This document shows positions 1-32,908 of a DNA stretch of 32,908 nt, piece by piece. How positions within the stretch are numbered: the stretch's first letter is position 1; each line of letters opens with the position of its first letter. This stretch comes from a virus. The DNA lies in IMG/VR virus record IMGVR_UViG_3300027852_001419, positions 1 through 32,908 of that record; one strand, given 5' to 3'. Made by a program: the position numbers and the translations under genes. A model generated the notes under the pieces. That model had not been told where the DNA came from and did no database searches. It saw only the letters and a list, made by a program, of their open reading frames with translations.

Positions 1-450
1 TCAATGGCTCGTGTAAGCCAGTATATCGAATAGCATCTGAGGCGAGATGCGATTGGGCCTCTCCATATCGAGGGCTGCCGCGATGATTTCAGAGCAGAAC
101 CACCGGCGTTTGTTGTGCCCGCCGAAGGCCAGTACCTGGGACAGGAACACCCCGCGCCAGTCGTACCGCATGCCAATGCGCTGACGGATGAACCCCGCAG
201 CCTCAGTGGGATCGATCGGCATTTCCACCAGGTCCCAATGACCGGGCGTCAGGTGGATCGTCTTTTCGCGGACACCCCCGTCACGGCTGGATGCTGACAA
301 GCACCGGGCCTGGGCCCCAAGATCAGCTCGCCCCTCGATCAACTCGGCGTGGGAGTATTTCCCACCCGTCGCCTTTCGAATAGCCCAGTCCTTTACCCTG
401 CCCCACGGATCGTCAGCGCGCCCTTTGTAGAACGCAATCGTCAACGTCAT
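1..450 (-). CDS. Permuted NlpC/P60-like cysteine peptidase (YiiX-type), phage late gene
   Basis: A 149-residue protein. His34 lies in KYSHAELIEG and Cys119 in RWFCSEIIAA, the His-before-Cys order of the circularly permuted papain/NlpC-P60 fold (YiiX/LRAT-like). These families cleave amide or thioester bonds in cell-wall or lipid substrates; a role in wall processing at lysis is inferred from position only. I chose the ATG at 450 because it forms an ATGA overlap with the stop of the holin gene; a longer open frame exists upstream but merely reads through the holin gene. No signal peptide or membrane segment is visible. It is the last gene of the lysis group seen before the window edge. It could instead act on the incoming-DNA side of infection; the exact substrate cannot be read from sequence. 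Confidence 0.65.
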   Translation of the reverse strand: MTLTIAFYKGRADDPWGRVKDWAIRKATGGKYSHAELIEGRADLGAQARCLSASSRDGGVREKTIHLTPGHWDLVEMPIDPTEAAGFIRQRIGMRYDWRGVFLSQVLAFGGHNKRRWFCSEIIAAALDMERPNRISPQMLFDILAYTSH

Positions 451-812
451 CGGCGAAACCTTTGAATACCGGCAATGCCGAAGATGCTCAGGACAATGGC
501 CCCGGCCCAGGCATCGAGAGGTGGCGGAAGGGCCGCAATGGTCCACGGCTGGGGATAGGCACAATCCGCGCACCACAGCACTGAATAGGCACAGACGGCC
601 CCGAACCAACCGGCCAGAGGCACCGCAAACAGCAGCATCAGCCAGAAGCCCCCTGCCCGCATGAACTCCGGCCGAGTGCGCATGTGCTCCTTGATGATGT
701 CTGCCTTGAGGCGTTCTCGATCACTTTCCTGCTGAACCTTCCGGTCAACTGTGTCGAGAACCCGGTCCAGAGCGCCACCAGTTATCCATTTCAGGAGAGA
801 TCCCCAGATCAT
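447..812 (-). CDS. Holin, GTA-type three-transmembrane family (probable)
   Basis: A 121-residue protein. Residues 1-50 are a charged amphipathic region. A strong membrane segment covers about 56-79, a second hydrophobic stretch about 86-97, and a third about 104-117, ending in a basic tail (QRFRR). This layout matches the three-segment holin family known from gene-transfer agents and Rhodobacterales phages. Holins make the inner-membrane lesion that releases the endolysin. The ATG at 812 overlaps the endolysin stop as ATGA, so I prefer it to the in-frame GTG codons just upstream. The gene order lysin-holin-peptidase fits a lysis cassette. The family call is from overall architecture, not a unique motif. 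Confidence 0.65.
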   Translation of the reverse strand: MIWGSLLKWITGGALDRVLDTVDRKVQQESDRERLKADIIKEHMRTRPEFMRAGGFWLMLLFAVPLAGWFGAVCAYSVLWCADCAYPQPWTIAALPPPLDAWAGAIVLSIFGIAGIQRFRR

Positions 813-1540
813 ACCCACCACCCCCGGAACACATTGCGCAGGCTTGGCTCCTTCTGAGCGTTGAGAGGCGGCAATGCCTTGAGCGCTTTGTGCATCCGCG
901 CACGCGTGACCGGGCCCGAAACACCATCCACGGCCAAACTGCGATCATGCTGGAACTGTCGAACCTCGGTCGGTCCGTACCCGAGCAGGACCAAGGCCGC
1001 GCGGTCATAGCATTGCAGCCGGTGGGCGTATCCATTCAGGCCGCCATTGACCCGACGCGTGACCATCTCGATGTTGCCAGCATCGACGAAACGCTGGGGC
1101 ACCCGAGATGTCCAATACCAGATCACCCCCATCCCCAGCCATTCCGGCTCGGCCAGCGCATCAGGCGTTGCTTCAAAGTCCGGCGCTTCCGGCCAGCGGG
1201 TTTGAGCCCACCCGGTCAGTGCTCGGTAATTCGCCCGGCCTGTGATCTGAATGTAATCGCGGCCCCGCATCCGAAATCCGTCGCCAGCAATTGTGTTCCC
1301 AAGATCGCGGCGCCCTTCATACCTGCGCTGTGCCCGGCTGGGTCCCCAGACCTCATGCGTGTAGCGTAGGTTCAAACTTTCGTGCATCACCTGCCCAAAC
1401 AGCTGGGCAAGATCATGCGGACGAGCAATGCGGGCCTCTGCCTGTGCGGCGCGGCCGAGAACGCCAATCAGCGCCTCCTTCCGGCCCGCATACTTAGAAT
1501 GTCCCGTGATGGCGTGCAGCTGTTCAACGGACAGTTTCAT
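809..1540 (-). CDS. Endolysin, glycoside hydrolase family 19 with C-terminal peptidoglycan-binding repeat
   Basis: A 243-residue protein that should cleave the glycan strands of peptidoglycan. The GH19 core is residues 1-180: GQVMHESLNLRY carries the expected catalytic Glu54, a second Glu follows at 63, and GRDYIQITGRANY near 100 is the family signature. Residues about 192-222 (VRQFQHDRSLAVDGVSG) look like a short PG_binding_1 repeat. There is no signal peptide, so export would depend on the holin. The start ATG at 1540 has a perfect AGGAGG Shine-Dalgarno inside the preceding small gene, and its stop overlaps the holin start. Length and architecture are normal for phage GH19 lysins. Confidence 0.9.
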   Translation of the reverse strand: MKLSVEQLHAITGHSKYAGRKEALIGVLGRAAQAEARIARPHDLAQLFGQVMHESLNLRYTHEVWGPSRAQRRYEGRRDLGNTIAGDGFRMRGRDYIQITGRANYRALTGWAQTRWPEAPDFEATPDALAEPEWLGMGVIWYWTSRVPQRFVDAGNIEMVTRRVNGGLNGYAHRLQCYDRAALVLLGYGPTEVRQFQHDRSLAVDGVSGPVTRARMHKALKALPPLNAQKEPSLRNVFRGWWV

Positions 1541-1664
1541 GTCGCACCTCCTGTTTGAATTTGATGTCAGGGTTCGTGACCACGTGGTAGGCGGCGATGG
1601 CCGCGCAGATCAGCAAGCCAACCAATCGGATGCGAAGGGCGAATGTGACGGGATCATTTGGCAC
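1524..1664 (-). CDS. Small single-span membrane protein in lysis cluster
   Basis: A 46-residue protein starting at GTG (1664), preceded by AAGGGGG at a 6-base spacing. It has a basic N-terminus, one membrane segment at about residues 13-30 (RLVGLLICAAIAAYHVV) and a polar tail rich in charged residues. Its start lies just outside the stop of the upstream membrane protein's frame (11-base overlap) and its end overlaps the endolysin start by 17 bases, which argues for a real, coupled gene. By position it could be an accessory holin, an antiholin or an inner-membrane spanin subunit; nothing in the sequence decides between these. Confidence 0.6.
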   Translation of the reverse strand: MPNDPVTFALRIRLVGLLICAAIAAYHVVTNPDIKFKQEVRHETVR

Positions 1665-2061
1665 TGCGCACCCCCTTGATCTGAGCCCAAAGGCTGATGA
1701 TCTTCTCAGGGTGGCGGATGTATTCGAGAATGGTTTCGCTGATGCCCGCCAACAGGGCCGCAATCGCGACCATGAACGGCTCCTCAGTGATGCCGAACTT
1801 GGCGGCCACAGCCCCAGTTCCGACCCAAGCAACACCCACAGCGGTCCAACCCTTCCAAACGGCCCGGCTAATGGAGCGAAATCCCATGGCCCCGTCAGGG
1901 TGCTGGCGGATCACAAAGGCACCAATCAACATCGCGATCCAGACCGGCCCGCTGTATCCCGTTGCTTGTTCGAGGCCGAGCCCCAGCACCCCTGCAACCA
2001 GATAGCTCTTACCAGTCGCAACGGCAGTGGCAGCGTCAGCTGCCAAGGTTTTCATGTCCAT
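1654..2061 (-). CDS. Phage membrane protein of unknown function (possible holin-like)
   Basis: A 135-residue protein with hydrophobic stretches at about residues 18-31, 38-49 and 70-100, separated by short polar loops and followed by a charged C-terminus. I chose the ATG at 2061, with AAGGG seven bases upstream; an ATG two codons later (2055) is also possible, and a TTG-initiated longer form looks less likely. It lies between two other small membrane proteins just before the endolysin, so a part in lysis timing or membrane disruption is plausible. I do not recognise the family. Confidence 0.6.
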   Translation of the reverse strand: MDMKTLAADAATAVATGKSYLVAGVLGLGLEQATGYSGPVWIAMLIGAFVIRQHPDGAMGFRSISRAVWKGWTAVGVAWVGTGAVAAKFGITEEPFMVAIAALLAGISETILEYIRHPEKIISLWAQIKGVRSAK

Positions 2062-2103
2062 CTCGGACCCTTTCAATTGTGATCTGTGGAGGCGTGCGGC
2101 CTG

Positions 2104-2373
2104 TTATCGGTGGAGCGTTGAATTCCGCCACGCGACGAAACCGATAGCGGCCGACATCCCAACCAGCGCAATTGCACTGTCGATCCGGTAGGCCCAAAAG
2201 ATAACGCCACCGGAAAAGGCAAGTTTCACAACCCACCACGCTTTTCCGAAATGTCCCATGATGGCGGCTATTACCGGGTTGGCCTCGACTGCCCCTCGGG
2301 AAATGGCGCGGTTTGTGCTGACAACATCTGCGACTTGCGCCAGAACGGCGGCAAACAAAGCGAGTTCAAGCAT
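2104..2373 (-). CDS. Small membrane protein, DUF5658-like
   Basis: An 89-residue protein with an N-terminal hydrophobic segment, a motif VADVVSTNRAISRG followed by VEANPVIAAIMG, and two further hydrophobic spans. The D-x-x-S-T...E-x-N-P pattern is that of small bacterial and phage membrane proteins grouped as DUF5658-like; their function is unknown. The start at 2373 is supported by AAGGAG six bases upstream, and it overlaps the end of the preceding gene by eight bases. It belongs to the run of four small membrane proteins upstream of and around the lysin. Confidence 0.65.
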   Translation of the reverse strand: MLELALFAAVLAQVADVVSTNRAISRGAVEANPVIAAIMGHFGKAWWVVKLAFSGGVIFWAYRIDSAIALVGMSAAIGFVAWRNSTLHR

Positions 2374-2776
2374 GTCCATCTCCTTGGATAGGTGTGATCC
2401 CCCAAACCGCCAGAACAGCGTGCGGGTCGTCAGTAACAACGGCAACGATGCGGTCGGGGTCCAGGTGAGCCGGGATTAGGTCTGCCATGTCTGTGACGAG
2501 GACGAATGCAGCTTGTGCTTGCATCACCAGTGCGGGGTCGACACCCTCTGGAAGGCCGCTGGTGGCGATGACCCCCGCAAGAACTTCCGGCTGGGTGACC
2601 CCGGCGATTTGCGCGGCGGTCCAATGGCCCGAGGACAGGCTGTAGGTGCCCCCAACATCGCCTTGATACCCGGCTGCACGGTAGCTGTTCAGGCTTGTTG
2701 CTTTACCCAGCACCACCATGACATGGTTCGCAGCCTCGATAAGCGCCTCAGGCACTCGAACGGTCACGCGTTGCAT
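2366..2776 (-). CDS. Hypothetical phage protein downstream of adhesin gene
   Basis: A 136-residue, largely soluble protein. Its N-terminus reads QRVTVRVPEALIEAANHVM; the middle (about 35-60) is rich in Gly, Ser and Tyr, and the C-terminal half is hydrophobic and acidic (TDMADLIPAHLDPDRIVAVV). The start codon overlaps the stop of the adhesin-like gene as TGATG, so the two are translationally coupled. By position it may be a chaperone or accessory subunit for the product of that gene, but no known motif supports this. I do not recognise the family. Confidence 0.7.
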   Translation of the reverse strand: MQRVTVRVPEALIEAANHVMVVLGKATSLNSYRAAGYQGDVGGTYSLSSGHWTAAQIAGVTQPEVLAGVIATSGLPEGVDPALVMQAQAAFVLVTDMADLIPAHLDPDRIVAVVTDDPHAVLAVWGITPIQGDGHA

Positions 2777-3891
2777 CAGATCGTTCTCCCTTGCATGGCA
2801 GCAAACGCTGAGCGGCTCTGTTCGACTGTGGTGTCGGGCAATACGGTGTCAAAAATCGCAAATCCCGCAATCGTGCCAGAAAAGAAGCGGCTTGTTCCAT
2901 TTCGACATCCAACGAACAACGGCCAGTTTCCAAAGCTCCCGGTGCCCAGGTCAGACGTGTTGGAAACCTCCACGTCGTCCACCTGAAAGCGCAAAACGTC
3001 AGTGCTGATTTTCGAGATGCCCGTCAGAACGGCGGTCTTAGGAGCGACATGTCCAGTTTGCGAAACGGCGACATCGTTCGTCCCGTGAACTGCGAATCCG
3101 AATTTTGCCTGCGCTGCGCCCGGCGGCGCGTTGAACTGGAAGCTGCCTTCATTCCCAAAATACGAAGTGCTGAACTCCAGCGGATAGCCGGTTGCCGCAT
3201 CGCTGTCCTTGGTCAAAGCGATCATGGCCGTAATCTCGTCGGCGTGGCTCAGATCGACGCTTCCAACGGTCCGCAGGTAGTCGTCAATGCCGTCAAACCA
3301 CAGCCCACCAAGCGCGCGAGTCGGGCGAAAGTCGTCGTTCACGCCTTGGGTCAGGTGGTGGCCAGTGACTTCGCGGAAAGATACATTAGAGATATGTACG
3401 TCCGTCGCACCACCAAGCCGCTTTATCTCAGGCAACACACTATCACAATGATAGTAGACCCGGTGTGATCCTGCTTCGGTGATGTAAGGTCCGGTGATTC
3501 CTACTCGCACACTACCAGAGGGGCCTGCGCCCACCGTCACATCAACCTGATACAGCTTCCCAATCTCCAAAGCCACGCCAAGAATACGGACGGACGCATA
3601 GTCCCCCGTAGTGCTAAACACGCGATAATCGTTTACCCCGAGAGCTTCGGCCTCGCCGCGCAGATCAACATTTGTGTGATCCCACAGTTCCGATCCAAGC
3701 GTCCGCTGCGGATCAAGAACCAGAGCGACCGGGTCGCCAATTCCAGCCGGGATCAACCCCGCTGTGTCCTGAAACATGGTGGCGTTTGCGAAACCCCATG
3801 CGACGAAGGGCTTGGTGGCGAGGATACGCATGAAGGGGGAGCGCCCCCGCCCAAACGGCGAAGCACCACCGCCTGTGAACGGGCTATGCAT
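2776..3891 (-). CDS. Virion adhesin-like protein: LamG/concanavalin-A-like lectin with an inserted jelly-roll-like module
   Basis: A 371-residue protein. Residues 1-35 are a Gly/Pro-rich linker (SPFTGGGASPFGRGRSPF) as in other phage surface proteins. Residues about 85-178 resemble the carbohydrate-binding beta-sandwich seen in many alphaproteobacterial phage proteins (pattern Y-x-V-D-V-T-V, then V-R-V-G-I-T, ending HISNVSFREV). Residues about 195-362 match a LamG/ConA-like domain, opening with GLWFDGIDDYL and closing with IAGFAIFDTVLP. A role in host-surface binding is inferred. The DNA for the middle module (about 3350-3650) is visibly richer in A and T than its flanks. The start overlaps the preceding gene's end by eight bases. 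Confidence 0.7.
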   Translation of the reverse strand: MHSPFTGGGASPFGRGRSPFMRILATKPFVAWGFANATMFQDTAGLIPAGIGDPVALVLDPQRTLGSELWDHTNVDLRGEAEALGVNDYRVFSTTGDYASVRILGVALEIGKLYQVDVTVGAGPSGSVRVGITGPYITEAGSHRVYYHCDSVLPEIKRLGGATDVHISNVSFREVTGHHLTQGVNDDFRPTRALGGLWFDGIDDYLRTVGSVDLSHADEITAMIALTKDSDAATGYPLEFSTSYFGNEGSFQFNAPPGAAQAKFGFAVHGTNDVAVSQTGHVAPKTAVLTGISKISTDVLRFQVDDVEVSNTSDLGTGSFGNWPLFVGCRNGTSRFFSGTIAGFAIFDTVLPDTTVEQSRSAFAAMQGRTI

Positions 3892-4165
3892 GGCTGACCA
3901 TCACCTCCGCATCGCCTTCGGCACAGAACGTGAAGACACGCTTTGCATTCGGAATGCCTGGAAACAGTTCGGACATAGTTTTTGCTTCGCCCTGAGTGGG
4001 TAAGTAAATGAACATTTCTTCGACGTTCGGTGCGTTTTCATCGATCGAAGCACCAACCCAAACGGCCCAAACAGACTTGTTTTGAAAGGTGATCGCTGCA
4101 ACGTCTGAATTGGTAATTTGTGTCACCGCGCCCATAGGGCTGATGACTGGACCATGCTGTGCCAT
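3884..4165 (-). CDS. Hypothetical small structural-region protein
   Basis: A 93-residue soluble protein lying between the baseplate hub gene D and the adhesin-like gene. It begins MAQHGPVISPMGAV and contains FQNKSVWAVWVGAS, with a mixed beta-like pattern and no membrane segment or signal peptide. The ATG at 4165 has an AAGGAGG ribosome-binding site. Its place after D, where P2-like phages with a lambda-like late operon put extra fibres, suggests a virion or fibre-attachment role, but this is only positional. The family is not recognised. Confidence 0.7.
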   Translation of the reverse strand: MAQHGPVISPMGAVTQITNSDVAAITFQNKSVWAVWVGASIDENAPNVEEMFIYLPTQGEAKTMSELFPGIPNAKRVFTFCAEGDAEVMVSHA

Positions 4166-4175
4166 TTCGGCCTCC

Positions 4176-5177
4176 TTAGAAAATCTTGCTCTTTACGGTA
4201 ACGTTCGTCGTTGAACCGCCTGAACGCTGATAGGTGTGTGTGACGCCGTCGATGCGATAGCCGCCATCGATACCCAGGCGCGCGCCAATGAGTGCTAGGG
4301 CACCCTCGGGCTGGGCGAATGGGGTCAGTTCCATCGAAACAGTCCCTTCGCCCTGATCGCGTTCCATCTCGGCCTTGAGCGCATCGGCCTTATGCTCGGC
4401 GGCTTTCTCGTTGGGGGCTTCAAAGGTGCCAATACCCTTCACCCCGGCACCCTCAATTTCAGCCTCGCGCGTGACCTTCTTCCACTCGCCTGCCTTCTGG
4501 TCAAAGTACCTAACCTCGATGACCCGGTATCGGGGGCGGCTTGATCTTGGGGCCACGTCCCAGGTGTGCAGGTTCACCCCACGCGCGGCCAATACGGTCG
4601 GCATTGGCTGGCCCGAGGGGGTTTCACCGCTGTTGCGAACGGCAAAGACCGCCGTGTCGTTCCGAAACTTGAAGGTGGCGCCAACCTCTTTGGCGAGGCG
4701 CTGGCTGAAGGATATGAAATCCTCGCTGTCCATGGCCTCATAGTCGCGTTCCATGGTCTTGTAGATCTCGGCGATGCGGAAATCTGTCACCCCCACGGCG
4801 CTTCCAGCCGCGATGATGATCTGCTCAACCGTCATGTCGTCGAAGTGGCGGCGCTGTGGTTCTCGCACCTGGCTTGCAACATCGATGCCCTTGCAGGTGA
4901 CGGTCAGGCGAGTACCACCCCGCCCGCCGGAACTGCGAACCTTCTCAACAGTCCCGGAGAACAGAGGTGCTGGAAACGGCTTACCCAGCAGCACCTTTGC
5001 TGAACTGCCGATTGGCGGCATCTGCAACAAACCTTGGCCGTCATCAAACACAATGGTCGCGACATCTGTTGAGGTGCCGGCCTTATCGGTGATCGTCACC
5101 CGTTCGATCATGGCGGTCACAGAGTTCGCCAATGGCGCCCCAGCAAGGGCGACCACCAGTCTCGCTTGATTTTTCAT
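4176..5177 (-). CDS. D: Baseplate hub protein D (P2 late-control D / gp27-like)
   Basis: A 333-residue protein of the P2 gpD family, which forms the trimeric hub of the contractile tail that holds the spike V and joins the tube to the baseplate. Family-typical segments are visible: an early beta-rich domain (IERVTITDKAG, LFSGTVEKVRSSGG), a central FDDMTVEQIIIAAG followed by DSEDFISFSQRLAKEVG, and a C-terminal YRIDGVTHTYQRSGG. The order T-U-X-D is that of P2. It begins with ATG at 5177, four bases after the stop of X. Confidence 0.92.
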   Translation of the reverse strand: MKNQARLVVALAGAPLANSVTAMIERVTITDKAGTSTDVATIVFDDGQGLLQMPPIGSSAKVLLGKPFPAPLFSGTVEKVRSSGGRGGTRLTVTCKGIDVASQVREPQRRHFDDMTVEQIIIAAGSAVGVTDFRIAEIYKTMERDYEAMDSEDFISFSQRLAKEVGATFKFRNDTAVFAVRNSGETPSGQPMPTVLAARGVNLHTWDVAPRSSRPRYRVIEVRYFDQKAGEWKKVTREAEIEGAGVKGIGTFEAPNEKAAEHKADALKAEMERDQGEGTVSMELTPFAQPEGALALIGARLGIDGGYRIDGVTHTYQRSGGSTTNVTVKSKIF

Positions 5178-5180
5178 GGC

Positions 5181-5408
5181 TCAATCCCACAAAGAGATGA
5201 CTTGGACTTCATCCGACACAACTTCGCTAACGCGCGGGATTAGGATGACCTCCCCATGAGGCAGGTACACCGAAGCACCAAGGCCGGGGTTCAGTTCCAA
5301 GACACGCTCGATCCGGCCCGCTGTGGGCGACTGATCCAAAGACCACAGAAAGCGGGAAAGCGTCAGGCCCTCAGACGGAACCTGAACACGGTCGATGGTG
5401 TCGGTCAT
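5181..5408 (-). CDS. X: Tail protein X (P2 gpX, LysM-like)
   Basis: A 75-residue protein of the P2 gpX family, small LysM-like proteins that sit at the baseplate-tube interface. The pattern of an early Thr-Leu-Ser-Arg-Phe-Leu-Trp segment, then RIERVLELNPGLG and LPHGEVILIP, matches the LysM-type fold (Leu-x-x-Asn-Pro-Gly-Leu, then Leu-Pro-x-Gly). Its start overlaps the end of U (ATGA), and D follows three bases later, so U, X and D are translated together. Confidence 0.92.
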   Translation of the reverse strand: MTDTIDRVQVPSEGLTLSRFLWSLDQSPTAGRIERVLELNPGLGASVYLPHGEVILIPRVSEVVSDEVQVISLWD

Positions 5409-5827
5409 GAGAGGAGCCCCGCAATGATATTGAACAGGCCGAACGCACTGGGGCGCCCTGCCCGTTGCAGGTTGATCTGCACATCAATGCGGTTGCCGAC
5501 GCCGTTCGTCCCCAGGTGGCTGTGTTTCTCAGTCACATCGAGAACCGCAAACCAGCCCAACACCGCCCCGTCACCCCGCAGGAGGTTCTGTGGCTTTCCG
5601 CTGGCCCGCATGGACTGCAACAGGTTCAGCTCGTCCATTCCCCCAATCGCTTCCGGGAAGATGGACCCTTTGAGGCGCATCGTTGTCGTGCCCTCACCGA
5701 CGTATTCCAGCGGTGGCTCCTTCCCAAGGATCGGCTTGGCTGCATAGTCGGTGGCAGATTTGCGTGTGACCCCGTCCACGTTGAAAGGGGTCACATCGAT
5801 TTTCAAAGGCCCGAGGTGGTACAGCAT
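5405..5827 (-). CDS. U: Tail protein U (P2 gpU)
   Basis: A 140-residue protein of the P2 gpU family. Recognisable features are the N-terminal beta strand around PLKIDVTPFNVD, the central YVGEGTTTMRLKGSIFPEAIGG, and GDGAVLGWFAVLDVTEKHSHL, the usual hallmark of the family. U is needed for baseplate and tail-tip assembly. The gene follows the tape measure directly, as in P2, and is coupled to X through an overlapping stop and start. Confidence 0.92.
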   Translation of the reverse strand: MLYHLGPLKIDVTPFNVDGVTRKSATDYAAKPILGKEPPLEYVGEGTTTMRLKGSIFPEAIGGMDELNLLQSMRASGKPQNLLRGDGAVLGWFAVLDVTEKHSHLGTNGVGNRIDVQINLQRAGRPSAFGLFNIIAGLLS

Positions 5828-8338
5828 CTAGGTCTCCGTCTGGATGTGAAGTCCGGCGATTGCATCATTCACGGCGCCCATCAGCTCATCCGCCAGTTGG
5901 GCGCCGTTTTGTGCGGCCGTCACGATCTGTTCGATGTGAATGGATACAGGACCACCAGAAGGGGCCGGTGTAGAAGCCGACGACAAGCGAGATGAAGGTG
6001 TGACCGATCCTCCCATGCCGTCGAGAATGTCACGGGTCTGACGGGCGGTGTTGACCCACCCTCCCCGTCCAAACTCAACAAGCTCCGGACCTTCCTCACC
6101 GACAAGCGTGCGCTTGCCAACCTGGATGCGGCCTCCGGTCGCCTTGGCATCTTCCACAACAGGTGATCCACTATCACCGCGCCAATAATCGCGAGAAAGC
6201 CACTTCGGCCTGGAAACCACGCTGCCTAGATCAATGTTGCCGATGGCGGACTTGATCATCGCCGGAATGGTCTTCACCCACTCGATCAGTTCAAGGACCT
6301 TTGCCTTCATGCCATCGAGCAGGCTTTGGATGATCTCCTGCCCCTTGGTCAGCATCTTGGCAGGCAATTCGCCGATGGGCTTCAAGATGCCCGCGACAAT
6401 TTCCGCTGTCCGGTTTCTGACATTGGCTTTGTCGGTGTCAGTCAGGATATCCCGTTCGAAGAAACCACCAAGCCATTCACCGAACGCCGCCAGGCCGATC
6501 TTCGCCTTGTCGGCCAACCAAGTGATGGCACTTTTCAGGCCACGAAAGCCCATAGCGAGGACGCGGACAGGGCCACTCAGGTGGTTGATCACAGGACGTA
6601 GGGTTTCGAATGCAGGCCCAAGGCCAACCTTCACCCCATCAGCGACACCCAATACGGTTGCCTTGATCAAGTCCCACTTTTTCCAAAGGTAATACCCAGC
6701 AGCTGCAACCGCGGTCACAGCGATGGCAATTCCCCCCCACACCGGAGCGGTGATCCCAGCAATCGCACCGCCGACTGCCGCGAGCGTGCCGGTAACAGCA
6801 CCCCATGCGGCCCCCATGCCAGGCACAGCCAAAGCCACACCCTTGATGCCAGCACGAAGACGGGAGAACACTCCAACCTGTTTCCCAGCAGCGCCCGCAA
6901 GCGCCCCTTGGTATCGGATGCTTTCAACGGCAGCGAACCGCGCGCCCAAGGCCGCCCGCCCAACCGTGTTGAACCCCAACGACAGCATGGACAGCGCACC
7001 ACCACGCCCCAAGAGACCAATGAACTTGAGCCCATTCACAGCCACCTTGAAGGCAATGACCGACGCGGCAGCCTTGACCACATTGGAAATCAGCTCTGGA
7101 TGAGCCTCAGCAAAAGCGGTCATTTTCTCAACGACCGGCATGATCGTTTCCAGCAAGTCAGAAAGAGCCGGGATTAGCGCCGTTCCAATGGTGATCTTGA
7201 GGTTTTCCAGCACGTTGCTGAAACGCTGTGTCTTGGCCCCGAATGTCTGCGTGCGAACTTCGAACTCCTTAAAGGCAGAGCCCGCGTATTCGGTTGTGTC
7301 AGCAACCGCACCAACGGCCTCGTCAAAGAAATCTAGATTCGTCGAGATGGAGCCCAAAGCGCGAGCCTCGTCACCAAACAAATCGCTCGAAACTGATTTT
7401 TGAACCTCGGCTGGCAGCTGCGAAATAGCAGCAATCACGCGGCGGGTAGTCCCAATCGCATCTTCTTGCATGTCTCTCTGGACTTGAGAGGCTTCCAGAC
7501 CAAGTCTGGCATAAGCTGCCGCTTGTCGCTTAGTTGCACTATCACCGCGCGTCAGGGCTTTCGCCATATTGCGGAAAGAGGTCGAGGCAACGTCAGCACC
7601 ATGACCGGAGGCGATCATTGCGGAGCCTAGCGCCAATGCCTGCTCTTGTGAAAACCCAGCTTGGCTCGCGTCCGACGCGATCCGTGTCCAGAAATTCATC
7701 AAGTCCGGGGCGCTCGACGCCATGTTATTCGATAGGTGGTTCATCGCATCAGAGAGCAAGACCGCTTCCTCATACGACATACCATAAGACTTTTGCATCG
7801 CCGCCAGCATCGCGCCGGTTTCCTCGGCAGACGAACCGAAAGCAACAGCGATTTTGGCCGCAGTTTCAGTCATCCGCAAAAGACTGTCGCTAGCAAAGCC
7901 AGCTTCACCGGCTGCAGCCGCAATCTCCGAAAGTTCACGGATCGAAAGTGGAACTTGCATGGATAGTTCTTTCAAGCCCTCTTGAAAGGACGTAAATGCG
8001 ATCCGCCCGGATTCTGTAGTGGTATCGAAATCATCGACGACCTTCTTCACGTCGGCCATTGCGCTTTCGAAATCCATAGCCGCCCGCACAGGGGCGCCGA
8101 TAGCTGCACGCAGGGCATAGAACCCAGCCACAGCGTCGACCATTCCGCCCCGCGCACGTGCAAGGGCCTGATCGTTACGCTCAATCCCCGCAGCCAAGCG
8201 AGAACCGAAGTCGCCACCACCGACGCGGCGACCTGCGCGATCGATACCCATGATCCCGCCAGCAATGCGCTTGGCGGGACCGGTCACCTGGTCAACGAGA
8301 CGGGCGACCAGAGTGCTTGTCATTTTCCGACCGGCCAT
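5828..8338 (-). CDS. T: Tail tape measure protein T (TP901-like core)
   Basis: An 836-residue protein that sets tail length and is threaded through the tube. A TP901-type core occupies roughly residues 85-420 (AMDFESAMADVKKVV, then LSMQVPLSIRELSEIAAAAG). Hydrophobic segments lie at about 420-445 and 500-555 and should help DNA cross the membrane. The C-terminus carries KRTLVGEEGPELVEFG, common in tape measures. I place the start at the ATG at 8338, which overlaps the stop of the E' frame as TGATG and has a GGGGGG stretch upstream; an adjacent GTG at 8341 is in the same frame. Its length predicts a medium-length contractile tail. Confidence 0.92.
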   Translation of the reverse strand: MAGRKMTSTLVARLVDQVTGPAKRIAGGIMGIDRAGRRVGGGDFGSRLAAGIERNDQALARARGGMVDAVAGFYALRAAIGAPVRAAMDFESAMADVKKVVDDFDTTTESGRIAFTSFQEGLKELSMQVPLSIRELSEIAAAAGEAGFASDSLLRMTETAAKIAVAFGSSAEETGAMLAAMQKSYGMSYEEAVLLSDAMNHLSNNMASSAPDLMNFWTRIASDASQAGFSQEQALALGSAMIASGHGADVASTSFRNMAKALTRGDSATKRQAAAYARLGLEASQVQRDMQEDAIGTTRRVIAAISQLPAEVQKSVSSDLFGDEARALGSISTNLDFFDEAVGAVADTTEYAGSAFKEFEVRTQTFGAKTQRFSNVLENLKITIGTALIPALSDLLETIMPVVEKMTAFAEAHPELISNVVKAAASVIAFKVAVNGLKFIGLLGRGGALSMLSLGFNTVGRAALGARFAAVESIRYQGALAGAAGKQVGVFSRLRAGIKGVALAVPGMGAAWGAVTGTLAAVGGAIAGITAPVWGGIAIAVTAVAAAGYYLWKKWDLIKATVLGVADGVKVGLGPAFETLRPVINHLSGPVRVLAMGFRGLKSAITWLADKAKIGLAAFGEWLGGFFERDILTDTDKANVRNRTAEIVAGILKPIGELPAKMLTKGQEIIQSLLDGMKAKVLELIEWVKTIPAMIKSAIGNIDLGSVVSRPKWLSRDYWRGDSGSPVVEDAKATGGRIQVGKRTLVGEEGPELVEFGRGGWVNTARQTRDILDGMGGSVTPSSRLSSASTPAPSGGPVSIHIEQIVTAAQNGAQLADELMGAVNDAIAGLHIQTET

Positions 8339-8532
8339 CACGCCCCCCTAGTTTGGTTGATCCGCTTGGCCTGCTTGAACATGCGCAGGAGATAATCGAG
8401 CGGCATGTCCAGGCATTCACTCACAGGTGTTGAAAGGGTCGAGGCGACCTCGGCGACGACTACGTCTCCGTTTTCTCGCCACCATCGGACCCACCATCCT
8501 CCGTCGAACCGAGGGCCGGTTCGAGAAAAGGG
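8338..8532 (-). CDS. E' frame: predicted -1 frameshift extension of tail assembly chaperone E
   Basis: In the -1 frame relative to E there is an open stretch of 62 codons from the slippery site (minus-strand heptamer C CCT TTT at 8532-8526) to a TGA at 8340-8338. The stop overlaps the tape measure ATG. The heptamer fits the X XXY YYZ rule exactly in E's reading frame (Pro99, Phe100), so slippage would re-pair CCC and TTT. The fusion would be 162 residues, ending LDYLLRMFKQAKR plus nine residues. Conserved -1 frameshifting in the two tail-chaperone genes upstream of the tape measure is established for many long-tailed phages. Independent initiation at an internal ATG is the alternative. Confidence 0.75.
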   Translation of the reverse strand, partial: PFSRTGPRFDGGWWVRWWRENGDVVVAEVASTLSTPVSECLDMPLDYLLRMFKQAKRINQTRGA

Positions 8533-8825
8533 CCAGCCACCGCTTGCAGCTTTTCGATATCCTTGTGGTGCATCTCGTCGACAACCTCGCCGGGTTCAAC
8601 GATGACAATCTTGAGCGTTTCCATCGCCTGTTCGGCACTGAGGACCATGCCTTCACCATCCTCGCCAATGTCTTGACCGACGTTCTGCTTTTTGATCGCG
8701 TCCAGCACCTTATCCATGGCGATCATCGCGCGGCCATTCAGAGCGCGGACAGTCACTTTGGTGTATTCTTCGCCACCGACTTTCACGGGGTAGTCGAGCG
8801 GGCAGTCTTCCGTTTCCCAAGCCAT
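8460..8825 (-). CDS. E: Tail assembly chaperone E (P2 gpE/Mu gp41-like)
   Basis: A 121-residue acidic, soluble protein between tail tube and tape measure, the position of the tail assembly chaperones that coat the tape measure. It contains YPVKVGGEEYTKVTVRALNG near the N-terminus, as in the gp41/E family, followed by a helical acidic region and a disordered Gly/Glu-rich end (from about residue 105). ATG at 8825 has AAGGAG upstream. Residues 99-100 are encoded by the slippery sequence described separately, so the C-terminal 21 residues are present only in the unshifted form. Confidence 0.85.
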   Translation of the reverse strand: MAWETEDCPLDYPVKVGGEEYTKVTVRALNGRAMIAMDKVLDAIKKQNVGQDIGEDGEGMVLSAEQAMETLKIVIVEPGEVVDEMHHKDIEKLQAVAGPFLEPALGSTEDGGSDGGEKTET

Positions 8826-8853
8826 GGGGGTTCTCCTTGTTCAGAAACGACAA

Positions 8854-8871
8854 AGGGGGCCGAAGCCCCCT
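8854..8871 (-). terminator. Intra-operon hairpin with C(UUCG)G tetraloop
   Basis: On the minus strand AGGGGGC and GCCCCCT form a perfect 7-bp GC-rich stem closed by a TTCG loop, giving the extra-stable C(UUCG)G tetraloop, followed by TTTG. It lies between the tail tube stop and the chaperone E start, inside the late operon. The short T-run suggests partial termination or an mRNA-stabilising 3' end that keeps tube transcripts more abundant than chaperone and tape measure transcripts. The stem is seen directly; the function is inferred. Confidence 0.6.
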
Positions 8872-8894
8872 CATTGATTGGTTTGTGGTCTTGA

Positions 8895-9425
8895 TCAGCC
8901 CAGGCGCAGGATGCTGTTTTCAGTCGCCTTGACGGCCTGACCGTCGATCCGAACTGTGTTGGTCCAGAAGTCGAAGTAGTATTTCTCGACCCCCGCAAAC
9001 CACAGCTCATAGGTTGTGATGCCCTTGATGCCGTATTCGTTGCCCTTGGCATCCCCACCCTTGTAGGCATCCGGGGCGATAGACCCGAGATAGCCCGTCA
9101 GAATGGCCTTGGTTTCCAACGCGTCCCCTGTCCGCAGGTCACGGACAACGCCGTAGCTGAAGAACGGCATCGGCTTCTTCGTGCCGAACCCGAACTGGCC
9201 CAGCAGTTGAGGATCTTCGCCGTTGAGCTGGAACGAGCTTTCCAGCTTTTCCATTTTGCCGGTCGGGACTTCGATCTTGCCGTGGCTGCCGCCCGCCATG
9301 TGATCTTCGAACATCTCTTCCAGCGTTGGCAACTTGTGCTCGGTGATGGTCAGGTGCTTCGAGTTGGACGGGTCGTGGTCGCCGCAAAACAAGTTGGCGG
9401 CTTCTTGGATGAAAATGGTGGACAT
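8895..9425 (-). CDS. FII: Major tail tube protein FII (P2 gpFII)
   Basis: A 176-residue protein of the P2 FII family, which polymerises into the inner tube of the contractile tail. Family-typical stretches include the N-terminal FIQEAANLFCGD, then LTITEHKLPTLEEMFEDHMAGG, and the C-terminal GITTYELWFAGVEKYYFDFW. It directly follows the sheath gene, as in P2, with 12 bases between them. ATG at 9425 is the only sensible start. Confidence 0.93.
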   Translation of the reverse strand: MSTIFIQEAANLFCGDHDPSNSKHLTITEHKLPTLEEMFEDHMAGGSHGKIEVPTGKMEKLESSFQLNGEDPQLLGQFGFGTKKPMPFFSYGVVRDLRTGDALETKAILTGYLGSIAPDAYKGGDAKGNEYGIKGITTYELWFAGVEKYYFDFWTNTVRIDGQAVKATENSILRLG

Positions 9426-9437
9426 ATCGCCCCTCCC

Positions 9438-10634
9438 TTATTGCAGCTTGGACGCAAGGTCTTCGAAGGCCGAAGGCAGACGCTCACTGTCGATGGTGAT
9501 GTGGACAAGGACCGGCGCTTCTTCGGCGGCGGCGGTGATTGTGATGCTACCCTGCTGAAGCTGAGCAACCGGGTTCAAACTGGCATCGAACGAAATCGCA
9601 AAACCCAGAATGTCCCCGGTGGCTTCCAGAGCCCGAAGGAAATTCGCCATCGTTTCCTTGATGTCCTCGATGGTGCCTTGGTTGATCACACGGCGGCCCA
9701 GGAACAAGCGCAGCGTGTTCAGGTATGCGGTGTGGATGTAATCCCGGCCCCGGCGCACGTTGTAGAAACGATAGGTCGGTTCAGATGCTGCGGTGTCAGT
9801 CGCAATAAACACGAAACCGGAGTCCGCGATGGCGCCCGGCGCGCCCATGGCCCCGCGAACAATGATGCCGCCGTTCTGCGACAGGATCAGCTGCCCCTCA
9901 GTCGCCCCATCGGTGATGCTGAACGGGATATCCCGGTTCGGAGCCACGATGTTCATCGGTCGATTTGCGGCCGATTTGAACGGGCGCCCGCCGTTTTCGT
10001 TGTCCACCATTGCCAACAGGGCAAGAGCGGCGCCACAGCTGTCCACGTCCACGGCAGGGTTGCCGATCTTTACCCAGGTCTCAACCGGGATGACCCGATC
10101 AGAGGTGATGGTCTCGCGCCAGTCGGTGAAGGCTTGCAGCGAACTGTGCGGCCCGGTGACGACAGCCACCGCTTCCAGCTTGTCCAAAGTGGATTGCAGA
10201 GCCGTGACAACCACATTTGCGGAGTTCGAGGTTTCCTGCTGGTGCGTGAAACCCGGAACACCGACCAAGCGCGGCGCGATGCCAAGGATGGATGCCGCAT
10301 CCTCAAGCACGGCCACGCCAGCCACCAGATTGGCCAGAGTGCCGGCCTCGTCCGCACCTTCTTCGACGACAACCACAATCACATTGCAGGAATTGTCACC
10401 CGAATGCGCATCAATCAGCGTGAATTGGCTTTCAACCGATCCGCCGGCACCCAGGTCAGCGATCTTGTCATCATCCTGGCTGTTGACCAGCACCGGCGTA
10501 TTGAGCGGGAAAGTGGCCGCGTTGGCGTTGGGCGCTGTCACGACAAGAGCGAGCGTCGAAAAGTCCCCGACCTGTGCCGGAAGAGGCCCAGTGGTGACTT
10601 CGTTGATGGTAATACCAAAGGCAGGCTGTGCCAT
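9438..10634 (-). CDS. FI: Tail sheath protein FI (P2 gpFI)
   Basis: A 398-residue contractile sheath protein. The N-terminus has GITINEVTTGPLPAQVGDFSTL, equivalent to the opening of P2 FI where an early strand is exchanged between subunits. The middle has VVTGPHSSLQAFTDWRE, and the C-terminal domain has RFYNVRRGRDYIHTAYLNTL followed by the INQGTIEDIKETMANFLRAL segment found in sheath proteins. Length agrees with P2 FI (396 residues). The upstream region contains a terminator-like hairpin, so the sheath may also have its own promoter or mRNA 5' end. Confidence 0.95.
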   Translation of the reverse strand: MAQPAFGITINEVTTGPLPAQVGDFSTLALVVTAPNANAATFPLNTPVLVNSQDDDKIADLGAGGSVESQFTLIDAHSGDNSCNVIVVVVEEGADEAGTLANLVAGVAVLEDAASILGIAPRLVGVPGFTHQQETSNSANVVVTALQSTLDKLEAVAVVTGPHSSLQAFTDWRETITSDRVIPVETWVKIGNPAVDVDSCGAALALLAMVDNENGGRPFKSAANRPMNIVAPNRDIPFSITDGATEGQLILSQNGGIIVRGAMGAPGAIADSGFVFIATDTAASEPTYRFYNVRRGRDYIHTAYLNTLRLFLGRRVINQGTIEDIKETMANFLRALEATGDILGFAISFDASLNPVAQLQQGSITITAAAEEAPVLVHITIDSERLPSAFEDLASKLQ

Positions 10635-10652
10635 GGGTGGTCCTCCAAAGGG

Positions 10653-10674
10653 AAAAGCCCGCGCAAAAGCGGGC
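10653..10674 (-). terminator. Terminator-like hairpin upstream of the sheath gene
   Basis: On the minus strand GCCCGC and GCGGGC pair (6 bp) around a six-base loop TTTTGC, immediately followed by TTTTCC. It lies between the stop of the 167-residue fibre-region gene and the sheath start. As an intrinsic terminator it would be weak to moderate; as an attenuator or RNA end it would separate fibre from sheath expression. Structure is seen, function inferred. Confidence 0.5.
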
Positions 10675-10700
10675 CCAAGTCGGTTTGAGTTGTGGCCGGA

Positions 10701-11204
10701 TTAGGCCGGGTGGATCAGAGCAAGGGCGGCGGTGAAGGCCGCGTTTGCCTCGGCCTTTGCATTGGCCAGGGCGGTGGTGAGTTGGGTTTCGATGTCGTCG
10801 GCATCGGCGGGAACGGCTTCAACGGCCGCTTTTGCTTCGGTCTCAATAGCTCCGACCAGCAGGGCAGTCTCGCGAAATGCGTTGGCCTTCGAGATGATCA
10901 GGGCCAACATACCGGCACGATCCAAGCCACGCGCGGCGGCTTCGCGGTCAATGATTGCCAGCTCCTCGGCGCGGGCCGCATCGGGGTCACGGGCGATCTG
11001 TTCCTTGAACAGCCATTCGGCGATCTTACCGGGTGCGGCGGTGGCGATCTGGGCGCGGTAGGTGTCGGCGAACTGGGTGACCAGATCCGAGGCCTGCGCT
11101 TTCATGGCCGTGCCAACAGCCGCTTGGGAATAGCCTAGCGCCAGGGCGTCCTCGCGGGTTGTTCCCACGGTGGTTCGCGGGCCTTCGGTAACGGTGATTT
11201 TCAT
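10701..11204 (-). CDS. Helical protein between fibre and sheath genes; possible tail-fibre assembly factor
   Basis: A 167-residue protein, strongly helical and Ala-rich (KANAFRETALLVGAIETEAKAAVEAV; TQLTTALANAKAEANAAFT). The central stretch around AEWLFKEQIARDPDAARAE recalls helical regions of phage fibre-assembly proteins, but the resemblance is loose. It is placed after the fibre-like genes and before the sheath, where P2-like phages have the fibre chaperone G. The ATG at 11204 is preceded by AAGGAGG. I would treat the assembly-factor idea as a hypothesis. Confidence 0.7.
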   Translation of the reverse strand: MKITVTEGPRTTVGTTREDALALGYSQAAVGTAMKAQASDLVTQFADTYRAQIATAAPGKIAEWLFKEQIARDPDAARAEELAIIDREAAARGLDRAGMLALIISKANAFRETALLVGAIETEAKAAVEAVPADADDIETQLTTALANAKAEANAAFTAALALIHPA

Positions 11205-11214
11205 GGGGGCCTCC

Positions 11215-12009
11215 TTAGGATTGAAGCATGTTGGTGCCGATCACGCCGCCTTCGGAAAGGGCAGCGCCGTTCAACAGGGTGGTGGTGTAAGGGGCGATTT
11301 GGGCGATGCCATTTACAGCACTGGTGACGCCATAGATCGCGCCATCTAGGGTGATGGCGTGCAAGCTCAGCTTGGCAACGGTGCCAGCGTGGGCACTGAT
11401 CAGCCCGAAACCGTTGCTGCCCGTCACAGTGCCGCCCCGCATGACAAGGGAAGTTTCACCACCTGCGGAGTATCGCACCAGGCTGTCCGAAGACGACAAC
11501 GGTAAGCCCGGATCGGGCAATACGGCAGGTAACTGCACATCGACATTTTCCAGCTTCACGCTGGAAAGTCCGTTTTGCAGGAAGCCATACAGGACATTGA
11601 ATGTCGCTGTGGCATAGCCTTGCACGTCCAGAACCGGGTTGGCCCCATCACCATCCTTGTAGAGCAAGCTGGTGACGTTGTTTTGACGAATGTTCGTATC
11701 GACAACATAAGTCTTGCCCGCCAAAAGTTTGATTTGGGCATAAGACCCCGCCGGGGCCGCTTCGACAGCCGCCACCACCGTGTTGAACGTGCCGCCCTCA
11801 ACATTCGTCGGGTTGGCCTCATCCGGGTCCACCGTGGCCGAGAAGTGCATTTCATTGCGGATCGTGCTGACCAGGTTGTTTGCGAGCGCACCATAGGCAC
11901 CCTCGGCCGTGGCAATGTCTGCCTGAAGGTTGGCGCGCTGGGTCTCAAAATACGCCTGCAATGACCCATAGCCACTGATCAGCGCGTCGATTTCCTGTTG
12001 TGTCGGCAT
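11215..12009 (-). CDS. Beta-rich tail fibre/spike-like protein
   Basis: A 264-residue protein. Residues 1-50 are helical (IDALISGYGSLQAYFETQRANLQADI), suited to trimerisation or attachment. From about residue 60 on it shows short repeating beta strands with asparagines (NVEGGTFNTVVAAVEAAP, KLENVDVQLPAV, LVMRGGTVTGSNGFG), resembling right-handed beta-helix tailspikes. A receptor-binding role is inferred from fold pattern and its place beside the collar fibre. It is short for an enzyme-bearing spike, and no catalytic residues can be named. Confidence 0.65.
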   Translation of the reverse strand: MPTQQEIDALISGYGSLQAYFETQRANLQADIATAEGAYGALANNLVSTIRNEMHFSATVDPDEANPTNVEGGTFNTVVAAVEAAPAGSYAQIKLLAGKTYVVDTNIRQNNVTSLLYKDGDGANPVLDVQGYATATFNVLYGFLQNGLSSVKLENVDVQLPAVLPDPGLPLSSSDSLVRYSAGGETSLVMRGGTVTGSNGFGLISAHAGTVAKLSLHAITLDGAIYGVTSAVNGIAQIAPYTTTLLNGAALSEGGVIGTNMLQS

Positions 12010-12018
12010 GTTGGCCTC

Positions 12019-13170
12019 CTAGAGCTTGATGCAGAAATTCACCGCGACGTTGCGCGGGCGGGTTTCGTCGGCATGGCGGGCGTTGACCTGTCCGGCCTCG
12101 TCGCTCAGAGCAGACGTAAAGGGAATGGACGCTGCTGGGTCGGCCCCCGTGTAGCGAGTGTTTGCAAGAGCCGCGCCGCCATACAATTCATGCTTCGTAG
12201 AGCCGCCTTGCAGGTGGTCGTGATCTTGGACGGCGTCATCTTGGTGCGAACCAATCACACGTCCAGCATCCACGCCGCGACCGTCGTCCAGGCCGCGCAG
12301 AAATTCACCGCGCAGGTCTGGCAACTCGAACGTGGTGGCTCCGTCACCCGCGCCGTAGGTGTCTCCAATCACGGCGTAGAGCGCCGCATAGTCCGTGCGT
12401 GAAACAGCGACCCCGTTACATTTCAGGAAACCATCAGGAGCAGTATCTCCAGCGAAGGCAATGATTTCCCCGGTTGGGTTGCGGGCGGCGGCGATCAAAT
12501 CGTTGACCTGTGCCTGGGTGAAATACCGCGCGTCACCGCGTACCTGGTTTAGATAATTGGAGTGCGGATCATCGGCCTCAGCGTGCCGGGCGGCTTCGCC
12601 TTTCGGCTCGTACCGCGCAGCGGCGCGCTCAATCGTCAGATACTGCGCGTGCGGGTCGTCAGCCTGGGCGTGCACAGCAAGTTCGTCCGTTTGTTCACTC
12701 TGCCGACGTTCGAGATTTGCCAGTGCGGTGGCAACCACGACAGAATGGTCCAGCAGCTCGTCGTCGGGTGCATCAACAATGATCACACCGTCGGAAACCC
12801 GGCTGAAATCCAGAACGTGTTCGAAGATGTATGCCAGGCTGCCAGCCGTACGAACCTGATCAGATGGGAACGTGCAAAGCGCGATCAGTTCGCCGTTTGC
12901 GTCCAGAAACCCAAGTTCACGTACATCGAAAGCGGGTGTCTCTGCTGGCAGCTCAGCGACCACGCGCCACACATTATCAGCTAACAACGATCGACGCTCA
13001 ATTGCTACGCGTGCCTGCTCCCCCACAAGAGCAGATTGGTCAAATGCCCCAGCGTATTCTGCACCGCCACCGTCACCGACGGCGATAGAGGTAATCACAA
13101 CAGAGGATGATGACCCAGCGGCCAAGGTGACCAGCGCAAGGCCCCGGTCAGTGAGGATCGTTGTCGCCAT
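12019..13170 (-). CDS. H: Tail-collar fibre protein (P2 gpH-type N-terminus with Tail Collar domain)
   Basis: A 383-residue fibre. Residues 1-150 match the phage tail-collar fibre N-terminal domain (opening TILTDRGLALVTLAAG; FDVRELGFLDANGELIALC). Between about 165 and 220 are two repeats of the fibre motif H-A-x-A-D-D-P-H-x-x-Y-L. The C-terminal part has the Tail Collar domain, PTGEIIAFAGDTAPDGFLKC and TTFELPDLRGEFLRGLDDG, ending RPRNVAVNFCIKL. N-terminus should dock to baseplate protein I. Its start overlaps the stop of I (ATGA-type), as in P2 gene order. Confidence 0.9.
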   Translation of the reverse strand: MATTILTDRGLALVTLAAGSSSSVVITSIAVGDGGGAEYAGAFDQSALVGEQARVAIERRSLLADNVWRVVAELPAETPAFDVRELGFLDANGELIALCTFPSDQVRTAGSLAYIFEHVLDFSRVSDGVIIVDAPDDELLDHSVVVATALANLERRQSEQTDELAVHAQADDPHAQYLTIERAAARYEPKGEAARHAEADDPHSNYLNQVRGDARYFTQAQVNDLIAAARNPTGEIIAFAGDTAPDGFLKCNGVAVSRTDYAALYAVIGDTYGAGDGATTFELPDLRGEFLRGLDDGRGVDAGRVIGSHQDDAVQDHDHLQGGSTKHELYGGAALANTRYTGADPAASIPFTSALSDEAGQVNARHADETRPRNVAVNFCIKL

Positions 13171-13721
13171 CAGGTAGGTCTCCCTTGCACGTCATGAGTC
13201 AATCGGCTGACCCTGCGGGTTCTCGTCCCAAATCGGACAGAAATTTTGGTCTCAAATCGCTCGCCAACACGCACCCCAAAGTGTGCCCGGGCTGGTTTTA
13301 CGTCGTTAATCGCGCCGGTAACGGCTTCAATCAAACGATTGTCGATCTGATATCCGTTCGAAAACAAGTCATCCGCAGCAGCAATCACCGTGAAGGTGAA
13401 CGGTGCGCCGCCATCTTGGAACCACTCGACAATTTCAAGAGAAAAACCAATTGCGCCTAGCGCCTTAGACACAGAACCTAATGTTCCCTTACGGCTGTGA
13501 ACCGCGATTGAGGCGGCCACAACTGATCGCTTTGTTTCCTCAGCCCAACCTTCATCCCAGCGATCAACGCTTACCGCGTCAGCAAGGAAAGGAAGCAGGG
13601 CAATTGGGCATTTTTCTGGGGACCAAAGGGCGGGCAGCTGATACCTTTCCGAATGCTTGGAGAACGCCGTTTCAAGTGCGCGCTCAATCGGCCCGGAATG
13701 AGCAGGAAGCACGCTATTCAT
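13170..13721 (-). CDS. I: Baseplate wedge protein I (P2 gpI)
   Basis: A 183-residue protein of the P2 gpI family that connects the baseplate wedge to the tail fibre. The family core is visible: PIERALETAFSKHSERYQLP, LLPFLADAVSVDRWDEGW and SIAVHSRKGTLGSVSKAL (the helix-rich region with conserved Trp and Gly). I use the ATG at 13721, which overlaps the end of J by eight bases; upstream in-frame sequence only reads through J. J-I-H order is that of P2. Confidence 0.92.
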   Translation of the reverse strand: MNSVLPAHSGPIERALETAFSKHSERYQLPALWSPEKCPIALLPFLADAVSVDRWDEGWAEETKRSVVAASIAVHSRKGTLGSVSKALGAIGFSLEIVEWFQDGGAPFTFTVIAAADDLFSNGYQIDNRLIEAVTGAINDVKPARAHFGVRVGERFETKISVRFGTRTRRVSRLTHDVQGRPT

Positions 13722-14640
13722 TGGTGTCGCCCTGAACAATTGAAACGGATGTAGCGGTCGCATATTCACTAGTGCCAATCGCGATGACTGACAAAGGTGC
13801 AATCAGATCGACGGAATGAACACCCTCGACATGCAACGCGCTCACAACGCCAGAGGGAGAGATATCTCCCCCCAACCGGCGAGATCCCCCGAGGAAGCCA
13901 GTCAAGCTTGCCTGCGCCAGTGCCAATGCCTGTGCACCAGCTACACCGGGCAGGATGTTTACTGTGGCGTCGATCACAAATGCCACAGACGTAGCCTCTT
14001 GAACCGTCGCGTTAGTGGTCATGGGGCGCACGTTTTCGAGGTGATCTTGCACCTCTGTGACAATGCCAGCGGTCAAAACCTCCCCTTCTTCCGGCAGGAG
14101 ATGAACCACGACATTCCCGGGCGTCGGGCTTTCAACGTATGCATCTGCGACGACATCGGGACGCACATTCATGGCGTGATACCGCCACGCCTGAGGTGGC
14201 CCTGCCACCGACCGCCCATCAACGGACGCGGCGATCCGAAGCCGAAATTCCCCATCAGCCTCTAGCGTGTCAGGAACAACAGGCGTTGAACCTGGGTCTC
14301 CAACAACTGTGATTGGGCGCTCGACACCAAACAGTGCCCCTAGAGCATCGAGATCGGTGTCAGCCGAATACTGCAACAGCATCGAACGGGCTGCATCATT
14401 CACCCGAGATTGAAGCGCCAGCGAATGATAAGCCGTCGCTTGGATCACCTTGGCGACAAGGTTCCCCTCAGCTTTCAACGTTGCTGCCATGTGTGACCGG
14501 CTCGGCTCGCCGCGTTCTTCAGCAGCAACCGGGTCTTCCAAGAATTCAGTCAGAAACAGTGCCTCGATCTCTTCACGGATTGCATCGACCGACAGTTCTT
14601 CAACGACTGTTGGCGCGGGCAAGTTCTTCAAATCAAGCAT
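13714..14640 (-). CDS. J: Baseplate wedge protein J (P2 gpJ, gp6-like)
   Basis: A 308-residue member of the Baseplate_J family, the wedge component that dimerises to close the baseplate ring. Visible hallmarks: NLPAPTVVEELSVDAIREE at the N-terminus, AYHSLALQSRVNDAARSMLL, DALGALFGVER, and the C-terminal GGDISPSGVVSALHVEGV. It begins with ATG nine bases after the stop of W and ends overlapping I. Length is close to P2 J (302 residues). Confidence 0.93.
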   Translation of the reverse strand: MLDLKNLPAPTVVEELSVDAIREEIEALFLTEFLEDPVAAEERGEPSRSHMAATLKAEGNLVAKVIQATAYHSLALQSRVNDAARSMLLQYSADTDLDALGALFGVERPITVVGDPGSTPVVPDTLEADGEFRLRIAASVDGRSVAGPPQAWRYHAMNVRPDVVADAYVESPTPGNVVVHLLPEEGEVLTAGIVTEVQDHLENVRPMTTNATVQEATSVAFVIDATVNILPGVAGAQALALAQASLTGFLGGSRRLGGDISPSGVVSALHVEGVHSVDLIAPLSVIAIGTSEYATATSVSIVQGDTNE

Positions 14641-14649
14641 GCGGGGCTC

Positions 14650-15024
14650 CTACAGCGGAAACTCGAACACCTCCGAACCCGCTTCATCGAGATTTCCTTC
14701 AAGCGCCAGAGGGCGGTACTCGCCCTCCATGCGCATGGTGATCCGGCCATCAGACCCAACTTTAGTGAATGTGATCCGCGAGACCTTGAACCGGGGCTCG
14801 AACACATCAATTGCAGCGCTCAGCACCGATGCCATCCGGGACAGCACGGCCTCGGTCATGTTTTCCCGACCAAGAAAAGTGGGGATGCCCGAGCCGTAGT
14901 ATTCACGAATGACTCGGTCGCCAAATGACGTCAGGATCAACTCGCGAATACTCTGCTGGACTGCCGCCCATCCGGTTAGAGTTTCGCCGGTCAGGCGATC
15001 AAAATCAGCGCTCAGCACCGCCAT
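14650..15024 (-). CDS. W: Baseplate protein W (P2 gpW, gp25-like)
   Basis: A 124-residue protein of the gp25/P2 W family, the wedge component that nucleates sheath assembly. It shows the characteristic VQQSIRELILTSFGDRVIREYYGSG (here split: SIRELILTSFGDRVI then REYYGSGIP) and a later EPRFKVSRITFT with acidic C-terminus. The start lies within the end of the preceding 69-residue gene (20-base overlap). Confidence 0.92.
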   Translation of the reverse strand: MAVLSADFDRLTGETLTGWAAVQQSIRELILTSFGDRVIREYYGSGIPTFLGRENMTEAVLSRMASVLSAAIDVFEPRFKVSRITFTKVGSDGRITMRMEGEYRPLALEGNLDEAGSEVFEFPL

Positions 15025-15214
15025 CAGACGGGGCCTCCTTTGCGGGGCGCTTCACAGGTTTGGCCGCCTGGACTTCGATTTCGAGGCGGGAGTGGTCACC
15101 AACCGTGGGGAAAACCAGCTTTGTCTGGTCGCCCACTTTCACAATGGTGCCGCTCAGAGCGCGCGGGTCGTTGGCGCGCTTCATCAGCGCGTTGGTGGTT
15201 TGCTTGTCGAACAT
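15005..15214 (-). CDS. Small phage protein between V and W
   Basis: A 69-residue protein. A beta-like segment GTIVKVGDQTKLVFPTVG is followed by a basic, Pro/Ala/Lys-rich tail. No membrane segment is visible. A good AAGGAG site precedes its ATG at 15214, and it overlaps W. It sits between the spike V and W, where P2 has no gene; a baseplate accessory role is possible. The family is not recognised. Confidence 0.65.
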   Translation of the reverse strand: MFDKQTTNALMKRANDPRALSGTIVKVGDQTKLVFPTVGDHSRLEIEVQAAKPVKRPAKEAPSDGGAER

Positions 15215-15225
15215 GGTGTTTCTCC

Positions 15226-15708
15226 TTACAGCGGATCGCCAGTCTGGCCGGAGCCCGGGACAATGCCGCTGTGCTTGTGATCGCTCCCGACATTTTTGCC
15301 GTTATGCGTCAAGGCAGCACCCGTGATGTCGAGTGTGCCAGTGAGTTTGATGCCACTGCCGTCGACCGAAACGGTAACCCCGCCAATGGTCAGCACGTGG
15401 GTACCCCCAGTGCTTCCCGGTGACTGATTGGCATCGGAAAAGCCAAGAGGCTGTGCGACCGCCTGGCGTAGATCACCAGTTGGCGCGATAGCCGTCATTT
15501 TTTGCCCTTCGCTGGGCGGTGAATGCAGCTTCAACGCCCCGCCGATCTGCGCGTAGGGGAGCTTGGCCGAAAGAAAACCATCGCCCCAGTCCAAGCGGAC
15601 CCAGCCCTCGCCAGCGTTTACCTCAGCCACAGTTCCGTGCCGGGCCATACCCGCGATCCGGCGTTGCACAAGAGCCAGCGCCTCGGCCATGTCCTCGAGT
15701 GCTTTCAT
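15226..15708 (-). CDS. V: Baseplate spike protein V (P2 gpV)
   Basis: A 160-residue protein of the P2 V family, the trimeric membrane-piercing spike. The OB-fold is at about residues 20-90 (HGTVAEVNAGEGWVRLDW; SPPSEGQKMTAIAPTGDL). The C-terminus carries the tip with a H-x-H pair in VGSDHKHSGIVPG, the metal (iron) ligands known from P2 and phi92 spikes. The start overlaps the stop of the preceding gene as TGATG. It is somewhat shorter than P2 V (211 residues), so the beta-helix shaft is probably short. Confidence 0.9.
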   Translation of the reverse strand: MKALEDMAEALALVQRRIAGMARHGTVAEVNAGEGWVRLDWGDGFLSAKLPYAQIGGALKLHSPPSEGQKMTAIAPTGDLRQAVAQPLGFSDANQSPGSTGGTHVLTIGGVTVSVDGSGIKLTGTLDITGAALTHNGKNVGSDHKHSGIVPGSGQTGDPL

Positions 15709-16406
15709 CAGAAGCCCTCCAACCGCAGCGACTTTGCCTCGCCTGTGGTGAGCCCAAGTGCTGCCTGCGCCAACATCTCCGGTGCAATTGGTGCGCCGAT
15801 CAATGCGGACTCGAACAACTGGCGAGGCTCCACACCTTCCTGCGCCTCGACAAAGGCTAGGAACTGCACCCAGGCAGGCGGCAACTCGGTGCCAAATGGC
15901 GGGTCATTAAGTGGTACATATTCGATTTCGATCAGGCGGGCGGCGAACTTCGCACCCTGCTCCGTTGGAATACCCCGCTTAACGGTGATCTTTGAGACCG
16001 AAGGGACGAAAACCTTGAACAGGTCGTCCACATCCCCTGTCCCTCCAAACAACGCCCGGGAAATCTGGCGTTGAAGAACGGTCAACAGGGCCTCAGCGGC
16101 AGCGTCTGTGGGTCCAATATTGAAGGCCTGAGCATCCCCCTCACCCGGAATGGCAATGGTTCCAGCCTGCCCAATGGCGGTTTCGATGGTCAAGGTGGCG
16201 GTGCGCTCCCCTGTGTTCACATCTCGCCCTGAAACCAATGACGTTTCGTCTTCGCTGGACACGACAACGACAGGAACAGACTTCCCGTCATCAAGAAATC
16301 TCAGAGGGTCAATCGCACTGTCCTGCACGTTCCCCTCGGCAATGGTGGCGCCCATGATCAGCCGCTTGGCAATGAACCGGGCGGCCAATGCGGCCATGCT
16401 GCTCAT
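15708..16406 (-). CDS. Head-tail/tail completion region protein (unknown)
   Basis: A 232-residue soluble protein located between the head-tail joining protein and the spike V, the place where tail terminator or completion proteins are normally coded. It starts MSSMAALAARFIAKRLIMG (amphipathic), contains an acidic beta-like middle (VVVVSSEDETSLVSGRDV) and a helical end rich in Ala and Leu. Both its start and its stop overlap neighbours (ATGA with the upstream gene, TGATG with V). A tail terminator or connector role is inferred from order only. Confidence 0.65.
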   Translation of the reverse strand: MSSMAALAARFIAKRLIMGATIAEGNVQDSAIDPLRFLDDGKSVPVVVVSSEDETSLVSGRDVNTGERTATLTIETAIGQAGTIAIPGEGDAQAFNIGPTDAAAEALLTVLQRQISRALFGGTGDVDDLFKVFVPSVSKITVKRGIPTEQGAKFAARLIEIEYVPLNDPPFGTELPPAWVQFLAFVEAQEGVEPRQLFESALIGAPIAPEMLAQAALGLTTGEAKSLRLEGF

Positions 16407-16783
16407 GCGTCCCCCACGATATCCAGATCAAGCACCAGATCGCCAACCCCTGAAACGTCAGAGGTGCTGATGCTGTATTCTTTGCCATCGGCAATCACCC
16501 GATCATCTCGATCAGGGAGCCAAGGCAGTGTCGTCACGACTTGCGCGTCGATGGATAGCCGGTGTTCGGTTTTGCGAATTTTCGCCCGGCTTGTTGAGCG
16601 CGCGATACCGGCTTCACTTTGGCCGCGCGACAGAACGGCCACAGCGTTAAACCGTGGCCGCTCTGGGTCTTCTGTTTTGGCGAAATCGCCGCCCGTGTAG
16701 GCGATGAAGGTCACGGCCCCGCCGAGCGTCTTGCTGACAACCGCCTGAGCGGCTTTTGCGAGATCATCGAAATGCGAGGCCAT
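16403..16783 (-). CDS. Head-tail joining protein (lambda gpFII/Phage_attach-like, probable)
   Basis: A 126-residue protein directly after the capsid gene. The C-terminal pattern VIADGKEYSISTSDVSGVGDLVLDLDI resembles the lambda FII-like attachment family, in which a small beta-barrel protein binds the connector and recruits the tail. Earlier residues include AVLSRGQSEAGIARSTSRAK. ATG at 16783 has AAGGAGG upstream, 13 bases after the capsid stop. Assignment rests on size, position and a partial motif. Confidence 0.6.
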   Translation of the reverse strand: MASHFDDLAKAAQAVVSKTLGGAVTFIAYTGGDFAKTEDPERPRFNAVAVLSRGQSEAGIARSTSRAKIRKTEHRLSIDAQVVTTLPWLPDRDDRVIADGKEYSISTSDVSGVGDLVLDLDIVGDA

Positions 16784-16796
16784 GGCCTTCCTCCTT

Positions 16797-17849
16797 TTAG
16801 GCGACCACCTTGGCCTTCATCGAGGCGTTCGGACGGCCCGGGATCATCAGGGGTGCCGATTGGGTCATCAGCTGACGAACCGAAGGGTTCTTCTCAGTCC
16901 ACGATTTCGGGAACATCTCGACAGCTTCCATGCTGTCCAGGTCCTGGATCGCACCGAACGCCTTGATGCCCGCGATACCTCCGCGCGGCTGACCCGGGCG
17001 AGCGACCATGGAGATTTCACCAGCGGCCAGAACGCTGACTTTGGCGCCGCTCTGGTCACGTTGGGTGCCCGTGTAGAGCCACAGCTCAAAAGCGCCCCAC
17101 TTGCCCTTGTATTCCACGCCCTGCATCGGTTTGCGGGGGGTAACGACAGGAACATTGTCCACACCACGGCGGCGGTCCAGGTCATTTTGGAAGCCCGTGT
17201 TCTTCTTCAGGGCTCGCCAAGCCTTTTTATCCATGATCACGTCGGTGCCCGCGAACCCACTCTCGGTCAGCAGCTCCTCGGACCAATCTTCCAATTGGGA
17301 CCCGATATCGTTGCCAACCGTGGACCATTTCCCGGTCGCGTCCCCCGACACATCCTTGGTCAGCTCAGCCTTGCGACCGAAGTCGATTTCCACCTCGGGA
17401 TAGTCTTCACCCTTGATGATAACCTTGCCATTGACAACCGCATTGGCGGCCATCCATTCGCACCGGGCGATGATCTGCGATTTCTGGATGCGCAGCAGGT
17501 CGATCGCTTTGTTCAGAACGCGCTGTTCCGCAGACATCGTGCCGCCCATGGCTTCACCAGCCATCCGGCGCATGCCGTCGCCAGGTTTCACCGCGTGCAA
17601 CGGCTTGACGTAGGCCGGTTTGAAAATCTTGGTCGAGAAGCCCGAAGACTTCTGCGGCTTTGCGGCCACCAGCGGCGAGACAAACGGCGCCATGGTCGGC
17701 AGGTCTTCCAGCACCTCGTCAAAGACGATGTGTTCCTTGTCCGACAGGAACGGGTCCATATCGAAGAAGGTGGACAGGAAGAACGTGTTCGGCACGTGGA
17801 TCGTGTGCAGGGTGCCGATCATGTCGGCGGTGTCGAAAAGTGCGTCCAT
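16797..17849 (-). CDS. E: Major capsid protein (lambda gpE family)
   Basis: A 350-residue protein of the lambda E family (HK97 fold). It has the typical opening FFLSTFFDMDPFLSDKEHIVFDEV, the LVAAKPQKSSGFSTKIFKPAYVKP segment (E-loop region; read here as two parts), AAVVWTMFL-free core with DVIMDKKAWRALKKN, and GAFELWLYTGTQ near the C-terminal third. I choose the ATG at 17849, which overlaps the decoration gene's stop (TAATG); an ATG five codons upstream lacks a ribosome-binding site. Gene order D-E is that of lambda. Confidence 0.93.
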   Translation of the reverse strand: MDALFDTADMIGTLHTIHVPNTFFLSTFFDMDPFLSDKEHIVFDEVLEDLPTMAPFVSPLVAAKPQKSSGFSTKIFKPAYVKPLHAVKPGDGMRRMAGEAMGGTMSAEQRVLNKAIDLLRIQKSQIIARCEWMAANAVVNGKVIIKGEDYPEVEIDFGRKAELTKDVSGDATGKWSTVGNDIGSQLEDWSEELLTESGFAGTDVIMDKKAWRALKKNTGFQNDLDRRRGVDNVPVVTPRKPMQGVEYKGKWGAFELWLYTGTQRDQSGAKVSVLAAGEISMVARPGQPRGGIAGIKAFGAIQDLDSMEAVEMFPKSWTEKNPSVRQLMTQSAPLMIPGRPNASMKAKVVA

Positions 17850-18184
17850 TACGCTGCCCCCCATTTGCGAATGTAGATATTGCGCTGAGCCAGGGAGATT
17901 TTCACGTCACCCAGAGCCTCGGCGCCATAGTCCAACTCGGCTTCGTTGAAGTCGCCGCCCACATAGACGGACAGATCAGTCGGGTCGGTCAGTTCAATGT
18001 CAAACGGGCAGATTGCGGTTGCGTTCGCTGCCGCATCCAGTTCGCCGATTCCACCCACAACAGTGCCCAGCACTTGGCCACGTGTGTATGTGCCGGCGAC
18101 AAGCGTCAGAGGCAGCGTTTTGACATCGCCGCCGACCAGCTGGTCATCCCCCGGCGCGGGTTTCGAAGTTGCGCTTGCGTGCAT
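17849..18184 (-). CDS. D: Head decoration protein (lambda gpD family)
   Basis: A 111-residue protein of the lambda D family, which trimerises on the expanded capsid and stabilises it. Visible features are the disordered N-terminus with Pro-Gly, TLVAGTYTRGQVLG, and the closing AEALGDVKISLAQRNIYIRKWG. Length is the same as lambda D (110 residues). The start overlaps the protease/scaffold stop by one base and the stop overlaps the capsid start. Confidence 0.92.
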   Translation of the reverse strand: MHASATSKPAPGDDQLVGGDVKTLPLTLVAGTYTRGQVLGTVVGGIGELDAAANATAICPFDIELTDPTDLSVYVGGDFNEAELDYGAEALGDVKISLAQRNIYIRKWGAA

Positions 18185-18561
18185 TACGAAGCCTCCTTGT
18201 TCATGGATTTCGCCATATCGGTCATCGGGGTTTTTGCCCCGGTTTTCGGCGGTTCAGTCGCGCCCAATTCCGGCAACCCATCAGCGCGATCCTCAATGGA
18301 ATCGACATTGGTCTCGACTTTGGTCGATGCCTTCGGCGATTTTGCCAACAGGGCCTTCGCCTCGTCAGCAGACAGGCTCGTTTCCAGAGCCATCGTTTGC
18401 GCTTGGGCTTCGCGACCCTTGGCCTCGTCGCAGGTCAGAATGGCCTTGGTGCGGGCATTTGCTTCTGCAGCACCTTCGCCGTGAGCCTTGGCCTTCGCTG
18501 CGTCCAGATCAGCCGCAGTGATCGGGTTTTCCGCCGTTTCGGCGCTGGTTTTATCACCCAT
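18184..18561 (-). CDS. Nu3: Nested in-frame scaffold protein (Nu3-like)
   Basis: An internal ATG at 18561, in frame with the protease gene, is preceded by AAGGAG with a 9-base spacing (18576-18571), far better than chance placement in coding sequence. Initiation there would give a 125-residue protein equal to the C-terminal third of the protease: acidic, Ala/Lys-rich, helical, with no peptidase residues. This is the lambda C/Nu3 arrangement, where the shorter product is the abundant internal scaffold. Internal initiation is predicted, not proven. Confidence 0.7.
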   Translation of the reverse strand: MGDKTSAETAENPITAADLDAAKAKAHGEGAAEANARTKAILTCDEAKGREAQAQTMALETSLSADEAKALLAKSPKASTKVETNVDSIEDRADGLPELGATEPPKTGAKTPMTDMAKSMNKEAS

Positions 18562-19455
18562 TTTGAATGTCTCCTTCCGGGTGGTTGCGCCCATACGGGC
18601 TTTGGATTGAAGCTCAGTCAGAACTTCGTCGAAAGTCGCGATGCGGTCGGCAAGACCGGCCTCAATCGCTGCTTGTCCGGTGAACATGCCCGCCTCGGTG
18701 GAGCGGGCCATTTCGGCGGTCAAATTGTCGCCACGCCCAGCTTCAACCAAGGCAGTGAAGTCGCCGTAGATTGCGTCAACACGGGTTTGCAGGTCAGCCT
18801 TGACCCGGTCCGACAGAGGGCCGAACGGGTTGCCGTCTACCTTCTTCGCACCCGCGTGGATGATGGTCGCGGCGCGCCCCTTCTGTTCCATCTCACCAGA
18901 GTGATCGAGGTGAACAATCAGAACACCGATCGAGCCAAGAGAAGCAGAACTGCCCATAACAATCTCATCCGCAGCCGACGCGATGCCATATGCGGCAGAC
19001 GCGGCAACAGCGTTGACGTGCGCAATGATGGGCTTCGTTGTCGCTGCAACTTTCGCTGCGAACTCCAACATGCCAGCAGCTTCGCCGCCGTGGGAGTTCA
19101 TATCCAGAAGGTGTGCCTTGATATCGGCGTCAGCCTCAGCCGCATCGATCTGCGCCGCCAGCCCTTCATACGAGGTCAAGCCGGATGACGCCCCCACCCA
19201 TGCGCCGCGGTTCACGAGGGAACCATGGACACGGATGATCGCTACACCATCGGCGGCAGCGAATGAGGCGCCGTTGTTCCCCCGCCGCCGCTCTTTGGCA
19301 GAGAAAGCGTTGGCATCAGGTTCAGGGCCGTCGATACTGCCGACGCCGATGCGGCCTCCGAGAACATCGACAATCACCGACGCCTTGGTCGCACTCATCA
19401 GAAGCGGCTCGTTCAAACACCGCTCTGCAAGGAGCGGCAAGAGGTTGTTTCTCAT
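18184..19455 (-). CDS. C: Head maturation protease with C-terminal scaffold (lambda gpC, S49/SppA-type)
   Basis: A 423-residue protein. Residues about 65-280 are an S49 (SppA-like) serine peptidase: VHGSLVNRGAWVGASSGLTS, DMNSHGGEAAG (oxyanion region), VNAVAASAAYGIASAADEIV with candidate nucleophile Ser153, and GAKKVDGNPFGPLSD with a candidate catalytic Lys near 204. The last 125 residues are Ala/Glu/Lys-rich and helical, typical of a scaffold. ATG at 19455 has GGAGGG upstream; a longer open frame only overlaps the gpW gene. It should cleave the scaffold and connector during prohead maturation. Confidence 0.92.
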   Translation of the reverse strand: MRNNLLPLLAERCLNEPLLMSATKASVIVDVLGGRIGVGSIDGPEPDANAFSAKERRRGNNGASFAAADGVAIIRVHGSLVNRGAWVGASSGLTSYEGLAAQIDAAEADADIKAHLLDMNSHGGEAAGMLEFAAKVAATTKPIIAHVNAVAASAAYGIASAADEIVMGSSASLGSIGVLIVHLDHSGEMEQKGRAATIIHAGAKKVDGNPFGPLSDRVKADLQTRVDAIYGDFTALVEAGRGDNLTAEMARSTEAGMFTGQAAIEAGLADRIATFDEVLTELQSKARMGATTRKETFKMGDKTSAETAENPITAADLDAAKAKAHGEGAAEANARTKAILTCDEAKGREAQAQTMALETSLSADEAKALLAKSPKASTKVETNVDSIEDRADGLPELGATEPPKTGAKTPMTDMAKSMNKEAS

Positions 19456-19457
19456 GG

Positions 19458-19688
19458 TCACCCTCCGGTCATGGCAAAGCGTGTGGGGCGACCCTGTTTC
19501 AGGGCGCATTCCCGCTCGGCTTTGACGATTTCGCGATCAAGGGCCCCAAGATTTGCCTGGCCGTATTTGACCCGGCGCTTCTCACCCACCCCACTGTCGT
19601 GTTCGACCTCGACGGCCTTGTCGCCCAGAATGATTTCATCCTTTGCAGTGCGCAGCCGCTCAGCGCGGTCACACGGATCCTCAGCCAT
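19458..19688 (-). CDS. W: Head-tail joining protein gpW (lambda family)
   Basis: A 76-residue protein between portal and protease, exactly where lambda has W. It starts MAEDPCDRAERLRTAKDEI and has the family's helix-beta hairpin-helix plan: a first helix (RAERLRTAKDEIILG), a short basic hairpin (EKRRVKYGQANL) and a second helix (GALDREIVKAERECALKQG). gpW closes the filled head so the tail can join. ATG at 19688 overlaps the portal stop by eight bases and has AGGAGG upstream. Easily missed because a longer open frame on the same strand covers it. Confidence 0.85.
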   Translation of the reverse strand: MAEDPCDRAERLRTAKDEIILGDKAVEVEHDSGVGEKRRVKYGQANLGALDREIVKAERECALKQGRPTRFAMTGG

Positions 19689-21219
19689 CCTTGACCTCCT
19701 CAGGTTCGGTATCGGTGTCGTATTGCTTGCGCAGGTCTGCCTCTTGAGCCCGAGCTGCCAGAACGTCCTCATAGTCCCGGTCGCTGAACGCGCCCGAGAT
19801 GTCGTCCTTTGTGACAACGCCCATCTCATCGAGAACTGCATAGGCCTTGGCCGTTTTGAGGATTTCCGCCTCAGGTTTCGGAGAACCCTTCCACTCCGCT
19901 CGGCAGGCCGCCGCGCGGTTTCGATTGAAATTTTCCAGACCGCCCGGGAACGGAATTGATCCGCGTTGGATTTCTTCCTCAAGCCACGCCTCATAGTGGG
20001 CCTGACAGAACGGCGAGACGATGAACTTCCGGCGCTGTCGGGTGATCGGCCAGACCTCAGACACGGCGGCCCGGATCGTGGCATAGGACGCGCCCTCGTA
20101 GTCGCCTGTCGAGCTTTCGTAGGTCATGCCCATGCAGCGGGCCATTTCCATCAGTAGCGACTTGGAGAACTCCTTGTAAGCAGCCCCCGGATTTTTCGAG
20201 GACAGGAACTCCAACTCTTGGCCTGGGAAGGTGTGAACCACCCGCCCACCAACGCCAGCATCGATCTGGTTGTCGTCGTACCAGGCATCCTGCGTTGCAA
20301 ACCACTTGTCGATTAGAGGCGAACCTTCTGCGGCCGCCTTGTTTTGCTCCTGCGGTGTCATCAGACCCGCCATCGCCTCGCGTGTCAGTTCCGGCGATTT
20401 CAGGTTCACCGCGAACGCCGTCTGGATCAGCGATGCCACCAACGTGTTGTCGGCCAGCTGGTCAAACTGCTTGGCAACCCGCAGCACCGGCACCAGAGGC
20501 GACACACCACGCACCGCCCCAACCGGGCCCATGAAGTTGTGAACCACACGCGGGCGCCCGTACCGATCCCACATTGGGACCATCTGGGCCTCAAAGCTGA
20601 AAGCGGCCTCATCCTTTTTGCGAAGCACGGCGATGGGCATTCCATCCGGATCCAGTTGGATACCCGAAAATACTCGGCGCTCTTTTTCCGTCCGGTTCGC
20701 AATCATCGACGGCGGCAGCAAACGCACCTTCGTTTTCAGGCGGCAGCCAACTCGCTTCCGCAGAAGCGACTCCGAGAGAATTTCACCGTAGATCAGCCAA
20801 GACCGGAATGCCGTGTCCTGCATCATCGCAAACGACCGCTTGCCCTCGATGTCACATTCGCGCGGGGTATTTGCCCAGAGCTCAAAGCGGCGTTCAACGA
20901 GGTTGCGCCATTTCTGGGCATCTTCCTCGCTCATGCCGAACAGATCGTTCTCAGGCGCGCATTTCAAGCGCAGCCCCGTGCCTACCACATTGGCAACACA
21001 CTGATCGAACATGCCGGAAACCCAGCCACTGTTCTGCACCAGATCTTGCGCCCGGCCCGCAGCCACAGTCCATGCGGATGCGACATCGGACTTTGACGAA
21101 CGCAGCGCAGGGCGCCACTTCGCCATGATCCCGCTATTGCGGCCCGAGCGCATGTATTCCGCCGAGGGCTGAGGAACGGGTGCCGTCGAGCCCTTGAACA
21201 GATTGCCGAGAAAGCTCAT
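19681..21219 (-). CDS. B: Portal protein (lambda gpB family)
   Basis: A 512-residue lambda-type portal, the dodecameric ring through which DNA enters and leaves the head. It has an early DVASAWTVAAGRAQDLVQNSGW, VVGTGLRLKCAPE, SWLIYGEILSE, VRGVSPLVPVLRVAKQFDQL and the C-terminal YEGASYATIRAAVSEVWPITRQR, all typical of the family. Its start overlaps the terminase stop as TGATG. The C-terminal acidic tail probably faces the packaging motor. Confidence 0.94.
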   Translation of the reverse strand: MSFLGNLFKGSTAPVPQPSAEYMRSGRNSGIMAKWRPALRSSKSDVASAWTVAAGRAQDLVQNSGWVSGMFDQCVANVVGTGLRLKCAPENDLFGMSEEDAQKWRNLVERRFELWANTPRECDIEGKRSFAMMQDTAFRSWLIYGEILSESLLRKRVGCRLKTKVRLLPPSMIANRTEKERRVFSGIQLDPDGMPIAVLRKKDEAAFSFEAQMVPMWDRYGRPRVVHNFMGPVGAVRGVSPLVPVLRVAKQFDQLADNTLVASLIQTAFAVNLKSPELTREAMAGLMTPQEQNKAAAEGSPLIDKWFATQDAWYDDNQIDAGVGGRVVHTFPGQELEFLSSKNPGAAYKEFSKSLLMEMARCMGMTYESSTGDYEGASYATIRAAVSEVWPITRQRRKFIVSPFCQAHYEAWLEEEIQRGSIPFPGGLENFNRNRAAACRAEWKGSPKPEAEILKTAKAYAVLDEMGVVTKDDISGAFSDRDYEDVLAARAQEADLRKQYDTDTEPEEVKDG

Positions 21220-24200
21220 CAGCTCCCCTTTCGCTTAAACCGCCCCCCACCGGTCTGCACCTTGGGAGCTTTTCTGACTTCGGACGCAGCATCAGGCCCG
21301 AGCGCGTACGTGCGCTTGGTCCCTCGCGGAATTGTTTGGACGTTCAGGACGAACCCTGCGGCGGCGGCCAGCGCCTCGCAGTTGCCGACGATGATCGCCT
21401 TGCCGTTGCGACGTGCGATCAAGGTGCCGTTTGGAACCGTCACGCAATAGACCATCCCCGCGTAAGAAACGTTTGCAAACACGGGACTATTGTCGGCCCT
21501 GCGTAGATGTGCCTGCGGTGTCCTGATCTCGGAAACATGGAATTGATCGACCGTGTTCCCCGAAGCCCGCCCCCGAATGAGATAGGGTTTGGCCTTCCGG
21601 CGCGTGACTTTGCCACTCCGCCCAGACTTGATGAACAGCTCCTGCATATCGTCCGCAAGACGCCGACTGACGGTGGCATAGGAGCGGTGTGCACCCTGCA
21701 TCCATCCGTCGCCGAGAATTGCCGCGTCGACGAACCTCTCGATGAGATCAGGCGACCCAGCCCGAACAAAGGCTGGAACACGCTTGCCATATCTGCTGCT
21801 GCCTTCGTCATCCCAGCAATCCGACAGGGCTGCCGCGAGTTGTCGAGACGGAATCACAAACTGGCGGCCACCTTGAAGGCGATACGCCACACCCATGCGA
21901 GACAACAACGCTGCGATAAGGTCTGCCTTGGTACCGGGGCTCTGCGAAAGAACAACCATTGCATAGTTGCCCCGACGAGACACATGTCCCCCAGACACAA
22001 ACCAGCCAAGGAACTCGCACCAGTCCCCGGCATCGAACGAACGCACAGCCTCATAGAGCCGCCGCCCGTTCGTGCTTGGGACGTCATGCTCGGGGAGCAC
22101 AACCGTGTCATGGTGTTGACCCTCCCACCTAGCCGTCCGCTTAAGCGTGTTCCAGATGGTCAGATCCTTCGCCAAGGTGATCTTCGGCTTATCCTCTGCC
22201 GGGTTTCGCCGATATGTGACAAGCCGGTGGTTCGGCGTCACAAGAAGGTCAACCGACCTCCCCACAATCGAGACCATTTCTCCCTCGTGCCAACGCGATA
22301 CACTGTTCGTTGCAGCCTGATACTCGATGGTATCTCGATCCAAGTTGACCGACGCAAATCGCCCCTTGTGGGAGACAGCATCCGTCACCGGAAGCCAGCC
22401 GTCTTCTGTCAACAGCTCCGTCTCAGGGTCGAAGCAATCAAAGAAGTGGTTGTCCTTGCGGTTCTGAACCCAAGCTGGATTTGGGCTGTCGAGGGTGACC
22501 ACGCGGGTCTCTGACAACACCTGACGTGCATATTCTTCGTTGGCACTTTCATTCAGATGGAACGCGCCCGGCTCAGACATTGGCGTCTTGATCCGGCTGT
22601 GCACGAGGCTTTTGAAGAAGTCGGTATCCAGCATGGCCAGACCAATAGAATATTTTGACCGCTGACCTTCGTCGTCCACTTCGATCCGGCTCATCGTCAA
22701 AGGCGCGCCGCTTGGCCTACTGCGCCCCTTAGTGGGCGAAACCAGCCAATCGTATTGGTGCGCAAAGGCATAAACCTTGTGGGGCGAGCCCGCGTCTTTC
22801 TTGTTCGGTCGGAAACCAGCATCCACAAACACCTTAGTGATCTGCATACCCATCACCGGCGCCAAGAACACTTGGGCCAGATCGTCCCATACTTCCTCAC
22901 CTGCCGTGTTCCCCATCAGGAAACCACGGTCGACCAAGAAGCTGGTGCCAAGCCACCCGAAGCCGCGGATGACCCAGTAGATCCCGTTGGCCTGAACATC
23001 GGCGCCCATCACCAGATGAATGATATGCGGATCAAGGAACGTGTCTGTCGTTTTGGTCTTGCGCTTCAGGAAGGCACGCCATTCCGGCATGTCCCCCAAT
23101 GAGGCGCGCGTATACAGCTCGCCAAGATTGGCGTTGATGGCCGTCTGCATCCGGTTGGGCTCAAGAGACAGCCGCGCGCGATGAATACGCTCAGCCCGGA
23201 TCGACCAATTCACGAACGGCGAACAAAGACCCGAAGACCATTGAGAATACCGGCTGAAACCGGCAACCGGATCGCCTCGCTTGGCTTCCTCAATCGTCTG
23301 GCCCGGTGCAATCATGAAGCCTGAAACGTTCATGGCCGCTTTGGTCGCACCGTCTTTGTCATCCTCGATCACGCACCCATTGCTGGGACAGACCATATGG
23401 GCAGATGCGGCGGCCTCGGCAGCCGTGCCCTCGTCATCATAGACCAGGTGCTTGCCCATCGGGATGAAAGGCTCACCACAATGGGGGCAATCCCAAGCCC
23501 AATGGTGCCGCGTGCCCTCTTGGAACAGACGCCAGATTGGGCTCCCTACCTCCTCAGGGTCGGCAACTTTCCAGAACTCCAACCCGCTTACCGGATCAAC
23601 TTCGGTTTCTACGGACCCGTGGGATGGCGTTGAAATCGTGGCCGCCACGAAGTCGGCATAGGTATCGCCTCGAACCTCAAGCAGACCGAACGGATCACCC
23701 TGGCCCCCGATGTTGGAAACCATTTCGTCATATTCATCCAAGATACCCATCACCGCCGGAAAAGATTTCAGAGCCGACGAGGACCGCGCAGACACAAGCC
23801 GCACAGGCACGCCGTTGACGATTTTTGAGGTCAGCTTGTTCTTCTGACCCTGCAAAGTGCGGGGGGCCAAGTCAGGTGAATCGTCCAGCATCTCGGTCAG
23901 ACGTGGGCCGAACTGCTCCTTGTTGAACGTGTCTGTTGGGCCAGCATAGGCAACTGGCGCAGGCTTTTGAGCCAAACGGTGGCCCATGACATCAAGGATC
24001 GTTTCAGTCTTGCCTGACTGTGCCGAGGTGACCGCAATGCACGAGGTATACATGCCGCTGGCAATCGATCGAGCAAAGGGTGTCATATACGGCGTCAGGC
24101 TCGGATCACGTGGCCCCGGGTGCCCACTGGTGGGCGGATAGGACCGGTTGGCAGCGCCCCATTCGTCGGGCGTGACGCGCTTAGCCGGTCTTAAAAAGGT

Positions 24201-24266
24201 CGCCACCCTCTGCAAGAGCTCGGGCCGCCTGTTCGAATTTGTCGGCAAGTCGGGTTTGGCGGTCAT
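21219..24266 (-). CDS. A: Terminase large subunit (lambda GpA family) containing an intein
   Basis: A 1015-residue precursor; about 663 residues remain after splicing, normal for GpA. The ATPase has Walker A SAQSGKTE (about residues 81-88), Walker B GILDEYDEM, and a zinc-ribbon-like CPHCG...CPSNGC region. The nuclease domain has VFVDAGFRPNKKD and ends at RKDNHFFD, where the intein starts right after the conserved Asp, resuming with CEALAAAAG. I use ATG at 24266, which overlaps Nu1 by 86 bases with a weak GGAAG site; shorter starts (TTG/GTG near 24206-24215) are possible. It packages DNA into proheads and cuts cos. Confidence 0.92.
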   Translation of the reverse strand: MTAKPDLPTNSNRRPELLQRVATFLRPAKRVTPDEWGAANRSYPPTSGHPGPRDPSLTPYMTPFARSIASGMYTSCIAVTSAQSGKTETILDVMGHRLAQKPAPVAYAGPTDTFNKEQFGPRLTEMLDDSPDLAPRTLQGQKNKLTSKIVNGVPVRLVSARSSSALKSFPAVMGILDEYDEMVSNIGGQGDPFGLLEVRGDTYADFVAATISTPSHGSVETEVDPVSGLEFWKVADPEEVGSPIWRLFQEGTRHHWAWDCPHCGEPFIPMGKHLVYDDEGTAAEAAASAHMVCPSNGCVIEDDKDGATKAAMNVSGFMIAPGQTIEEAKRGDPVAGFSRYSQWSSGLCSPFVNWSIRAERIHRARLSLEPNRMQTAINANLGELYTRASLGDMPEWRAFLKRKTKTTDTFLDPHIIHLVMGADVQANGIYWVIRGFGWLGTSFLVDRGFLMGNTAGEEVWDDLAQVFLAPVMGMQITKVFVDAGFRPNKKDAGSPHKVYAFAHQYDWLVSPTKGRSRPSGAPLTMSRIEVDDEGQRSKYSIGLAMLDTDFFKSLVHSRIKTPMSEPGAFHLNESANEEYARQVLSETRVVTLDSPNPAWVQNRKDNHFFDCFDPETELLTEDGWLPVTDAVSHKGRFASVNLDRDTIEYQAATNSVSRWHEGEMVSIVGRSVDLLVTPNHRLVTYRRNPAEDKPKITLAKDLTIWNTLKRTARWEGQHHDTVVLPEHDVPSTNGRRLYEAVRSFDAGDWCEFLGWFVSGGHVSRRGNYAMVVLSQSPGTKADLIAALLSRMGVAYRLQGGRQFVIPSRQLAAALSDCWDDEGSSRYGKRVPAFVRAGSPDLIERFVDAAILGDGWMQGAHRSYATVSRRLADDMQELFIKSGRSGKVTRRKAKPYLIRGRASGNTVDQFHVSEIRTPQAHLRRADNSPVFANVSYAGMVYCVTVPNGTLIARRNGKAIIVGNCEALAAAAGFVLNVQTIPRGTKRTYALGPDAASEVRKAPKVQTGGGRFKRKGS
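21381..22436 (-). other. Intein (352 residues) in the terminase, Hint splicing domain plus LAGLIDADG-type endonuclease remnant
   Basis: It begins with Cys1 in CFDPETELLTEDGWLPV (block A), has block B in VDLLVTPNHRLVTY with the T-x-x-H motif, and closes with block F VYCVTVPNGTLIARR and terminal VGN, followed by extein Cys+1. The penultimate residue is Gly, not the usual His, although phage terminase inteins are known to tolerate this. The centre holds two LAGLIDADG-like helices: FLGWFVSGGHVS and FVDAAILGDGWMQG. The second keeps its acid (GDGW), the first has Gly where an acid is expected. It sits directly after the nuclease-domain Asp of the host protein. Confidence 0.9.
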
Positions 24267-24678
24267 GAACGTCGTCTTCCAACTTTCTCCGAAGGTCCAT
24301 GTCACGAGTGAAGCTGGCAGGCATCCCGGCCAGTTCATCCCGAACCTTCGCACTGATGAAATCCATAACCTCGTGGACCTGCTCGACAGGGATCAGTTCG
24401 CGCTTCTGGACAGCCAGGCGCAGGGCAATTTCCTCAGCCTTGGCGTCTTGGATGCGAGTTGCTGCTGCGCTCTTTGCAGATCGGCGCTCATCATCTTTGA
24501 GGGATCTAATATATCCTTGGACCACATCAACAAGCCGCCAGCGTCCACGGGCAACCTTGCTGACATAACCCATCTGTTCAAGTTTCCCGACCCAAACCGA
24601 ACTAACTTGAATGACTGAAGCAGCCTCTTTCGTTGAGACAACCAGATCACCGATGTCTTGCTTCTGGGTTTTTGCCAT
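24181..24678 (-). CDS. Nu1: Terminase small subunit (lambda Nu1 family)
   Basis: A 165-residue DNA-binding protein that recognises the packaging site. Residues about 10-60 are a MerR/Nu1-like winged helix: VVSTKEAASVIQVSSVWVGKLEQMG then GRWRLVDVVQGYI. Residues about 80-150 are a long helix, as in Nu1 dimerisation and A-binding regions. It ends KTG-stop and overlaps the terminase start. ATG at 24678 has GGTGAGG upstream. Binding site cos should lie in or near the gap just upstream. Confidence 0.9.
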   Translation of the reverse strand: MAKTQKQDIGDLVVSTKEAASVIQVSSVWVGKLEQMGYVSKVARGRWRLVDVVQGYIRSLKDDERRSAKSAAATRIQDAKAEEIALRLAVQKRELIPVEQVHEVMDFISAKVRDELAGMPASFTRDMDLRRKLEDDVHDRQTRLADKFEQAARALAEGGDLFKTG

Positions 24679-24838
24679 GGGGCCTCACCAATCCAGTCAG
24701 CCAAAAGCAAACCGGCATTTGCCAATCTGAAAAAATCACGATCATTCGGGGTGACTTCCGCCCCGCACCTGGGCAGGCCGGACACGGTCCCTTTTTCTTT
24801 AGGCCATCCCCTGAGGCCGTAGGCTGTGGTCATGACGG
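24679..24838. other. Gap upstream of Nu1; candidate location of cos
   Basis: A 160-base stretch without a supported gene, directly upstream of the terminase small subunit, the position of cos in lambda-like genomes. I see no recognisable cohesive-end motif. It has an A/T-rich patch near 24725-24745 next to GC-rich sequence, as is common around IHF-bent packaging sites, but no consensus IHF site was identified with confidence. An open frame crosses it (from ATG 24833) without a ribosome-binding site and runs deep into Nu1, so I do not call it a gene. Confidence 0.35.
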
Positions 24839-25003
24839 CTAGGGCTTGGACACCCCGAAGACTTCTGCGATTAGACGGATCAGTTCCTCGTGCACTTCAT
24901 AGGAGGCCCTGGCCTCGAACGATTGCTGAGGGATTGGGATAACATCGACAGGCCGGTTGTCATTGTCCGGTACGCTGATGGTCTCTACCCGCAAAATCTG
25001 CAA
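24839..25003 (-). CDS. Small conserved-looking phage protein, TTG start
   Basis: A 54-residue protein beginning at TTG (25003), with a GGGGAGGGG ribosome-binding site five bases upstream and only two bases after the previous stop. It contains DNDNRPVDVIPIPQQSFEAR and a helix EVHEELIRLIAEVFGV. No membrane segment. Codon positions and the tight junction support a real gene that a length cut-off would miss. A second TTG three codons later is an alternative start. Function unknown. Confidence 0.6.
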   Translation of the reverse strand: MQILRVETISVPDNDNRPVDVIPIPQQSFEARASYEVHEELIRLIAEVFGVSKP

Positions 25004-25005
25004 CC

Positions 25006-25257
25006 TTACCCCTCCCCTTGGTCTTCACTACAAGGGATGCCGGTGGCGAATGCAGCGCGGTGTCCGTCGCTATAGCCTGTCACATAGGCTGGGTCAGCTT
25101 TAAGCCGTGCAATCTCATCCGCTTGGGCGGCGAGTTTGTCTGATGCATGGGTGAGGATGTGTGCTTGGATACCCAAAGCGGCCAACCCTTGGCGAGCTTT
25201 TTGCAATTTGTCACACATGGATGCTACGGCGGCGTCCTTGGGGGTGTCGTCACTCAT
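25006..25257 (-). CDS. Small coiled-coil phage protein
   Basis: An 83-residue protein. The middle (KLQKARQGLAALGIQAHI; DKLAAQADEIARLKADP) reads as a short coiled coil, followed by AYVTGYSDGHRAAFATG. ATG at 25257 has GGAGAAAG upstream. A longer frame upstream has no ribosome-binding site and reads across the neighbour. The placement in front of the terminase suggests a packaging or regulation accessory, but nothing decides it. Confidence 0.65.
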   Translation of the reverse strand: MSDDTPKDAAVASMCDKLQKARQGLAALGIQAHILTHASDKLAAQADEIARLKADPAYVTGYSDGHRAAFATGIPCSEDQGEG

Positions 25258-25348
25258 GTGGGCTTTCTCCTTTGGTTGACCGGCCTTTGACTGCCACAGG
25301 CGCCGGTCATCTCCTGCAAGGAGGCGAGCCCCCACCCGCCAGGCATTC

Positions 25349-25726
25349 CTACCCCTTGAAGGGGTCTTTGATGACCACACCGCCACCGCTTGCCATGAGG
25401 ATGGGGCAAGCTGTCAGGGCGTGTTCGCTGTTGGTGTGACCGCGCCATGCGGTGACGTTGATCACCCCTGCCCCTTTGGGCGAGAGTTTGACGGGGATTG
25501 TGCCGCCCTTTGCGCGGGTGATCAGGATTTTGCCCAGATCGTCACCAGTCCCATGCTGTACCTTGATCTTCTCCCCATCCGTCAATCCGGACAGGTAAGC
25601 CCCGATGAAGGCCTTGGACATGCTGAACGAGATGATCGAGGCGCCGAGTTTGGATTTGCGCACCTTCATCTTGACCACAGGGCCGGTTGCGGTGGGGTCG
25701 TGGGCAATTGCGTCAGTGTAAGGCAT
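25349..25726 (-). CDS. Hypothetical phage protein
   Basis: A 125-residue soluble protein, basic in its first half (MKVRKSKLGASIISFSMSKAFIGAYL) and beta-like in the second (KILITRAKGGTIPVKLSPKGAGVINVTAW). No recognised domain. AAAGGA lies upstream of the ATG at 25726. It lies in the group of short genes between the Acb2/Tad1-like gene and the terminase and has the base composition of the late genes around it. Confidence 0.7.
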   Translation of the reverse strand: MPYTDAIAHDPTATGPVVKMKVRKSKLGASIISFSMSKAFIGAYLSGLTDGEKIKVQHGTGDDLGKILITRAKGGTIPVKLSPKGAGVINVTAWRGHTNSEHALTACPILMASGGGVVIKDPFKG

Positions 25727-25744
25727 GGGGGCGTTCCTTTCAGG

Positions 25745-26005
25745 TTAGGCGGTGATGTGGCGGACTGCGCGCATAATGGCATCTTCCGCGTGAGTGTTGG
25801 CCAGAGCGAGGTTGCGCCCACCGAACACAGCACCTTGATCTGGGGACGTGCCGCCGATCTCATGCAATTTGGCGATAAACGCAGCCCCGAGGTCTTTCAC
25901 TTCGACCATCAGTCGCTTTTCATCATCCGAGAGGACGCGATATTTGTGGCGGGCGGCGTTGTTGGCTGTGCGCTCGTCTGCGGCGCTATCAACTTCATGG
26001 GACAT
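25745..26005 (-). CDS. Acb2/Tad1-family anti-defence protein (cyclic-nucleotide sponge), probable
   Basis: An 86-residue protein. The pattern HKYRVLSDDEKRLMVEVKDLG, then a variable loop, then ALANTHAEDAIMRAVRHIT, agrees with the small two-helix proteins of the Acb2/Tad1 group: a Y-R-x-L-S start, a long first helix with a conserved Lys, and a second helix with A-x-T-x-x-E-x-A-x-M-x-A-V. Characterised members form hexamers that sequester CBASS and Thoeris signalling nucleotides and so protect the phage. ATG at 26005 has AAGGAG upstream. It is in the late operon rather than an early one. Assignment is by remembered pattern; binding residues cannot be verified here. Confidence 0.72.
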   Translation of the reverse strand: MSHEVDSAADERTANNAARHKYRVLSDDEKRLMVEVKDLGAAFIAKLHEIGGTSPDQGAVFGGRNLALANTHAEDAIMRAVRHITA

Positions 26006-26034
26006 TTGGTTCTCCTTGGTTTCCGTTACAGGGG

Positions 26035-26601
26035 TCAGTCCTTAGGCAACAAACGCCCAATCTCGTGACTGAGGCGTTCAGGCAGATCCCGTTGGACAAT
26101 GCTGGTGAATGCCTTGGCTGATTGATCACGAACCATTTCCTCGGGGATCGAGGGGCCGAGCTGCTTTTCGATTGGCAGGCTTTTCGCCGTGCTGCGGGTG
26201 AACACATGACCGTTGCCGACGTGTTTGCCGCTGCGGTGGTTTCCGGCGTAGATGAACGCGCCATCCATGCGGACCGATTTGCCCCACATCTTGACCTTCA
26301 CGCCGTAGCTGAACTGCTTGGCACCCATGGCGCGGAGCGACAGAGGCTTGCCGGTTGCGACCATCTCGGCCACCGGAACCCCGCCCGGCTTGGCCTGGTA
26401 AAGGCGGACGGTCTGTTTGACGATCCGGTATGGGATGGATGACTGCTTGGCGATAGCGCGAACCACAGCGGTGCGGGCCTTGCGGGCAGTGTGATTGACG
26501 GCACGGACCTGGGCCTTGTTGGCGCCGGTCTTCCCGATTACTGCCATGGCATTGCCATATCGGCCGAGCATCTCGTCACTTGGTTCGATGACCAGCTTCA
26601 T
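26035..26601 (-). CDS. Minor tail/tail completion protein Z-like (lambda gpZ family)
   Basis: A 188-residue basic protein. The plan fits the gpZ family: an N-terminal Ala/Arg-rich helical part (VNHTARKARTAVVRAIAKQ) followed by YRIVKQTVRLYQA, a middle with GAFIYAGN and HVFTRSTAKSLPIEKQLGPS, and a C-terminal helix RDLPERLSHEIGRLL. gpZ is needed to complete the tail end that joins the head. ATG at 26601 has GAGG upstream; a longer frame would run through the box array. Unlike in lambda it lies upstream of the terminase rather than after the head genes. Confidence 0.75.
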   Translation of the reverse strand: MKLVIEPSDEMLGRYGNAMAVIGKTGANKAQVRAVNHTARKARTAVVRAIAKQSSIPYRIVKQTVRLYQAKPGGVPVAEMVATGKPLSLRAMGAKQFSYGVKVKMWGKSVRMDGAFIYAGNHRSGKHVGNGHVFTRSTAKSLPIEKQLGPSIPEEMVRDQSAKAFTSIVQRDLPERLSHEIGRLLPKD

Positions 26602-26612
26602 GGCGAGGCCCT

Positions 26613-26663
26613 CATGTAAAGAAATCGGGCTTTTCTTTACATGCCGGACGCACATGTAAAGAA
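26613..26663. promoter_or_regulatory. Three alternating 11-bp boxes with 9-bp gaps (operator-like array or leader hairpin)
   Basis: CATGTAAAGAA occurs at 26613-26623 and 26653-26663, and its exact reverse complement TTCTTTACATG at 26633-26643. Both gaps are exactly 9 bp, so box centres lie 20 bp apart, about two helical turns. The array fills the space between the tRNA and the first late gene, ending 12 bp before its ATG. The first two boxes can also form a 12-bp stem with a 7-base loop in the late mRNA, next to the GAGG ribosome-binding site. Operator for a phage or host regulator is the favoured reading. Confidence 0.65.
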
Positions 26664-26673
26664 GCTAGGAACT

Positions 26674-26748
26674 TGGAGCGGGCAGCGGGGTTCGAACCCG
26701 CGACAATCGGCTTGGAAGGCCAGCGCTCTACCACTGAGCTACACCCGC
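26674..26748 (-). tRNA. tRNA-Gly (anticodon TCC)
   Basis: The minus strand folds as a full tRNA: acceptor GCGGGTG paired with TGCCCGC (two G-U type pairs), D arm GCTC...GAGC, anticodon loop CTTCCAA with anticodon TCC (reads GGA), T arm GCGGG-TTCGAAC-CCCGC, discriminator T and an encoded CCA (26676-26674). The anticodon stem is weak: C27 faces A43 and T28 faces G42, leaving three Watson-Crick pairs. It lies inside a phage-gene region, between an exported-protein gene and the late operon. It could supplement a rare glycine codon or be an att-associated copy. Confidence 0.93.
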
Positions 26749-26755
26749 GAAACTG

Positions 26756-26781
26756 AAAAGCCGCTGGGTTTCCCCAACGGC
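26756..26781 (-). terminator. Intrinsic terminator between exported-protein gene and tRNA
   Basis: On the minus strand GCCGTTGGG and CCCAGCGGC form a 9-bp stem (one G-T pair) with a GAAA tetraloop, followed by TTTT. It ends transcription of the 26823-27188 gene. A second hairpin, CCTGCAC/GTGCAGG, lies just upstream at about 26786-26804. Because the T-run stops only 8 bases before the tRNA, the tRNA promoter must overlap this region or the tRNA is reached by read-through. Confidence 0.7.
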
Positions 26782-26822
26782 CTGTCCTGCACTCATGGTG
26801 CAGGGTGGATAGGCAGGGCTTA

Positions 26823-27188
26823 TCAGCCCAGAATAATGCCGACGGTCAGGCCACCTCCGGTGCCGGAAACGATGGGGGAAGCGGAGAGGCTGGACAGGCG
26901 TGCGGCGGTCACGGAACTGGGCATCGCCAGATTGGCCGGGCTGTTGATCTCGTTATAACTGGTCACGACCATCAGACCGATACCGACGTCATCGGTGGCC
27001 ATCTGGTCCAGATGAACGGCGGCCAGGTCATTGGACAGCAGCGTGTCGGACAACTGACCGGGGGGCTGATCCATCGCCATAACATCCGGGGCCAGGTTGA
27101 ATTCAGGGGATGCCGTCATTGCGGGTGCGACGGTGGCAAACGCCAGCGCCACAAACACCCCGACAGCTGCAAAAAGGGTTTTGCGCAT
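26823..27188 (-). CDS. Small exported protein of unknown function
   Basis: A 121-residue protein with a clear signal peptide: MRKTLFAAVG followed by a hydrophobic core and a likely cleavage after Ala-Pro-Ala-Met-Thr-Ala at about residue 25. The mature part is acidic, rich in Ser, Ala and Asp, with GQLSDTLLSNDLAAVHLDQM and a Gly-rich C-terminus. ATG at 27188 has GGAGAC upstream; a longer frame lacks a site. A monocistronic unit, with a structured leader and its own terminator. Unrecognised; periplasmic or secreted cargo is the simplest reading. Confidence 0.75.
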   Translation of the reverse strand: MRKTLFAAVGVFVALAFATVAPAMTASPEFNLAPDVMAMDQPPGQLSDTLLSNDLAAVHLDQMATDDVGIGLMVVTSYNEINSPANLAMPSSVTAARLSSLSASPIVSGTGGGLTVGIILG

Positions 27189-27373
27189 AGTCAGTCTCCA
27201 TGTTGGGATACCCCGGTCAGCGGGGTCCTGTGTACCTAACGAAAAATGCGCCCACGTTTCCGTTAGGCGCATTTCTGAGGATGGGTAAAAACTACGTGTT
27301 GCGACTCATTGCGCAACATCATTTTTTCAACCTATTGTTTTCACATCACTTTATTGAATATGCATTTGGCGAA
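27189..27373. promoter_or_regulatory. AT-rich intergenic region with stacked inverted repeats
   Basis: This 185-base gap separates the Panacea operon from the exported-protein gene. Besides the terminator described separately it holds ACCCCG/CGGGGT (27210-27226) in the leader of the exported-protein gene, CCTAACG/CGTTAGG (27235-27241 with 27261-27267), whose right arm shares two bases with the terminator stem, and GTTGCG/CGCAAC (27298-27317). The promoter of the exported-protein gene should lie here, but no convincing -35/-10 pair was found. Confidence 0.5.
27244..27274 (-). terminator. Intrinsic terminator of the Panacea operon
   Basis: On the minus strand AAATGCGCC and GGCGCATTT form a perfect 9-bp stem around a 13-base loop, and the 3' arm runs into a T stretch (five T in all). 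It lies about 100 bases past the stop of the last operon gene. Its stem competes in part with the CCTAACG/CGTTAGG repeat. Confidence 0.65.
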
Positions 27374-27874
27374 TCATCCTACAACAGTCAAAGCCTGGCT
27401 CAATTCCCACACTCCGCTCAGAAAGCACCCCAGAGAACCTACAGCGAGCGCAACAGCTCCGATATGAGCCGCAATCATCCAGCGCCTGATCTTCAGAGTT
27501 GCAGGGGTGTTTCTAACATACGGATGCTCCCATAATTGAGCCAAACTGTCAGCATGAACCGCCTGCAAATACATCACGATATAGGACATCCCCGATGACA
27601 ATGTGGCTGCGGCAACGCCCAAGGCAAACATAATGAGACCTTCAAGAAAAGGCCGCAATTCGTCGCCCCATTCAGCTTCACCAGATGCAATTGCACCAAG
27701 CATACCCAGCATTGCAACAGCCGCACCACCGTTGATAAGGAGAAGGGCTTTGAGAGTGTGGGTGCTATTATCAATTGCTGATTGATTGGCATATGCCACG
27801 AACGCATTCAGCCTTTCATGCTCCTGAGCGGCGTATTCAAACTCTTTCTCTTGGTGCTGTTTTTCATCACACAT
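27374..27874 (-). CDS. Four-segment membrane protein, last gene of Panacea operon
   Basis: A 166-residue protein. Residues 1-40 are charged and helical (EKEFEYAAQEHERLNAFVAY), followed by ALLLINGGAAVAMLGMLGAI and a second hydrophobic stretch (LIMFALGVAAATLSSGMSYIVMYL), then a polar loop and a last pair of spans (MIAAHIGAVALAVGSLGCFLSG). The LINGGAAVA motif occurs in a broadly spread group of proteobacterial membrane proteins of unknown function. ATG at 27874 has AGGA upstream and overlaps the previous frame by eight bases. Effector or membrane partner of the operon is inferred. Confidence 0.75.
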   Translation of the reverse strand: MCDEKQHQEKEFEYAAQEHERLNAFVAYANQSAIDNSTHTLKALLLINGGAAVAMLGMLGAIASGEAEWGDELRPFLEGLIMFALGVAAATLSSGMSYIVMYLQAVHADSLAQLWEHPYVRNTPATLKIRRWMIAAHIGAVALAVGSLGCFLSGVWELSQALTVVG

Positions 27875-28106
27875 TTTCAATTTTTCCTGGGTAAATTTGC
27901 TGACTGGCCGTGTCGGCACCCCCAAGAACAGAACTGAGGCTCGCTTGTAAACGATCTAATAGTCCAAAGTCCGGCCCCCATATGCGGCCATTCTCGTCGC
28001 TTATCGGATACCTACGAGGAAATACCGTTGGTTTAGCGCGCCTTTCACTCTGTTCCCCTACACCCGGGAGGGAACGCTGACTGTGAGGAGCGCTTAAGGC
28101 GATCAA
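27867..28106 (-). CDS. Small protein within Panacea operon, TTG start (tentative)
   Basis: An open frame of 79 codons that fits the gap between two better-supported genes exactly: its TTG start overlaps the upstream stop (TTGA) and its TGA lies eight bases inside the next gene. The product is soluble, basic at the N-terminus (RRAKPTVFPRRYP) and ends DFGLLDRLQASLSSVLGG plus a polar tail. The ribosome-binding site is poor (AGG only), so translation would depend on coupling. Coding status is uncertain. Confidence 0.45.
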   Translation of the reverse strand: MIALSAPHSQRSLPGVGEQSERRAKPTVFPRRYPISDENGRIWGPDFGLLDRLQASLSSVLGGADTASQQIYPGKIENV

Positions 28107-28516
28107 CTACCTATCGCAGTTCTGCCTGCCTCAATAACAGGCACGACCTCTTGCCCAAACCCCTTTTCCGCAAACCCGTTAAAGACCCCTCGTAAAACGA
28201 AAATCGTGATCACGGCAATCGCAGCAATGGGGGCACCGAATATTGCGATCTGTGCCTGGCCGGAAAATGTTTCCTTTTCTGCCAGTCTAACAACGGCAAC
28301 CATAGCCATGAGGTACACGCTCATGAAACCCACCACCCCAACTGCAAAGCCATAGGCGGTTTGTCGAAGCATGCGCCGCTGGTTCTCACTTGCAACTCTT
28401 GCTTCTTTCCACGCGGCATCTGCTGCGAGTGAGCGGTATTCTGCATCTTGCTCAGCCGCTGACGGCTTTTCAGGAATATCAAGACCAGAAGGCAGCAGCG
28501 TGATGTCGTCAGACAT
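28103..28516 (-). CDS. Two-segment membrane protein paired with Panacea-domain protein (candidate toxin)
   Basis: A 137-residue protein with a helical cytosolic N-terminus (EQDAEYRSLAADAAWKEARV) and two membrane segments at about residues 52-75 and 90-112, then an amphipathic tail. The ATG at 28516 lies inside the end of the Panacea gene (8-base overlap). Panacea-domain antitoxins are known to be encoded beside very different toxins, several of them membrane-active, so this is the best toxin candidate. A structural or accessory role cannot be ruled out. Confidence 0.7.
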   Translation of the reverse strand: MSDDITLLPSGLDIPEKPSAAEQDAEYRSLAADAAWKEARVASENQRRMLRQTAYGFAVGVVGFMSVYLMAMVAVVRLAEKETFSGQAQIAIFGAPIAAIAVITIFVLRGVFNGFAEKGFGQEVVPVIEAGRTAIGS

Positions 28517-29036
28517 TTGCCCCCTCGTTCGCCTTTCGACGCTTGTCTTCGTAGTGCTGCTGAATGACGCTATCAAGAATGCGCGCGTAATTGCCGCCCT
28601 TTCGTGTGGCAATTTCCCATGGACCACCAGGCTCATGGGTTATTTCTGAAAGCTGAAACCCGCTCAAATGGCCGTAGATTCCCCAAATTTCGCCCAAAAG
28701 CTGATTAACGTCTGGGGCGATTGGATTATCCACAACTGGAACGGTCCGCACCACGTTGACCCCTTGTGGGCGAAATGCGTTGTAAACTTCAGGGATTACC
28801 GGGCCATATTGCCAAGCTTCAATTCTGTTTGTGAACAAGGGGGATTTGCGCACTTCTAAATGCCACCCATGAGCAATATAGGTCAGCTTGAGTAGCGTCA
28901 TGATGGACAGAGTCTTCCCCTCCGCGTGAGCGCGGTCAACAAACCAGTTGGCTATTGTTTTCGCGTTATAGGGCACTGAATCGCTTTCCTCTCGTAACGC
29001 TATATAGGCATTCCGGTTGGATTTGTGAATGTTCAT
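28509..29036 (-). CDS. Panacea-domain (SocA/DUF4065-like) antitoxin-type protein
   Basis: A 175-residue protein. It carries the family signature: a helix ANWFVDRAHAEGKTLSIMTLLKLTYIAHGW (read in two parts), then LFTNRIEAWQYGPVIPEVYNAF, the W-x-x-G-P-V-I-P-x-V-Y motif typical of SocA/Panacea proteins. SocA is a ClpXP adaptor and antitoxin in Caulobacter; Panacea proteins neutralise diverse toxins. I use ATG at 29036 with GGAG five bases upstream; an open frame continues 93 codons upstream without a good start. It heads a four-gene overlapping operon, the usual place of an antitoxin. Confidence 0.88.
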   Translation of the reverse strand: MNIHKSNRNAYIALREESDSVPYNAKTIANWFVDRAHAEGKTLSIMTLLKLTYIAHGWHLEVRKSPLFTNRIEAWQYGPVIPEVYNAFRPQGVNVVRTVPVVDNPIAPDVNQLLGEIWGIYGHLSGFQLSEITHEPGGPWEIATRKGGNYARILDSVIQQHYEDKRRKANEGANV

Positions 29037-29417
29037 TCCCTCTCCGCGTTCAGTATGAGTGTCCCAAAAGTAATCAAGAGCGAAAACGCGACCGCTTTCC
29101 AGAACTTGCCGAGCCGAGCAGTCCAGGTCGAATTTACAGAACTCAGCCACCACTGTCGCTCTGGACCCACTTGAGATCTTGGCTGACGTCACGATTTCCG
29201 ACGATTCGGTAAAAAGTGGCGAAACGCCGCACTCACAGGCAGGCGTACTACGTTTTTGTAGAGTGCTTAGTCGCGACAAACACAACATGTTGAACACGCG
29301 ACAGGTTACCCCCACGGCAATCAGTTATCCACATGGGGGTGTTAGTAACTCCTTAACCAAGCGGAGACTGAGATACTCACGGCATTGGGATGCGCCAGAC
29401 TTAGGAAGGAACTTGGG
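29037..29417. promoter_or_regulatory. Divergent intergenic region between Panacea operon and plus-strand gene
   Basis: A 381-base region without a supported gene. Its left part must hold the Panacea operon promoter, though no strong -35/-10 pair was seen. Its right part contains a perfect DnaA box (TTATCCACA, 29325-29333) lying inside the arms of an inverted repeat ACCCCCA (29308-29314)/TGGGGGT (29334-29340), then a CtrA-like promoter listed separately. Short frames on either strand here lack ribosome-binding sites. Confidence 0.55.
29342..29377 (+). promoter_or_regulatory. CtrA-type promoter for 29418 gene
   Basis: TTAG-N7-TTAA at 29342-29356 differs by one base from the CtrA consensus TTAA-N7-TTAA. 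GATACT at 29372-29377, 15 bases past the second half-site, can serve as -10. The layout, with the activator site over the -35, is that of CtrA-activated promoters in alphaproteobacteria, and it is repeated with the same spacing upstream of the next gene. Transcript start would be near 29384. Confidence 0.55.
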
Positions 29418-29600
29418 ATGACTAATCGAGAATGGTTGCTGGATCTCCTCCAGGAAAAAGAACAGTTTGGACGGAAGAACACACCACAAACAAGCAAGGA
29501 CGCTCTAGCGAGTGCTATCGTTCGTGCCGCACTTGAGGAAGTGGGGCGTTTGCCGAACAACGTTGTGCCCTTCCCTTCAAAGCCGGAACAGGTTGCCTGA
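29418..29600 (+). CDS. Small hypothetical protein under CtrA-like promoter
   Basis: A 60-residue soluble protein, MTNREWLLDLLQEKEQFG then a helix (SKDALASAIVRAALEEVG) and a Pro-rich C-terminus (LPNNVVPFPSKPEQ). ATG at 29418 has GGAAGGA upstream. It is one of the few plus-strand genes in the window and is set in AT-richer sequence. Not recognised; the small size and helix content would suit a regulator or host-takeover factor, but that is speculation. Confidence 0.65.
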   Translation: MTNREWLLDLLQEKEQFGRKNTPQTSKDALASAIVRAALEEVGRLPNNVVPFPSKPEQVA

Positions 29601-29648
29601 GCCTACAATAGGCAAAAGGACGCACATCTTCATTGTCCCAGAGCGCTG

Positions 29649-29684
29649 TTAACTCCCCGTTAATGAGTATGTCCGAGTTATGAT
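29649..29684 (+). promoter_or_regulatory. CtrA-type promoter for 29713 gene
   Basis: A perfect TTAA-N7-TTAA site lies at 29649-29663 (spacer CTCCCCG), followed after 15 bases by TATGAT (29679-29684), one mismatch from TATAAT. The spacing between site and -10 is identical to that of the neighbouring promoter. A start near 29691 would exclude the ATG at 29680 as a translation start. Confidence 0.65.
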
Positions 29685-29712
29685 CATACGTTCAAAAATG
29701 GGGAATCGGGCA

Positions 29713-29985
29713 ATGTGCAATCGAGAGCAAAAAACAGAAACGCTACTTCAACAAGTTGCGCTGTCTTTGGGAAATATCACTTTTGCGATCGACAACATGT
29801 TGGAAGAAGGACAGCCTCCTAGCATTGAGCAAGTGCGCCAGGCTTTGGTGATGATCCGAAACCACACAGAGGCATCGTGTGAGCGCATCTATGCTCATCA
29901 TAACCCTTCCCACAAGTTAGACGTGCCAATGGTCAATTCCCCTCTGACTACGACGCTTGCCTCGCTATCAGGTAGGGCGGCCTAA
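29713..29985 (+). CDS. Small hypothetical protein under CtrA-like promoter
   Basis: A 90-residue soluble protein. A long helix runs through TETLLQQVALSLGNITFAIDNML and IEQVRQALVMIRNHTEAS, then a polar C-terminus. I choose the ATG at 29713 (GGGGAA eight bases upstream), because the predicted -10 covers the earlier ATG at 29680; an ATG at 29698 is also possible. It ends before an A-rich run and faces the nuclease gene tail to tail. Not recognised. Confidence 0.65.
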   Translation: MCNREQKTETLLQQVALSLGNITFAIDNMLEEGQPPSIEQVRQALVMIRNHTEASCERIYAHHNPSHKLDVPMVNSPLTTTLASLSGRAA

Positions 29986-30154
29986 AAAAAAGGTGTCCGG
30001 GGCTACGAGCACTTGATTTCTGTGCTTCAACGACAGGCTGCAAGCGCGATGGCACAAACGGAAACGGGCCACCGCGCCGCAAGCAAGCCCTTGCGGAGGG
30101 CTATACGGAACATACTGAACGGCGCCAGAATACCGTGCTCGGGTTACGATCCGG
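29986..30154. other. Convergent gap with a hairpin
   Basis: Between the ends of the plus-strand gene and the nuclease gene there is an A-run right after the stop and a hairpin CCGCAAG/CTTGCGG (30077-30096) without a T-run on either strand. It may act as a weak bidirectional stop. A plus-strand open frame from 30013 crosses it but has no ribosome-binding site and overlaps the nuclease gene. Confidence 0.4.
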
Positions 30155-30562
30155 TTAGTTGCACCAGAATTCTGGGCCATCCGGATACCGGCGCGCCAAG
30201 CCTTCGCTGATCAGGATGTCTCCGACATTCACACCATCTACCCGGATAATGGCCAGGGTGCGGCCATATCTGTCAGCGCCGTCACGATCGACCGTGAAGG
30301 CATTCTCGGTAAGCAGCTGCATCAATCTCTGGGAAGCCCTGTTTGCCAGCCACTTCTCACGGTTGCCTCCACAGATGTTGGTCTGTGGTTCTGGCGTATC
30401 AAACCCCATGAGGCGGATCTTCTCTCCCTCCAGCCAGATAGTGTCCCCGTCAACGACACAGGTGACGCGCTTTCCGGAACCGCATTTTCCAATGGCCATT
30501 GCCTCGACAGGTAAAGCCATCAGGCAGCAGAACAGCAGCACTGCGTGAGTTGAGCTTTTCAT
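30155..30562 (-). CDS. Exported staphylococcal-nuclease-like protein (TNase)
   Basis: A 135-residue protein with an N-terminal signal peptide (hydrophobic core about residues 7-20, cleavage likely after AMA at 23). The catalytic set of the SNase fold is present: Asp38/Asp40 in VVDGDT, Arg50, Asp55 and Glu58 in IRLMGFDTPE, and Arg101 in DRYGRTLAI, matching Arg35, Asp40, Glu43 and Arg87 of the staphylococcal enzyme. It should cut DNA or RNA outside the cytoplasm. It ends with Cys and has two further Cys pairs possible. No strong ribosome-binding site is visible before ATG 30562. Probably cargo. Confidence 0.85.
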   Translation of the reverse strand: MKSSTHAVLLFCCLMALPVEAMAIGKCGSGKRVTCVVDGDTIWLEGEKIRLMGFDTPEPQTNICGGNREKWLANRASQRLMQLLTENAFTVDRDGADRYGRTLAIIRVDGVNVGDILISEGLARRYPDGPEFWCN

Positions 30563-30660
30563 AAGGAATCCATCTCAGATCGCGACCATCGGTCGTTTAT
30601 CTCCTTTGGTCGCGCTGGTGCAATGTTGGGGGCAGGAACAAGCTCCTGCAACTAACAAGA

Positions 30661-31107
30661 TCAGCTTTCCGCTTCCCCTGTAGCTCCCTGCTTGTAGAAG
30701 ACAATCCGACCTAATTGGTCATTGGCAGCACAGGAATTGCTTTCGATCACGACGCGTTTGCTTGCCGTCAGTGGGCCAATCCCATTTTCCCGCGCCTCTT
30801 TTGCGTTTTTACACGGTGGCAATTCAACCCGTTGGTACCCCTTCGAGATCATGCACGCCTCGTAATTCCGCTTCCGTGCCTCGGCATTCGCATCTTGGGT
30901 CGCGTAAATACCGGTAAGAACTGCGACCACAATTTCAGCGCCTGGGCTACGGTTGGCCTCAACCTCCTGGGCTGCTTTCGTTTCACAAGTCGCACGATCC
31001 TGTTCAAAGTCTGAATAGCGCATGTTGGTTTTGACGAAGGTTTCCTGCGCAACACAGCCAGAAAGGGCAACACTGGCGCAAAGTACTGCGGCCGCTTTAG
31101 TTTTCAT
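30661..31107 (-). CDS. Lipoprotein of unknown function
   Basis: A 148-residue protein with a lipoprotein signal: MKTKAAAVLCASVALSGC, lipobox L-S-G-C with Cys18 to be lipidated. The mature part has several Cys (RATCETKAAQ, NYEACMISKGYQ, ELPPCKNAKEA, ESNSCAAND), likely disulphides in the periplasm. The YxxCMxxKGY pattern is common among small proteobacterial envelope lipoproteins. ATG at 31107 has AAGGA upstream. Phage-borne lipoproteins often exclude superinfecting phages, but no specific evidence points to that here. Confidence 0.75.
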   Translation of the reverse strand: MKTKAAAVLCASVALSGCVAQETFVKTNMRYSDFEQDRATCETKAAQEVEANRSPGAEIVVAVLTGIYATQDANAEARKRNYEACMISKGYQRVELPPCKNAKEARENGIGPLTASKRVVIESNSCAANDQLGRIVFYKQGATGEAES

Positions 31108-31165
31108 GAAATGATTTTCCTTCAATCTCTCGAAATTCAAAATGTTGGCTCTCACCAACTCTCCC

Positions 31166-31300
31166 TCAGATGGTATTCCATAACTGGCGGTCAACAAAAA
31201 GAGATTTTCGAGAAATCGTGTGACCGCATTGGCACTCAATGAAAATGTGGTTCTTGGCAATGACAGCTAGGAGGGTGCCGCCGGGCTTAAGACCGGTCAT
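31166..31300 (-). CDS. Tiny protein with CxC-G-H motif, end of RelA-like operon
   Basis: A 44-residue product starting at ATG 31300, which overlaps the upstream stop as ATGA. It contains IECQCGHTISRK, half of a zinc-knuckle pattern, but no second Cys pair follows before the stop. In related phage early genes a full zinc ribbon is usual, so this may be a shortened version or a remnant. The coupled start is the main reason for calling it. Confidence 0.45.
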   Translation of the reverse strand: MTGLKPGGTLLAVIAKNHIFIECQCGHTISRKSLFVDRQLWNTI

Positions 31301-31467
31301 ACCGCCCGCAGCACGTCAGCAGTTTCTCTGTAGCTTTCATGCCCATAATCAGTGTGCATCTGGTCATACCACTTGATCCAGCCTTGAAGACGGTCGGCGG
31401 GGAAAACATCTGACCACGCGTTGCCGGTCAGCTTGATTTGGCCGTCGGGGAGGCGTTCAGCTTTCAT
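31297..31467 (-). CDS. Small phage-like protein coupled to RelA-like gene
   Basis: A 56-residue soluble protein, MKAERLPDGQIKLTGNAW then VFPADRLQGWIKWYDQMH and a Tyr-rich helix. ATG at 31467 overlaps the stop of the RelA/SpoT-like gene (TAATG), and its own stop overlaps the next small gene (ATGA). The Trp/Tyr-rich helical pattern is reminiscent of small early proteins of alphaproteobacterial phages. Function unknown. It is short enough to be lost in routine annotation. Confidence 0.6.
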   Translation of the reverse strand: MKAERLPDGQIKLTGNAWSDVFPADRLQGWIKWYDQMHTDYGHESYRETADVLRAV

Positions 31468-32618
31468 TACCAAAAGGTCTCTTCTTGAGAACTCGATGAA
31501 AGCCGATCCAAAGCGTCATCCAGAAGCGTAACAAAGTCCTTTGTATCGTCGAAATAGTTCTGAAATGCAGACCGAATATCTTGCGGCATACTGGAACCAA
31601 CCAACACAGCATTTATGGTCTCAGGACGACCTTCAATGTCTGAAATTGCTTCGATCGCTTCGCGAAAGTTCGGGAAACTATGCACAAATAGCCCGTCAGA
31701 TTGTCGCTGTAGTATGGTGTTTTTCTCCAAGCCATTATACTCGGCCGCAATTTTTAGCCCTCGAAACATCTCGAGCAGACCGGACTTGCTCTCTAGCTCG
31801 AGGTAACGATCAAGAAGTTGGTTGTCGCTCATGTCAGTAAGACATCCATTTTGATCCTCATGAACTCTAGAAAAGATCTCACTGATGATCACGAACTGTT
31901 CATAGGCAGGATCAGAAGAGCTAGTAAACTTGAACCGAGAGAGCTGGGTACTGTCGTAGATTTCCACTGCCGTCGCCCAAGCATGCTGGACAAAGGTTCT
32001 GAGTTGAACCTCAAATTTCAGTCCATTCCATGGCACCCCACTGAGCGCAGCAACTTCTCTCTTGTAGACGTCATGGATGCCTCGATACCCTGTCGGCTTG
32101 GGGCGCGAAATATAATCAAACTTTTCTGGTTCGTGCATTCTTGAATGTCTAGCTCGTGAAGCATCCATCTTCTCTCGGAATGCAAGCAGATCATCTTCTT
32201 TCCTGAAAATAGCCCGAACGCCCGCGATGTCATGCATTGTAGAAAGATCAATCGCGCGACCCGTTGCAAGCTTGTCTACGATTGTGTCGAGCCGTTTTAG
32301 GCGCTGCCCCACGACTGGAAGGTCCACTTTTTCCAAACGACGCAACCAAGCCTGAGCAGTGTTTAGAACCGCACCGTGAGATGCACGCCAATTTTCGACC
32401 ACCTGAAAATCTTCACTGGATACATTCATGCCCCACCGGATCATTCCGCGACTTCCAACATCAGCGATTGTCTTTCCCGCTTTCTTCACGCGTTTTTTTG
32501 AGTTCTTCGGAACAGGCCAAGCCAAAACAATCTTCCTTTGAAACGATTCCTTATTCGGCGAGGTTATTTCCAGTCGACCACGAATCCCACCCCGCCTTGG
32601 GCCAAACTTGCGATTCAT
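31467..32618 (-). CDS. RelA/SpoT-family nucleotidyltransferase (long-form small alarmone synthetase-like)
   Basis: A 383-residue protein. The synthetase core is at about residues 70-225: MHDIAGVRAIF (Asp130, Arg135), KPTGYRGIHDVYKR (Tyr178, His182), KFEVQLRTFVQHAWATAVE (Glu203, Gln205, Arg207), all expected active-site positions. There is no hydrolase, TGS or ACT domain. Residues 225-383 form a distinct C-terminal part with no family I can name. It may make (p)ppGpp-type alarmones, pyrophosphorylate tRNA, or act as a toxin, as some prophage RelA-like proteins do. ATG 32618 overlaps the upstream stop and has GGAGG upstream. It is visibly AT-richer than the genes on either side. Confidence 0.85.
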   Translation of the reverse strand: MNRKFGPRRGGIRGRLEITSPNKESFQRKIVLAWPVPKNSKKRVKKAGKTIADVGSRGMIRWGMNVSSEDFQVVENWRASHGAVLNTAQAWLRRLEKVDLPVVGQRLKRLDTIVDKLATGRAIDLSTMHDIAGVRAIFRKEDDLLAFREKMDASRARHSRMHEPEKFDYISRPKPTGYRGIHDVYKREVAALSGVPWNGLKFEVQLRTFVQHAWATAVEIYDSTQLSRFKFTSSSDPAYEQFVIISEIFSRVHEDQNGCLTDMSDNQLLDRYLELESKSGLLEMFRGLKIAAEYNGLEKNTILQRQSDGLFVHSFPNFREAIEAISDIEGRPETINAVLVGSSMPQDIRSAFQNYFDDTKDFVTLLDDALDRLSSSSQEETFW

Positions 32619-32908
32619 GACGACACCTCCACCGTCCCAACCCAACGCGGCACATCCACGCCCTCGTCGATCCAAGCCTCGCCCATGGCATCCAGCGCCC
32701 CAGACAGCGCCGCCTTGATCTTCTGGGTCTGCTGCTTGGGAACGACCTTCACCTTGCCCCTGACCACGTACCAGCCACAGGCGCGGGCCAGCTCGGTCAG
32801 GTCGGCGCCATAGACGCAGACGGCATCCACCAAGGCACGAATTTGGATGGGGCTGTGCGATCCCATCTCGCTTGCCGACCGCGGGCGATATGACAGGGTG
32901 CCGGCCAG
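32615..32908 (-). CDS. Phage early-type protein, partial (5' end outside window)
   Basis: The frame is open from the window edge to a TGA at 32617-32615, giving at least 97 residues. Residues include ALVDAVCVYGADLTELARAC, a basic patch RGKVKVVPKQQTQKIKAALSG and a C-terminus with DEGVDVPRWVGTVEVSS. An in-frame ATG at 32866 could start an 83-residue form, but the frame continues beyond it without a stop, so the gene probably begins off the window. It precedes and overlaps the RelA-like gene (ATGA). GC-rich like the late genes. Function unknown. Confidence 0.6.
   Translation of the reverse strand: MAGTLSYRPRSASEMGSHSPIQIRALVDAVCVYGADLTELARACGWYVVRGKVKVVPKQQTQKIKAALSGALDAMGEAWIDEGVDVPRWVGTVEVSS

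Follow-up and report, generated by a model that had tools for sequence, protein, structure and literature searches.

The window analysed here is the 32,908-base IMG/VR virus record taken at its full length. In minus-strand order it carries a tRNA-Gly, a GPZ-type tail-completion or neck gene, an acb2-like gene, two genes of unknown function (125 and 126 aa), a 54-aa ORF and the terminase subunits TerS and TerL, followed by the portal, head protease, major head protein, contractile-tail, P2-like baseplate, tape measure and endolysin genes. The acb2-like gene (25745..26005, minus strand) is thus the second gene of the head operon of a myovirus-type phage or prophage. It begins with ATG, has an AAGGAG ribosome-binding site 6 nt upstream, and encodes an 86-residue protein with a PF24729 hairpin over residues 21-85. 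The preceding gene (26035..26655, minus), whose stop lies 29 nt away and whose start may be internal, encodes a minor tail protein Z or tail-completion (neck) protein (PF06763, 45 bits; phrog_27, E 1.9e-27). The 125-aa gene that follows (25349..25726, minus) begins 18 nt after the acb2-like stop, and its product matched no Pfam, PHROG or NCBIfam family. The terminase small subunit (24181..24678, minus; phrog_57, E 1.1e-14) belongs to the same operon, and the 1044-aa large subunit (21219..24353, minus; phrog_15, E 1.4e-129) is next. Relatives of the neck, 125-aa, TerS, major capsid and portal proteins were sought in IMG/VR, and none were found.

The large terminase subunit contains an intein-like insertion from about residue 640 (CFDPETELLTEDGWLPV...), which weakly matches thymidylate synthase and ribonucleotide reductase phage families; those families probably include inteins. 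A tRNA-Gly(TCC) with encoded CCA (26674-26748, minus) immediately precedes the first head-operon gene and is followed by the repeats TTCTTTACATG, CATGTAAAGAA and TTTCTTTACATG (region 26601-26748, minus), and this tract is a possible attachment site or late promoter/operator. At 28106-29315 (minus), a SocA/Panacea-domain antitoxin-like gene (PF13274, 67.9 bits) overlaps a gene for a likely membrane protein of 177 aa, possibly forming a toxin-antitoxin or defense pair. An enoyl-CoA hydratase-like gene (1-609, minus) occupies the left edge beyond the endolysin gene, and this end of the window may reach the host chromosome.

An earlier note, made from the letters of this DNA, had proposed an 86-residue protein at this position with both ends in the Acb2/Tad1 pattern. 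The protein is upheld by its ribosome-binding site, its relatives and a low dN/dS (about 0.1-0.4 for the most closely related pairs): the ORF is under purifying selection and is a real gene. All of the end motifs are present as well, namely the Y-R-x-L-S opening, a Lys in the first helix and an A-x-T-x-x-E-x-A-x-M-x-A-V second helix. We do not favor the plus-strand ORF at 25421-26068 as a true gene, because the family matches and low dN/dS belong to the minus-strand frame; the antisense frame is open in relatives of the acb2-like gene too, and is commonly so in such sequences.

Profile searches place the protein in a known family. Residues 21-85 match the Pfam Acb2_Tad1_hairpin model (PF24729) with 58.6 bits (E 7.1e-16), well above the cut-off of 27 bits, and the established members T4 Vs.4 and PaMx35 Acb2 score 71.4 and 66.1 bits; the search proposed in the earlier note thus gave a clear match. 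The protein also matches PHROG 717 (E 5e-4), the source of the Vs.4 homologs used by Jenson et al. (PMC10097602). Among the best matches in a viral library, 8/9 are named Acb2/Tad1 hairpin protein, and no NCBIfam or PADLOC model matched. Relatives are encoded at 14 IMG/VR and 19 genome loci. A single-sequence phmmer search of the PDB gave chance matches only, and an alignment profile was required; the profile built on 31 relatives placed Acb2 first (8h2j, E 4e-4), followed by Vs.4 (7uq2, 0.024) and Tad1 (0.06-0.09), with only two Acb2 chains falling below E 0.001.

Structure prediction agrees. The AlphaFold model, built on the same 31 relatives, consists of a short N-terminal part and two long antiparallel helices (residues 27-51 and 64-85; pLDDT mostly >90), which is the helical hairpin that the earlier note had anticipated. 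When the predicted hairpin was compared with 350,542 PDB chains using Foldseek, ranks 1-6 were all Acb2 or Vs.4. The best match was Acb2 8h2x (probability 0.96), with Vs.4 7uq2 also among the top, at E-values >0.1, as the fold is a short hairpin. The profile and the model together mark the protein as a genuine member of the Acb2 family and an expected addition to it.

The binding pocket is likewise retained. In Vs.4, cGAMP is contacted by Y8, H11, K23, R79 and F82; the hexamer interface is formed by L29, A66, A73 and A77; and the substitutions S74N, T12I and A77I are damaging (PMC10097602), while T68M reduces binding (PMC12657230). Tyr22-Arg23 of the 86-residue protein (codons 22-23, 25937..25942, minus) place Tyr22 at the cGAMP-stacking Tyr8 of Vs.4 and Tyr11 of Acb2, and Lys37 (codon 37, 25895..25897, minus) aligns with the cGAMP-contacting Lys23 and Lys26. 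The second helix and stop (codons 64-86, 25745..25816, minus) contain Arg64, Thr71, Ala69/Ala76/Ala80 and Arg82, with T71 and R82 aligned to Thr68 and Arg79 of Vs.4. The cGAMP pocket residues Y8, K23 and R79 of Vs.4 are therefore represented by Y22, K37 and R82, and Y11/K26/T74/R85 of Acb2 by Y22/K37/T71/R82. In a comparison of 14 family members, the pocket Tyr, Lys and Thr are invariant and the Arg position is filled by Arg or Lys. At the sites damaged in Vs.4 (S74, T12, A77), the protein has I77, S26 and A80, and at the interface sites (L29, A66, A73, A77) it has F43, A69, A76 and A80, a set compatible with a homohexamer. Arg67 of Acb2, a residue important for trinucleotide binding, aligns with R64, and R64 is invariant in 31/31 sequences of the subfamily alignment. 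H11 and F82 of Vs.4 are replaced here by Leu25 and Thr85; this counts against the Acb2-sponge reading without being decisive, and the two residues do not define the family, because PaMx35 Acb2, a natural anti-CBASS homolog (PMC12043709), lacks both as well (Leu14 and Ala88). In one relative (L008:8001-8255), Asp replaces the pocket Tyr that is invariant elsewhere (RHTDRTLS), and this protein may be a natural pocket-dead variant.

Comparison with characterized proteins shows how far the likeness extends. Acb2 of PaMx33/PaMx35/PaP2 (8h2j, 8h2x), the best PDB match by both profile and fold, has the common PF24729 hairpin, the YRxLS opening and a similar size, at 24% identity over the structural alignment; however, 10 residues precede its YR motif against about 20 here, and its interface residues are Gly/Ile, where the 86-residue protein has Ala, like Vs.4. 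T4 Vs.4 (7uq2) is about 19% identical, yet its hairpin domain, Y8, K23, R79, T68 and interface residues A66/A73/A77 are all kept; F82 and H11 are not. The Acb2 proteins of B3-like Pseudomonas phages (e.g., Rashabar, vB_PaeS_AV002) have the same domain in an unrelated phage, without the conserved N-terminal segment described below. A further Pseudomonas phage Acb2 homolog (L069:1474-1800, MK511064) bears the annotation 'NAD/FAD-utilizing enzyme', which is probably wrong.

The loop between the helices, at about residues 51-63, had been described as Gly-rich and of greater length. Five Gly do occur in it, but it is shorter than in the characterized proteins: the PF24729 model is spanned by 65 residues here versus 77 in T4 Vs.4 and 80 in PaMx35 Acb2. 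Its length varies within the subfamily: some members have almost no loop, others one longer than here. Leaving aside the first four residues of the protein, no part is less conserved than the loop (1.71 bits/column).

Profile, fold and pocket residues all assign the protein to the hairpin family, which makes a cyclic-nucleotide sponge the most likely function. We consider it very probable that the protein is an Acb2-type sponge, with its hexamer, ligands and inhibition of CBASS extrapolated from Acb2 and Vs.4.

What sets the protein apart is its N-terminal segment VDSAADERTANNAARH (codons 5-20, 25946..25993, minus), which has no counterpart in PaMx35 Acb2 or T4 Vs.4. Its consensus across 31 proteins is VDSxSDxRTxNNxxRH (residues 5-20), with S7, R12, N15, R19 and H20 invariant, and it is conserved to the same degree as the helices (on average 3.49 bits of information per column, with 3.2 and 3.54 in the two helices). 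Relatives sharing the segment are 43-76% identical to the 86-residue protein in best segments. The segment is an unexplained difference from Acb2 and counts against a plain Acb2 sponge. Its conservation and its absence from PaMx35 Acb2 and Vs.4 lend some weight to a distinct subclass of Acb2-derived sponge, in which the segment would alter the ligand, for example as a pocket cap or by conferring specificity for trinucleotides or another messenger; on the other hand, it has low confidence in the AlphaFold monomer (pLDDT <50) and may equally serve folding or packing alone. We regard this subclass as a tentative possibility, one that refines the Acb2-sponge explanation and is not exclusive of it. 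A bolder form, which we think unlikely, is that the alphaproteobacterial prophage subfamily constitutes a separate sponge class whose N-terminal segment joins or closes the pocket and whose ligand range is unlike that of Acb2 and Vs.4. Examples of what it might then take up are cyclic trinucleotides such as those of HORMA/NucC CBASS, or a messenger that no sponge is yet known to bind.

The subfamily occurs mainly in alphaproteobacterial prophages, many in Rhodobacteraceae-type hosts, and the hosts of the 31 aligned proteins, where known, are nearly all alphaproteobacterial genomes. The gene's surroundings vary widely. Among the 64-76% identical relatives, some genes follow major head genes (L003, L023), some precede terminase (L009, L012, as does that of L031 at 48% identity) and others adjoin genes for ssDNA-binding proteins, methyltransferases or integrases (L013, L011, L025). 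More distant relatives lie between portal and head morphogenesis genes (L028-L030, L036, L038) or near recT (L018). In Sinorhizobium phage Aussie, a 49% identical relative is encoded between head-tail adaptor and stopper. The acb2-like gene moves independently among unrelated phages, in late and early positions.

This mobility bears on whether the protein could be part of the particle. Its place between the tail-completion/neck and terminase genes, like that of the Aussie relative, would suit a hairpin-fold virion or head-assembly protein (e.g., a chaperone) that keeps the family fold without nucleotide binding, and the earlier note had suggested supply in or with the virion. A virion component would be expected to keep constant structural neighbors across related phages, yet the 64-76% identical relatives have no neighbor homologous to window genes over the roughly 8-10 kb around them, insofar as the available sequence extends that far, and sit late and early in unrelated phages, beside the ssDNA-binding, methyltransferase and integrase genes noted above; the sole neighbor matches are weak and come from more distant loci (L014, L034, L037). 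With no partner kept across close relatives, the gene is unlikely to encode a virion part. The relative near recT, the occurrence of known-type Acb2 genes in head clusters too, and the ranking of the nucleotide-pocket residues among the most conserved positions point the same way. We reject a virion or packaging role, which we judge very improbable, and the suggestion of supply with the particle is not supported.

A Tad1-type anti-Thoeris sponge for cyclic ADP-ribose variants is scarcely credible: Tad1 (7uav, 8kbh) has the C-terminal PF24729 hairpin in common, and the C-terminal helix here aligns weakly (E 0.06-0.09) with Tad1 SRENACALTHVEEALMW, but in Tad1 a four-stranded N-terminal antiparallel beta-sheet precedes the two-helix hairpin and the gcADPR pocket is built from loops and the C-terminal tail (PMC12043709), whereas here only about 20 residues precede the hairpin, no sheet is predicted by AlphaFold and the first helix matches Acb2. 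Because the N-terminal beta-domain is missing, the Acb2/Tad1-like identity proposed earlier stands for the hairpin family, on profile, fold and pocket, and not for Tad1 proper.

Returning to the Acb2-type sponge, the late-operon position to which the earlier note drew attention is real, but it is not special. In the B3-like phages, acb2 also lies in the head cluster, between the major capsid gene, which it follows at a short distance, and the head-tail adaptor, and Vibrio phage D79 has a known-type Acb2 gene between its portal and capsid genes; with Aussie, the neighborhoods in Rashabar, AV002 and D79 rule out late position as a novelty and make it ordinary for the family. Other members are placed differently: PaMx35 acb2 ends a replication gene cluster, unlike the gene in this head operon, and in T4 the Vs.4 gene is found between tk and denV, where small accessory genes cluster. 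From its location within the head operon, the acb2-like gene should be expressed together with the late genes. Late expression is thus probable and would mean that protection begins late in infection, a point that we count against the Acb2-sponge reading.

By analogy with Acb2 and Vs.4, the hairpin protomers would most likely assemble into a hexamer and bind cyclic dinucleotides between protomer pairs, with Tyr22 stacking on the base and Lys37 and Arg82 contacting the phosphates; cyclic trinucleotides might be bound in a separate site. Such a sponge would remove the signal with which a CBASS cyclase raises the alarm; effectors, for example a phospholipase or NucC, would then not be triggered and the phage could finish its cycle.

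Candidate targets occur in some carrier genomes. SMODS cyclases above the Pfam cut-off were detected in 5/17 genomes with prophage relatives versus 0/23 class members (G048-G070; Fisher p 0.009), a co-occurrence that is only suggestive because the sample is small and there is no control for phylogeny, genome size or prophage load. A larger search for CBASS-type cyclases gave 7/289; the first look was less sensitive and had missed G018. The Sphingobium scionense genome, which carries relative L038, encodes an intact TRIP13-HORMA-HORMA-cyclase-NucC CBASS (L066:2644-6149). CBASS of this HORMA/TRIP13/cyclase/NucC type signals with cyclic triadenylate. Cyclic triadenylate is a ligand of Acb2 (PMC12043709). 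The Sphingobium scionense system thus fits a sponge for cyclic tri- or dinucleotides, and action of the 86-residue protein on it is conjecture.

These results add to the Acb2 sponge family a divergent group found chiefly in alphaproteobacterial prophages. The conserved N-terminal segment offers a concrete, testable contrast to the solved Acb2 structures. In other respects the gene is an ordinary member of its family: its scattered, accessory occurrence in unrelated phages and its movement between late and early positions are as expected for a self-contained counter-defense gene.
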